A DNA stretch of 48,274 nucleotides, from NCBI GenBank assembly GCA_027064585.1, contig JAMOPI010000016.1:1-48274 (forward strand), given 5' to 3'. This DNA is from Candidatus Desulfofervidaceae bacterium. Its GTDB lineage: Bacteria; Desulfobacterota; Desulfofervidia; Desulfofervidales; Desulfofervidaceae. The translations under genes and the position numbers were made by a program. The stretch's first letter is position 1; each line of letters begins with the position of its first letter. Below, in pieces: positions 1 to 48,274 of the stretch. The notes beneath the pieces were generated by a model that did no database searches, was not told the DNA's origin, and saw nothing but the letters and a program-made list of their open reading frames with translations.

Positions 1-130
1 TCCCTTTCATTTTGATGTCCCAAATTGCAAGGTGTTGAGCTGATTTTTAGCATATCTTTGCATTTTTGTCAGCCTTATTTCAAGAAAAATGTGTGATAAA
101 ATGGTAGGTTAGAGCGTTTTTCAGGGACGA
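1..130 (+). mobile_element. Decayed 3' end of an IS5-like element
   Basis: Bases 116-130 (GTTTTTCAGGGACGA) are the reverse complement of an end sequence that recurs at 6663, 41389, 47751 and 48152. A stop codon lies just before it, as in the 48152 copy, and the preceding sequence reads as a hydrophobic tail (LCIFVSLIS) resembling the transposase C-terminus of that copy. The 5' part is outside the window or lost. Placement in an IS5/IS1182-like group is inferred from the related copies. Confidence 0.4.
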
Positions 131-294
131 CTATTTAGTAAGGACTGAATTAAATGGCAAAGCCTACCTGGGTTTTAGGGCAGCAGGCATAGCTGTACCT
201 CCACGGGTGCTTGAGATAGGGAAGAATGTAGTGGGTACGTCTGAAATTACAGGTGAAAAATGTCCAAATATAGGCAAATTTTAATTTTTAGGTG

Positions 295-457
295 TCAAAG
301 TTGAGCTAAATTTTGGGGAATGTCCAATGCTTCTAACTCCTGGCACATCTTTTCACTTGGTGGTATCCTTTTCATGGGTGGTCTCCTTTGTTTTTTGTTA
401 AGTTTTTTATTATAACTCAGGCCACCCTCTTTTTACAGGAATTATAAGACATCACTA
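295..457 (-). mobile_element. IS256-like element: left end plus 26-codon N-terminal fragment
   Basis: Read on the minus strand, 457-420 ends in TTCCTGTAAAAAGAGGGTGGCC, which almost repeats the element end at 6329-6348. A good Shine-Dalgarno and an ATG at 375 follow, opening a 26-codon frame (MKRIPPSEKMCQELEALDIP...) that stops at 295. I read this as the left end of an IS256-type element whose transposase has been lost. The family is inferred from the end sequence and from the recognisable IS256 C-terminal fragment at 6360-6647; the short peptide alone would not prove it. Confidence 0.45.
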
Positions 458-505
458 CTAGTAGACTAAAGGATGGACTTCTTCAACCTTGAGCTTGGAG
501 AGTAT

Positions 506-3500
506 CTAGTGTTTTACCCCTGAGACGCAGCAGGTGCTGTGACTCGGTTTGGGAACGGCGTATTTGAGCCAGCAGCGCGGTTTGGGCCCTTGGATGGTGT
601 TGGGTTTCACGTAGGTCCAGGCTTTGCATTTGGGATCCCGTGCGCAGGCATCCCGGCACAGCGCAGGATTTGCTTCTGGTAGGTCGAAGTTAGAGTAATC
701 TAGCCCCATCCGATCAGTGTCCCACTCCATTGGGCCCATAACGGAAGTCTCTTTTCTCTGTGCCGAACCAGAGAACGTGTGGTTTCCTGGCTTTGTTGCC
801 TGCTCTTTTGCTATGGATTCATACGGTTCAGTTATAAACTGCTGGCGGGCCCCTGTGTTATAGGTCTTGCAGTTTCCATCTGTGCCACTGGAGTTAATGA
901 CGAATGACCCCTTTCCTGGGATAGAGATCCTTCCTATAATCCCGTCGAAATTTCCCTCGTTGTCTGTATAGAAGGGATTGCCGATAGCCACCGATGGTTT
1001 TACTCCCAGATAAAATACTTGAAGGCGATAGGGCGGATGGTTCTCTGTTGCAGTTACTCCCTTTACTCCCCTTAGAATGACCCTTACCTGTCCAGAAGAA
1101 GAATTTATCTCTATGCGCCCCCAGGAAAAGGTAAGGTTCCCGCCGCCCCAATAACACCTATGGCGAGCTTGAAGACAAGGGACTAGAGTCAATCTCTTTA
1201 CTTCTCTGTTGAACCCGGGAGGCGAGACATAGCTCGGCCCCCGTCCGCTGGTACATACCCTGGCCTCTTTCACTATGACATAAGCATCTGTGCCGGCATA
1301 ATTATCAAGGAAATAGATGAGCACCCTGGCCTTTCTGAACCATCTCCAATGCTTTTCAGAAATCGTCCCATTGCTTTTGGCAATTATTTGTCCGCCTCGA
1401 TCTTCATAGTTTCCTCTGCATACAGACCAGCTATAGGTACGTTCTGGAGCTATGTGCAGATGAACAAAAAGTGGCTCATCGTCGGGAATCACGGTGCTAC
1501 CTGCCCATGAGGATTGTGTTGTGAGCCAGGGAATCCTTATGTCCGTTATCTTCGGACCCATGTGAAAATACAGGGTATCCGTAACTTCTGTGATCCCAGT
1601 GGCATAAACACCCATGTATTTGCCACCGCCGTGGACCACGATGGTCATATATACATCTCCACCTTTACTGAAATCAAAGGTTTTCCTGCTTAGAAGATAG
1701 TTGCCATCTACCCTGTCATTAACAAGGGTTCCGTTCGTCCATGCCCCACCCTTTATCAAAAGGCCATAGGGCGTAGAGGTGTAATAACCATGGCGATGTC
1801 GTTCTTGGTCCCATGCATGGAGTGTAAGAGGGATATTGGTACAAGTATTCGTTTCTAAAAGCTCCTTTTTGACTTTCCTAGATGGATAGTCAATGGTTTC
1901 AATCTCTAAAACAGGCCATTTTGTCTCATCCTTGTATTCCCTCGACCAGAAGTTATAAATAGATTCAGTAAGTCCAGGATGTGCACTCTCAACCATCTTA
2001 ATCATCAATCCGTAGTTTGGTTTGCCAGAAAGCCACATTCTTACAAGAGGGGTTATATCCACAAAGACCCATCTGTTAACCTCAGCAGGAGGTTTAAATG
2101 TCACCACTGGATGGGGATCAAAAACAGGCTGATTATTCCAGGTTATCTCACCTTCTTTTGCTGTTCTTTCCACCTTTCCGGGATGATAGGTATCAGTCCC
2201 CTCATTCCATGGTTCAAGCACTCTGTAAACCCCAAGTGTTGCTGTGTTAGAACCACCGATATTGTAAAGGTATAGTTTTAATATTGCCCTTTTGACTGGA
2301 ACTGCTGGTAAGTCAAATTTTAGGTATGCCCTTTTCTCACCACCAGGTACCTGCCATCCAGCACCAATTATTCCCCACTTTCCCCAGTTGGCATTGTTCC
2401 AGTTACGATAGGAATAGGCAAAAACATGGGAGTCAGCTGTTGGGTGAAGTCTTATAATGTTTAATTTAGCAGGAACAGACGGGACCTTTTCTGGAGGAGC
2501 TTTGGAGACTTTATGGACAGAAAGTTTAAAATCTGTAAATCTTGCCTCCAGTGAGTTTCCTCCCCAGCTTTTTCCGATAAAGCCAATGCGGGTAAACTTA
2601 TCTTTGGTAAGTATCTGACCCAACATCTTCCAGTTTTTCGAATCAGGAGATCTATAATAAAAACTGTAATTATCCCCTTTTCTTTCTATCTTTAAAAATA
2701 CAGAGGTTTTGTTGTAGGGATCATCAAAGTTTCCCTTATTCCCCTTTATAGCTTTCAAAGTAGCAGGCCAGCCTGTACAGGTTTTTGAATAAGATCCCTC
2801 TACTCTAACCCTTTGAGTGTCATACAGTCCAACGTATAAGACATAAACTGGATTTTTCTCTCTTCCATTCCAGATAACAAGCCCTGTATGGGTAGCCTGT
2901 TTTCTCTTGGCCATCCTTAGCATAACCTCTGCACTCCAGGTGCCAGTTTGAGGAACATCGGTAGTTAGAAGTCCCGCCCCACCACGATTACAGGACCATA
3001 TATTCTGATATGGGTTTATCTTCAGATAAAATTCACCTTCCTGGATTGAGTAATGATCATTACCCTCAGGATCACTCCATTTCCAGTTTCTCTTAAAAGA
3101 TGTAACCTCCCCCTTAGCAGTTTGAGAAACCTTTGCAGACTCTGTTATCTTTACACCTGCCGGGAGGGCGTTCTGGTAAAATGACTCAACAATCTGGTTT
3201 TGATTAACCGATTGAATGGATTTTATTTTCCCATTGGTGTCTATTATAGCCTCCTGCCCTTCCAGGAGCTTCTTCTGAGTTATTGAAGTTTTAATATCCA
3301 CCTTACCTTCAACAACCTGAACTTTTATTTCTCCATTAGCTTTCACCTGAACCACACCTGAGGTGCCTTCTGGCTGGATAGTAGCACTGGCAGTTTGAAT
3401 AATGATGGGACCATGAAAGGCAACTTTTCCCTGTATAACTTTTATTTCTCTAAAGGATAAAAATTGAAACACTGTTCCTTTTTTAACAAAAAGATAGGAT

Positions 3501-3757
3501 CTTTCACCTTTTTTAGGATCATTGATGTGAATAATACTAGCACCTTTCTTAACTTGCACAGTATCCCCAGGTGTTAAACTAACCATCCCATCTACACCTT
3601 CTTTAAGCTGATAAGAATTTTGATTAATTTTAATCTTGAGATTACCCTGAGCATAAGCCGTAATTCCAGTATCGCACTCCCTGATTCTGAATTTTTTGGC
3701 CAAAAGTCTCAGATTTCCCCCTGCATACCTTTGTATTTTCTCTTCATCTGCACCCAT
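506..3757 (-). CDS. Large surface/secreted protein with FecR-like, concanavalin-like, DNRLRE and PAN domains
   Basis: A 1083-residue multidomain protein, probably extracytoplasmic. Visible blocks: residues about 30-190, FecR-like beta repeats ([23 protein letters not shown]); about 225-415, a DUF1349/concanavalin-like sandwich ([20 protein letters not shown]); about 435-630, a DNRLRE-type domain ([42 protein letters not shown]); an unrecognised middle region of about 350 residues; and a cysteine-rich PAN/Apple-like tail at about 1005-1083 ([18 protein letters not shown]). These are adhesion or carbohydrate-binding folds. No signal peptide follows the ATG, which has no ribosome site and sits directly after an in-frame TGA. 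The frame overlaps the 3' end of the upstream metalloprotease gene by 49 nt in the -1 frame, so the real N-terminus may come from that gene (frameshift) or from a later start. Exact function is unknown. Confidence 0.75.
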
Positions 3758-6171
3758 TCACCAATATTGCGGGCTGGTACCCATCTTAATATCCAGGACT
3801 CCCGTTTAAAGGAATCCATTGTTCTAAGATAATCTCCAAATACTCTGGCAGGAGATGTTTTTACAAAATTACCGTAAAGACACCTCAAAAACGTTGTTTG
3901 AATACCCTCCACCCTGCATCCACCATAACCATAAGCTAAGGCTGCCATAGCTTTTTTGGTAGTATCAAAATCCTCAAGATAACCCGGGTCATAATAAATA
4001 GAATCCTTAAACTCAGGATGGTGCTTATCTAAAAATTTATACATAAGATAGGCAAAAAAATCAGCGGTATTTTCATAAAAAGAGGTAATCCTCTTCCCCT
4101 TTTCTGTCTTTGCCTTAGGTGGCCTCCAGGTAGAATGCTCTGCTCCGAGATAAAATTTATCCCATAAACAGGCTTCTATCCATTTATCCACCATCTGTTT
4201 ATGAACAAAGTGTCCCATTTCATGAAATAAAATTGTATAAGGTGGATCTACACCCTTAAATGCTTTAGTTCCCCAGTACTCCGTATCACTATCAAAAATG
4301 TCAATATGACCTACTGACTCAAATCCACCTCTTGCATAATGAGGAACAGTTGCCCCGGAAACATTGTATCGTACGGGAAGTTTTTGAAGGTTGGAAAGGG
4401 TGTTACTCAGGCATCCATTATCAAATCCCATAGCCTGCAAAAACTCTCTTACCCATTGTTTAATCCTGCGCTCGTGTTCTTCAGGTGTTAAAATATCCAC
4501 CTTTCCTTTTCTAACCTCTATTTTTTCTCCTGCCTTTAAAGGCTTTTTAAGAAGAAGCTCAAGAGGCAAATGGCAGGCATCTGTCCATTTCAGATAAATC
4601 TCCTTTGCCTTACGCTCTGTAGAAGAGGGTATTCTTACCAGAATATAAAACTCTCCCTCAGGACTTGCCTGGCTTGCAAGATAGTAAGTCTTTGGATAAA
4701 CTACAGGTGGATCTGGCTCGTACCTTGGTTTCATATCAGGTCCTACTGTCCAGCCATGAAGAAGTGCCATTCCAAGGGGAAAGGTTAGCTTTTTATCTCC
4801 TAAAAAATTACCCTCCTCATCCTCTACCCTAATCCTGAAAGCTAATTTCAAAGGAACATCCTTCAGGAAAACGTAATCCCTGTTTTCCTCAGGTTTTCGT
4901 GTAAGTATAAAGGTTGAGTATTTTCCTTTTCTGTTTAAAAACCCACTGTCCTTTTCTATAGAAATAAAGGGAAGCTTTTCTGAATCAATTATCTCTAAGG
5001 AAACCGATCCTTTTTTTAAAGGTTTTAGGTCCTGATCAACTACCTTTATTTTAATTGGGATTTTTTGCTTTATCCCATCCTTGAAAGGAAAAGAAATAAA
5101 TTTCTCACCTATACTGGCTTCAATTCCAACACTGGTAATCTTTTTTTGAAGCACAAAGTTAAATCCACTCAGGCTAAATGGCTTTTCTCCCTTTGTTGGG
5201 ACTGAGATTTTATATTCTCCATTTTTATTGGTTACCGCACTTACCTTCAGCTCCATTATTTTTACAATAGCTCCAGGGATAGGATTTCCATTCTCGTCTT
5301 TAACTATTCCCGCTATACTAATGCTTGATGGCATATAGGTCTCACCAACAATGTTTTGCTTTGATCTAAAGTCAGGATGGGAGCATACCAGGGTTATCTG
5401 CCAGTAGTTTTTCTTCTTTTTAGGTTTTGCCGCATCATTTAGTAATTTTTCCGAATAAGCGGCAAAGCTTTTGACAAATCTTGCTAACATTGACTCTACT
5501 GAACTAAGAGAGTACTTTACTTTTCCTGTGTTTGAGCTTTCCCCGTAGCTTATATCAATAACAATTCTATCACCGTAATTTAAAACAATATCGCGCTCAT
5601 CAGAGTATTTAAAAATAACATAGCCATATGCTGATTGGCCAACTGATTCCCGGCCATTAACTTTGGAATAGTCTCTGTCAAATTTTAAAAATCCTTTTCC
5701 ACCTCCAATATTAAGGAATTTTTCCTTATGAGTATGCCCTGATATTTGCCACGATCTTGGCTTTTTTGGAATATCACTTAAGGTGGGGCCATTATCCGCA
5801 TATAGGTTATAATAACCAAGATTGACAAAAGTTGGCAAAGAAATAATCAAATCTACTTCAGGATCTGGTACACGATAGGCAAGCTGACCTATTTTATTTA
5901 GTCCCAGATCGCAGGCAGCATAATCTACTAAAATAGGGTCAGGGAATAGAAAAACCTCTTCATTGCTTTCGGTAATTTTTTTTATCCTTAAAAGGTCATT
6001 ATCCCCTTTATACGGAGAAACAAATTTCTCCCATGGATATTCTTTAGCATAGCGGCAGGCAGGATATCCTTTGGGTGAGCTGGCGAAACTTTGCTGGACA
6101 AATAAAAGCTGGAAAGTAAAAATAACCACCAGAGAAAAAGTAAAAGAAGGAAGAATTGATTTTTTAACCAT
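3709..6171 (-). CDS. Secreted zinc-metalloprotease-like protein with carboxypeptidase-regulatory-like domain
   Basis: An 820-residue exported protein. Residues 1-31 form a clear signal peptide ([23 protein letters not shown]). Around residues 285-320 is a carboxypeptidase-regulatory-like beta domain ([21 protein letters not shown]...[11 protein letters not shown]). The C-terminal third has a zinc-binding HEMGH motif with H650, E651 and H654, and a downstream [10 protein letters not shown] helix of the type that supplies the third, glutamate ligand in gluzincins. The start is fixed by GGAGG six bases before the ATG. No named peptidase family is assigned. It precedes the FecR/DNRLRE/PAN gene with a 49-nt out-of-frame overlap, so the two are coexpressed and may form one polypeptide. 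Both lie between IS256-like ends, which suggests acquisition as a block. Confidence 0.75.
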
Positions 6172-6320
6172 TTATTTCCTCCCAAAAAAATTTAGTAAAA
6201 GATTCACTATTTACTCAAAACTTTTGGTACTGTCCCCTTACATGTGTAAATTTAGAAACTTGCAATGGGCTTACCCTCCCAAATCTTATCTTATAACCTA
6301 AGTAAACTGGTCAGGTCAAG

Positions 6321-6352
6321 TCCCAAATTTCCTGTAAAAAGGGTAGCCAACC
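6321..6352 (+). repeat. Right-end terminal repeat of IS256-like element
   Basis: On the plus strand TTCCTGTAAAAAGGGTAGCC at 6329-6348 matches the minus-strand left end at 444-420 with one indel and one or two changes. It sits just beyond the 3' end of the transposase fragment at 6360-6647, where the right terminal repeat of that element should be. Confidence 0.55.
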
Positions 6353-6359
6353 ATATAAA

Positions 6360-6647
6360 TTAACATACCTCCTTTAACTCCTGTATATCTTGAAACTTCT
6401 CTTTAATCCCTAATTCCTCTCTTAACCTATCCAAACAGTTAAGCTCTGTCTTGGTAAAACTTACCCTACGCCATCTTTTGGCTGCCCTAATAAGGACTGA
6501 GAAAACTAACTTTAAAGCTGACTTCTCAGTCAAAAAACACGGAATTACCTTTGTCCTTCTGCGTTCCTCTTCAAAGCTCCTTTCTACTAAATTCGTTGTC
6601 CTCACATATCGCCTATGCCTAAATGGAAGTCTTAAGTGATTTTGAGT
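6360..6647 (-). pseudogene. IS256-family (mutator-type) transposase, C-terminal fragment
   Basis: The translated frame reads LRLPFRHRRYVRTTNLVERS then FEEERRRTKVIPCFLTEKSA, followed by an RWRRV segment. This is the characteristic C-terminal block of IS256/mutator transposases (TTNxxERxFxExRRRTKVIPxF). Only about 95 codons remain; the catalytic N-terminal part is missing, and the upstream side runs into an IS5-like end at 6663. It is a dead remnant. Its right terminal repeat is still present at 6329-6348. Confidence 0.85.
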
Positions 6648-6662
6648 AAGGGGCTATCATAA

Positions 6663-6712
6663 TCGTTCCTGAAAAACTCTGTTTTAGCTTCTAACTAAGC
6701 TCAATTGCCTTG
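6663..6712 (-). mobile_element. IS5-like element end (about 50 bp relic)
   Basis: TCGTTCCTGAAAAACTCTG and the following 30 bases to 6711 are nearly identical to 41389-41437, and the first part also to 48152 onward. The copy appears to have landed in, or recombined with, the IS256-like transposase remnant to its left. No coding capacity remains. Confidence 0.6.
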
Positions 6713-6799
6713 TAACAAACAGTAAAAGTGGTAGCCATTGATACGGCCAGAGAGAAAAAAGAACGATAATTAGTTTTGATTAAAGATTTCCTTTTAAGG

Positions 6800-7018
6800 G
6801 TGAGGCTGTTTGAAAATTAAACATTGATCCAAATTTCCCTTCCTTACAGAAATTATACGCCAAGGCCTCGTTAGTGAGCGAGCGGAGGTGCTATAATTTT
6901 ATTGGGCTTGAAGAAAAGGTAAGCATATTTTCACCTTTTAGGTGAAAGGTATTTTAAAAAAATCGCTTTATTACAGCCCACTTGTGGACTCTATTGGAGG
7001 GCAATCACGGATTTTGGG
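6800..7018 (+). repeat. Intergenic inverted-repeat element, copy 1
   Basis: The right boundary is CAATCACGGATTTTGGG (7002-7018), the terminal repeat also seen at 27700, 31054, 31226, 33810, 34111, 36896 and 37016. The body matches the reverse complement of the copy at 33810-34127: GGCCTCG...GAGCGAGCGGAGG, a TATAAT string, and a hairpin TTTCACC-TTTTA-GGTGAAA near 6929-6947. The left end is a variant shared with the copy at 25255-25546 (GTGAGGCTG, then TTGAAAATT). It ends 12 bp before the -35 box of the operon at 7106. Confidence 0.75.
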
Positions 7019-7030
7019 CTCTTTTAAAGG

Positions 7031-7059
7031 TTGACTTTTACAATAAAATGTCATAAACT
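7031..7059 (+). promoter_or_regulatory. Sigma70-type promoter of the lipid-pathway operon
   Basis: TTGACT (7031-7036), a 17-base spacer, and TAAACT (7054-7059) put a start site near 7066, about 40 bases before the first gene. It is the only good promoter before the nine-gene run. Confidence 0.6.
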
Positions 7060-7105
7060 TTCACTAATCAAATTTTAAAAGTCAGTTTTTACCAAAATAC
7101 GGTGA

Positions 7106-8593
7106 ATGGCGATGGATGTTTATTATAACCTTAATAAGGCCGTCAGCAAGTGGGGAGACAAATTGGCCTTGTGGTCATCAGAAAGGAAATTGCGTTTTAC
7201 GGACTTAGAGCAGGCGGTAAAGGCATTTGCCCAAGCATTAGTCCAAGCTGGCTTCCAACCAGGAGATCGACTCGTTATATGGTCATGGAACGATGTGGCC
7301 GCGGCGGTGGCAATGCTTTCAGCCTGGTGTCTTAAAGGGATCGTTGTCCCCTTGGATGCCGGGACCAAGGCTAGTGATGTGGCCGGGCTTATTCAGCACG
7401 CTGAGGCCAAATTTTTACTTACACCGCCAAGAAAGGAAGAAACCCTGGCCGAGATTAAAAGCAAGGTAGATAAACTTAAAATCTTTTTTCTAAAAGATGT
7501 CTTTTGTGCCCCTTCTGTTTCTAAGTTAGAGTTCCCCTCTATGGATGAAACGGCACCGGCCATTATCCTTTACACCTCTGGCACCACTGGCACCCCTAAA
7601 GGCGTGCTTTTGACCTACCGCCATTTGGACTCCCCAGTTATGACCATAGATTACTTTCAATATGTTGCCCCAAACGATATCTTTTTGGGCACCGTGCCCT
7701 TTTCTCACTTAGGTGGCATTGTTGGGCTTTTATTTCTTATTACCTTTGGCACTCCCCTCATTGTCTTAGAACGATTCATCCCTAAACTTTTTTTAAAATA
7801 TATCGCCCAACACAAAGTAACAGGCTTCTTTGTTCCGCCTACTATCCTTCAAACCATTCTCTTGCAAAAGAACTTAGACCCGAGTGTCTTAAAAAGTGTG
7901 CGTTGGATTGCCTCCTTTGGTGCACCGTGTCCACCGGCCTTGCTTAAGGACCTTGCAGAAAAGTTTCCCTGGATTGATCTCGTCACTGGCTACGGCTTGA
8001 GTGAATCGGCTGCACCCAATGTGCTCATGCCTCCTGGATTACCTTTAGAAAAAAAGCTTAAGCCAGGTATCCTAGGCAAGCCGGCCCCGTGGGTGAAAAT
8101 AAAGATTGTTAACGATCAAGGAGAAACATTGCCTACAGGTGAAATTGGAGAAATTCTGCTTAAAGGCTGGTTTATTATGGCAGGTTATTATAAGGCCCCA
8201 GAGCTGACCAAAGAGGTCATCAAAGACGGCTGGCTCTATACCGGCGATTTGGGCTATCTGGACGAAGAAGGCTTTTTATACATCACTGGACGTAAGAAAG
8301 AGACTATCATTGTTGGCGGCCTTAATGTCTATGCCAATGAAGTAGAATTTGTGATTCAGGAACATCCAGGCGTGGCTGAGGTGGCCGTAGTCGGAGTGCC
8401 TGACGGTATCAGGGGAGAAACAGTCAAGGCAGTGATTGTGCCCAAGCCAGGTTATAACCTAACGGCGCAGGAGATTATTAATTTCTGCCGCAGACGTCTA
8501 GCCTCTTATAAGTTGCCCAAGATTGTAGAGTTTCGGGACAGTTTACCTCGGACGAGTTCAGGTAAGATTGCCAAGGCACAGTTACGCGCATGA
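7106..8593 (+). CDS. AMP-forming acyl-CoA synthetase / ligase
   Basis: A 495-residue member of the acyl/aryl-CoA synthetase (ANL) superfamily, which activates a carboxylate as acyl-AMP and usually transfers it to CoA or a carrier thiol. Core motifs are all present: phosphate loop YTSGTTGTPKG at residues 156-166, GYGLSE near 295, TGD with the ribose-binding aspartate at 381, GRKKETIIVGGLNVYANEVE, and the C-terminal catalytic lysine K487 in SSGKIAK. Length is normal for the family. The first ATG has only a weak ribosome site; the ATG two codons later is an alternative. It is first in an operon with an RND exporter and lipid-binding proteins, so a fatty or other lipophilic acid is a likely substrate, but specificity cannot be read from sequence. 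Confidence 0.88.
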   Translation: MAMDVYYNLNKAVSKWGDKLALWSSERKLRFTDLEQAVKAFAQALVQAGFQPGDRLVIWSWNDVAAAVAMLSAWCLKGIVVPLDAGTKASDVAGLIQHAEAKFLLTPPRKEETLAEIKSKVDKLKIFFLKDVFCAPSVSKLEFPSMDETAPAIILYTSGTTGTPKGVLLTYRHLDSPVMTIDYFQYVAPNDIFLGTVPFSHLGGIVGLLFLITFGTPLIVLERFIPKLFLKYIAQHKVTGFFVPPTILQTILLQKNLDPSVLKSVRWIASFGAPCPPALLKDLAEKFPWIDLVTGYGLSESAAPNVLMPPGLPLEKKLKPGILGKPAPWVKIKIVNDQGETLPTGEIGEILLKGWFIMAGYYKAPELTKEVIKDGWLYTGDLGYLDEEGFLYITGRKKETIIVGGLNVYANEVEFVIQEHPGVAEVAVVGVPDGIRGETVKAVIVPKPGYNLTAQEIINFCRRRLASYKLPKIVEFRDSLPRTSSGKIAKAQLRA

Positions 8594-10896
8594 TGGATAA
8601 GAGAATTGCCCGGGTTATTATTCGGTTTCGGTATCTAGGACTTATCTTGCCCCTTTTGCTTTGTGGCATAGGACTATGCCTTGCCTGGAACATTAAGATA
8701 GAGAGCCGCCACATAGAGTTTATCCCCACCAAACATCATTTTATCAATGTCCAAAAGCAACTTAACCAACTCTTTGGCGGGCTTAATCGGGTGAACATTG
8801 CCATCGTTGCCAAGCAGGGAGATATTCTTTGCCCGGATATTTTAGAGAGGGTACAGGGCATTGCCGAGGACATTCAGCTTTTAGATGAGGTCAATCCCCG
8901 TCGGGTTTATTCCATCTTTGCCCACAGTGTAAAGGATATAGAAATCCAGCCTGATGGTTTTTCAGTGCACCGTCTGATCCGGGAAATTCCTAAAACACCT
9001 AAAGAAATCGCCATTTTAAAGGAAAAGATCCGCCACAATCCCCTTGTTTATGGTCCGCTTGTTTCCAAGGATTTTAAGGCCACGCTTATCCAAGCCGATT
9101 TTTATGAGGATGTTCCCTCTGCCAAGATTTATCAGCAGATAAAAGAAATCGTGCATAAACACGCCTCTGCCCAAATGGAAGTCTATTTAAGCGGCTATCC
9201 CATTCTGGAAGGCTTTATTGATGCCCATCTTTCTTTTATCTTTTATGTCTTTGCCTTTGCCTTAGGCATTATCCTTTTCCTTCTCTTCTTGGCTTTCCGC
9301 AAAAAGCGGGGCTTTTTATTACCCCTTTTGGCCGGCACCATCTCGGTCATCATTAGCCTGGCTGGCATTAACCTTTTGCACTACCGCCTCAATCCCTTCA
9401 CCATCCTCATACCCTTTCTCATCTTTATTCTGGCCATTAGCCACAGCATTCAGTTTATGGAACGTTACTTTGAAGAAAGTCATGTACAAACAGACAAACA
9501 AAAAGTCGCTCTTAATGTCCTTTCCTCCCTTTTAAGCCCTATTCGTGCCTCTCTCTTCACTGACTTTTTAGGCTTTGCCTCTTTGATCTTCATTCCCATC
9601 CCGGCCATCCACAGCATTGCCATTTTGGGCAGCTTAGGGGTCTTAAGTATTTGGCTTAGCGTGGTTATCTTTCTGCCTGCCTGTTTTGCCATCTTCCCTT
9701 TGCCCCGTTTTAATAAGGATAAAAACAATAACCTGCGCTTTACCTTACTTCTTTTGCGGCAGTTTACCAAACTCTGGCAGAACAAAAGAGGAATCTATGT
9801 GGTACTAGTCCTGTTTGTCCTGCTCTTTGCAGTTTCCCTCTATGGTATGAAACACATTGTTGTGGGAGAGATAGAACCAGGCACTTCTATTCTCTATCGG
9901 GACGCCCCTTATAATGTAGCCAAACGCAAGATTAATACATATTTTGGTGGTTCAACCCCTTACTATGTACTGGTAGAGGCCAAAAGACCAGAAGGGCTTT
10001 TAAAGGCAAAGGCAATGCAGGAAATAGATACTCTTGAAACCTATTTAAGGACACACCTTAAGGAGGCCGGCTATAGTCTCTCGGTGGCCGATTATATCAA
10101 ACTTATGAACCTGGCCATCCAGCACAAGTTCTGTGTGCCGAAAAAGGATCAAACCATTGGTGAATACATCTTTCTTTACGAAAGCAATGCCTTCCCAGGC
10201 GAGTTTGACGCCATTATTACCCCTGACCATCGCTATGCCAATATTAGACTGGACTTAAAGGACTGTAAGGGCACAACTATTGCAAAGGTTATAGAGCTTA
10301 CCGCCACCTGGTTAAAAAAGTTCCACCATTTTAAGGGAATGCGGTTTGATTATGCCGGTGGTCCTATCGGTGTCCTTGGGGCAACCAATGATATTATTAA
10401 AAACGGGCTTTTAGAGAATATGCTTATCTTAAGCGTGCTCATTTTCATTCGTATCTGTTTGGCCTTGCGTTCTTTAAGTGGTGGCTTGTTCTTGTTTGTT
10501 CCCTTGACCTTCAGTATCGTCCTGACCTTTGGTAGTTTTGGCCTTTTTCATATACCCTTTACCATTGCCACCCTGCCGGTAGCGGCCATGGGAACAGGCT
10601 TAGGGATAGACTATTCCATTTATCTGGCCTCCCGTATCAAGGAAGAACGGCAGAAGGGATATGCTTTGCCTATGGCCATCAATAAGGCGGTATTTACTTG
10701 CGGCCAAGCGGTCTTTTTCACTGGGAGCATCCTGACCATTGGCGTATGGTCTTGGATGTTTTCTAATCTCAAGCTTCAGGCCAAGCTGGGAGGCACACTT
10801 GGTGGGTTGCTCTTGTTTAACATGCTCGCTGCCCTGATTGTATTACCAGTGTTTGTCTTATTGGTTAAACCAAGCTTTTTAAAGGAGAAAAAGTGA
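8590..10896 (+). CDS. MMPL/RND-family exporter (HpnN-like)
   Basis: A 768-residue inner-membrane protein with the duplicated RND layout: one N-terminal helix, a large periplasmic loop, a bundle of helices (about residues 210-375), then the same pattern again (helix near 400, second loop, bundle about 610-765). The MMPL signature is clear in the second half: GMGTGLGIDYSIYLASRIKE. Such proteins (MmpL, HpnN) export lipids or other hydrophobic compounds using the proton gradient. It overlaps the ligase stop by ATGA, so it is translationally coupled. With the LolA-like protein and the barrel at the operon end it could form an inner-membrane to outer-membrane lipid route. The substrate is unknown. 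Confidence 0.85.
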   Translation: MMDKRIARVIIRFRYLGLILPLLLCGIGLCLAWNIKIESRHIEFIPTKHHFINVQKQLNQLFGGLNRVNIAIVAKQGDILCPDILERVQGIAEDIQLLDEVNPRRVYSIFAHSVKDIEIQPDGFSVHRLIREIPKTPKEIAILKEKIRHNPLVYGPLVSKDFKATLIQADFYEDVPSAKIYQQIKEIVHKHASAQMEVYLSGYPILEGFIDAHLSFIFYVFAFALGIILFLLFLAFRKKRGFLLPLLAGTISVIISLAGINLLHYRLNPFTILIPFLIFILAISHSIQFMERYFEESHVQTDKQKVALNVLSSLLSPIRASLFTDFLGFASLIFIPIPAIHSIAILGSLGVLSIWLSVVIFLPACFAIFPLPRFNKDKNNNLRFTLLLLRQFTKLWQNKRGIYVVLVLFVLLFAVSLYGMKHIVVGEIEPGTSILYRDAPYNVAKRKINTYFGGSTPYYVLVEAKRPEGLLKAKAMQEIDTLETYLRTHLKEAGYSLSVADYIKLMNLAIQHKFCVPKKDQTIGEYIFLYESNAFPGEFDAIITPDHRYANIRLDLKDCKGTTIAKVIELTATWLKKFHHFKGMRFDYAGGPIGVLGATNDIIKNGLLENMLILSVLIFIRICLALRSLSGGLFLFVPLTFSIVLTFGSFGLFHIPFTIATLPVAAMGTGLGIDYSIYLASRIKEERQKGYALPMAINKAVFTCGQAVFFTGSILTIGVWSWMFSNLKLQAKLGGTLGGLLLFNMLAALIVLPVFVLLVKPSFLKEKK

Positions 10897-11798
10897 AAAA
10901 TCCCCTTGCCTTTCCGGTACGCTATGAAGAAGGGGTGATCTTGGTGCTGGACGAAACGGCCCTGCCCTTTGCCGAGGAGTATATCCCTATACGCACCTTA
11001 GATGAGGCGGTTATGGTTCTAAAGGAGATGAAAACCAGGGCCTTTGGTCAGGTCTTGCTTTATTTTTACACCTGTGTTTTAACCCAGGACATTATGGGCA
11101 CGGCCAGGGTTTTTCAGCAAACGCGTCCAACCTTTGATTTCTACGGCCTCGCTGGCATGCTAGCTGAGGTAACCAAAAGGGCAGGAGACATTAAGGCAGC
11201 CGTGGAAAGAATTGTCTCTGCCTTTGAGGAAAAACGCAGACAAAGGGCCAGGCAGGTAGCAGAAATTTTACCTGCAGATGCCCATGTCCTTACCATTTGC
11301 CATGTCAGTGGAGAGATGGTCTATATCGCCGAGGCCATACAGGCAATGCAAAAAAGGATTTGTGTATATGTTTCTGAGACAAGACCATATCTACAGGGAA
11401 CAAGGCTTACCTTCTGGGAGTTAAACCGGGCGGGGGTTCCGGCTAAACTGCTATGTGACAACCAAGCGGCCTGGTTGATGCACACAGGTAGAATAAATGC
11501 AGTGATTACAGGTTCTGACCGCTCTAACCAGAAGGGAGACATCATAAACAAAGTTGGCACCTATGCCCTGGCCCTGCTGGCAAGGCATTATCATATCCCT
11601 GTCTATGTCCTCATCCAGCGGCCGGCAGAGATGGATTTAAGGAAGGTGCAGATAGAAGAGCGACCAGAAAAAGAGGTGTTTATGTGGCTTAAGAAGAGAA
11701 ATAAATGGCCGCCGGCCGTTTATCCGGCCTTTGACTTCACGCCTGCAGAACTGATTACCGGCTGGTTTGATATTGAGGGGAAAGTAAGGAAAAAATGA
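10893..11798 (+). CDS. MtnA/eIF2B-like sugar-1-phosphate isomerase
   Basis: A 301-residue protein of the eIF2B-alpha/MtnA/ribose-1,5-bisphosphate isomerase superfamily. MtnA isomerises 5-methylthioribose-1-phosphate (and 5-deoxyribose-1-phosphate) to the ribulose form. Catalytic positions are kept: C136 in LTICHVSG and D209 in ITGSDRSNQKGDIINKVGTY. Substrate-binding blocks also match: TRPT, SETRPYLQGTRLTFWEL, and LLCDNQAAWLM. It is somewhat shorter than typical MtnA. It starts with GTG (AAAGGAG just upstream), overlapping the exporter stop. Together with the phosphorylase and class II aldolase in this operon it supplies the middle step of a phosphorylase-isomerase-aldolase route for a 5-substituted deoxyribose. 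Confidence 0.8.
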   Translation: MKNPLAFPVRYEEGVILVLDETALPFAEEYIPIRTLDEAVMVLKEMKTRAFGQVLLYFYTCVLTQDIMGTARVFQQTRPTFDFYGLAGMLAEVTKRAGDIKAAVERIVSAFEEKRRQRARQVAEILPADAHVLTICHVSGEMVYIAEAIQAMQKRICVYVSETRPYLQGTRLTFWELNRAGVPAKLLCDNQAAWLMHTGRINAVITGSDRSNQKGDIINKVGTYALALLARHYHIPVYVLIQRPAEMDLRKVQIEERPEKEVFMWLKKRNKWPPAVYPAFDFTPAELITGWFDIEGKVRKK

Positions 11799-12232
11799 GG
11801 CTAGATGAGATAACAAGGCTCAGTTTAATTTGGGGGGTACCGGCAGAGTTTAAAGGATTAAAGGGCAAATTTTTGCTTGTGCCGGAGATGCGGCCTTATC
11901 TTTTAGGCCTTTCTTTATGTGAAGAGCTAAAAACGCATGGCTGTCCTCATGTTTATGTAACCGATAACATGCTCGGTTATTTGTTTTTTAAGGGAAAAAT
12001 CAAAGAAACCCTTTTGTTTTATCTAGAAAGAAGAACTGCTGAAATTAAGGGCATCAGTGGAAGTCTTTATGTAACCCTTTTAAGCAAATTGCACCAAGTA
12101 CCTGTATATTTTTGTCCAGGAAAGAAGCCAGACATTGTCAATGATAAACATGCTGGCACACTTGACGGCAGATCGTTTGTAGAAGATGAGAAATCCGTTA
12201 TCTGGCCAGAGGAGGAAATAATAAAAATCTGA
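11795..12232 (+). CDS. Degenerate half-length paralogue of the MtnA-like isomerase
   Basis: A 145-residue protein coupled to the preceding gene by ATGA. Its sequence aligns with the C-terminal half of that neighbour: EMRPYLLGLSLCEELKTHG against ETRPYLQGTRLTFWELNRAG, VTDNMLGYLFFKGKIKETL against LCDNQAAWLMHTGRINAVI, and KLHQVPVYFCPG against RHYHIPVYVLIQ. The catalytic GSDR...NKVGTY block is replaced by a stretch lacking the aspartate, and the N-terminal helical domain is absent. It is thus probably non-catalytic. Dimerisation with the full-length partner, as between eIF2B subunits, is an inference. The frame is open and in the operon, so it is not an obvious pseudogene. Confidence 0.7.
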   Translation: MRLDEITRLSLIWGVPAEFKGLKGKFLLVPEMRPYLLGLSLCEELKTHGCPHVYVTDNMLGYLFFKGKIKETLLFYLERRTAEIKGISGSLYVTLLSKLHQVPVYFCPGKKPDIVNDKHAGTLDGRSFVEDEKSVIWPEEEIIKI

Positions 12233-12249
12233 CTTAAGGAGGTATAACC

Positions 12250-13716
12250 ATGCGCGTTTTGTTTTTGCAACCGCCCCTTGGCTGGTGGGCCGTGTGGAAA
12301 AGGCACATTGCTAACAATGTTGCTCATGCCCAGCTGGCAGCCAATATCAGAGAGTGGTACCCAGAGATTGAGGTCAAGGTGTTAGATGCCAGGGCCTTAG
12401 GTATGGATGAGAAACAGATGCTAGATGCGATTGTGGAAATCAATCCTGATCTTATCTACATGGGTGATGCCCTGCAAACTACCGGTGTGGCCGCCATTCA
12501 TCCCCGTTATCAACATGCAGCTAAGTTAATCAAGCAGGTATTGCCAAAGGTTAAGATTTGCGTAGGTGGGTTCTTTTATGGGGCCAATGCGCCAATGATG
12601 CTTGAAAAGACGCCAGAATTTGACTTTGTAGTTGCCGGTGAAACTGAACGCACCGTCCCAGAGTTGGCCAAGGAATTAAGCAAAAGAGATCCAGACATCC
12701 CTTCTATTAAAGGCTTGGCCTATCGGGACAAATACGGGGAGGTAAAATTAACCGCATATCGTCCTCTCATTGAAAATCTAGACGATCTCCCCTTACCGGC
12801 CTATGACCTTTTCCCCATGGACAAGTATGTGGGCTTTAACTACCTCAAGCACTATGTAGAAACTTATATGAGCAGGGGTTGCCCTAATGGCTGTCGGTTT
12901 TGTGTAGGCTGGACAAATTACGACCCCAGGGGAAACAAGGACTGGACACACTATCGCTATCGCTCGCCCGAACGTATGGCTGAAGAAATGGAGCTTTTGG
13001 TAAAAAAATACGGGGCCAAGTTTATCTGCATGATGGATGAAGATTTAAATGTCTACCGCGAACGGATGGAGGGACTGATAGAGGAACTGCGCAGGCGCAA
13101 CTTGAAGGTGCCCTTTTTCTTCATGGGTCGAGCACCATATCATCTGCGGGATCGGGACCTGCTTAAGCCCCTGCGGGAAGTAGGCTTTGTCTGTGGTCTC
13201 TTTGGCATGGAGGCCGTAGATAAAAAGACCCTGGAGGCCATCAAAAAGGGCACAACGGTGGATGAAGTAGCTGAGTTGGTGCAACTCTTTCGGGAAAACA
13301 ACATTGTATCAGTTATTACTTGGATGGTAGGGTTTCCTGAAGACGATGAGATGAAAATTAAGGATCGGATAGAACGTCTAAATTTGATAGATCCAGACAT
13401 GGCCGCCCTGCAAATCATGACACCTTTGCCAGGTATTCCTATGTATAAACAGCTTGAGCCATTAGTAGAGGATTGGGACCTAAGAAAATGGGATTTTCAA
13501 CATGCCGTTATCCGCACCAAGTACCTCTCGCGAGAAGACCTGGCAAGACTTGCGGCCTGGGCCAACCGGGAGTTTTATAGCAAACCTGGACGGGTGCAGC
13601 GTATCCTTTATTACAAGGGCTATCATCCCTTCTGCCGGTTGATTGCTAGAACATATGTAGAGACAGCAGGTAAAGAACACGCCCAAGCGGCCGTAGAAGA
13701 TAAAATCTTTGTGTAA
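12250..13716 (+). CDS. B12-binding-domain radical SAM enzyme
   Basis: A 488-residue radical SAM protein. The first about 150 residues form a Rossmann-like B12-binding domain (MRVLFLQPPLG, DLIYMGDALQTTG, KICVGGFFYGANAP, FDFVVAGETERTVPELA) without the DxHxxG lower-ligand motif. The radical SAM core follows, with cluster cysteines C211, C215 and C218 in CPNGCRFC, then a GLFGMEAVDKKTLEAIKKGT strand-helix and TWMVGFPEDD. Such enzymes (HpnP, class B methylases, lipid-modifying homologues) usually act on unactivated carbons. A strong Shine-Dalgarno (AAGGAGG) precedes the ATG. Reaction and substrate are unknown. Neighbours suggest a lipid and a deoxyadenosine-derived product or by-product. Confidence 0.85.
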   Translation: MRVLFLQPPLGWWAVWKRHIANNVAHAQLAANIREWYPEIEVKVLDARALGMDEKQMLDAIVEINPDLIYMGDALQTTGVAAIHPRYQHAAKLIKQVLPKVKICVGGFFYGANAPMMLEKTPEFDFVVAGETERTVPELAKELSKRDPDIPSIKGLAYRDKYGEVKLTAYRPLIENLDDLPLPAYDLFPMDKYVGFNYLKHYVETYMSRGCPNGCRFCVGWTNYDPRGNKDWTHYRYRSPERMAEEMELLVKKYGAKFICMMDEDLNVYRERMEGLIEELRRRNLKVPFFFMGRAPYHLRDRDLLKPLREVGFVCGLFGMEAVDKKTLEAIKKGTTVDEVAELVQLFRENNIVSVITWMVGFPEDDEMKIKDRIERLNLIDPDMAALQIMTPLPGIPMYKQLEPLVEDWDLRKWDFQHAVIRTKYLSREDLARLAAWANREFYSKPGRVQRILYYKGYHPFCRLIARTYVETAGKEHAQAAVEDKIFV

Positions 13717-13729
13717 AGGAGAAGGATAA

Positions 13730-14458
13730 ATGATGCAGAGAGATGTGCACTTGACCGCAAAGGATTTGCTTATGTCTATGCAGTTTAAGCCAGGGGACTT
13801 TGGCAAAATTGCCGTCATCAGTGGTCAGCCCCAGCGGGTACAGATGGCCTTAGAAAAGCTTAAAAACCCCATGCGCAACTTCAGTGCCTTTGGGTATACC
13901 CTTTGGACGGGTGAATATAAGGGCAAACGGGTAACGGTAGGACATGGGGGAATGTATGCCCCTGATGCCGCTTTGATTACCGAGCTTCTCTGTGTCGGAG
14001 GGGTAGAGTATCTTATTCGGCTTGGCAGTTGTGGGGCCATGACAAAAGAAATAGGGATTGGTGATTATGTCATTGCTAAAGGCGCAATAAGAGGTGATGG
14101 GGTAACGAGATATTATGTAGACGATGACTTTGTACCCTATGCCGATAAGACATTAACGACTAAACTGGCAGAAACCTGCAAAAAGCACACTCATTTAGGC
14201 ATGATCTGGACAACCGATGCCATCTTGCGGGAAACAAAGGAGATAGTCAATGATGCCATTGCCAAAGGGGCGATTGCGGTAGACATGGTTACAAGCCCTT
14301 TTTTGACCATTGCCCAGCTTTATGGGAAGAGGGCCTGTGCCCTTTTGGTGGTAACGGACAACCTCATTACTGGTGAAATTGGTTTTGCCGATATTCGGGT
14401 CTTTGACGCCGAAAGAAGGATGATTGAACGGGGATTTGATCTAATAAGGGAGATATGA
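13730..14458 (+). CDS. Purine/uridine-phosphorylase-family nucleoside phosphorylase
   Basis: A 242-residue member of the PNP/UDP/MTA-nucleosidase superfamily, which splits the glycosidic bond of nucleosides with phosphate or water. Markers: AVISGQPQRVQMALEKL (the GxPxRV phosphate loop), VGHGGMYAPDAALITELL, LIRLGSCGAM with the phosphate-binding arginine, and VDMVTSPFL in place of the usual MExxxL ribose-binding segment, followed by VVTDNL. The unusual DMVTS may reflect a modified ribose. HpnG, which deadenylates adenosylhopane, belongs to the same superfamily. AAAGGAG precedes tandem ATGs at 13730 and 13733. Placed between the radical SAM gene and the aldolase, it probably releases adenine from a 5'-deoxyadenosyl product (inference). 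Confidence 0.8.
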   Translation: MMQRDVHLTAKDLLMSMQFKPGDFGKIAVISGQPQRVQMALEKLKNPMRNFSAFGYTLWTGEYKGKRVTVGHGGMYAPDAALITELLCVGGVEYLIRLGSCGAMTKEIGIGDYVIAKGAIRGDGVTRYYVDDDFVPYADKTLTTKLAETCKKHTHLGMIWTTDAILRETKEIVNDAIAKGAIAVDMVTSPFLTIAQLYGKRACALLVVTDNLITGEIGFADIRVFDAERRMIERGFDLIREI

Positions 14459-15408
14459 TGAAGGCGATAAAACAAGAACTCATCTTTTGGGGACGGATGC
14501 TTTATGAAAGGGGACTCCTTTGTGGAAGCTCTGGGAATATCTCAAGACGCGTGGAGGACAGAATCTTTATCACTGCCCATGGGAGTTATCTGGGTTTTCT
14601 TAAGGAAGAGGACATTGTTGTGCTTGATGTAAAAGGTAATCTGCTAGAAGGAAAAAAAGGAGCCACCTCAGAAACACCGCTTCATCTAGCCATTTATCAG
14701 CAGTTTCCTGAAAAGACAATTATCTTACATGCCCATTCTCCTTATACAGTGCATTATTTTAATCAATATCCTTGGCTTGAGCCCATTACCTTTGAGGAAA
14801 GGCTTTATCTAGGCATTATTCCAGTCGTACCTCAATATACACCCATAGTGACCAAGCTAGAGCCTGTACTAGAAGCCCTAGAGAAAAACGACATTGTGGT
14901 TTTGAAAAATCACGGTGTAGTGGCCATTGGCAATGAGTTTAAAAAGGTCTTTTCCCTGATTGAACTTTTGGAAACTAATACCAAGTTGGCCTTTTTAACT
15001 GGCCGAAAACCAAAAGAAAGAATGCTTAAGCCGGTTACTCATGTCTTATTTTCTCCTGAACATCTTTCTGCCCTAAGGGGAAGGGTAAATCAAGATAAAG
15101 AGATGCAAAGGCTTGGAGAAGAATATGGATTTACTACGATTTTAGGTCTTCTTACAGAAGGAAAAGAACTTTCTTTCTTCTTTGAAAAGGGTCAGATTGT
15201 AGATGTAAAAGAAGGAACAGAAAAAGCTACCTTTGTCTTCAGCGCTAAGGAAAGAGTGTGGCGGTGGGTCTTTAAGGGTGAGGTAGATCCTTTTTCCGCC
15301 TTCTTTCAGGGGAAGATTGAACTTAAGGCTGATTTTCGTCAGCTCATGCAGTGGTTTCCTGTGTTTGTGCGTTTATTTACCCTTTGGCAAGAAATAGGAG
15401 TTTTATAG
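14455..15408 (+). CDS. Class II aldolase fused to SCP2-like lipid-binding domain
   Basis: A 317-residue two-domain protein. Residues 1-200 are a class II (fuculose-1-phosphate-type) aldolase: GSSGNISRR near the start, catalytic E73 in SETPLH, zinc ligands H92 and H94 in LHAHSPYTVH, and H153 in KNHGVVAIG; E73, H92 and H94 sit at the same numbers as in E. coli FucA. Residues about 220-315 look like an SCP2 sterol-carrier domain: LSFFFEKGQIVDVKEGT, TFVFSAKERVWRWVFKGEVD, AFFQGKIELKAD. This fusion would place a lipophilic substrate next to an aldolase site. The SCP2 assignment is by pattern only. The gene overlaps the phosphorylase stop. Aldolases of this class (DrdA/Ald2) cleave 5-deoxyribulose-1-phosphate to DHAP and an aldehyde. 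Confidence 0.78.
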   Translation: MMKAIKQELIFWGRMLYERGLLCGSSGNISRRVEDRIFITAHGSYLGFLKEEDIVVLDVKGNLLEGKKGATSETPLHLAIYQQFPEKTIILHAHSPYTVHYFNQYPWLEPITFEERLYLGIIPVVPQYTPIVTKLEPVLEALEKNDIVVLKNHGVVAIGNEFKKVFSLIELLETNTKLAFLTGRKPKERMLKPVTHVLFSPEHLSALRGRVNQDKEMQRLGEEYGFTTILGLLTEGKELSFFFEKGQIVDVKEGTEKATFVFSAKERVWRWVFKGEVDPFSAFFQGKIELKADFRQLMQWFPVFVRLFTLWQEIGVL

Positions 15409-15421
15409 AAGGAGGGGAAAA

Positions 15422-16297
15422 ATGAAACGGTGTTTATTATTTTTCATTTTATTGATCCTTTGGCCAATAGCGAGTTTTAGTGGCAGTATTTCTCATTGCC
15501 GACCTGCCCCTCTGCCTCTCAATCCGACCCTAGATCAGATTATGAAACGCTGGTATGAGATCAAGTTTACACGCTTTGCCGACGATGTCATCTATGATGA
15601 GTGTAAGGTTGTGATGGTAGACCGCTCTGGTTTTAAGCGGGAAAAGATTTCTGTGCGCAAAAGAATCATCTTGCACGGTAAGCATGGATATGACTACAAG
15701 GACTTGGTCATGATTACCTATCCTGAATACACCAAGGGACTAGCCGTGCTCACCTGGGCTTATACGGATATTCACAAACAAAACGATATTTGGCTTTGGC
15801 TGCCTTCTATGAAAAAGGTGCGTAAGGTCTCCCAGTCAGAAGAAGATGACTCCTTTTTAGGGACAGAATTTACGGTAGAGGATATAAGCACCCGGCGTTA
15901 CGGCTATGAAACCTACCAGCTTTTGGGCGAGGAGAGGTTTCAAGGCTACACCTGCCGCTACAATAACAAGACCTATTTTGCCGGCACTCCCTGTTATAAA
16001 ATCAAAGCTGTGCCTAAGCGGAAGAATTGGTATTACGCCTATCGCATTCTATGGATAGACAAAAAGACCGGGGTGGATATCTTTGAAGAATTCTATGACA
16101 AACGGGGACGGAAGTTTAAGGAAATTTTCCGTTATTTGGAGACACCAGAAAATGGTTGTTGGACAACCCGCATCTGGGAGGTCTACAACTATCGTACCGG
16201 ACATAGAGACACGATCATCATTAGTCCGGCACGGTATAATACTGGTCTTAAAGAAAGAGACTTTTCTCCCCGTATCTTAGAAAGAATGGAATGGTAA
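15422..16297 (+). CDS. Outer-membrane lipoprotein-sorting (LolA-like) protein
   Basis: A 291-residue exported protein with a signal peptide (LLFFILLILWPIASFSG). It matches the LolA-like family found next to RND exporters: ALTWAYTDIHKQNDIWLWLP in essence, then MKKVRKVSQSEEDDSFLGTE and FTVEDI, and further beta strands ending in RDFSPRILERMEW. LolA-fold proteins carry acyl chains across the periplasm. Good AGGAGG upstream; 13 bases after the aldolase and 13 before the barrel gene. In context it is the likely periplasmic carrier between the MMPL exporter and the outer membrane. Confidence 0.8.
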   Translation: MKRCLLFFILLILWPIASFSGSISHCRPAPLPLNPTLDQIMKRWYEIKFTRFADDVIYDECKVVMVDRSGFKREKISVRKRIILHGKHGYDYKDLVMITYPEYTKGLAVLTWAYTDIHKQNDIWLWLPSMKKVRKVSQSEEDDSFLGTEFTVEDISTRRYGYETYQLLGEERFQGYTCRYNNKTYFAGTPCYKIKAVPKRKNWYYAYRILWIDKKTGVDIFEEFYDKRGRKFKEIFRYLETPENGCWTTRIWEVYNYRTGHRDTIIISPARYNTGLKERDFSPRILERMEW

Positions 16298-16310
16298 AAG
16301 GAGGAGAACG

Positions 16311-17732
16311 ATGCGCAGGTGGGGTGTATTTATCGGTCTCCTATTCTTTTGGGCAACGCTGGCCCAGGCCTCTATTTACCGCGGACACGGTGTTACGATA
16401 GAAGGGTCCTTAAAGAATGAAACGGGCGTTTATCTGGATGATGTAGGTAAGTTTATAAAGATTATGGACATTATTGACCTTAAGGGACAATACCGGGCAA
16501 CAGATTATCTGTCTCTTTTTGTGCACATCAATAAGTTCTGGGATCACGCCTATAATGTAGAAGATGACTATGCTTTAGCCCGACATGCCATGTATACCAA
16601 CCGCCAGACTTGGACCGGTATTAGCTGGGTCAGAGAGCTTTATTTGGACTACTTCTCTGACTATGTAGACGTACGTTTGGGTAAGCAGATTGTTACTTGG
16701 GGGGCGGCTGACGGGATTCGGATCTTAGACCAAGTAAATCCTTTAGACTATCGCGAATTTACCCTGAAAGACTGGAATGAAATCAAAATTCCCCTTTGGA
16801 TGCTTAAGTTAGAAGTAGCACCAACCGTTAATGGAAGTCTTCAATTTCTCTTTATTCCTGACTTTGAACCAAACTTTTTACCCCCAGCAGGTGCCCCCTT
16901 TGCCTTTAAGACCGCTGAAATAGCGGCTCAGAATTATGCCCAGTTAGAAAACTATGGCTATCATGTCGTTACGGAAGAAGATCGTCCGGCCGAAAAGTTT
17001 GGCAATGCCAAATTTGGAATGAGATGGCGAGATGTAGTTGCCGGCTGGGAGTATAGTCTAAACTACCTTTATGGCTGGAATATGAATCCAGAAACTTATG
17101 TTTGGGTAGATACAAGCACCATGGTTCTACCCCCTCCACCTGTACCTCCAGGTTATCCTCCTATAGGCTCTACCTATCACTTTGTCAAAAAATACAGCCG
17201 TATTAATCTTTGGGGTGGGTCTTTCTCTAAGAGTTTGGTAAGTGGCTTTTTTCAAGGGCTTACAATCAGAGGAGAATTTGCCTATTTAAAAGATGTTCCT
17301 GTAGCATATTATGATGCACAAGGACGTCTTGCCTATACTAAGACTGACCAGTTCAAATATGTCATTGGTTTAGATAAATATGTCATCACCAACTGGCTTT
17401 TCAGCTTTCAGCTCATCCAGCTTATTAATAGTCAAAAGGATTATCACGGCTATAAATTCCTTTTACCCTCAGGTGGACCAATGGATAAGGTAGCAACCTA
17501 TTTGACTTTAAAAATTTCTACTGACTTCTTTCATGAAAGGTTAAAACCAGATATTTTAATTATTTACGGTGATGACAACGAATGGCGTCTCAGTCCAAGG
17601 GTTTATTTTGAGATAAATGACCATATTACCACTACTATTGGCATGCATATCTTTGTAGGTAAAGAAAGCGAGCTTTATGGAGAGTTTAACGATGTAAACG
17701 AGTTTTATCTAGAATTGAATTACAGTTTTTAA
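16311..17732 (+). CDS. Outer-membrane beta-barrel protein (DUF1302-like)
   Basis: A 473-residue protein with a signal peptide ending in LAQA, then alternating amphipathic strands to a terminal aromatic residue (FYLELNYSF), as expected for an outer-membrane barrel recognised by the BAM complex. The conserved block VRLGKQIVTWGAADGIRI followed by DQVNPLDYREF resembles DUF1302/alginate-porin-like proteins that occur with MMPL exporters and LolA-like partners. A proline-rich loop lies near residue 270. It closes the operon; its stop overlaps by 4 bases with the convergent ruvX stop. Likely the outer-membrane component of the export route (inference). Confidence 0.75.
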   Translation: MRRWGVFIGLLFFWATLAQASIYRGHGVTIEGSLKNETGVYLDDVGKFIKIMDIIDLKGQYRATDYLSLFVHINKFWDHAYNVEDDYALARHAMYTNRQTWTGISWVRELYLDYFSDYVDVRLGKQIVTWGAADGIRILDQVNPLDYREFTLKDWNEIKIPLWMLKLEVAPTVNGSLQFLFIPDFEPNFLPPAGAPFAFKTAEIAAQNYAQLENYGYHVVTEEDRPAEKFGNAKFGMRWRDVVAGWEYSLNYLYGWNMNPETYVWVDTSTMVLPPPPVPPGYPPIGSTYHFVKKYSRINLWGGSFSKSLVSGFFQGLTIRGEFAYLKDVPVAYYDAQGRLAYTKTDQFKYVIGLDKYVITNWLFSFQLIQLINSQKDYHGYKFLLPSGGPMDKVATYLTLKISTDFFHERLKPDILIIYGDDNEWRLSPRVYFEINDHITTTIGMHIFVGKESELYGEFNDVNEFYLELNYSF

Positions 17733-18154
17733 TTCTCTGCCGTTGCCCTAAGGTAGCTTTCTAAAATAAGGGCAGCGGCAAGTTTATCTATCACTTGTTT
17801 GCGTCTTTTACGGCTTAAATCGGCCTCTAATAAGATTTCTTCTGCTTCGGCCGTTGTGAGGGCCTCATCCCAAGTAATGATAGGCACGCTAAGCCGCTCC
17901 TTTAATTTCTCTACAAAGCCAAGTACCTCTTTGGCCGCTTGTCCAGTTTCTCCCCTTAAGGTTACAGGTAGCCCCACAACAATCTTTACTGCCCCTTGTT
18001 CTTCTGCTAAGTTAGCAATGGTCTTTAAGACCCTCTCATCGGTCTTGCGTTTGATGACCGTTAAAGGCTGGGCCGTCCACTGCCACTCATCGCTTACGGC
18101 CACCCCGATACGTTTTGTGCCTACATCAAGAGCAAGGATGCGTCCCTTTTTCAT
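17729..18154 (-). CDS. ruvX: Putative pre-16S rRNA nuclease / Holliday junction resolvase YqgF (RuvX)
   Basis: A 141-residue RNase-H-fold protein. Motifs: ILALDVGTKRIGVAVSD with the first catalytic aspartate, KIVVGLPVTLRGETGQAA, ITWDEALTTAEAEEILLE, and DKLAAALILESYL with the last. Family members process the 16S rRNA 5' end. The ATG at 18154 is chosen over the TTG one codon upstream. It overlaps the upstream yihY-like gene by about 30 bases, and its stop overlaps the convergent operon by 4 bases. Last gene of the trxA-bamD-yihY-ruvX transcription unit. Confidence 0.88.
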   Translation of the reverse strand: MKKGRILALDVGTKRIGVAVSDEWQWTAQPLTVIKRKTDERVLKTIANLAEEQGAVKIVVGLPVTLRGETGQAAKEVLGFVEKLKERLSVPIITWDEALTTAEAEEILLEADLSRKRRKQVIDKLAAALILESYLRATAEN

Positions 18155-19322
18155 CAAGTAATGCCCCTAAAGGGATATTTTCCCACTCCTTCCCCAAACA
18201 ACTTTTTAATCTTTGGGCCAATACTTCAATTTTGGAACCAAACGGTGGTAGTTCATCAAGTAAAGAAACGGGGAAATTTAAGATTTCTTTTAGACAAATG
18301 TTTTCCAACGGAACATTTGGCAAAATCTCTCCTTGTTCGGTCTCAGCAATAATGCCCTCTCTTTCAAATTGGCGAATGAGAAAACTTATCTTATCTAAAG
18401 GCAAATTCAGTCTCTTAGCTAAATCGCTGGTCGTTAGCCGTTTTTCCTCGTAACGGAAATTTTGTAACAGGCAAAGCAATAAGAGCACTGGCCACAGAGG
18501 ATTAAAGAGTTGCTTCCGCTTGTCCGCAAAATAAGGATAGTCCTGGACAAAGGCGATTTCAGCACCAAAGAGAACAATATTCCAGGCCCAGTAGAGCCAG
18601 ACAAAAAAGATAGGAATTACACTTAATGCCCCATAAATACGCTCAAAATTGGCATAATATTTAACATAATACCGGAAACCCCATTTACTTAACTCAAAGA
18701 AAATACTTGCCACGAGGGCGCCAATGATCGCCGCCTTAAGGCTTACCTCCGTATAAGGGAACAAGCGGTAAAGGATAAAAAGGCCTGCGGTGCTTAAAAA
18801 AAGAGATATAATAATGGGAGAAAGTGTAAGGTGTTGCAAATAAGCAACAAAGCTTAAAGAAACGCCAAAAAGAAGGGGAGTAAGTGTAAGCACTGTCCAG
18901 AAAGAAGTAAGTTTATTTAAAAAAGGACGCTTGCGGTGCACATGCCAAATGTGGTTAAAGATACCCTCAATTACACTTAACACTGTAAAAGAAATGATCA
19001 GTAAGACAATGGAACTGATAATACTTAAAGTAGTGGTATTCTGGATAAACTTTTCTATATTGCGCTCAATAATGGGTACGAGGTTTGATTCAGGGAGAAA
19101 ATAGTTCAATAAAAATGCCCGGATTTTCGCTGGAGAAAACTTTGAATAGCTAATAAGGGAAAAGGAAATGGTGGCAATAGGCACTAAGGAAAGGATAGAG
19201 GCATAGGTTAAGGCCGCGGCGTAGGCAGGGCAATGGTCATGAAGAAACTTGTTAAAGGCCGTTTTAAAAGAAAAAGAAAAATTAACAAAGGACTGAAAGA
19301 GATTTTTAAGTTCAAACTTCAT
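18126..19322 (-). CDS. YihY/BrkB-family inner-membrane protein
   Basis: A 398-residue integral membrane protein with about six helices between residues 30 and 270. The YihY hallmarks are DHCPAYAAALTYASILSLVP near residue 30 and YGALSVIPIFFVWLYWAWNI near 235. The last about 110 residues are soluble and contain a winged-helix-like stretch (LTTSDLAKRLNLPLDKISFL), a common C-terminal extension in this family. Molecular function is not established. The start lies 4 bases after the bamD stop, so it is in the same operon. Confidence 0.85.
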   Translation of the reverse strand: MKFELKNLFQSFVNFSFSFKTAFNKFLHDHCPAYAAALTYASILSLVPIATISFSLISYSKFSPAKIRAFLLNYFLPESNLVPIIERNIEKFIQNTTTLSIISSIVLLIISFTVLSVIEGIFNHIWHVHRKRPFLNKLTSFWTVLTLTPLLFGVSLSFVAYLQHLTLSPIIISLFLSTAGLFILYRLFPYTEVSLKAAIIGALVASIFFELSKWGFRYYVKYYANFERIYGALSVIPIFFVWLYWAWNIVLFGAEIAFVQDYPYFADKRKQLFNPLWPVLLLLCLLQNFRYEEKRLTTSDLAKRLNLPLDKISFLIRQFEREGIIAETEQGEILPNVPLENICLKEILNFPVSLLDELPPFGSKIEVLAQRLKSCLGKEWENIPLGALLDEKGTHPCS

Positions 19323-19326
19323 TCTT

Positions 19327-20028
19327 TTAAGAAAGTGGCTGAGCCGGTGTTTCTGATAATTTCTTTTCTAACTTACTCTTAGACAATTCCAGATAACGTT
19401 GAGCCTTTCTCGCAATGGGTAAATCAGCATAATGTTCCAGAATGTAACGAAAACGTAAAAGGGCAGATTTATAGGCCCCAGTGCGATAATAAAAATGACC
19501 AACATAAAATTCATGTGCGGCTAGTTTTTCACGACATATTCTGATCTTAAGAAAAGCTCGTTTGGCATAATGGCTAGAGGGATATTCTTTTACTACCTGT
19601 TTAAAAAACTCCAAGGCCTTTTTAGTCATAGTTTGATCGCGGTCAATGGTGGGAATCTGGTGAAAATAACACAGGCCAATTTGATAAAGGGCATAGGGGA
19701 CAGCCTTATGCTTGGGATGAAGGTTGATAAAATCCTGATAGGCTAAGATAGCATTCTCAAAATCATGCTTGTAATAATAGGCATCGGCCAACCTTAATTG
19801 GGCCACAATGGCTTCGGCACTGAAAGGATGGGTATCTTTAACATATTGAAAGACCTCAATCGCCTTATCAAAATCCCCTCTTCTAGAAGCATCTATTCCT
19901 TCTTGGAGGAGGTCATTAAGAGATTGACTTTCAAGGGGTGGAGAAGAAGAAAATAAACCACACCCTTCTATCCCACAAAGCAGAAAAACAACTAAAAAGT
20001 ATAGGTAACATCTCTTAATTCCCGCCAT
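19327..20028 (-). CDS. bamD: Outer-membrane assembly lipoprotein BamD-like
   Basis: A 233-residue lipoprotein: hydrophobic signal followed by the lipobox cysteine C23 in GIEGC. The rest is TPR-like helices (RRGDFDKAIEVFQYVKDTHP, DAYYYKHDFENAILAYQDFI, LEFFKQVVKEYPSSHYAKRA), the YfiO/ComL layout of BamD in the beta-barrel assembly machine. Length is normal. Its ATG overlaps the trxA stop by one base. A related TPR lipoprotein cannot be fully excluded. Confidence 0.82.
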   Translation of the reverse strand: MAGIKRCYLYFLVVFLLCGIEGCGLFSSSPPLESQSLNDLLQEGIDASRRGDFDKAIEVFQYVKDTHPFSAEAIVAQLRLADAYYYKHDFENAILAYQDFINLHPKHKAVPYALYQIGLCYFHQIPTIDRDQTMTKKALEFFKQVVKEYPSSHYAKRAFLKIRICREKLAAHEFYVGHFYYRTGAYKSALLRFRYILEHYADLPIARKAQRYLELSKSKLEKKLSETPAQPLS

Positions 20029-20354
20029 TACAGACCAAGTGCCTTTTTGACAGCCTCTTCTATCACACTCTTTGGAACAGCTCCAGTAATCTGGTCATAC
20101 ACTTGCCCATCTTTAAACAAAATTAAAGTAGGAATAGCTCGAATACCGTAACGAGCAGGTGTAGCAGGGGCTTCGTCCACATTGAGCTTGGCCACCTTAA
20201 GTTTGCCTTCATACTGAGCGGCAATCTCTTCCACAATGGGAGCGATAGCACGGCATGGTCCACACCAGGGAGCCCAAAAATCCACTAAAACAGGAATGGA
20301 AGAATTAAGCACCTCTTGCTCAAAATTGGCATCATTTACCTTTATGAGAGCCAC
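20028..20354 (-). CDS. trxA: Thioredoxin
   Basis: A 108-residue cytoplasmic thioredoxin with the redox motif WCGPC (C31 and C34), VDFWAPWCGP strand, and the cis-proline RAIPTLILFKDGQ. It reduces disulfides with electrons from thioredoxin reductase. Translation starts at a GTG with GGAGG eight bases upstream. First gene of a four-gene operon with a promoter at 20383-20411. Confidence 0.95.
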   Translation of the reverse strand: MALIKVNDANFEQEVLNSSIPVLVDFWAPWCGPCRAIAPIVEEIAAQYEGKLKVAKLNVDEAPATPARYGIRAIPTLILFKDGQVYDQITGAVPKSVIEEAVKKALGL

Positions 20355-20382
20355 CTCTTTGCCTCCATTTAAGTTTTTCCTG

Positions 20383-20411
20383 ATTTAAACATGGACAAAG
20401 GAGTTTGTCAA
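20383..20411 (-). promoter_or_regulatory. Promoter of trxA-bamD-yihY-ruvX
   Basis: On the minus strand: TTGACA (20411-20406), 17 bases, TTAAAT (20388-20383). Start expected near 20376, about 22 bases before the GTG. Confidence 0.65.
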
Positions 20412-20520
20412 TGTAAACCCAAAATCTGCAATTAACTTTTGAATAACAGGCAATTAAAACATTACAAAAGAGAACCTTATTGATGGTGCATTTATCCTCG
20501 TTTTACCCAATAATTAAGGA

Positions 20521-21189
20521 CTAAGAGGGCCCAAATAACATATTATGAGCTACAAGATAGAAAAAATAAATTATGGTAACAGAATACAAAGTAATGGATG
20601 CATATTTCAAAATGCCAATTTTTACGCCACTTTTTCCTATCTTTCTTACAAATAATATTGAAATATATTGAGACATTAAAGACCCCAAAGAAAATATAAG
20701 ACTAAAAAGGGTATACTGAAACAGAGTATGGTGAGAAATGAATTTCTGGTTTATTAGCACAGAAAATGCAATCCAGAAGGCTATATAGGTTGGATTAGAG
20801 AGATAGTAAATGGCTACCAAAAACATATTTCCTAATATTGTTCTCCCATTCAACCTAAGCTTTCCAGTCAATTTATTTTTATGAGATGTGGCGGTGTTAG
20901 CTTTTCTGTCCATAAAAAGGGGCAGAATAAATTCCTTTATCCCAATATATAAAAAGAAAATTAATCCTGCTAGTTGAAGAATTATTTGCAGCCATGGGTT
21001 TAGAGCTCCCATGGAAACTGTTCCCATTAAGAAGGTTTCGCACAAAAAAAAGTCAACTATCGCCCCTATGATAGCAATGGAAAACCCGTGCCAGAATCCC
21101 TTTTCTACAGCCCTGTTTAACATTATCTGTCCTAAGGGACCCAATGGCACAGCATAAATTAAGCCAAACCCAAAAGCAGCTATAACCAT
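20521..21189 (-). CDS. LysE-family transporter-like membrane protein
   Basis: A 222-residue protein with about six membrane helices. The N-terminus FGLIYAVPLGPLGQIMLNRA follows the LysE/RhtB pattern (AxxPGPxxxxxxxxG), and the internal break with SNPTYIAFWIAFSVL matches the second half. LysE proteins export amino acids or small solutes. It begins one base after the stop of the glycosyltransferase, so the two are cotranscribed from the operator-bearing promoter near 21929. The substrate is unknown; pairing with a GT2 enzyme could point to envelope modification. Confidence 0.65.
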   Translation of the reverse strand: MVIAAFGFGLIYAVPLGPLGQIMLNRAVEKGFWHGFSIAIIGAIVDFFLCETFLMGTVSMGALNPWLQIILQLAGLIFFLYIGIKEFILPLFMDRKANTATSHKNKLTGKLRLNGRTILGNMFLVAIYYLSNPTYIAFWIAFSVLINQKFISHHTLFQYTLFSLIFSLGSLMSQYISILFVRKIGKSGVKIGILKYASITLYSVTIIYFFYLVAHNMLFGPS

Positions 21190-21190
21190 T

Positions 21191-21907
21191 TCACAAGCGT
21201 AAAAATAAACATTTTAAAATTTCTTTGACTGAATTAAAAACTAAAAAGTAATTGACAGCTATGGTACTGACAATTTGGAAGCTGGCCTTTGCATAATTTA
21301 AGGCTGCAGTATCTAACCTATATTTTTCATATTTTTTTAAATGGATAAGTCCGTCTAATTTAACTATCTTAATTTTTTTATTCTTGCTTTTGTAATATAG
21401 GTTAAGAAACGTTTCAGCTCCATATTTAGTTTTGCTCATTCTATTAAGAATAGGCAATATATCTTTTTTATAGCAGGCCCTTTCTCCTCCCAGCCATACA
21501 TCTATAGGTCCTGTTATATCCACCTTTGGACTTTTGTCTGAAAGACGATATCCAATTACCATATCTGCCTGACTTGACACCAAAGGGAATATTAATTTTT
21601 CTATATGTTTACAATTTAATCCTATAATATCAGCATCAACAAAAACAATGACTTCTCCTGTTGAATTCTCTACCCCTGCTGCCATTGCGTAGGATTTCCC
21701 TTTGTTTTTATCAAATTTTACATACCGGAATTTGTGGGATTTAAACAATTGATTTAGTATTTTTGAAGTGCCGTCGGTAGAACCGTCATTAACCACAACA
21801 ATTTCGTCAATCAGCTTACAATTTAACAAACTGGCAATTACATCTTTTACAGTTTTTTCTTCGTTAAAAACCGAAACGATTGCTGTTATTCTTTTCCCTC
21901 TTACCAT
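21191..21907 (-). CDS. Family 2 glycosyltransferase
   Basis: A 238-residue GT-A glycosyltransferase: nucleotide-binding start ITAIVSVFNEEKTVKDVI, EIVVVNDGSTDGTSKIL, the DxD-like metal site in VIVFVDADIIG, and GAETFLNLYY later. Short cytoplasmic GT2 enzymes of this kind often transfer sugars to lipid carriers or lipids. There is no strong C-terminal membrane region apart from a weak hydrophobic tail. A perfect palindrome at 21929-21948 lies in its promoter, and the same half-sites occur before the radical SAM gene at 23328. Confidence 0.85.
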   Translation of the reverse strand: MVRGKRITAIVSVFNEEKTVKDVIASLLNCKLIDEIVVVNDGSTDGTSKILNQLFKSHKFRYVKFDKNKGKSYAMAAGVENSTGEVIVFVDADIIGLNCKHIEKLIFPLVSSQADMVIGYRLSDKSPKVDITGPIDVWLGGERACYKKDILPILNRMSKTKYGAETFLNLYYKSKNKKIKIVKLDGLIHLKKYEKYRLDTAALNYAKASFQIVSTIAVNYFLVFNSVKEILKCLFLRL

Positions 21908-21928
21908 TACAACGGACCTTCCAATAAT

Positions 21929-21948
21929 TACTTACCAATTGGTAAGTA
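21929..21948. promoter_or_regulatory. TetR-type operator 1 (glycosyltransferase promoter)
   Basis: TACTTACCAATTGGTAAGTA is a perfect 20-bp palindrome, 21 bases before the glycosyltransferase start codon. A TTGACA (minus strand 21977-21972) lies 23 bases further upstream with only a weak -10, so a bound repressor would cover the start region. The core TTACC-N4-GGTAA recurs at 23288-23301. Confidence 0.75.
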
Positions 21949-21977
21949 GCCTTACTATAAAATACATAAAATGTCAA

Positions 21978-22339
21978 GGAGAGCAGTTTTGGCCATTTCC
22001 TAAACGTAGAGTAATTTTTGCCAATTTTGATGGCACTTCGCAATCTACTTTTTTAAAAAGCAAAATGATAGAATTTCTCATCTTCCCACAAATAAGTCCC
22101 TGTCAACACCTATTGTAGCCTACTAGGCTTGAGGGTGAATCTAAAAAAGATCTCTGTGAGTGTATTTTCTAAAAAACTAAGGATAAAAGACAAATCCAGA
22201 AATGCACAGGAAGTTGAGGAGGCTTAGACTCAGTTGACTCATTAACATTTCATCCTTGACTTTAAGGAAGTTTAATTATAGCCTTTAGATAAACATAAAG
22301 CCTTTAGCAAAGTACTTCCTTGAGGGACAGGAGGAAGCT
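21978..22339. other. Intergenic region between divergent GT2 and TetR genes
   Basis: No gene is supported here. A 13-base palindrome AGCCTACTAGGCT occurs near 22115, and a TTGACT at 22256 could be a weak -35 for the tetR gene with no convincing -10. No repeat-family sequence was seen. Confidence 0.4.
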
Positions 22340-22924
22340 ATGCTTAACCAATCAACTCAGAGAAAACCGAACGTTATTCAGAATACAAAAGAAAACATTA
22401 TTAATGTAGCTCGAAAGCTTTTTTCAGAGCGTACCTATCTGGCTGTATCCATGAGTGATATTGCTAAAAAACTTAATATTACAAAGGCTGCTCTTTATTA
22501 TCACTTTACAGGGAAGGCAGAGATATATAAAAAGGTTTTAGAAAATGTAGTTAATGAACTAGAGGAAGAAATCCTTGAAGCAACTAGTCAGGTTCAAAAT
22601 CCTAAAGAGAAACTCCGCCGGTTAATAATTGGCTATTTAAAATATGGCCAAAAAGATAAATTCTTGATTAAATCTTTGCTATTGTGTGTTTCTAAGATAG
22701 ATCTTTCTTTAAAAAACAAGGTAATGGAATTAAGGGATAAACTAAATTTTTCTATCCAAAAAATATTTGAAGAGATTTTTCCAAATAAGGATGTAAAATT
22801 TCTTGTTTTCCTTTTTACAGGTATGATGAATGGTTTACTTTTAGAGCAATCATTGAACAACAAAATTGATCTTGGGAAGGCTATAGAAAGGGTTATTGCT
22901 GTTTTGGAAACAGAAAGCCAATAA
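22340..22924 (+). CDS. TetR/AcrR-family transcriptional regulator
   Basis: A 194-residue regulator. Residues about 15-65 form the TetR DNA-binding domain: ENIINVARKLFSERTYLAVS, then MSDIAKKLNITKAALYYHF and KAEIYKKVL. The rest is the helical ligand and dimer domain, with no recognisable ligand signature. Strong AGGAGG precedes the ATG. It lies between two promoters carrying TTACC-N4-GGTAA sites, so it is the obvious repressor candidate for both. Its own promoter shows no copy of the site. Confidence 0.9.
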   Translation: MLNQSTQRKPNVIQNTKENIINVARKLFSERTYLAVSMSDIAKKLNITKAALYYHFTGKAEIYKKVLENVVNELEEEILEATSQVQNPKEKLRRLIIGYLKYGQKDKFLIKSLLLCVSKIDLSLKNKVMELRDKLNFSIQKIFEEIFPNKDVKFLVFLFTGMMNGLLLEQSLNNKIDLGKAIERVIAVLETESQ

Positions 22925-22959
22925 ATTCCTCCTCTTGCTTTTAATTGTATATAATAAAC

Positions 22960-23241
22960 TTGTGGGGGTCTTTTTTCTGCAAGGCTCTTCCCCTTTCCTC
23001 CTTTCACAACTTTTTTTGTCAAGGGAGAACCGCAGCCTGCGCTTAAAAAGCACAGGTCGCGGCGAGTAGCAAGTGAAGACCCTTGACCGTATAAGTATAA
23101 TTTCCTCTGGTGTTGTTTTAATTTTTTCTCATCTCAAATATCCTCCTCCAAAAATCAATTGCGAATTTTGGATCTTTCAAGGTCCAATTATAATCATACC
23201 GCCTCCGCTCGCTCAGCGGTCAAAGGCCAATAATTTTCACC
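22960..23241. repeat. Intergenic repeat element, copy 2 (rearranged)
   Basis: A composite of pieces from the same repeat family: GTGAAGACCCTTGACCG, an internal CAATTGCGAATTTTGG end-like sequence at 23158-23173, and the hairpin CCGCTCGCTCAGCGG near 23205. Order differs from the intact copies. It ends about 17 bp before the -35 of the radical SAM gene. Boundaries are approximate. Confidence 0.6.
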
Positions 23242-23257
23242 CCCCCTGAGTCTAAGC

Positions 23258-23286
23258 TTGACAAGGCAATTTAGAAGTGATATTTA
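23258..23286 (+). promoter_or_regulatory. Promoter of the radical SAM gene at 23328
   Basis: TTGACA (23258-23263), 17-base spacer, TATTTA (23281-23286). The operator at 23288 begins two bases after the -10, so a bound repressor would block initiation. Confidence 0.7.
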
Positions 23287-23287
23287 C

Positions 23288-23301
23288 TTACCAGTCGGTA
23301 A
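23288..23301. promoter_or_regulatory. TetR-type operator 2 (radical SAM promoter)
   Basis: TTACCAGTCGGTAA has the same TTACC and GGTAA half-sites and 4-base spacer as operator 1, placed at the same distance (about 30 bases) downstream of a TTGACA. Confidence 0.7.
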
Positions 23302-23327
23302 ATTATATTTTTATTAGAGAAGGGCTA

Positions 23328-24773
23328 ATGATGTTGAATTTTGAGCAAATTAAAAGGAATACCTATCTTTACTTATTAAAAAAGGCCATTCAGACAAAGG
23401 CAGGACGAGAGATGGCCTTAAAGGAATTTGATAAAAAGGTATATCAAAAATTGGTAAATGATAGCAGCCAGTTAGTGTCTGTTCAAATGAAAAAGTATCA
23501 ATGGGTAATGGCAGTTGTGAGGCAGCTAATAAAGAATTGTGATAAGGGTTACATTTCAAAAGATGTTATTGAGAAGTTAATTATCGATTTAGGATTTAAT
23601 AATTTTTTTAGAAGCGAAAATCCTTCTGTAAAAAAGGCGAGAGAGGCATTTAAAGAAAAATATGGAATTAATCCCCCTGGTTTTATTACAATTTCACCTA
23701 CTCAAAAATGTAACTTGAAATGTATAGGATGTTATGCTTGTTCTTCTCCTAAAACGGGAAAGAGTTTACCTGCTTCCATAGTAGATCGCATTCTTAAAGA
23801 AAATTATGAATACTTTGGGAGCCGCTTTGTTGTCATTAGCGGTGGAGAGCCTTTATTTTACTCTAGTGAAGGCAGGACTTTATTTGATTTTTGGGGAAAA
23901 TACAATGATGTTTTCTTTATTTTTTATACAAATGGCACATTGATTGATAAAAAAGCTGCTCAAAGACTAGCACAACTGGGTAATGCTGTCCCTCAAATTT
24001 CAGTGGAGGGTTTTGAGAAGGAAACAGATGAAAGACGCGGTAAGGGCGTTTTTAAAAGAATCTTAGAGGCCATGGAGAATTTAAGAGAAGCAGGAATGCC
24101 CTTTGCCGTTTCTGTAACGGCAACAGCCAAAAATTTGCCAGTGTTATTAAGCGATGAATTTTACCAATTTTGGTTTGAAGAGCAAGGGGCAAGTTATATG
24201 TGGATATTTCAGTTAATGCCTATTGGTAGAGGTAAGGAGGTATTTGATTTAATGCCCACACCCGAACAAAGAGTAAAACTTTATCGGAAGTGGGAGAAAC
24301 TTTTAGAAGAGGGCTATCCTATAGCTGACTTTTGGAATAGTGGTCCTTTGGCCAACGGGTGTATTGCCTTTGGTCGCCCTGCAGGCTATTTTTATATTGA
24401 TTGGAATGGTTATATTACCCCGTGCGTTTTTATCCCTTATTATGTAGATAACATTTATGATATATACAAACAAGGAAAAACACTTGTTGATGCCTGGAAT
24501 AGCCCGTTTTTTAGAAACGGCAGGCAGTGGCAAAGAGAATATGGTTACCCATGTAGTAAAAATGCCCAAAATTGGCTAATGCCTTGTGCTATTCGGGATC
24601 ACTACCACACATTTCGGACAAAGATATGTACGTCCAATATAAAGCCAGAAAATCAGGAGGCCAAGGAGGCTTTGGATTCAAAAGAATATTATCAAAAATT
24701 GGTAGATTATGATAAGCAGTTAGAAGCTATTACCTTACCTATTTGGCACAAGGAGTATAGAAAAGCAGAATAA
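23328..24773 (+). CDS. Radical SAM protein with SPASM-like C-terminus
   Basis: About 481 residues from the ATG at 23328. An in-frame ATG at 23277 lies upstream of the -10 and operator, so it cannot be the start used from this promoter. After an N-terminal helical region of about 110 residues comes the cluster motif CNLKCIGC (C128, C132, C135) and the GGEP strand (VVISGGEPLFY). The C-terminal part has several further cysteines (GCIAFGR, TPCVFIP, YPCSK, MPCAIRDH), as in SPASM-type enzymes that bind auxiliary clusters and modify peptides or other substrates. No precursor peptide is visible next to it. It shares an operator with the GT2/LysE pair, so the three genes probably serve one response. 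Substrate unknown. Confidence 0.82.
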   Translation: MMLNFEQIKRNTYLYLLKKAIQTKAGREMALKEFDKKVYQKLVNDSSQLVSVQMKKYQWVMAVVRQLIKNCDKGYISKDVIEKLIIDLGFNNFFRSENPSVKKAREAFKEKYGINPPGFITISPTQKCNLKCIGCYACSSPKTGKSLPASIVDRILKENYEYFGSRFVVISGGEPLFYSSEGRTLFDFWGKYNDVFFIFYTNGTLIDKKAAQRLAQLGNAVPQISVEGFEKETDERRGKGVFKRILEAMENLREAGMPFAVSVTATAKNLPVLLSDEFYQFWFEEQGASYMWIFQLMPIGRGKEVFDLMPTPEQRVKLYRKWEKLLEEGYPIADFWNSGPLANGCIAFGRPAGYFYIDWNGYITPCVFIPYYVDNIYDIYKQGKTLVDAWNSPFFRNGRQWQREYGYPCSKNAQNWLMPCAIRDHYHTFRTKICTSNIKPENQEAKEALDSKEYYQKLVDYDKQLEAITLPIWHKEYRKAE

Positions 24774-25250
24774 AAAATAATTTTTTATTGCCCGGATCCC
24801 GGATAAACTAGGGAATTTACACAAATCAGCAGAAGCCATGGGTAAGTACAAATGGGAAGTATTAGCCGCATTCATTATGGCCGTCAGACAGCTCCTCACA
24901 TGGTATTTTTGAAATTGTGGTTTCTTCCGAAAAAGAGAACAAAAAGATTAAAGAAGAACTTTTTAAAAAATAGCTATCTGCAGAGATTTTTGAAACTAAC
25001 TGTTAAAAACAACAATATCTATTTGCTCAACCGGTCGGCTACTTTGTTTATGTCTTTACACTCCACCACTTTTGCACGTACAAATATTGTTTTTGTGGAC
25101 TTTGACAAAAGGGGAAATATCTGGATGATACAGTTTTTATTTGTCTTCGTTTTCCCGCAATTGTGGGAAATTATAAGAACAGCAGAGGCCGATTTTTTGC
25201 TTAAGTTACTTCATGACATAAATTACACCGTTTAGAAGCTAACACACCTA
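24774..25250. other. Gene-free stretch with decayed coding fragments
   Basis: Short, mutually out-of-frame pieces look protein-like: 24838-24912 (GKYKWEVLAAFIMAVRQLL) and a stretch ending at about 24970 (VSSEKENKKIKEELFKK). A 127-codon frame over 24852-25235 has atypical composition. I see no intact gene; this is probably the ruin of a gene lost after rearrangement. Confidence 0.35.
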
Positions 25251-25254
25251 TATC

Positions 25255-25546
25255 ACAAAGGGCTTAGAGGGCTTCCATCTTCTAATTTTTTTTCTCATTT
25301 TGGGTTTAAAATACTTTTTTCAAAAGTCAATCGCGGATTAAGGGTAAACAAGGGGTTGAGCCTATTTGAAATATAGTTAACCGCATAATTCTATGTAATT
25401 TGTGGAGACTTTTTCCTCCCTCCTTTCACAACCTCTTTTTTGCCAAGGCCAAGTGTGGTCAAGTTGACCATCTAACAAGGCCTTGGCGTATAATTTCTGT
25501 AAGGAAGGGAAATTTGGCTCAATGTTCAATTTTCAAGCAGCCTCAC
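25255..25546. repeat. Intergenic repeat element, copy 3
   Basis: Contains CAATCGCGGATTAAGGG (a worn terminal repeat near 25342), the TAGTTAACCGCATAATTC block also present in reverse complement at 38380-38414, GGCCTTGGCGTATAATTTC, and the variant end CAGCCTCAC at 25538-25546 shared (reversed) with copy 1. It stops about 7 bp before the -35 of the tRNA promoter. Confidence 0.65.
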
Positions 25547-25553
25547 AAGGGGT

Positions 25554-25582
25554 TTGACACATTCTAAAATATTTTTTATAAT
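25554..25582 (+). promoter_or_regulatory. Consensus promoter of tRNA-Leu
   Basis: TTGACA (25554-25559), exactly 17 bases, TATAAT (25577-25582): full consensus. Start near 25589, a few bases before the mature tRNA. Confidence 0.85.
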
Positions 25583-25595
25583 AAATCTCAGCGCG

Positions 25596-25683
25596 GCCGG
25601 AGTGGTGGAACGGCAGACACGGGGGACTCAAAATCCCCTGGGCATTTGCGCCCGTGTGGGTTCAAATCCCACCTCCGGCACCA
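25596..25683 (+). tRNA. tRNA-Leu (anticodon CAA)
   Basis: An 88-base type II tRNA with encoded CCA. The acceptor GCCGGAG pairs with CTCCGGC; the anticodon stem GGGGA/TCCCC holds the loop CTCAAAA with anticodon CAA; a long variable arm (GGGCATTTGCGCCC) and a TTCAAAT T-loop follow. It has its own consensus promoter and a terminator at 25699. Confidence 0.95.
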
Positions 25684-25698
25684 GATGAGAAGTTAAAG

Positions 25699-25720
25699 GC
25701 CGACCAACGTCGGCTTTTTT
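25699..25720 (+). terminator. Rho-independent terminator after tRNA-Leu
   Basis: GCCGAC-CAAC-GTCGGC followed by six T. It reaches the last codon/stop of the convergent hflC-like gene. Confidence 0.85.
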
Positions 25721-26582
25721 ATTTTTGCTGGGCATTCCCAAATAAATATCTCAACAAAGGTTCTTCTGGAGTTAAAATTAGCTGGGTATTGGCATCAAAT
25801 CCCTTTTTATATATTTCCATACTCTTAATAAAGGCATAAAATTCTGGGTTCTTTCGGATAGCATTGGCACAAATCCTCATCGCCTCCATATCTCCCTCGC
25901 CCTTTATCTTTTCTGCCTCTTTATACGCTTGGGCAAGAATAATGGCACGTTCCCTATCTGCCGCTGCCTTAATTTTCATTGCCTGCTCCTTTCCTTGCGA
26001 ACGGTATCGCTTGGCCTCTCTTTGCCTTTCTGCTCGCATACGTTCAAAGACATGCCGTTCATTTTCAGGAGGTAAGTCTGCCCGTTTAATACGCACATCA
26101 ATGACCTTTATGCCATAATCTGCTGTTAGCTCGTTGCATTTTTTCGTCACATCTTCCATAATCTCACTTCTTTTAAGCGAAACTACTTCGGTTAAAGTAT
26201 GTTCACCTAATGCTACCCGCAGTTGCGCATAGATAATATCATCAAGGCGAGCCTGTGCGCCAGCGACACTCTTAACAGTTTTATAAAACTTAAGTGGATC
26301 CACAATCTGCCACTTAGAATAATTATCCACTACCAATGTCTTTTTGTCTTTTGTTAAGATCTCTGCTGGAGCAGCATCATATTCAAGAATACGCCGTTCA
26401 AAATAAACAACTTGTTGTAAAAATGGCATTTTAAAATGGAGTCCCGGTCCTAATACTCCGCCTACAGGCTTGCCCATTTGGAGAAGGAAGGCCTGCTGGG
26501 TTTGGTCAACGACAAATGTCGCTTGGGAAGCAAGGGCTATACACAAAAAAACAAGAATTATGCCAATGGTTTTCTTACTCAT
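25719..26582 (-). CDS. hflC: HflC-like membrane protease modulator (SPFH/band 7)
   Basis: A 287-residue protein with one N-terminal membrane helix (IGIILVFLCIALASQATFVV) and a periplasmic SPFH domain (FVVDQTQQAFLLQMGKPVGG, GLHFKMPFLQQVVYFERRIL), then the charged helical region ERMRAERQREAKRYRSQGKE typical of HflC. HflC with HflK forms a large complex around the FtsH protease. Its start overlaps the hflK stop by one base, with GGAGG upstream. Confidence 0.92.
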   Translation of the reverse strand: MSKKTIGIILVFLCIALASQATFVVDQTQQAFLLQMGKPVGGVLGPGLHFKMPFLQQVVYFERRILEYDAAPAEILTKDKKTLVVDNYSKWQIVDPLKFYKTVKSVAGAQARLDDIIYAQLRVALGEHTLTEVVSLKRSEIMEDVTKKCNELTADYGIKVIDVRIKRADLPPENERHVFERMRAERQREAKRYRSQGKEQAMKIKAAADRERAIILAQAYKEAEKIKGEGDMEAMRICANAIRKNPEFYAFIKSMEIYKKGFDANTQLILTPEEPLLRYLFGNAQQK

Positions 26583-27625
26583 TATTTGCCTCCTTCCGGC
26601 TGGGTATTTCTTAAAAGAGGAGATATTTTTTCTTCCCTATTTAAAGGGAGAATTATCTTTTCTACATTTTCAGGCACGATAAATTCTTTTGTTTTGGCAA
26701 GGATTTCTTGCATTGTTTCTAAATAAACACGTTCTCGCGTTACTTTAGGAGCCATTTCATAGGCCTTAAGGCGACTTAAAAAGCGCTCCATCTCTCCTTG
26801 GGCCATTTTGATTTTGGTTTCTTTATAGGCCATGGCTTCATTGACAATTTGGGCAGCCTTACCTTTGGCCTTGGGTAAAATATCGTTACGATATGCTTCA
26901 GCCTCATTAATATATTTATTCATATCTTCTTTCGCACTGGCTACATCTTTAAAGGCGTCAATAACGGCCTTTGGTGGATGCACATTCTGAAGTTGTACTG
27001 CTACCACAGCTATTCCACAACGATATTTATCTAAAATAGATTGCAACAGGCTTTTTGTTTGCTGCTGGATTTTAAATTTTCCTGTTGTTAAAATTTCATC
27101 AATAGGTGTTCTACCAACGATTTCTCGCATAGAGGCCTCAGCTGCATCCTTTACTGTTTTCGGAATGTCTTTTACATTAAACAAATAAGCCGCTGGATCT
27201 TTAATTTTATATTGCACAATAAACTCTACACTGACGATATTTTCATCTCCTGTCAGCATAAGAGATTCTTCAGGGATAGTTCTATATTGGGCTGGTGGTC
27301 CAGGAGAAATAGTACGAAAACCTATTTCCAGACGTCTTACTTCTGTAATTTTAGGCTTAATCACGGTTTCAATAGGATAAGGCAGGTGATAATGCGGACC
27401 CGGAGGAGTAATTCTTACCATAGTCCCAAAGCGTTTGACTACCCCCACTTCATCCGGTGAAACAATGTAAATACCCGATGCCAACCACAAGATGATAAAA
27501 AATACCAGTACTAAAGGAAAACCAATTTTGTTTTTAATACTCTTCCACTTCTCTTCCCATCTCTTTAAAGATGGCGGAATTTTTACTTCTTTCTCTCTTT
27601 GGTATTCTTCCCAATCCCAAGGCAT
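26582..27625 (-). CDS. hflK: HflK-like membrane protease modulator (SPFH/band 7)
   Basis: A 347-residue partner of HflC. The first 35 residues are cytoplasmic (MPWDWEEYQREKEVKIPPSL), then a membrane helix (FPLVLVFFIILWLASGIYIV) and the SPFH domain starting VSPDEVGVVKRFGTM. The signature GPHYHLPYPIETV and long helical EAEAYRNDILPKAKGKAAQI segment match HflK. The N-terminus is shorter and less glycine-rich than in E. coli. Good GGAG before the ATG; own promoter at 27661-27689. Confidence 0.92.
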   Translation of the reverse strand: MPWDWEEYQREKEVKIPPSLKRWEEKWKSIKNKIGFPLVLVFFIILWLASGIYIVSPDEVGVVKRFGTMVRITPPGPHYHLPYPIETVIKPKITEVRRLEIGFRTISPGPPAQYRTIPEESLMLTGDENIVSVEFIVQYKIKDPAAYLFNVKDIPKTVKDAAEASMREIVGRTPIDEILTTGKFKIQQQTKSLLQSILDKYRCGIAVVAVQLQNVHPPKAVIDAFKDVASAKEDMNKYINEAEAYRNDILPKAKGKAAQIVNEAMAYKETKIKMAQGEMERFLSRLKAYEMAPKVTRERVYLETMQEILAKTKEFIVPENVEKIILPLNREEKISPLLRNTQPEGGK

Positions 27626-27660
27626 GCTAAAATCTCCTTTGTTAATCTTATGACTTATTT

Positions 27661-27689
27661 ACATTAGCGGTAAAAGGGAATAAAGTCAA
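27661..27689 (-). promoter_or_regulatory. Promoter of hflKC
   Basis: Minus strand: TTGACT (27689-27684), 17 bases, TAATGT (27666-27661). The repeat element copy 4 begins 10 bp behind the -35. Confidence 0.6.
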
Positions 27690-27699
27690 TCATATAACT

Positions 27700-27990
27700 C
27701 CCAAAATCCGTGATTGCCCTCCAATAGAGCCCACAAGTGGACTGTAATAAAGCGATTTTTTTAAAAAATACCTTTCACTTAAAAGGTGAGAAAACATTTA
27801 TCTTCTCCTCAAACCCAATCATAAATTATAGCGCCTTCGCTCGCTTAGCGGCCAAGAGCAAGCCCGAAGGGTGCAGGCTGCGCCTTTACGCAGGTCGGAG
27901 CGAGCGTAGACCCTAACAAGGCCTTGGCGTATAATTTTTTTGTAAGTAAAGAGGGAAGAAAACTCATCAATTTTTGCGGAATACTATAGT
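27700..27990 (-). repeat. Intergenic inverted-repeat element, copy 4
   Basis: Starts with CCCAAAATCCGTGATTG (27700-27716). The body follows copy 6: CCCTCCAA, the TTTCAC..AAAAGGTGA hairpin, ATTATAGCGCC, TCGCTTAGCGG, GCAAGCCCGAAGGGTGCAGG, GGCCTTGGCGTATAATTT, ending in TTTTTGCGGAATACTATAG near 27990. The right terminal repeat is lost. It fills the gap between the divergent hflK and polA promoters. Confidence 0.75.
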
Positions 27991-28032
27991 CAGAAACCTT
28001 AACCCGATCCGAGGGGATTGCGATTGTCTCTC

Positions 28033-28061
28033 TTGACATTTCGTCTTCCCTTTCTTAAAAC
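28033..28061 (+). promoter_or_regulatory. Promoter of polA (predicted leaderless transcript)
   Basis: TTGACA (28033-28038), 17 bases, TAAAAC (28056-28061). Only six bases separate the -10 from the GTG start, so transcription should begin at or next to the start codon. No Shine-Dalgarno is visible. Confidence 0.55.
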
Positions 28062-28067
28062 TCCCTT

Positions 28068-30740
28068 GTGTCTAAAAAGGTCTACCTTATAGACGGCAGT
28101 TCATATATTTATCGGGCCTATCACGCCATCACCCCGCTTTCTAACTCTAAAGGTCTGCCCACACATGCCATCTATGGCGTGACCAATATGCTCTTAAAGG
28201 TTTTAAAAGAAAAGCAGCCAGAATACATTGCCGTTGTCTGGGATGCCAAAGGTCCTACTTTTCGCCATAAGACAAGCCCGGACTATAAGGCCAATCGTCC
28301 ACCCATGCCTGATGATCTGGCACAACAAATCCCCTATATTAAGAAGATCGTAGATGCCTTGGGATTGCCCTCTTTAGAAAAGGAAGGCTTTGAGGCCGAT
28401 GACCTTATTGCTAGCCTGTGTAAACGGCTCTTAACCGAAGTAAAATACACCCATGAAGATATAGAAATCATCATTGTTTCTGGGGATAAGGACTTGCGGC
28501 AACTGCTTTCTTCCAGGGTCATTATGTGGGACAGCATGCGGGATAAAACCTTTACGGCCGAAGAGATTTTAAAGCAATACAACCTTCCTCCTCTGAGACT
28601 TAAAGAAGTTATGGCCTTAACCGGAGATAAGATTGATAACATCCCAGGCGTACCAGGCATTGGTGAAAAAACGGCCATTAAACTGTTGCAACAATTTGGC
28701 TCTTTAGACGAACTTTTAAATCGACTTGAAGAGGTAAGGCCTGAACGGATCAAAAAAAATCTCCTTGCTTTTAAGGAGCAAATACCTCTTAACCTTAAGC
28801 TTGTTTCTCTGGCCGATGATGTGCCTTTAGACATTTCTTTGTCCGATTTAAGATTAAGGAAACAGAAGAGGCAGGTATTAAAAAACCTCTTTGAAGAACT
28901 TGAATTTAGAAGACTTTTAGATGAGTTTTTGTTGCTGGAGCAGTTGCCTGAAGGTAATTATCAAGCCGTTCTTGACACAAAGGCACTTACTGCCCTTATA
29001 CAAAGGCTTGGGCAGGCCAAAGAGGTGGCAATTGCCATAAAAACTACTCCTTTAGAACCAATGCACACTGAAATCGTGGGCCTTTCTTTTTGTCTTGCTC
29101 CTGGCAAGGCCTGGTATATACCGGTTGGGCATTTTTATTTGGGCGTGCCTAAACAACTGTCCTTAAAAGAGGTATTGGCCTCACTAAAGCCCATCTTTGA
29201 GGACGAAGGCATCGCTAAAATCGGACATGACCTAAAGCGCCTTATGCTCATTTTACGTCGGCAAGGAATTGAATTAAAAGGCCTTTCTTTTGACACAATG
29301 CTTGCTGCCTATTGTCTAAACCCTAATCATGCTGGGGTTAACTTAGACACCCTTACTCAAACTTATTTAAAACTAAGCCGCCGTTATAAAGAGGAAAAAA
29401 AGATAGACCCTACCCAAATCTCTATAGACAGGGCCACCCGTCTGGCTGGTGAAGAAGTAGACCTTATTTTCAGGCTGTACCAAACCTTGAACGAAGAACT
29501 TAAGGCAAGAAGACAAATGTTGCTCTTTACTGACATTGAAATGCCACTTGTGCCAGTATTGGCCGAGATGGAGTGGTGGGGTGTAAAGATAGACAGGGTC
29601 TATCTGGAAAAATTGGCCAAACAGTTTGCCTCACGCCTGCGGGAAATTGAAAGACACATCTTTGCCCTGGCCGGGGAAGAATTTAACATTAATTCGCCCC
29701 AGCAGCTACGTCATATTCTTTTTGACAAACTGGGACTACCCGCCGTAAAAAAGACAAAGGGCAAGGGAGGCTATTCTACAGATGCCGAGGTTTTAAACAA
29801 ACTTGCCCTCTTACATCCCCTACCTGAGGGAATATTGCGTTATCGGATGTTAATGAAGCTAAAATCCACCTATATAGATGCCCTGCCCCTACTCATTCAT
29901 CCCCAAACCGGTCGCATTCATACTTCTTATAATCAGGCAGTTACAGTCACCGGCCGTTTAAGCAGTAGTAATCCTAACCTGCAAAACATTCCTACCAGGG
30001 GAGAAGAAGGTAAGGCTATTCGGCGGGCCTTCATCCCAGAAGATGGCTGGTATTATTTGGCAGCCGATTATTCCCAGATTGAGTTAAGGCTCTTGGCCCA
30101 TTTCTCACAGGATAAAAGGCTGCTAGAGGCCTTTTTACATGGTGACGATATCCATACCCGCACCGCCAGCGAGATATTTGGCGTCAGTCCAGACGCCATC
30201 ACCCCAGATATGCGGCGGCAGGCAAAGGTGATTAACTTTGGCATTATCTACGGCATGAGTCCTTATGGTCTGTCTAAAGAGCTCGGGCTTGGGATAACAA
30301 CGGCTCAAAAATACATTGAAGCATATTTTAACCGTTACCCCGGAGTAAAGAAATACATTGAAACGGCCCTTAACCAGGCCAGAGAACAGGGATATGTAGA
30401 GACACTTTTCAAACGCAGGCGCTTTTTGCCAGAAATTAATTCTAAGAATCCGACGATGCGCAAGGCAGCCGAGCGCATCGCCATTAATACCCCTATTCAA
30501 GGCACGGCCGCTGAAATTATCAAAAAGGCCATGATTGCCTTAGGAGAAGCAATTAAAACACAGGGACTTAAGAGTAAAATGATCATGCAGGTGCATGATG
30601 AACTCATTTTTGAAGTGCCACCAGAAGAAGTTAATTTAATGCAACAGTTGGTAAAAGAAAAGATGGAGGGCGTGGTCTCTCTCTCTGTTCCCCTGACCGT
30701 AAAGGTTAAGGTTGGTAAAAACTGGGCCGAAGTTAGTTAG
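28068..30740 (+). CDS. polA: DNA polymerase I
   Basis: An 890-residue family A polymerase for repair and Okazaki-fragment processing. Residues 1-290: 5'-nuclease domain (VYLIDGSSYIYRAYHA, VVWDAKGPTFRHK, SGDKDLRQLLS, GIGEKTAIKLL). Middle: the 3'-5' exonuclease fold is present but its acidic residues are lost (VAIAIKTTPLE where DxE is expected; HDLKRLM where the next aspartate is expected), so proofreading is probably inactive, as in Taq polymerase. C-terminal polymerase: DYSQIELRLLAHFSQD, RRQAKVINFGIIYGMS and QVHDELIFEV. GTG start, fixed by the conserved N-terminus. Confidence 0.96.
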   Translation: MSKKVYLIDGSSYIYRAYHAITPLSNSKGLPTHAIYGVTNMLLKVLKEKQPEYIAVVWDAKGPTFRHKTSPDYKANRPPMPDDLAQQIPYIKKIVDALGLPSLEKEGFEADDLIASLCKRLLTEVKYTHEDIEIIIVSGDKDLRQLLSSRVIMWDSMRDKTFTAEEILKQYNLPPLRLKEVMALTGDKIDNIPGVPGIGEKTAIKLLQQFGSLDELLNRLEEVRPERIKKNLLAFKEQIPLNLKLVSLADDVPLDISLSDLRLRKQKRQVLKNLFEELEFRRLLDEFLLLEQLPEGNYQAVLDTKALTALIQRLGQAKEVAIAIKTTPLEPMHTEIVGLSFCLAPGKAWYIPVGHFYLGVPKQLSLKEVLASLKPIFEDEGIAKIGHDLKRLMLILRRQGIELKGLSFDTMLAAYCLNPNHAGVNLDTLTQTYLKLSRRYKEEKKIDPTQISIDRATRLAGEEVDLIFRLYQTLNEELKARRQMLLFTDIEMPLVPVLAEMEWWGVKIDRVYLEKLAKQFASRLREIERHIFALAGEEFNINSPQQLRHILFDKLGLPAVKKTKGKGGYSTDAEVLNKLALLHPLPEGILRYRMLMKLKSTYIDALPLLIHPQTGRIHTSYNQAVTVTGRLSSSNPNLQNIPTRGEEGKAIRRAFIPEDGWYYLAADYSQIELRLLAHFSQDKRLLEAFLHGDDIHTRTASEIFGVSPDAITPDMRRQAKVINFGIIYGMSPYGLSKELGLGITTAQKYIEAYFNRYPGVKKYIETALNQAREQGYVETLFKRRRFLPEINSKNPTMRKAAERIAINTPIQGTAAEIIKKAMIALGEAIKTQGLKSKMIMQVHDELIFEVPPEEVNLMQQLVKEKMEGVVSLSVPLTVKVKVGKNWAEVS

Positions 30741-31006
30741 TCGTTTACAAAGAACATAATTTCGTTTTTGTCTGTTAAGCCCATCTGATGGCGGATGATA
30801 TATTTTAAATAGGCAGGATCTTTCTTTAAACGGCTAATCTTGGCCTTAAGTTCTTGGTTGGCCTTAAGCAAATCTTTATTCTGCTTAAGAATTTGTACTT
30901 CTGTCTGGCGTAAACGGTAGTAATCTAAATATCCATTTTTGCCAAAAAACAACTCTCCTATACAAAGACATACCAATAAACAAAAAGAAACAAGGCCTAG
31001 CCGCAT
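30737..31006 (-). CDS. FtsB/DivIC-like septum formation protein
   Basis: An 89-residue protein: short cytoplasmic N-terminus, one membrane helix (LGLVSFCLLVCLCIGELFFG), then a periplasmic coiled coil (LRQTEVQILKQNKDLLKANQ...LKAKISRLKKD) and the family ending YLKYIIRHQMGLTDKNEIMF. FtsB links FtsL and FtsQ at the divisome. It converges on polA with a 4-base overlap of stops. The promoter is so close that the mRNA would begin at the ATG. Confidence 0.85.
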   Translation of the reverse strand: MRLGLVSFCLLVCLCIGELFFGKNGYLDYYRLRQTEVQILKQNKDLLKANQELKAKISRLKKDPAYLKYIIRHQMGLTDKNEIMFFVND

Positions 31007-31012
31007 AGTGCT

Positions 31013-31041
31013 ATTCTAAACATAAAAGCTCATTTATGCAA
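31013..31041 (-). promoter_or_regulatory. Promoter of ftsB-like gene (predicted leaderless)
   Basis: Minus strand: TTGCAT (31041-31036), 17 bases, TAGAAT (31018-31013), then six bases to the ATG at 31006. No ribosome site fits. Confidence 0.55.
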
Positions 31042-31053
31042 GGGGAAAAATTC

Positions 31054-31242
31054 CCCGAAATCCGTGATTGATTTTTAGAGAAGGATATTTGAATAAAAAA
31101 TTAAGAAAAAATACCAGAATTATCCCTTCTTCCTCTTAAAGAAATTATATGCCAGGGCCTCTTAGCTTAAAGGCATTTTTAAAAAAATCATTTTATGATA
31201 AGCAACTTGTAGGATTTTTGAAGGGCAATCGCGGATTTTAGG
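31054..31242. repeat. Intergenic inverted-repeat element, copy 5 (both ends intact)
   Basis: A 189-bp element with CCCGAAATCCGTGATTG at 31054-31070 and CAATCGCGGATTTTAGG at 31226-31242 as inverted ends. The GC-rich hairpin core is absent, so it is a deleted form. It begins 12 bp behind the -35 of the ftsB-like promoter. Confidence 0.75.
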
Positions 31243-31265
31243 TAATCCCCAATAATAATTAAGCA

Positions 31266-31296
31266 GGGAGTGGGCATAACCACTCCCTTTTGTTTT
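31266..31296. terminator. Hairpin terminator beyond cydB
   Basis: GGGAGTGG-GCATAA-CCACTCCC with TTTTGTTTT on the plus-strand side. The gene ending here (cydB) is on the minus strand, where the hairpin is followed by TGCTTAATT, so it may act in both directions, better on the plus strand. Confidence 0.55.
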
Positions 31297-31302
31297 GAAA
31301 TT

Positions 31303-32319
31303 TTAATAGTTTTGAAGATCTGCCTTTCTCACCTTTTCCGCAAACAGTCTGTAGGCCCATATTTGATAAGCAATAACAATAGGCGTTGCTATTAAGGCAA
31401 CAATAAGCATAACTTTCAAAGTGTAAGGGCTTGATGAGGCGTTAAAGGCCGTAAGGCTATATGCAGGATCAATGGATGAAGGGAGCATATTGGGAAACAG
31501 TCCTACAAATACCGTAGCAAAGGTAAAAAGAATTGTCAGGCAGGAAAAGACAAAAGCCTTACCATATCTTTCCGTTGTCAAATTTGCCTTCACCAGAAGC
31601 AGACTTAAGACGGTTAAGACAGGGACAATCCATAAAACATAATATTTAAGATAGTTTTGAAAGAGAGATGTAACAAATGCAGATGCGATCAGAAAGGCCA
31701 CCAAACATATTGTAAACACCCACCAGCAGATAGTAGCTACCTTTTTGGCTCGCTCAACTAGGCCATTTTCTGTTTTAATAACTAACCAAATCGCTCCATG
31801 CATGGTAAAAAGAAAAAATGTTACCAAACCACCTAACAAGGCATAAGGGTTAAGTAAGTTCCAGAAGGTCCCTAAAAAATTGCCATTTTTATCAATGGGC
31901 ACTCCTTTGGCAATATTGGCAAAGGCAACACCCCAGAGAAGAGCAGAGATAAAACTACCCAAAAAAATGCAAAAATCCCAAAAACTCCGCCAGGCTGGAC
32001 TTTCACTTTTACTTCTAAATTCAAAGGCAACCCCACGCAAAATAAGCCCAAAAAGAATAATGATTAACGCCAGATAAAAACCGCTAAAAAGGGATGCATA
32101 TAGTTTAGGAAAGGCGGCAAAGGTGGCTCCACCGGCGGTAATAAGCCATACCTCATTACCATCCCAGAAGGGTCCAATAGAATTGATCATGATCCGCCTT
32201 TCAATGTCATCCTTAGCCATAAAGGGCAAAAGAATACCTACGCCAAAATCAAAACCTTCAAGAATAAAGAAAACAGTAAATAATACCGCAAATAAAATAT
32301 ACCAAATAACATTTAGCAT
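31303..32319 (-). CDS. cydB: Cytochrome bd oxidase subunit II
   Basis: A 338-residue membrane protein with about eight helices. It begins with the characteristic VIWYILFAVLFTVFFILEGF and DFGVGILLPF, followed by IGPFWDGNEVWLITAGGATF AAFP. With CydA it forms the quinol oxidase that reduces oxygen at low concentrations. GGAGGG precedes the ATG, 12 bases after the cydA stop. Confidence 0.95.
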   Translation of the reverse strand: MLNVIWYILFAVLFTVFFILEGFDFGVGILLPFMAKDDIERRIMINSIGPFWDGNEVWLITAGGATFAAFPKLYASLFSGFYLALIIILFGLILRGVAFEFRSKSESPAWRSFWDFCIFLGSFISALLWGVAFANIAKGVPIDKNGNFLGTFWNLLNPYALLGGLVTFFLFTMHGAIWLVIKTENGLVERAKKVATICWWVFTICLVAFLIASAFVTSLFQNYLKYYVLWIVPVLTVLSLLLVKANLTTERYGKAFVFSCLTILFTFATVFVGLFPNMLPSSIDPAYSLTAFNASSSPYTLKVMLIVALIATPIVIAYQIWAYRLFAEKVRKADLQNY

Positions 32320-32331
32320 GGCACCCTCCTT

Positions 32332-33693
32332 TTAATATAATTCTTGCTCCACAACTGCATCTTTTTCTAGTCCTTTTCTAGCGTATTTTGTGAGTAGATA
32401 AATATCCGCTACAGCCAAACCTCCATAAAGGACTATAAAACCAATTAAAGAAATCCACACCGCACTGGCAGAAACCATAGGTGAAAAGGCCTCTGCCGTC
32501 TTTTGCAGACCATAGACAATCCATGGCTGTCTACCTACCTCTGCTGTTGTCCAGCCCAATTCTCCGGCCAGATAAGGTAGGGGAATAGAATAGAGCATAA
32601 GTCTTAAGTAAATAGGACTATGAGCCACTTTGTTTTTAATAAGCAGATACCCTCCCCATAAGCACATGAAAACAAAGTAGAAACCCAGGGCAACCATTAT
32701 ATGAAAAGACCAGAAGGTGGCCTTTACAGGCGGAATATAATTGCCATGACCATATTTTCTTTCAAATTCTCTCTGTAAGTCTTTAAGTCCTTTAACTTCT
32801 CCGTCAAAACTATGAGTGGCTAAAAGACTTAATAATTTAGGAACACCTATAGCAAAGGTATTTCTTTGGGCCTTTTCATCAATACCTGCGATAAGTAAAA
32901 CAGGCGCACCCTTTTGGGTTTCCCATACCGCCTCCATGGCTGCTAATTTAGTAGGTTGTGTTTTGCCTACTTCATAGGCATGTAAATCTCCATTGACCAC
33001 TTCAAAAACAGAGGCTATCAAGGCAAAGATTAAGGCAAGCTTAAATGATTTTAAAAATGCTTCCGTATTTTGCCTTTTTAAAAGATGATAGGCACTGATG
33101 CCCATCACAAAAAAGCTTGCTAGAATGTAGCCCCCGGTTACGGTATGCAAAAATTCCAAAATAGCGAATTTATTAGAAATTAAGGCACCGAAACTTGTTA
33201 ATTCTGCCCTTCCATTTCTTAAAACTGCCGCCACCGGATGTTGCATCCAGCCATTGGCAACTAAAATCCAAAAGGCAGATAAATTAGTACCAAAGGCCAC
33301 GAGCCACATGACGAAGGCATGGGTTTTAGGAGAAAGTTTTTTCCAGCCAAAAATCCATACTCCCAAAAAGGTAGACTCAAGAAAAAAAGCAAATAAGGCC
33401 TCTATGGCCAAAGGTGCACCAAAAATATCACCTACAAACTTGGAATATTCTGACCAATTTGTCCCAAACTGAAACTCCATGGTAATACCTGTAACCACTC
33501 CCATAGCAAAGTTAATCAAAAACAACTTTCCAAAAAACTTGGTAAGTCGCAAATAATCCTTGTTCCCACTCCGGACATAGAAAGTTTCCATAATTGCCAC
33601 TAAGATAGATAAGCCTAACGTTAAAGGAACAAATAAAAAATGAAACAAGCTTGTCATGGCAAACTGCCATCTAGCGAGACCTAAAGCAGTCAT
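32332..33693 (-). CDS. cydA: Cytochrome bd oxidase subunit I
   Basis: A 453-residue subunit carrying the hemes. Conserved positions: ALGLARWQFAMTSLFHFLFV (N-terminal heme histidine), EFLHTVTGGYILASFFVMG (second histidine), and GELGWTTAEVGRQPWIVYG near residue 385. It is shorter than the E. coli protein, in keeping with the short Q-loop class. In an anaerobe this oxidase would mainly serve oxygen defence (inference). Good AGGAGG before the ATG; the upstream region has tandem repeats, a palindrome and a promoter. Confidence 0.95.
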   Translation of the reverse strand: MTALGLARWQFAMTSLFHFLFVPLTLGLSILVAIMETFYVRSGNKDYLRLTKFFGKLFLINFAMGVVTGITMEFQFGTNWSEYSKFVGDIFGAPLAIEALFAFFLESTFLGVWIFGWKKLSPKTHAFVMWLVAFGTNLSAFWILVANGWMQHPVAAVLRNGRAELTSFGALISNKFAILEFLHTVTGGYILASFFVMGISAYHLLKRQNTEAFLKSFKLALIFALIASVFEVVNGDLHAYEVGKTQPTKLAAMEAVWETQKGAPVLLIAGIDEKAQRNTFAIGVPKLLSLLATHSFDGEVKGLKDLQREFERKYGHGNYIPPVKATFWSFHIMVALGFYFVFMCLWGGYLLIKNKVAHSPIYLRLMLYSIPLPYLAGELGWTTAEVGRQPWIVYGLQKTAEAFSPMVSASAVWISLIGFIVLYGGLAVADIYLLTKYARKGLEKDAVVEQELY

Positions 33694-33706
33694 TTTTTAA
33701 CCTCCT

Positions 33707-33739
33707 CTTTACTTAATCTTTACTTAATCTTTACTTAAT
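33707..33739 (-). repeat. Three tandem 11-bp repeats in the cydA leader
   Basis: CTTTACTTAAT is repeated three times without gaps (33707-33739), immediately before the cydA ribosome site. It reads ATTAAGTAAAG in the mRNA direction. Could be slippage-generated or regulatory. Confidence 0.8.
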
Positions 33740-33742
33740 ACT

Positions 33743-33758
33743 GTTCTTAATTAAGAAC
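33743..33758. promoter_or_regulatory. Palindromic operator candidate of cydAB
   Basis: GTTCTTAATTAAGAAC is a perfect 16-bp palindrome lying just after the expected start site of the cydA promoter. It does not match the usual FNR or Rex consensus. A repressor here would block transcription. Confidence 0.6.
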
Positions 33759-33772
33759 TTATTTAACATTCT

Positions 33773-33801
33773 TATATACTACTTCCAAAATTTAAAGTCA
33801 A
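33773..33801 (-). promoter_or_regulatory. Promoter of cydAB
   Basis: Minus strand: TTGACT (33801-33796), 17 bases, TATATA (33778-33773). Start near 33766, giving a leader of about 70 bases. Repeat element copy 6 begins 8 bp behind the -35. Confidence 0.65.
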
Positions 33802-33809
33802 TTGTTAAT

Positions 33810-34127
33810 CCCAAGATCCGTGATTGCCCTCCAAGAAACTCTAGAAGTATGCCATAATAAAACAATTTTTTAAAAAACATCTTTCACCTAAAAGGTGAGA
33901 AAACATTTATCTTTCCCTCAAACCCAATCATAATTATAGCGCCTCCGCTCGCTTAGCGGTCAAGGGCAAGCCCGAAGGGCGCAGCTTGCGCCTAAAGGTG
34001 CAGGTCGGAGCTAGCGTAGACCCTTGACCACTTAACGAGGCCTTGACGTATAATTTACTTTAAGTTAGGAAGGAAGGGAAATTCACCAATGTTTGCGGAC
34101 TCCTGTAAATCAATCGCGGATTTTGGG
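33810..34127 (-). repeat. Intergenic inverted-repeat element, copy 6 (longest intact form)
   Basis: A 318-bp element with both ends: CCCAAGATCCGTGATTG at 33810-33826 and CAATCGCGGATTTTGGG at 34111-34127. Internal features: the TTTCACC-TAAAA-GGTGA hairpin, ATTATAGCGCC, CCGCTCGCTTAGCGG hairpin, GGGCAAGCCCGAAGGGCGCA, a GGTCGGAGCTAGCGTAGACC stretch, and GGCCTTGACGTATAATTT. On the minus strand TTGACC and TATAAT are 19 bases apart and point toward cydA. Confidence 0.85.
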
Positions 34128-34170
34128 TTAACCTTTCTTAGAAGTTATTTATAACGTAAAAATTTTATAG

Positions 34171-34199
34171 TTGACCTTAAACTAATTTTAAATTAGTTT
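34171..34199 (+). promoter_or_regulatory. Promoter/palindrome of the chemotaxis receptor gene
   Basis: A TTGACC (34171) is followed by a 21-bp palindrome, AAACTAATTT-T-AAATTAGTTT (34179-34199), which covers the spacer and any -10 (TAGTTT at 34194, or TATAGA at 34205 from a different -35). The palindrome looks like a repressor site. Confidence 0.45.
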
Positions 34200-34237
34200 T
34201 ATTTTATAGAGAATAGTTAGTTTAGGAGGTGTAAACC

Positions 34238-35788
34238 GTGAATTTATCTTTCAGGAATATGAAAATCTCATGGAAGTTATTTGTTACTCATGGATTAATT
34301 CTTCTTACCCTTATAGTCATTTCTATTATGGTTTTTGTTAACCTTTCAAGGCAAAAATTTGACGGAGTCCGGATTAACCTCGCAGGACGCCAAAGAATGC
34401 TCACTCAGAAATTAACCAAAGAAACCCTAGCTTATATTATGGGAACGGCTACGCAAAAAAACATTAAAAACACTATCGCTGTATTTGACTCAACTTTAAG
34501 TGCCCTTCTTAACGGAGGCAAGGCTCCTATGGATTTAAAAATGACTCAATTTAGAAAGCTTCCAGCCATGGAAGATCCTGAAATTAGAAGCCAACTAGAA
34601 AAGGTAATGTCTATTTGGAAATCCTTTAAAAGCAACATTCTACAACTTTTAACAAATAAAGAAGACAAAAATGCTTTGAAATTTATTTTAGATAACAATT
34701 TAAAAATATTGAGTGAGATGAATAAAGCTGTGTTAATGATGCAGAAAAATGCAGAGAAGAAAAATACCCTTATGGTAAAGAAAATAATTTTGGGTGTAAT
34801 CTTTTCCTTTTTTATTTTTATATTCGCTCTTGTGTTAACTCAATATAGTATCATAAGACCTGTGCATGAAGCCGTTTATGTTATTCAAAAAGTAGCTGAA
34901 GGAGACCTGACCAAACAGTGCAACGTTTATGCTAAAGATGAAATCGGTCAGCTCTCGGCATGGTTAAACAAGTCAATTGAATCTCTTTCTCAAATTATTG
35001 CCATGGTACTTCGTACTTCAGAACACATAGACATTGGCTCTAATGAAGTTAGATCATCCAGTCAAAAGCTGGCTGAGGTTTCAACCCAACAAGCTGCCTC
35101 GCTAGAAGAAATCTCCTCTATCATGGAAGAAATATCTTCTAACACCAAACGTAATGCTGAAAATGCTTTGCAGACAGATCAGATGATGAAACGAACACAG
35201 CAAATTACTTCTAACACCAAACATTCTATGGAGATTCTCAACCAGTCTATGGCTAAGATGGCAAAATTGGCTGAAGAAACCCAGCAAATTATTAAAAGTA
35301 TTGATGAAATTGCTTTCCAGACAAATCTTCTTGCTCTTAATGCTGCTGTTGAGGCCGCTCGGGCAGGAGAGGCAGGTATGGGCTTCTCTGTAGTGGCGGA
35401 TGAGGTCAGAAACCTGGCCCAAAGGACCGCAGCAGCTGCTAGAGATACAGCTCAAATGATAGAACAAACTGTAAAGAGCATTAAGGAAAATATTACTCTT
35501 GTAGATAAAGTAAATAAAGACTTCAGCACGGTTGAAGAGTATGCTAATAAAGTAGCCGTTTTAGTGACTGAAATCAATACCTCTTCCCAAGAACAAACTC
35601 AAGGTATTACCCAGGTAAACGAAGGGGTCTCTGAAATTGAAAAGGCTACTCAACAATTAGCTAGCAGTGCTGAAGAACTGGCCTCGGCCAGTGAAGAAAT
35701 GAAAAGCCAAGTTGAACAGCTTTTGAAGCTAGTCAAAACTTTTCACATAAAGGAAATACATGAAATTAAAATATTGCCAAAAGTGTAA
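34238..35788 (+). CDS. Methyl-accepting chemotaxis protein with PilJ-type sensor domain
   Basis: A 516-residue receptor. An N-terminal membrane helix ([20 protein letters not shown]) leads to a PilJ/NIT-like periplasmic domain beginning [20 protein letters not shown], then a second helix near residue 190, a HAMP linker ([24 protein letters not shown]), and the signalling hairpin [20 protein letters not shown] followed by [16 protein letters not shown]. It would signal through CheA/CheW. GTG start with AGGAGG. No che genes are nearby, but the genome has type IV pili (42-47 kb), so control of twitching is possible. Confidence 0.92.
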
Positions 35789-35884
35789 TTGCTAAATTTT
35801 TGTATTTCAGGAGACTGAATTTGCAAAAATGGCAAAAGGTGGTTTTTTTATCGCGGTGAAGGAATTAGCTATGTAAATTATAGA

Positions 35885-36853
35885 CTATATAGATTCAGAC
35901 ACACCAGAAGAAAAAATATCCGCCTCAAACAATTCCTTAAGGGCAAAAAATACAGGTCCGGGTCTACCAGTGCCAATTTTTTTTCCGGCGAAGATGCTGA
36001 CTGGAAGAACATCTATTGTCGTTCCAAACAAAAGTACTTCTTGGGCAGTATATACCTCTTCTAAAGGAATCGCCCCAAACGTTATGCCCTTAATTAGACA
36101 CCTCTTTTCCAACTCTTTAGCCAAGACGACAACTCGTCCAAGCGTAATTCCTCTTAAAATCCTTTTAAATACTGGAAACTTTAAAAATCCATCTTTTGTT
36201 ACAATCCCAACACTTTCAGTTGCACCTTCGGCCAGATTACCCTCTTCATCTAGATTAACGGCAAAATCTGCCCCTGCCTTTATTGCTTGTTGTTTCATAA
36301 GAACATTGGGCAAATAATTACAAGATTTAATCTGGGCAAAAAGACCTGGCTTTACCGGAATATCACTTACAATAACTCTTACCCCTTCTTGATAATAACG
36401 TGCAGGCACCTCCTTCCATTTGGTAATCACCACATAAAGCTGAGACCCTTCACTTTCAAAGGGGTTAACGCTAAAGCCTCCAGGACCACGGGAAACATAG
36501 ATGTGAATAACTCCGTCCTTTGTTTTTGTTAATCTTACTGTATCCTTTACAATTTGCTTTATCTCCTCATAATCTACCGGTGGTTTTATTCCTACTGCCT
36601 CGGCCGAGGCCTTTAGTCTCTCTAAATGTGCCTGAAACTGATATATGTATCCATGTCTATATTTAATCACCTCAAATATACCATCTCCCCGGTGCACCAT
36701 ATGGTCATCAATGGGGATAAGCATTAAAGAAGGATTAGTAACCACTCCTCCTAAAAGGCTTGAATACATAGCTAGATAGTCAGCATGATAGCACCGTTTC
36801 CTTTTGATAAACCGATCAAATACCTCTTTGGAAGAAAGCACTGTCAAACTCAT
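35885..36853 (-). CDS. Class IV aminotransferase
   Basis: A 322-residue PLP enzyme of the branched-chain aminotransferase/aminodeoxychorismate lyase/D-amino-acid aminotransferase group. Seen: DHMVHRGDGIFEVIKYRHGY, YQFQAHLERLKASAEAVGI, the PLP-lysine region FAQIKSCNYLPNVLMKQQA, and GNLAEGATESVGIV. Length fits, but the group cannot be resolved to one reaction by eye; the DGIFE start favours D-amino-acid or branched-chain types. The ATG has no ribosome site and lies about 5 bases after the predicted transcription start. Confidence 0.85.
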   Translation of the reverse strand: MSLTVLSSKEVFDRFIKRKRCYHADYLAMYSSLLGGVVTNPSLMLIPIDDHMVHRGDGIFEVIKYRHGYIYQFQAHLERLKASAEAVGIKPPVDYEEIKQIVKDTVRLTKTKDGVIHIYVSRGPGGFSVNPFESEGSQLYVVITKWKEVPARYYQEGVRVIVSDIPVKPGLFAQIKSCNYLPNVLMKQQAIKAGADFAVNLDEEGNLAEGATESVGIVTKDGFLKFPVFKRILRGITLGRVVVLAKELEKRCLIKGITFGAIPLEEVYTAQEVLLFGTTIDVLPVSIFAGKKIGTGRPGPVFFALKELFEADIFSSGVSESI

Positions 36854-36864
36854 GGCTAGAATAG

Positions 36865-36893
36865 GTTTTACTCTTTATTCCTCTCTGGGTCAA
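36865..36893 (-). promoter_or_regulatory. Promoter of the aminotransferase gene (very short leader)
   Basis: Minus strand: TTGACC (36893-36888), 17 bases, TAAAAC (36870-36865), then 11 bases to the ATG. Repeat element copy 7 begins only 2 bp behind the -35. Confidence 0.55.
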
Positions 36894-36895
36894 GG

Positions 36896-37032
36896 CCCAA
36901 AATCCGCGATTGATTTATAGTATTCCGTAAAAATTGACCACTTAACGAAGCCTTAGCGTATACTTTCTTTAAGTAAGAAGGAAATTCACCAATTTTTTTA
37001 TGAAATACCACAAATCAATCGCGGATTTTGGG
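36896..37032. repeat. Intergenic inverted-repeat element, copy 7 (short, perfect ends)
   Basis: A 137-bp element whose ends CCCAAAATCCGCGATTG (36896-36912) and CAATCGCGGATTTTGGG (37016-37032) are perfect inverted repeats over 17 bp. Inside: TTATAGTATTCCGTAAAAATT, GACCACTTAACGAAGCCTTA, GTATACTTTC. The hairpin core is deleted. It lies between the aminotransferase promoter and the 3' end of the histidine kinase gene. Confidence 0.9.
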
Positions 37033-37044
37033 TGAATATTTAAC

Positions 37045-38055
37045 CTAGAAAAGGGGAAGACAAATAACAAAGGTTGTTCCTTTCCCAGGAATGCTTTTAA
37101 AGGAAATATTCCCTTGATGTGCTTCTATAATCCTTTTGACGATGGCCAATCCCAGACCTGTACCTCTGTTTTTGGTGGTAAAAAAGGGTTCAAAGATCTT
37201 TTTTTGATATTCTTCTGGAATACCCGGTCCCTGATCAATAATCTCAATAACTATGTTATTTTTCTGAGTACTTACATTTATCTTTACTGGCTTGTCTGGA
37301 GCAGCCTGAATGGCATTATTAACAATATTAATAAGCACCTGCTTAAACTTATCGGGATCTATTTTGACCTCAGGCAAATCTGTAAGAAAATAAACTTCAA
37401 TCTTGGCATTACTGCTCATTTCTACAAGTTTGAGCGCATCTTTAATAAATTGCTTAAAATTAACCGGTTTGAGTTTTACCTGCACAGGTTTAGAAAAGTC
37501 TAAAATACCATGTACCATGTCCTGCATCCATTTTGTCTCTTTTAAAATGATGTCTAACTTCTTCCAATTTGGATCATCTGGCAAAAGTTGCTTTTGTAAA
37601 AGCTTGGCAAAACCTCCAATGACAACCAAAGGCGTTTTTAATTCATGCGCAATAGCAGCCGCTGCTTTACCTAATAGGGCAAGATGTTCTGATTGTTTTA
37701 ATTTTTCGCGTTCGGCTCTTTCTCTATCCACCAAAAAACCCGTTGTAATACCAAAAAGGAGAAATAGACATATTTCTTGAAAACCAAGCAGCTTGTAAGG
37801 GAAGAGATTGTTAGTGAGGGGCAAGGATAAAAGAACAGCCAACAGCGCACCAAAGAGGCCTCCTTTTAATCCTCCTAAAAGACTGGCCATAAAAATAGGC
37901 AAGTAATAAAGCCGAAAGAAAAAACTTTTCCAAGTCAGAGAAGAAAAATGAGTCAGGATAAAGATAATTAAAAAAAGGATAAAAATCGCACTCCATTTTA
38001 TATACGGTGGAATCCATCTATACCAAAAGTGAATAAATTTTTTGATCCTACGCAT
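37045..38055 (-). CDS. Membrane-bound sensor histidine kinase
   Basis: About 336 residues from the ATG at 38055; a TTG nine codons upstream lies between the -35 and -10 of the promoter and so cannot be used. About four helices at residues 10-110 act as a membrane sensor (FILFLIIFILTHFSS, GGLKGGLFGALLAVLLSLPL), followed by HisKA (AAAAIAHELKTPLVVIGGFA, phospho-acceptor His about residue 137) and an ATPase domain with NIVNNAIQAAP, DQGPGIPEEYQKKIFEPFFT and GTGLGLAIVKRIIEAH. It resembles NtrB/ZraS-type kinases. No response regulator is adjacent, so it is an orphan. Confidence 0.9.
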   Translation of the reverse strand: MRRIKKFIHFWYRWIPPYIKWSAIFILFLIIFILTHFSSLTWKSFFFRLYYLPIFMASLLGGLKGGLFGALLAVLLSLPLTNNLFPYKLLGFQEICLFLLFGITTGFLVDRERAEREKLKQSEHLALLGKAAAAIAHELKTPLVVIGGFAKLLQKQLLPDDPNWKKLDIILKETKWMQDMVHGILDFSKPVQVKLKPVNFKQFIKDALKLVEMSSNAKIEVYFLTDLPEVKIDPDKFKQVLINIVNNAIQAAPDKPVKINVSTQKNNIVIEIIDQGPGIPEEYQKKIFEPFFTTKNRGTGLGLAIVKRIIEAHQGNISFKSIPGKGTTFVICLPLF

Positions 38056-38062
38056 ACGCAAA

Positions 38063-38091
38063 AAATTAACAGATATAAACAATTATGTCAA
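38063..38091 (-). promoter_or_regulatory. Promoter of the histidine kinase gene (predicted leaderless)
   Basis: Minus strand: TTGACA (38091-38086), 17 bases, TAATTT (38068-38063), then seven bases to the ATG at 38055. Confidence 0.55.
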
Positions 38092-38157
38092 AAAATGTCC
38101 GTATATTTTTTTAAGAAATCCTATATGCCCTCCTTTAGGAGATTTTGGCTCTTTTAC

Positions 38158-38192
38158 CTATTATAACTTAGGCTACTCTTTTTAAAAAGGCT
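38158..38192. repeat. Isolated IS256-like end remnant
   Basis: TTATAACTTAGGCTACTCTT and the following TTTAAAAAGG resemble the left end at 413-440 (TTATAACTCAGGCCACCCTC...). No transposase sequence adjoins it. Confidence 0.35.
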
Positions 38193-38200
38193 ATTTTAAG

Positions 38201-38414
38201 CAATTTATAGTATTCTGCAAAAATTGGTGAATTTTCCTTCCTTCCAACCTCAAATAAAAAGTCAGCGCCGAAGCGAGCGAGGTCAAGGCAGTTCGTCAGC
38301 CACCCGCAGGGCTTGCCCTTGACCGCTAAGCGAGCGAAGGCGCTATAATTATGATTGGGCCTTGGAAGGGAAAAAGGTCTCCACAAATTACATAGAATTA
38401 TGCGGTTAACTATA
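38201..38414. repeat. Intergenic repeat element, copy 8
   Basis: Begins CAATTTATAGTATTCTGCAA as inside copy 7, contains the hairpin core (CCTTGACCGCTAAGCGAGCG, GGCGCTATAATTATGATTGG), and ends with TCTCCACAAATTACATAGAA and GCGGTTAACTATA, matching copy 3 reversed. Terminal repeats are missing. No gene lies in 38083-38496; a 98-codon frame here is only repeat sequence. Confidence 0.7.
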
Positions 38415-38496
38415 ATAAACAACGAAAAACCTGATTTGTCCTGCTGAAACCAAAATACAATCATTAACCAAAAGAAAGCGGCTTTTGTCTAAAAAT

Positions 38497-38910
38497 CTAT
38501 CCCAGACTTAAAGTTTCTCCTCTAGCCTCTTCTTTTAACTTTGCAATGACTTTTGCATCGGCAGGTAAAAAGGAGAGGGTGTGAATTTTATCTAAAGATA
38601 CCCAGCGGTAATCCACTCCAGGCAAGGGCTTAATCTGACCGGTCCGGTAAGTACATAAAAAGACATGCAGGGTGATAGCAAATTCAGAATAAGTATGATC
38701 CACCCGCATAAAATATCTTTTGATGGCAATTTCTATCCCCAATTCTTCTTTTATCTCACGTAAAAGGCAGGCCTCTAAAGTCTCTCCTTCCTCTCTTTTT
38801 CCGCCAGGAAACTCCCAGCGCCCGGCATAAGGGCCACCTGGCGGACGAGTAGTCACCAAGACCTTTCCTTGATGCCAAATAACAGCAGCTGTAACCTCGT
38901 AGTGCCTCAT
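38497..38910 (-). CDS. NUDIX hydrolase (MutT-like)
   Basis: A 137-residue NUDIX enzyme with the full box GGKREEGETLEACLLREIKE ELG (GX5EX7REUXEEXGU), preceded by GRWEFPG. The start EVTAAVIWHQGKVLVTTRPP and late LPGVDYRWVSLDKI fit the 8-oxo-dGTP pyrophosphatase group that cleans the nucleotide pool, though substrate range in this family is broad. It overlaps the lipoprotein gene upstream by ATGA. Confidence 0.88.
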   Translation of the reverse strand: MRHYEVTAAVIWHQGKVLVTTRPPGGPYAGRWEFPGGKREEGETLEACLLREIKEELGIEIAIKRYFMRVDHTYSEFAITLHVFLCTYRTGQIKPLPGVDYRWVSLDKIHTLSFLPADAKVIAKLKEEARGETLSLG

Positions 38911-39188
38911 TTAATCTGCTCTACAATTACTACTCCACCCCAAGCACCAACCCGCACGATGCGTCCCTGCGCATCTTTAAAAAAGACCACTCCTGGCTGT
39001 GTTTCCTCAAACCAGACATAGCCATGTCTCACGGTATATTCAGCTACCTCTTGACCATAGTTATAAACCTTTACCTTAAAGTCGCCACCCATGATCCGAA
39101 GTATTTTCTTCCGCAATTTAATCTGTGACTTTTCGGTGCAGCCGAGGAGACCAAATATCAAAAATAAAACGCACAACCATTTTTTCAT
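38907..39188 (-). CDS. Small lipoprotein of unknown function
   Basis: A 93-residue protein with a lipoprotein signal (WLCVLFLIFGLLGC, lipobox cysteine C17) and a short mature domain with alternating beta-type residues (FKVKVYNYGQEVAEYTVRHG, VVFFKDAQGRIVRVGAWGGV). GGAGG precedes the ATG. Not recognised; coupled to the NUDIX gene, which does not suggest a function. Confidence 0.7.
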   Translation of the reverse strand: MKKWLCVLFLIFGLLGCTEKSQIKLRKKILRIMGGDFKVKVYNYGQEVAEYTVRHGYVWFEETQPGVVFFKDAQGRIVRVGAWGGVVIVEQIK

Positions 39189-39303
39189 TCTCTCCTCCTG
39201 GATAGTTTGCTCTCAAAAATAGACTAATTTAGATGGAAAGTAAAGGGCTATCTTGTCTTTTCTGACCAACTATTGTAGAAACACAATAAAAACAGGAGGA
39301 CAA

Positions 39304-40761
39304 ATGGCCTATAAAGATTTACAGGCCTTCGTCAAGGCCTTAGAGAAAAAGGGAGAGCTGGTACGGATTAAAGAGCCTGTTAGTCCTTATCTTGAAATTA
39401 CAGAAATTACTGACCGGGTGTGCAAGCAATATGGTCCGGCCCTTTTGTTTGAAAATGTTTCTGGTTACGACTTTCCGGTCTTAACAAATGCCTTTGGCTC
39501 CTTTAGGCGTATCTGTATGGCCCTAGGTGTAGATAACCTGGATAAGCTTGGAAAGCATATCCTTGAATTTTTACAGCTAGAGGCACCTGCGGGATTGATT
39601 GAAAAGTTAAAGCTTTTACCCAAATTAAAACGCTTGGGCAGTATGTTTCCTAAGCTGGTCAAAAAGGCCCCTTGTCAAGAGGTAGTGTTAAAGGGAGATG
39701 AAGTAGACTTAACCAAGTTTCCCATCCTGCACTGCTGGCCTTTGGATGGCGGTCCCTTTATTACTTTACCCCTCGTCTTTACCAAACACCCCTTGACCGG
39801 CGTGCGTAATGTTGGCATGTACCGCATGCAGGTCTATGACAAAAAGACAACCGGTGTGCACTGGCATCCCCATAAAGGTGGAGCTCAACACTACCGCATA
39901 GCTGAGGAGTTAGGACAACGCCTAGAGCTAGCCGTCGCCATTGGCCCTGACCCGGTCATGACCTATGCCGCCACTGCCCCTTTGCCTGAGGATATAGATG
40001 AAGTCATCTTTGCCGGCTTTTTACGGGGCGAGCCGGTGGAGATGGTCAAGTGTTTAACCATAGACCAGGAGATCCCTGCCAGCAGTCAGATCGTCCTTGA
40101 AGGCTATGTAGAGCCAGGGGAAAGGAGAAAAGAAGGACCCTTTGGCGACCACACAGGTTATTATTCCTTACCTGACGATTACCCGGTATTTCATATTACC
40201 TGCATTACCCATCGCAAGGACTTAATTTATCCAGCGACCATTGTTGGCCGGCCACCACAGGAAGATTGTTATATGGCCAAAGCAACTGAAAGGCTATTTT
40301 TACCCCTTATCAAAAAGCAATTGCCTGAGATTGTAGACATAAACCTACCGATGGAGGGCGTTTTTCACAACCTGGCCTTTATTTCTATTGATAAACGCTA
40401 TCCAGGACACGCCAAAAAGGTTATGCAGGCCATCTGGGGACTAGGACAGCTTTGCTTTACCAAAATCGTGGTCATCTTTGATAAAGATGTTAATGTACAG
40501 GACATCTCGGAAGTACTCTGGCGCTTGGGCAATAACATTGATCCCAAACGGGATATCGTCTTTGTAGAAGGGCCAGTAGATGCCCTTGACCACGCTTCCC
40601 CCCTACCCCTTTTAGGCAGCAAGATGGGCATAGACGCCACCCGCAAATGGCCGGAAGAAGGCTTTACCAGAGAATGGCCACCGGTAATAGAGATGACAAA
40701 GGAAGTTAAAGAAAAGATAGACAAATTGTGGGAAAAGTTAGAGTTGGGAAACAAGAAATGA
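39304..40761 (+). CDS. UbiD-family decarboxylase
   Basis: A 485-residue prenylated-FMN decarboxylase. Start at 39304 (AGGAGG six bases upstream) fits the family N-terminus MAYKDLQAFVKALEKKGELV. Markers: FPILHCWPLDGGPFITLPLV, VGMYRMQVYDKKTTGVHWHP, EGPFGDHTGYYS (active-site E-R-E network region) and MPLEGVFHN-like PMEGVFHNLAFI. With UbiX next to it, a role in quinone side-chain decarboxylation (ubiquinone or futalosine-type menaquinone route) is likely, but UbiD homologues also act on other aromatic acids. Confidence 0.9.
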   Translation: MAYKDLQAFVKALEKKGELVRIKEPVSPYLEITEITDRVCKQYGPALLFENVSGYDFPVLTNAFGSFRRICMALGVDNLDKLGKHILEFLQLEAPAGLIEKLKLLPKLKRLGSMFPKLVKKAPCQEVVLKGDEVDLTKFPILHCWPLDGGPFITLPLVFTKHPLTGVRNVGMYRMQVYDKKTTGVHWHPHKGGAQHYRIAEELGQRLELAVAIGPDPVMTYAATAPLPEDIDEVIFAGFLRGEPVEMVKCLTIDQEIPASSQIVLEGYVEPGERRKEGPFGDHTGYYSLPDDYPVFHITCITHRKDLIYPATIVGRPPQEDCYMAKATERLFLPLIKKQLPEIVDINLPMEGVFHNLAFISIDKRYPGHAKKVMQAIWGLGQLCFTKIVVIFDKDVNVQDISEVLWRLGNNIDPKRDIVFVEGPVDALDHASPLPLLGSKMGIDATRKWPEEGFTREWPPVIEMTKEVKEKIDKLWEKLELGNKK

Positions 40762-41363
40762 ACAACAAATTCCAAACTTTGGATGACAGACAACCATATA
40801 TTTTGGCCATCACTGGTGCAAGTGGGGCCATTTATGCCAAAACCTTGATTGCCTATTTTTATCAACATAATTTACCCTTAATTTGTTTGGCCACAAGAGT
40901 TGGGAAAAAAGTCTGGGAGTGGGAAATGGGAGTATCTTTAGAAAAGGCATTACCTACAAGCGTCTCCCTCTATGAAGAAGATGACTGGTGGGCACCGGTG
41001 GCCAGTGGCAGTGTAAAGGCTAAGGGAATGGTTGTTATGCCTTGTTCTATGGGCACACTTGCGGCCATTGCCCATGGACTTTCTCGCAACCTCATTCAGC
41101 GCACCGCCGATGTGATGTTAAAGGAAAGGCATCCCTTAATCATTGTCCCAAGAGAAACACCACTTCATGCCATGCATCTGGAAAATATGTTATTTTTAAC
41201 CAGACTAGGAGCAATTATCCTGCCAGCCATGCCTGCCTTTTATCACCGACCTAAGGACATCCAAGACCTGGCCAATTTTGTTGTGGCGAGGGTGTTAGAC
41301 CACCTTGGCCTTCCCCATACGCTCATCCCTTCTTGGAAAGAAATGGCAAACATTGAAGCCTAA
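40758..41363 (+). CDS. ubiX: UbiX-like flavin prenyltransferase
   Basis: A 201-residue flavoprotein that makes the prenylated FMN cofactor needed by UbiD. Motifs: ILAITGASGAIYAKTLI, MVVMPCSMGTLAAIAHGLSR NLIQRTADVMLKE, PLIIVPRETPLHAMHLENM, and GAIILPAMPAFYHRPK. The ATG at 40758 overlaps the ubiD stop (ATGA) and is preferred over an in-frame ATG 30 bases upstream. The pair is translationally coupled. Confidence 0.93.
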   Translation: MNNKFQTLDDRQPYILAITGASGAIYAKTLIAYFYQHNLPLICLATRVGKKVWEWEMGVSLEKALPTSVSLYEEDDWWAPVASGSVKAKGMVVMPCSMGTLAAIAHGLSRNLIQRTADVMLKERHPLIIVPRETPLHAMHLENMLFLTRLGAIILPAMPAFYHRPKDIQDLANFVVARVLDHLGLPHTLIPSWKEMANIEA

Positions 41364-41388
41364 CTTTATATTAGCAAAGATTACGAAG

Positions 41389-41696
41389 TCGTCCCTGAAA
41401 AACTCTGTTTTAGCTTCTAACTAAGCTCAATTGCCTTTCATATTACTCATTCCAGATCAAGACAAAAAAGCAAATAAAACCTGTGGCTCACAAAGACTGT
41501 AAATCTTATCTTTGCTCTCCTTCTTTTGTGATAAAACCTTTTTGAATATTTCTATTTCTTTGAAATAACTCTCATATTGATTGGCAGGCAGTTTCCTCTC
41601 CAGCTCTCTTACTAATCTTGCCGCGGACTGTTCACCTTTAAGCCCAGTTAACACAATAGCCATTTTTTCTTCTGGTGAAAAATGTCTCCTTTTCAT
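41389..41696 (-). pseudogene. Mosaic transposase relic (IS3-like start joined to IS5/IS1182-like middle and end)
   Basis: A 79-codon frame from 41696 begins MKRRHFSPEEKMAIVLTGLK, as in IS3-type OrfA proteins, with a good ribosome site. It then becomes NQYESYFKEIEIFKKVLSQK and KIYSLCEPQV, a block of IS5/IS1182 transposases (KIYSLHEPxV), and jumps directly to the transposase tail LFAFLS. One base is missing compared with the tail of the copy at 48152, causing a stop. The end TCGTCCCTGAAAAACTCTG at 41389 is the shared element end. Two deletions and a frameshift make it non-functional. Confidence 0.7.
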
Positions 41697-41747
41697 CCTT
41701 ACCCCTCCTTAGTAGAGTAGTTTATTATACCTCTATCTTCGGGGCGT

Positions 41748-41772
41748 GTCCTGCCCCCGTGGGGGGCAGGAC
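41748..41772. other. Strong perfect hairpin without T-tract
   Basis: GTCCTGCCCCC-GTG-GGGGGCAGGAC: 11 paired bases with a 3-base loop, very GC-rich in an AT-rich gap. No T run follows on either strand, so it is not a standard terminator. The rest of 41697-42034 shows only a weaker hairpin (ACGTAAAG/TTTTGCGT near 41929-41954) and a poor promoter. Confidence 0.7.
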
Positions 41773-41974
41773 AATTTGCTGCCGCTATTGCTCCTGGGAG
41801 GGTGAAAAAATAACACAAGCGCATTAAAAAGAATAAAAAGTTTGGAACTTCTATTCTGTATTGTTTGAATTTTAAATCAATCTTTATAAACGAATCAAGT
41901 GCGTGAAGCCCATAGGAAGGACGTAAAGCATAGATTTTGCGTAAAAACTCAGCATATTATGGTGTGCTTCATAC

Positions 41975-42003
41975 TTGACTTTTGAGACAAGATGTAATAC
42001 ACA
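41975..42003 (+). promoter_or_regulatory. Weak promoter candidate of pilMNOPQ
   Basis: TTGACT (41975-41980), 17 bases, TACACA. The -10 is poor, so another factor (for example an alternative sigma) may be used. 32 bases before pilM. Confidence 0.3.
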
Positions 42004-42034
42004 TCAAAATAATTTAAAATAACTTGCTGAAGGT

Positions 42035-43123
42035 ATGGAAATATTTTTAAGACTCCGCACACTTTTAAAGCCAGTTTCCTTTAAGACCCTATTTCCTGGT
42101 TTTCTGGATAAACCGCTCATAGGTATAGATTTGGGGAGTTATGCTATAAAGGTATTACAATTCAAAGATAAAAAGGGAAATCTTAAAAGTATAGGTATTT
42201 ATAATTTCCCCGAAGAAGCCTTAACAGGTAAAGATAAAAGGGAGTACCTAGTTTCTGGAATAAGTATCCTTATAGAACAACTTAAGTTAAAACAAAAGGA
42301 AGTTGCTATTTGCCTCTCTTCTAGACATGTAGTGACAAAAAGAATAGAAATTGAAAATCCACAAAAAGGAGAAATACACTCTCTTATCTTAAGCGAAGCA
42401 GAGAGATATATTCCCTATAATCTGGAAGATGTTCATTTAAGTTATGCACCATTAAGAAGAAAAGGAAACAAGTATGAAGTTATTATTGCTGCTGCCAAGA
42501 AGGAAATTATAGCCGAATATATAGATATGTTAAAAGAAGCCAATTTGAGACCTGTAGTTATCGATGTGGAAAACTTTGTCCTCGCTAATGCCTTTGAAGC
42601 TTGTTATGGCATCCCTGAAAAAGAAATGTTAATCATAGACATGGGAGCAACTAAGCTTAATATGGTAGGCATTTCTGAAGGTATTCCTGTTTTTACGCGC
42701 GAAGTAGCCATGGGGGGAATTGACTTTACTAAGGAAATCCAAAATAAATTTGGCGTTAGCTTTGCCGAAGCAGAGCGGATTAAAATAGAAGGCGTTAAAG
42801 AAAAGACAGAGGAAGAAAAATTACAAGAAGTGTTCTTGAAAGTCATAACCCGCTGGTTTCAAGAGATTAAAACCGCTATTGACTTTTTTGAAAATACCAC
42901 TAGGAAAAAAGTTAGAACTATATATCTTTGTGGAGGATCCTCTCGTATTATTGGGTTAAAAGAAGCACTGGCTAAATTTTTAGCAAAAACGGTTTATATG
43001 TTTCATCCAGGGAGTAAAGTTAAGTATAATCCAAATTATTTTGATCCCAAATACCTTGATTATTTATCCCCTCAATTACCCATCGCTCTGGGTTTAGGTT
43101 TGAGGACAAAGGCAGACGTATGA
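42035..43123 (+). CDS. pilM: Type IV pilus assembly protein PilM
   Basis: A 362-residue cytoplasmic actin-like ATPase. Motifs: LIGIDLGSYAIKVLQFKDKK (phosphate 1), EMLIIDMGATKLNMVGISEG (phosphate 2), and TIYLCGGSSRIIGLKEALAK (adenosine). It binds the PilN N-terminus and connects the pilus base to the inner-membrane PilNO complex. GAAGG before the ATG. First of five coupled genes. Confidence 0.93.
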   Translation: MEIFLRLRTLLKPVSFKTLFPGFLDKPLIGIDLGSYAIKVLQFKDKKGNLKSIGIYNFPEEALTGKDKREYLVSGISILIEQLKLKQKEVAICLSSRHVVTKRIEIENPQKGEIHSLILSEAERYIPYNLEDVHLSYAPLRRKGNKYEVIIAAAKKEIIAEYIDMLKEANLRPVVIDVENFVLANAFEACYGIPEKEMLIIDMGATKLNMVGISEGIPVFTREVAMGGIDFTKEIQNKFGVSFAEAERIKIEGVKEKTEEEKLQEVFLKVITRWFQEIKTAIDFFENTTRKKVRTIYLCGGSSRIIGLKEALAKFLAKTVYMFHPGSKVKYNPNYFDPKYLDYLSPQLPIALGLGLRTKADV

Positions 43124-43698
43124 TTAAAATAAACCTTTTACCTCAAAAAGAAATTAAGGCATATGTGGATATAAAGCGAGAGATATTTATTGTTATTTTG
43201 TCTTACACTCTTATTGTTCTTGTTCTTACTTATATCTCTATTAATTTGCATACACAACAAAAGGCATTACGAGGAAGACTATATGCCCTAAATACACAAA
43301 TCCAAAAGTACAAATCCATTGACAAAAAATTAAAGGCATTAAAACAGAAAAAGAAAATCGTTGAAAAAAAGATACGGATAGTTTCTAATTTAGAGAAAGA
43401 TAGAAAAAAGATCTTGGCCGTCCTTGAGGCCATTTCTGAAAACTTCTTGGTAGGTAAGATGTGGTTTGAGGATCTGGAAATAAAAGGTGATAGAGTTCAT
43501 ATTAAAGGTGTTGCCTTAGGAAATGAATCTATTGCTGAGTTTATGAAAGGGTTAAAACATACAATCTTATTTCAGAAGGTAGACCTAATAAAAAGCCAAA
43601 AAAGAAAGGTGCAAAACCTTAATTTAACAAGTTTTGAATTAGAATGTAAGATTATATATCTTCCTAAAGAGAAAAATAGAAATGCTGGAAAAACTTAA
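43120..43698 (+). CDS. pilN: Type IV pilus assembly protein PilN
   Basis: A 192-residue bitopic protein starting IKINLLPQKE, the conserved PilM-binding peptide (INLLP), then one membrane helix (IFIVILSYTLIVLVLTYISI), a coiled coil rich in K and Q, and a small ferredoxin-like periplasmic domain. Overlaps pilM by ATGA and pilO by 17 bases. Confidence 0.92.
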   Translation: MIKINLLPQKEIKAYVDIKREIFIVILSYTLIVLVLTYISINLHTQQKALRGRLYALNTQIQKYKSIDKKLKALKQKKKIVEKKIRIVSNLEKDRKKILAVLEAISENFLVGKMWFEDLEIKGDRVHIKGVALGNESIAEFMKGLKHTILFQKVDLIKSQKRKVQNLNLTSFELECKIIYLPKEKNRNAGKT

Positions 43699-44272
43699 TT
43701 CTCTTCCCTTTAAGCAGAGAATTGCCCTTTATGTGTTTCTCCCTGTAATGGGACTCCTAGCCTTTTGGTATTTTTATTATGCCCCTTTAAGGAGAGAAAT
43801 CAAAAACTTAGAAAGCAACTTGCAGCAAGCCCAGCAGAAACTAAATCAACTTAAATTGGCTCAAAAGAGGTTTAAAAAGTTAGAAGAGGAAATGGCTAAG
43901 ATACAAGCTCAATTTGTAAAGCTAAGTTATCTGCTGCCTAGAGAAAAAGAAATTCCAGATTTACTTGCAAATATTTCTAACCTAGGTAATGATTGCCACT
44001 TAAATTTTATCTTATTCCAGCCTAAGAAAGAACGAATAAAAGATTTTTACGCCGAAGTTCCCGTACAACTTAAGCTAACAAGCGAGTTTTTAAATGTAAA
44101 GGAGTTTTTGAAAAAATTGATAGATACTCCTCGCATCATCAATGTTGAAAGTGTACATTTTAAGAAAGCAAAAATTAATAAAGGTAAAGTCATATTAGAT
44201 GTAGATATGCAACTTGTTACCTACCGGTTTATTCCTGAAGGGATTTCTAAAAATAAAAAGAAGAAAAAATGA
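43682..44272 (+). CDS. pilO: Type IV pilus assembly protein PilO
   Basis: A 196-residue bitopic protein: short cytoplasmic start, membrane helix (IALYVFLPVMGLLAFWYFYY), coiled coil (LESNLQQAQQKLNQLKLAQK), and the PilO core with LSYLLPREKEIPDLLANISN LG. Pairs with PilN to form the alignment subcomplex. Overlaps both neighbours. Confidence 0.92.
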   Translation: MLEKLNSLPFKQRIALYVFLPVMGLLAFWYFYYAPLRREIKNLESNLQQAQQKLNQLKLAQKRFKKLEEEMAKIQAQFVKLSYLLPREKEIPDLLANISNLGNDCHLNFILFQPKKERIKDFYAEVPVQLKLTSEFLNVKEFLKKLIDTPRIINVESVHFKKAKINKGKVILDVDMQLVTYRFIPEGISKNKKKKK

Positions 44273-44682
44273 AAGAAAGCTTTAAAAAGACAACGTGGAT
44301 TTGGGTTAGTTTATATTTTATAGGGATATACAGTTTGGGCTGGGGGAAAGATATTGATTTGTTTAAACCCTTCCTTCGGCTTCAAAAAACAGAAACTTTA
44401 GCTAAGGGAGAAAAACTCCTTCCTACGCAAAGGCTTAAGCTTTCTGAAATCACCCTAAAAGGTATTATTTGGAAAAGGAAACAAGCCTTAGCCTTGATTG
44501 AAGATTCTACAGGTAAAGGATACATTGTAAAAAAAGGTGATCCTTTAGGCCCAGGCTATGTAAAGGCAATAAAAAAAGACAGAATTGTGATAGAAACGAC
44601 CTATATAGACATATTTGGAGAAAGAAAGAAAAAATTCATAGAAATCACTTTACCGAAGAAAGAGGAGGCAAATTTGCCATGA
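44269..44682 (+). CDS. pilP: Type IV pilus lipoprotein PilP-like protein
   Basis: A 137-residue exported protein with a membrane helix at the start (TTWIWVSLYFIGIYSLGWG) but no clear lipobox cysteine, unlike classical PilP. The HR-like beta domain is present: LSEITLKGIIWKRKQALALI, GKGYIVKKGDPLG, GYVKAIKKDRIVIE. It would link PilNO to the secretin. Coupled by ATGA on both sides. Gene order supports the name. Confidence 0.85.
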   Translation: MKESFKKTTWIWVSLYFIGIYSLGWGKDIDLFKPFLRLQKTETLAKGEKLLPTQRLKLSEITLKGIIWKRKQALALIEDSTGKGYIVKKGDPLGPGYVKAIKKDRIVIETTYIDIFGERKKKFIEITLPKKEEANLP

Positions 44683-46874
44683 AAAAGCGATTTTTTATAA
44701 TAATGTTACTGCTTTTATCTCTTCCCTATTACGTCTTTGCCGTTTCCGCTACCTCTTTAGAAAAGCTTAATGTAGAAACCTCAGGCAAAAAACTTAAACT
44801 AACCTTAATAGCAAACGGAGCTATTTCTCATTATATTTCATTTGAATTAACTAAGCCAGCGAGATTGGTTATAGATTTCCCCTTTAAGGGATGTAAACTT
44901 CCGCGAGTTTATCTGTTAAAAAACAAAACGTATCCCCGTTTACGCTGGGGAATTTTTAAAGGAAGATTAAGGGTAGTAATTGATTGTGACTTGAAAGAGT
45001 TACCCTTTTATGAAATTAAAGCTAAAGATGATAAGTTAATAGTGTGGTTAAATCTTTATTCCCAAACCCAGTCAATAATAAAAGTAAAGGCAGTTGACTT
45101 TGAAAAAATTTCTCCTAAAAAATGCCGTCTTATTATAACTACCGATAGAAAACCAGAATATGAAGTTTTTTATAAACAACCTAATATAATGGTTTTAAAA
45201 CTAAACAATGCTCAGATTCCTCCATATCTTTGTCGGGAATTAGATACAAAATATTTTCCTTGTGGCATAGAAAAAATTATTCCTTACCATCTGGATGATA
45301 AAACCGTTACTTTAGAAATAAAAATCAAACATCGGTTACCTTTTAAAGTAGTTACTACCCAACGTCATCTTTATTTAACCTTCTCTACTAAGACAGAAAC
45401 ACCAATTACAGCTAAAGTAGAAAACATTAAGCCACAGGTAAACAATAAGCAACAAAAGTCTAAGGAAAGTGTTAAACCACAATTAATAAAAACAATCTTA
45501 CAAAAACCTACAGTTAAACATAAGCCAAAGTTAACTTCTCCATTTTTTGGGAAGGAATCTAAGGAGCCGGTGGTTATTCTTCCAGGCACAATAGGAATCT
45601 TTAAGGGAACTCCTATATCTTTAGATTTTCAAGATGCTGAGCTAAAAAATGTCTTTAGAATCCTAGCTGAAGTAAGTGGATTAAACATCATCGTCGGGGA
45701 AAACGTTAAAGGCAAGGTTACTTTAAAGTTAACTAAAGTCCCGTGGGACCAGGTTTTAGATCTTTTATTAGAAACATATCGTTTGGGGGCAATTAAAAGG
45801 GGTAAAGTTTTGCGTATATTAACAATGGATGATATTAAAAGAGAGCAAGAGTCAATTATCCAAACTCAACAGGCCTTAGAGAAAAAAAAGGAATCAGAAC
45901 CTTTAATCACAGAAGAAATTCAAGTTAATTATGTTAAGGCAGCCGATCTTATTAAACAACTTGAAGGTATTAAAAGTAACCGGGGGAAACTAAGCTATGA
46001 TGAGACAACCAACCGCATTATTGTTACCGATGTAAAAGATAAAATAGAAGAAATGAAACAACTTATACATAAATTAGATATTGCCCCTAAACAAGTCATG
46101 ATAGAGGCAAGAATTGTAGAGGTAAACACAAACTATTCTAAAGAACTCGGAGTGCAGTGGGGAGGAGATTATAAGCATGTGACTAGTCAATCTAATATCT
46201 TAGGTTTCTCTGGTGCAGCTGGAGAGGGTGATGAGTTATCTTATGAGAACACTGTTACAGGCAGTACTTGGTCAGGTAATGTTCCTTTAATTGTCAACCT
46301 TCCTCCTGGTGGGACATATGGAGGTATAGGGCTTTCTCTAGGGCACCTGGGAAAGGCAACCACTTTAATCTTAGATGCCAAACTTCAGGCTATGGAAAGT
46401 GAAGGAGAAGGAAAAGTTATTTCTGTGCCCAAAATAATTACGATGGACAATCAGGAAGCCGTTATTTCTCAAGGTATTGAGATTCCTTATCGGACTACCT
46501 CTGACCAAGGGACAAAAACGGAATTTAGAGAAGCGACATTAAAGTTAAGTGTTACACCCCATATTACCCCAGACAAAAAAGTTAGATTAGAGATGAATAT
46601 CAAAAAAGATAGTCCAGGAGAAATTCAGGCGGGGATGGATTCTATCCCTATTGAGAAAAAAGAGATTCAAACTACTCTCTTGGTAGATAATAATGAAACG
46701 ATTGTTATTGGGGGAATCCTCTCCGAGGAGGTCCACAAAGGCAAGCAAAGAGTACCTTTCTTCTCTAAATTGCCCCTTTTGGGTTGGCTTTTTCAAAATA
46801 AAACACAGCAAACCCAAAAAAGAGAACTTTTAATTTTCATTACCCCAAAGGTTTTGGAAGAGAAAAATTTTTAA
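44679..46874 (+). CDS. pilQ: Type IV pilus secretin PilQ
   Basis: A 731-residue outer-membrane secretin. Signal peptide at residues 1-21; two AMIN-like peptidoglycan-binding domains (about 25-130 and 135-250); a lysine-rich linker; STN/N0 (DFQDAELKNVFRILAEVSGL); N1 (EEIQVNYVKAADLIKQLEGI); and the secretin core with MIEARIVEVNTNYSKELGVQ WGG, VISVPKIITMDNQEAVISQG, and VIGGILSEE near the end. It forms the outer-membrane ring through which the pilus passes. Confidence 0.95.
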   Translation: MKKRFFIIMLLLLSLPYYVFAVSATSLEKLNVETSGKKLKLTLIANGAISHYISFELTKPARLVIDFPFKGCKLPRVYLLKNKTYPRLRWGIFKGRLRVVIDCDLKELPFYEIKAKDDKLIVWLNLYSQTQSIIKVKAVDFEKISPKKCRLIITTDRKPEYEVFYKQPNIMVLKLNNAQIPPYLCRELDTKYFPCGIEKIIPYHLDDKTVTLEIKIKHRLPFKVVTTQRHLYLTFSTKTETPITAKVENIKPQVNNKQQKSKESVKPQLIKTILQKPTVKHKPKLTSPFFGKESKEPVVILPGTIGIFKGTPISLDFQDAELKNVFRILAEVSGLNIIVGENVKGKVTLKLTKVPWDQVLDLLLETYRLGAIKRGKVLRILTMDDIKREQESIIQTQQALEKKKESEPLITEEIQVNYVKAADLIKQLEGIKSNRGKLSYDETTNRIIVTDVKDKIEEMKQLIHKLDIAPKQVMIEARIVEVNTNYSKELGVQWGGDYKHVTSQSNILGFSGAAGEGDELSYENTVTGSTWSGNVPLIVNLPPGGTYGGIGLSLGHLGKATTLILDAKLQAMESEGEGKVISVPKIITMDNQEAVISQGIEIPYRTTSDQGTKTEFREATLKLSVTPHITPDKKVRLEMNIKKDSPGEIQAGMDSIPIEKKEIQTTLLVDNNETIVIGGILSEEVHKGKQRVPFFSKLPLLGWLFQNKTQQTQKRELLIFITPKVLEEKNF

Positions 46875-46895
46875 AACTTGTTAGGAGTAAAGGAG

Positions 46896-47744
46896 ATGGA
46901 GCCTATTTATCACTATAGAAGTTCAGTCTTAATGAGAGTAGGCTTTTTCTTTTCTGGTGGGGCGAGTAGTTTAAAGGCGGCCTATAAGAGTGAACTGCAC
47001 GGTAAAAAGTATAAAATTGTCTTTGCCTTTACGGATAAGCCTAGTGCAAGTGGAATTCAGTTTTGTCAAGAAGTGGGGCTTCCGGTCATTGTCTTTAACT
47101 ACAAAGATTTTTGTGAAAAAAAAGGGCTAAAACTAAGAAGCCTTAAAGATCGGCCTTTCTATTTTGAAGAAGTTTTAAGAAAAATTGAGCCTTTTAAGGC
47201 CGACATCATTGGCCTTTCTGGATTTATGCTCATTGTTACTGAGCCTCTTTTGTCTGCATATAAAAACCGTATTTTTAATATTCACCCCTTCCGTCTGGAT
47301 ATCCTTACTGGTCCGCAAGTAGAAAGGCTGGATGTAGGAAATTTGATGCCTGCAGAAGTAGAAAAACTAAAGGAAGCCAACCAACTGGAAAGAAAATACA
47401 AAGGAGAAGATGCGGTTTATGATGGTATGATCTCTGGCGAGCCTTATGCCCAGTCTACTCTCCATCTAGCCACGGCCCTCTTTGACGAAGGGCCTATTTT
47501 GGTTATGTCCAAAAAGATATATTTTGATAGGGAGCGTATAACTCGTCTTTTAAAGATGCGCAATTACCGTCCCCTAAGAAAGATGGCTGATGCCATTCAG
47601 GAAGAGATGAAATGGGCCTGTGATGGCCCAGCCTTTATTAAGGCCCTGGAACTGGCGGCCGATGGCCGTTTGGGTATCCAAGGAAACACTATCTTTTTAG
47701 ACGGTAATCCCTTGCCTTATAAGGGTTATCAGCTTTCTGATTAA
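46896..47744 (+). CDS. PurN-like formyltransferase-family protein
   Basis: About 282 residues with the formyltransferase fold: RVGFFFSGGASSLKAAYKSE at the start, VFAFTDKPSASGIQFCQEVG, DIIGLSGFMLIVTEPLLSAY, NIHPF (in place of NIHPSLLP), and STLHLATALFDEGPILVMSK, which keeps the histidine and aspartate of the catalytic region. It is longer than PurN, with an extra segment between NIHPF and STLH and a C-terminal extension, so the acceptor may not be the purine intermediate. ATG at 46896 is preferred (GGAG 8 bases upstream); a TTG at 46878 lies too close behind the pilQ stop. Probably read through from the pil operon. Confidence 0.7.
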   Translation: MEPIYHYRSSVLMRVGFFFSGGASSLKAAYKSELHGKKYKIVFAFTDKPSASGIQFCQEVGLPVIVFNYKDFCEKKGLKLRSLKDRPFYFEEVLRKIEPFKADIIGLSGFMLIVTEPLLSAYKNRIFNIHPFRLDILTGPQVERLDVGNLMPAEVEKLKEANQLERKYKGEDAVYDGMISGEPYAQSTLHLATALFDEGPILVMSKKIYFDRERITRLLKMRNYRPLRKMADAIQEEMKWACDGPAFIKALELAADGRLGIQGNTIFLDGNPLPYKGYQLSD

Positions 47745-47750
47745 TATTAG

Positions 47751-47778
47751 TCATCCCTGAAAAACTTTGTCGCTTCCA
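47751..47778 (-). mobile_element. IS5-like end, 28-bp remnant
   Basis: TCATCCCTGAAAAACTTTG followed by CGCTTCCAG matches the first part of the ends at 41389 and 48152. It directly adjoins the start of repeat copy 9. Confidence 0.5.
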
Positions 47779-47780
47779 GC

Positions 47781-48151
47781 TAAATTATAGCATTCCGCAA
47801 AAGTTGAAAATAAACTCAAATTTCCTTTCTCCTTCTAAAGAATTATATGCCAGGGCCTCGGTTGTATAGTCAAGGGTCTTCACTCGCTGTGCTCGTTCCG
47901 ACCTGCTGTTTGGGCAGGCTACGCCCTTCGGTTTGCCCTTGACTGCCCTCGGCCCTAGCAAAAAAGAAAAAACGCAAGAAGGAAGGGAAAAATTTTTGTT
48001 TTTCCTTCTGGCCTAGAAAAAAGCGCCGCAGCGAGCGCGGCCAAGACTGGCTATTAAGCCACCCGTAGGACTTGGCCTTGACCGCTAAACGAGCGGAGGC
48101 GCTACAACTATAATTGGACCTTGAAGGAAAAGGCTTCCACAAATTACATAG
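47781..48151. repeat. Intergenic repeat element, copy 9 (large, interrupted)
   Basis: Starts TAAATTATAGCATTCCGCAA as in copies 7 and 8. Two GC-rich cores follow in tandem: GCCAGGGCCTCGG...TTGCCCTTGACTGCC and GCGCCGCAGCGAGCGCGG ... CTTGACCGCTAAACGAGCGG, then CTTCCACAAATTACATAG. At 48151 it is cut by an IS5-like end, exactly within a block that is intact in copies 3 and 8. No gene is present in 47745-48172. Confidence 0.7.
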
Positions 48152-48274
48152 TCGTCCCTGAAAAACTCTGTTTTAGCTTCCAACCGGCCCCAATTGCTTT
48201 TCATATTGCTCATTCCAGATCAAGACAAAAAGAGCAAATAAAAATCCTACCGCCTCCCGCATCCATTTTTTGAA
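48152..48274 (-). mobile_element. IS5-like element, 3' end with transposase C-terminus (runs off the window)
   Basis: The element end TCGTCCCTGAAAAACTCTG begins at 48152. On the minus strand 48274-48173 encodes the last 33 residues of a transposase (FKKWMREAVGFLFALFVLIW, then NEQYEKQLGPVGS and stop). The frame is open to the window edge, so this may be the best-preserved copy. Related to the relics at 1, 6663, 41389 and 47751. Confidence 0.65.

Follow-up and report, generated by a model that had tools for sequence, protein, structure and literature searches.

What is the function of a run of nine genes that joins a B12-binding radical SAM enzyme to a nucleoside phosphorylase, an MtnA-like isomerase, an SCP2-fused aldolase and a predicted export arm? 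The run occupies positions 7106-17732 on the + strand of a Candidatus Desulfofervidaceae genome (G000; 1.92 Mb, 38 contigs). The window, which is the whole 48,274-nucleotide stretch of DNA analyzed here, comes from contig C16 of this genome. The answer we favor, at about even odds, is that the radical SAM enzyme makes an adenosyl adduct of a hydrophobic molecule X, which is then trimmed by the module around the phosphorylase, isomerase and aldolase.

The gene set is conserved across phyla

A sequence-only reading of the window had described nine coupled genes. All nine open reading frames were confirmed in position and on a single strand, with 4-base overlaps or 13-17-base gaps between neighbors and a convergent gene downstream. 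The domain assignments of that reading agree with the Pfam and NCBIfam profiles. A promoter and terminator scan of the locus gave counts not above those of shuffled sequence.

The core comprises the B12 radical SAM enzyme, the phosphorylase, the isomerase (often with a partner), the aldolase-SCP2 fusion and the CoA ligase, often together with an aldehyde dehydrogenase. It was found at around 50 loci in Desulfobacterota-type and Omnitrophota genomes. Isomerases were counted as cluster type at approximately 37% or higher identity to that of the window and with a score clear of ordinary MtnA; such an isomerase is present in 10 of 297 genomes of the phylum, the window's own among the ten. The neighborhoods of the nine phylum relatives were compared, and those from the same family carry the same genes. 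The best named relative is a Candidatus Desulfofervidaceae MAG, with an isomerase that is 72% identical. A scan of named GTDB genomes returned 80 loci. Around 45 have the module, either whole or partial at contig ends, and belong to Candidatus Omnitrophota, to MAGs labeled Desulfofervidaceae, Deltaproteobacteria or Proteobacteria, and to one 'bacterium'. The remaining loci are ordinary MtnA without the module.

The recurrence of the nine-gene set is beyond chance, because four other members of the family have it, as do genomes from a second family of the order and from a second phylum. Conservation as a unit, on which the sequence-only reading had been staked beforehand, is borne out across phyla. 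The gene set is real and widely conserved.

A B12-binding radical SAM enzyme accompanies the module

The radical SAM enzyme (12250..13716, +; 488 aa; PF04055 and PF02310) has its CxxxCxxC motif within CPNGCRFC. The closest profile is that of BchE (TIGR02026), with a score of 222 bits. This is below the curated cut-off of 481, and assignment as a true BchE was rejected. BchE, an oxidative cyclase, is the anaerobic Mg-protoporphyrin cyclase (PMC13142503). It is the nearest named B12 radical SAM family to the cluster enzyme, which differs from it in the sub-cut-off score and in gene neighborhood. We know of no B12 radical SAM enzyme that carries out adenosylation.

With membership set at E<=1e-70, the radical SAM family is present in 12 of the 297 phylum genomes. 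All 10 genomes with the isomerase have it, compared with 2 of the 287 without (Fisher p 5e-17, a value that overstates independence, since the genomes are related and 6 of the 10 come from one order). G157, G205 and G270, each of which has a second MtnA match of ordinary appearance, were counted among the genomes without the module. The association does not require linkage, as the module and the radical SAM enzyme lie apart in four genomes.

The two genomes that have the radical SAM family and lack the isomerase are G004 and G023. In G004 the enzyme adjoins a glycyl radical enzyme and an activase, and the genome holds only the aldolase-SCP2 fusion from the module. In G023 it adjoins a glycyl radical enzyme fragment at a contig end, and no module part was found at the thresholds used. 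G107 likewise has a glycyl radical enzyme adjacent to the radical SAM enzyme. When 39 radical SAM proteins were placed on a tree, like gene contexts grouped together (7 changes; mean after shuffling, 19).

Catalytic residues are kept and substrate-site residues are changed

The purine-nucleoside-phosphorylase-like enzyme (13730..14458, +; 242 aa; PNP_UDP_1) scores 102.6 bits against the deoD profile (cut-off 232.25), 92.7 bits against the uridine phosphorylase profile (cut-off 280.3) and 33 bits against the HpnG profile (cut-off 187). It was rejected as a true DeoD, being below the curated cut-off. The nearest solved structures to its AlphaFold2 model (pLDDT 91) are 5'-methylthioadenosine phosphorylase and PNP. 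Residues were counted over 35 cluster sequences (36 rows, the window being present twice) in E. coli PNP numbering, with E. coli DeoD and Udp as reference rows of the alignment. Arg24, Arg87, Ser/Thr90 and Asp204 are kept in 35 of 35, which makes it plausible that a purine nucleoside is phosphorolysed. We take Asp204 to be the purine Asp, and Arg24, Arg43 and Arg87 to be the phosphate Arg residues. Three positions are changed throughout the same 35 sequences: Glu181 to Val/Ile, so that the ribose-binding Glu (presumably that of the EME motif) is absent, Glu179 to Asp, and Arg43 to Met/Leu/Phe/Ala. The Glu change is also visible in alignments to 1xe3, 2ac7 and 1jds, and the Arg change in alignments to two solved PNPs. 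Eight genomes have no phosphorylase at the module; seven of these encode a 56-61% identical copy elsewhere, in every case adjoining DUF2621-type and ApbA-like genes that are otherwise typical of polyketide-type clusters.

The MtnA-like aldose-1-phosphate isomerase, MtnAL (10893..11798, +; 301 aa), matches the IF-2B/MtnA-like family at 133.7 bits. It was rejected as a true MtnA, with 166 bits against TIGR00512 and a curated cut-off of 279. All 47 cluster isomerases retain the equivalents of Cys160, Asp240, Arg51, Arg94 and Gln199, as well as the Asn-Lys pair. In the same 47, R(A/S)xGQ stands in place of RGAPAIG, and the loop following the catalytic Cys is shortened. A second, truncated IF-2B piece, MtnAs (11795..12232, +; 145 aa), follows. 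Its IF-2B match of 22.1 bits is slightly under the cut-off of 22.4, and profile comparison with MtnAL by hhalign gave a probability of 96% (E 2e-9). Described earlier as a degenerate paralogue, MtnAs is instead a conserved partner, and in one lineage it is fused to MtnAL as one open reading frame (L041:9926-11449). A decayed pseudogene was rejected on the same grounds. The partner is probably non-catalytic.

The class II (fuculose-type) aldolase (14455..15408, +; 317 aa; PF00596 and PF02036) is fused to SCP2. In the window protein, Aldolase_II and SCP2 each score above the Pfam cut-off, and SCP2 does so in all five aldolases scanned (the window and four others). The metal His triad and the catalytic Glu are kept in 46 of 46 cluster aldolases, which belong to the fuculose type. 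Structural matches to the aldolase part of the AlphaFold2 model (pLDDT 95) include FucA and 6btd/6btg, a 5-deoxyribulose-1-phosphate aldolase.

The run begins with an AMP-binding acyl-CoA ligase of the ACS type (7106..8593, +; 495 aa; PF00501/PF13193). Its best NCBIfam match is PRK06187, at 402 bits against a cut-off of 476, and the gene is present in the clusters of most relatives. The ligase may activate an acid derived from the aldehyde that the aldolase would release, or some other acid. An aldehyde dehydrogenase gene follows the aldolase in five of the nine phylum relatives and is usually carried by the wider clusters. No orthologue was found in the window genus or in one Omnitrophota genome with a cluster of the window's type. 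With no dehydrogenase in the window genus, the proposed route to the acid and its CoA thioester cannot hold for all clusters.

Clusters differ in the genes around the module

Three further genes of the window form a predicted export arm. The first encodes an MMPL/RND-type transporter (MMPL/HAE3; 8590..10896, +; 768 aa; PF03176, with TIGR00921 below cut-off). It was rejected as a true HpnN, with 72 bits against a curated cut-off of 751. The other two encode a LolA_like/DUF1329 protein of the lipid-carrier type whose N-terminus is hydrophobic (15422..16297, +; 291 aa; PF17131, 136.8 bits) and a predicted outer-membrane protein of the DUF1302 family (16311..17732, +; 473 aa; PF06980, 82.5 bits).

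Type A clusters, found in the window and in some Omnitrophota, consist of the ligase, MMPL transporter, radical SAM enzyme, module, LolA-like protein and DUF1302 protein; the MMPL gene is mostly confined to this type. Type B clusters consist of a type II polyketide operon followed by the module, and their hosts are Omnitrophota and one other family of the window's phylum. They have one ketosynthase and a second without the active-site Cys, along with a ketoreductase-like SDR, a PF04199 cyclase, a polyketide-cyclase-like protein and an amidohydrolase. An acyl carrier protein is present in L080, and L045 is a mixture of both types. In a third type the isomerase and its partner are fused and the radical SAM enzyme is at a separate locus, which also holds SDR, FAD oxidase, PqqC-like and methyltransferase genes. 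In G038 and G107 the module is at a type A locus, and the polyketide genes have a locus of their own.

The export genes were rejected as part of the core, as they are absent from most polyketide-type clusters and from Deltaproteobacteria-type clusters. The sequence-only reading had argued for a lipid substrate from the SCP2 domain and the export genes. That term is narrower than the evidence, because a type II polyketide operon takes the place of the export genes in many clusters.

Proposed pathway

In the pathway that we favor, the product of the B12-binding radical SAM enzyme would be of the nucleoside type, and its most likely form is X, which may be a polyketide or a lipid, with a 5'-deoxyadenosyl group attached. 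The phosphorylase would remove adenine from the adduct and leave the 1-phosphate. MtnAL, together with its partner subunit, would convert this aldose-1-phosphate into the ketose-1-phosphate, and the aldolase would cleave the latter into DHAP and X-CH2-CHO, while its SCP2 domain could hold the greasy end. In most clusters the aldehyde dehydrogenase may then oxidize X-CH2-CHO to X-CH2-COOH, which the AMP ligase would convert into the CoA thioester. In clusters of the window type the product would leave by way of the MMPL transporter, the LolA-like protein and the DUF1302 protein. Phosphorolysis, isomerization and aldol cleavage to DHAP and an aldehyde had already been named correctly in the sequence-only reading; the order of steps is that of the DHAP shunt and of the fluoroacetate pathway. 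Of its two proposals, recycling of 5'-deoxyadenosine is disfavored, for the reasons given below. The other, taken as a predicted adenosyl adduct of an X that may be other than a lipid, fits better.

Alternative readings

The module could instead be a dedicated DHAP shunt. The radical SAM enzyme would act as a methylase or oxidase that frees 5'-deoxyadenosine, and the module would convert this into DHAP and acetaldehyde, with acetate and acetyl-CoA to follow, relieving product inhibition. The known shunt runs through its steps in this order (PMC6079011, PMC10986504), 6btd/6btg is among the closest solved aldolases, and the module tracks a single radical SAM family. However, G000 encodes separate candidates: a PNP and an MTA/5'-deoxyadenosine deaminase-type amidohydrolase on contig C18 (the latter below its cut-off), a canonical MtnA on C3 (440 bits; cut-off 279) and, on C10, a class II aldolase that has no SCP2 domain. 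These look like genes for MTA/5'-deoxyadenosine salvage, and since they are encoded elsewhere, the window set looks like a second, diverged one. A second MtnA-type match is present in every module genome of the 297-genome sample. The ribose Glu, which is lost in every cluster phosphorylase, is present in solved relatives whose phosphorolysis substrate is adenosine or methylthioadenosine. Disposal of 5'-deoxyadenosine is therefore disfavored by the second candidate set, the family-wide phosphorylase changes, the isomerase loops and the SCP2 domain on every aldolase scanned. We consider it rather unlikely.

Another reading gives the module a different substrate, either a nucleoside (an imported one, say, or an adenosine with a modified ribose) or a sugar phosphate. 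The radical SAM enzyme would then work elsewhere in the pathway to the same product and might, for instance, C-methylate or oxidize the polyketide or lipid. Glu181, Glu179 and Arg43 presumably lie at the 2'/3'-hydroxyl and phosphate side of the site, not solely at the 5' side. The loss of Glu181 and Arg43 could reflect a substrate whose sugar is modified, instead of one with a long group at the 5' position, or else low activity. Methylases or oxidases are the nearest radical SAM families to the cluster enzyme, and the glycyl radical enzymes beside it in G107 and G004 also fit this reading. The tight genome-wide co-occurrence of the radical SAM enzyme and the module, even when unlinked, is less expected if they act on separate molecules, and we judge this reading unlikely. 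A reversed module, in which the aldolase would condense DHAP with the aldehyde of a lipid or polyketide, after which a long-chain 5'-substituted adenosine for export would be built by the isomerase and phosphorylase, is very improbable: all three reactions are reversible in principle, the phosphorylase equilibrium favors nucleosides and the window genus has no aldehyde dehydrogenase, but in most clusters this dehydrogenase and the CoA ligase would use up the aldehyde in the forward direction.

Comparison with known pathways

Hopanoid side-chain synthesis employs a radical SAM enzyme, a nucleoside phosphorylase and an MMPL-type exporter (HpnH, HpnG and HpnN), and the same three kinds of protein are encoded in the window cluster. 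However, the cluster radical SAM enzyme is of the B12 type, and a search of module genomes for squalene-hopene cyclase (PF13249) gave no match in G000 and none in 12 of the 13 others. The hopanoid pathway was rejected for G000 on this absence. The sequence-only reading had seen no hopene cyclase in the window and held that the lipid need not be a hopanoid; the absence extends to the whole genome. In the futalosine pathway (MqnE, MqnB and MqnC) a radical SAM enzyme adds an adenosyl group and part of the ribose stays in the product. The proposed adenosyl addition and partial ribose retention are alike, whereas the enzymes are different. Futalosine hydrolase is encoded elsewhere in G000.

The DHAP shunt converts 5'-X-5'-deoxyadenosine, with X = H or SCH3, into X-CH2-CHO and DHAP (PMC6079011, PMC10986504). 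This route of 5-deoxyribose salvage shares with the clusters the isomerase, the class II aldolase and the conversion of a 5'-deoxynucleoside into DHAP and an aldehyde. The clusters differ in having no kinase, in the changed substrate-site residues and in the SCP2 fusion, and a second candidate shunt is encoded in the genome. The order of the module (phosphorylase, isomerase, aldolase, dehydrogenase) matches the fluoroacetate pathway more closely. There, 5'-fluoro-5'-deoxyadenosine passes through the same enzyme order, with aldehyde dehydrogenase last (PMC3999930). This fl/nob pathway of Streptomyces cattleya and Nocardia brasiliensis shares the phosphorylase, MtnA-type isomerase, aldolase and aldehyde dehydrogenase; it starts from a 5'-substituted 5'-deoxyadenosine and ends at X-CH2-COOH with X = F. 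In contrast, the clusters have the B12 radical SAM enzyme, the SCP2-fused aldolase, a second isomerase subunit and export or polyketide genes, and no fluorinase was noticed among their recurrent open reading frame families. The pathway had been called undescribed. We found no description of the gene set in the literature searched, but the order of steps is already that of the fluoroacetate pathway (PMC3999930).

We tentatively suggest, at somewhat less than an even chance, that anaerobes have a general device in which B12 radical SAM adenosylation and a re-tuned DHAP shunt turn the ribose of SAM into a two-carbon building block, and that it is shared by the polyketide operons of Omnitrophota and the outer-membrane export operons of Desulfofervidaceae. 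If this is true, it would be a two-carbon extension drawing on SAM rather than on malonyl- or acetyl-CoA, and to our knowledge the adenosylation would have no precedent among B12 radical SAM enzymes. It would also offer a testable route to an exported product, lipid or polyketide, in two groups: Desulfofervidaceae, where the named genus counts partners of methane-oxidizing archaea among its members, and Omnitrophota, of which little has been cultured. BchE-like and MtnA-like matches in non-phototrophic genomes can belong to this gene set.

Variation among the module clusters

In Candidatus Omnitrophota, the module is encoded together with a type II polyketide operon and a B12 radical SAM enzyme at one locus (L074, positions 867-15629). 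The operon comprises a ketosynthase pair, an SDR, cyclases and an amidohydrolase. A 130-aa protein family (L074:7913-8302) is kept in 14 of the clusters, and a class IV aminotransferase-like gene (L053:9177-9986) is observed in the interval between the amidohydrolase and the isomerase in four Omnitrophota clusters.

At L041:9926-11449, the isomerase is fused to its truncated partner in a single 508-aa ORF. One relative shows a tandem duplication of the LolA-like gene (L037:4537-6302). The window's own genome also encodes a class II aldolase without SCP2 near a divergent PNP_UDP_1 protein (L135:2027-3794).

Further radical SAM loci

In genome G107 (L128:2915-18149), a polyketide locus that includes an aldehyde ferredoxin oxidoreductase-like gene precedes genes for a glycyl radical enzyme with its activase and for a second window-clade radical SAM enzyme. 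In genome G004 (L131:293-5110), the window-family radical SAM enzyme likewise adjoins a glycyl radical enzyme and activase; the isomerase module is absent beside the radical SAM enzyme at this locus.

A radical SAM locus unlinked to the module (L127:10074-15934) carries SDR, FAD oxidase, PqqC-like and methyltransferase genes. Where the module lies in that genome, a CCG/4Fe-4S protein is encoded that could be the oxidase partner.
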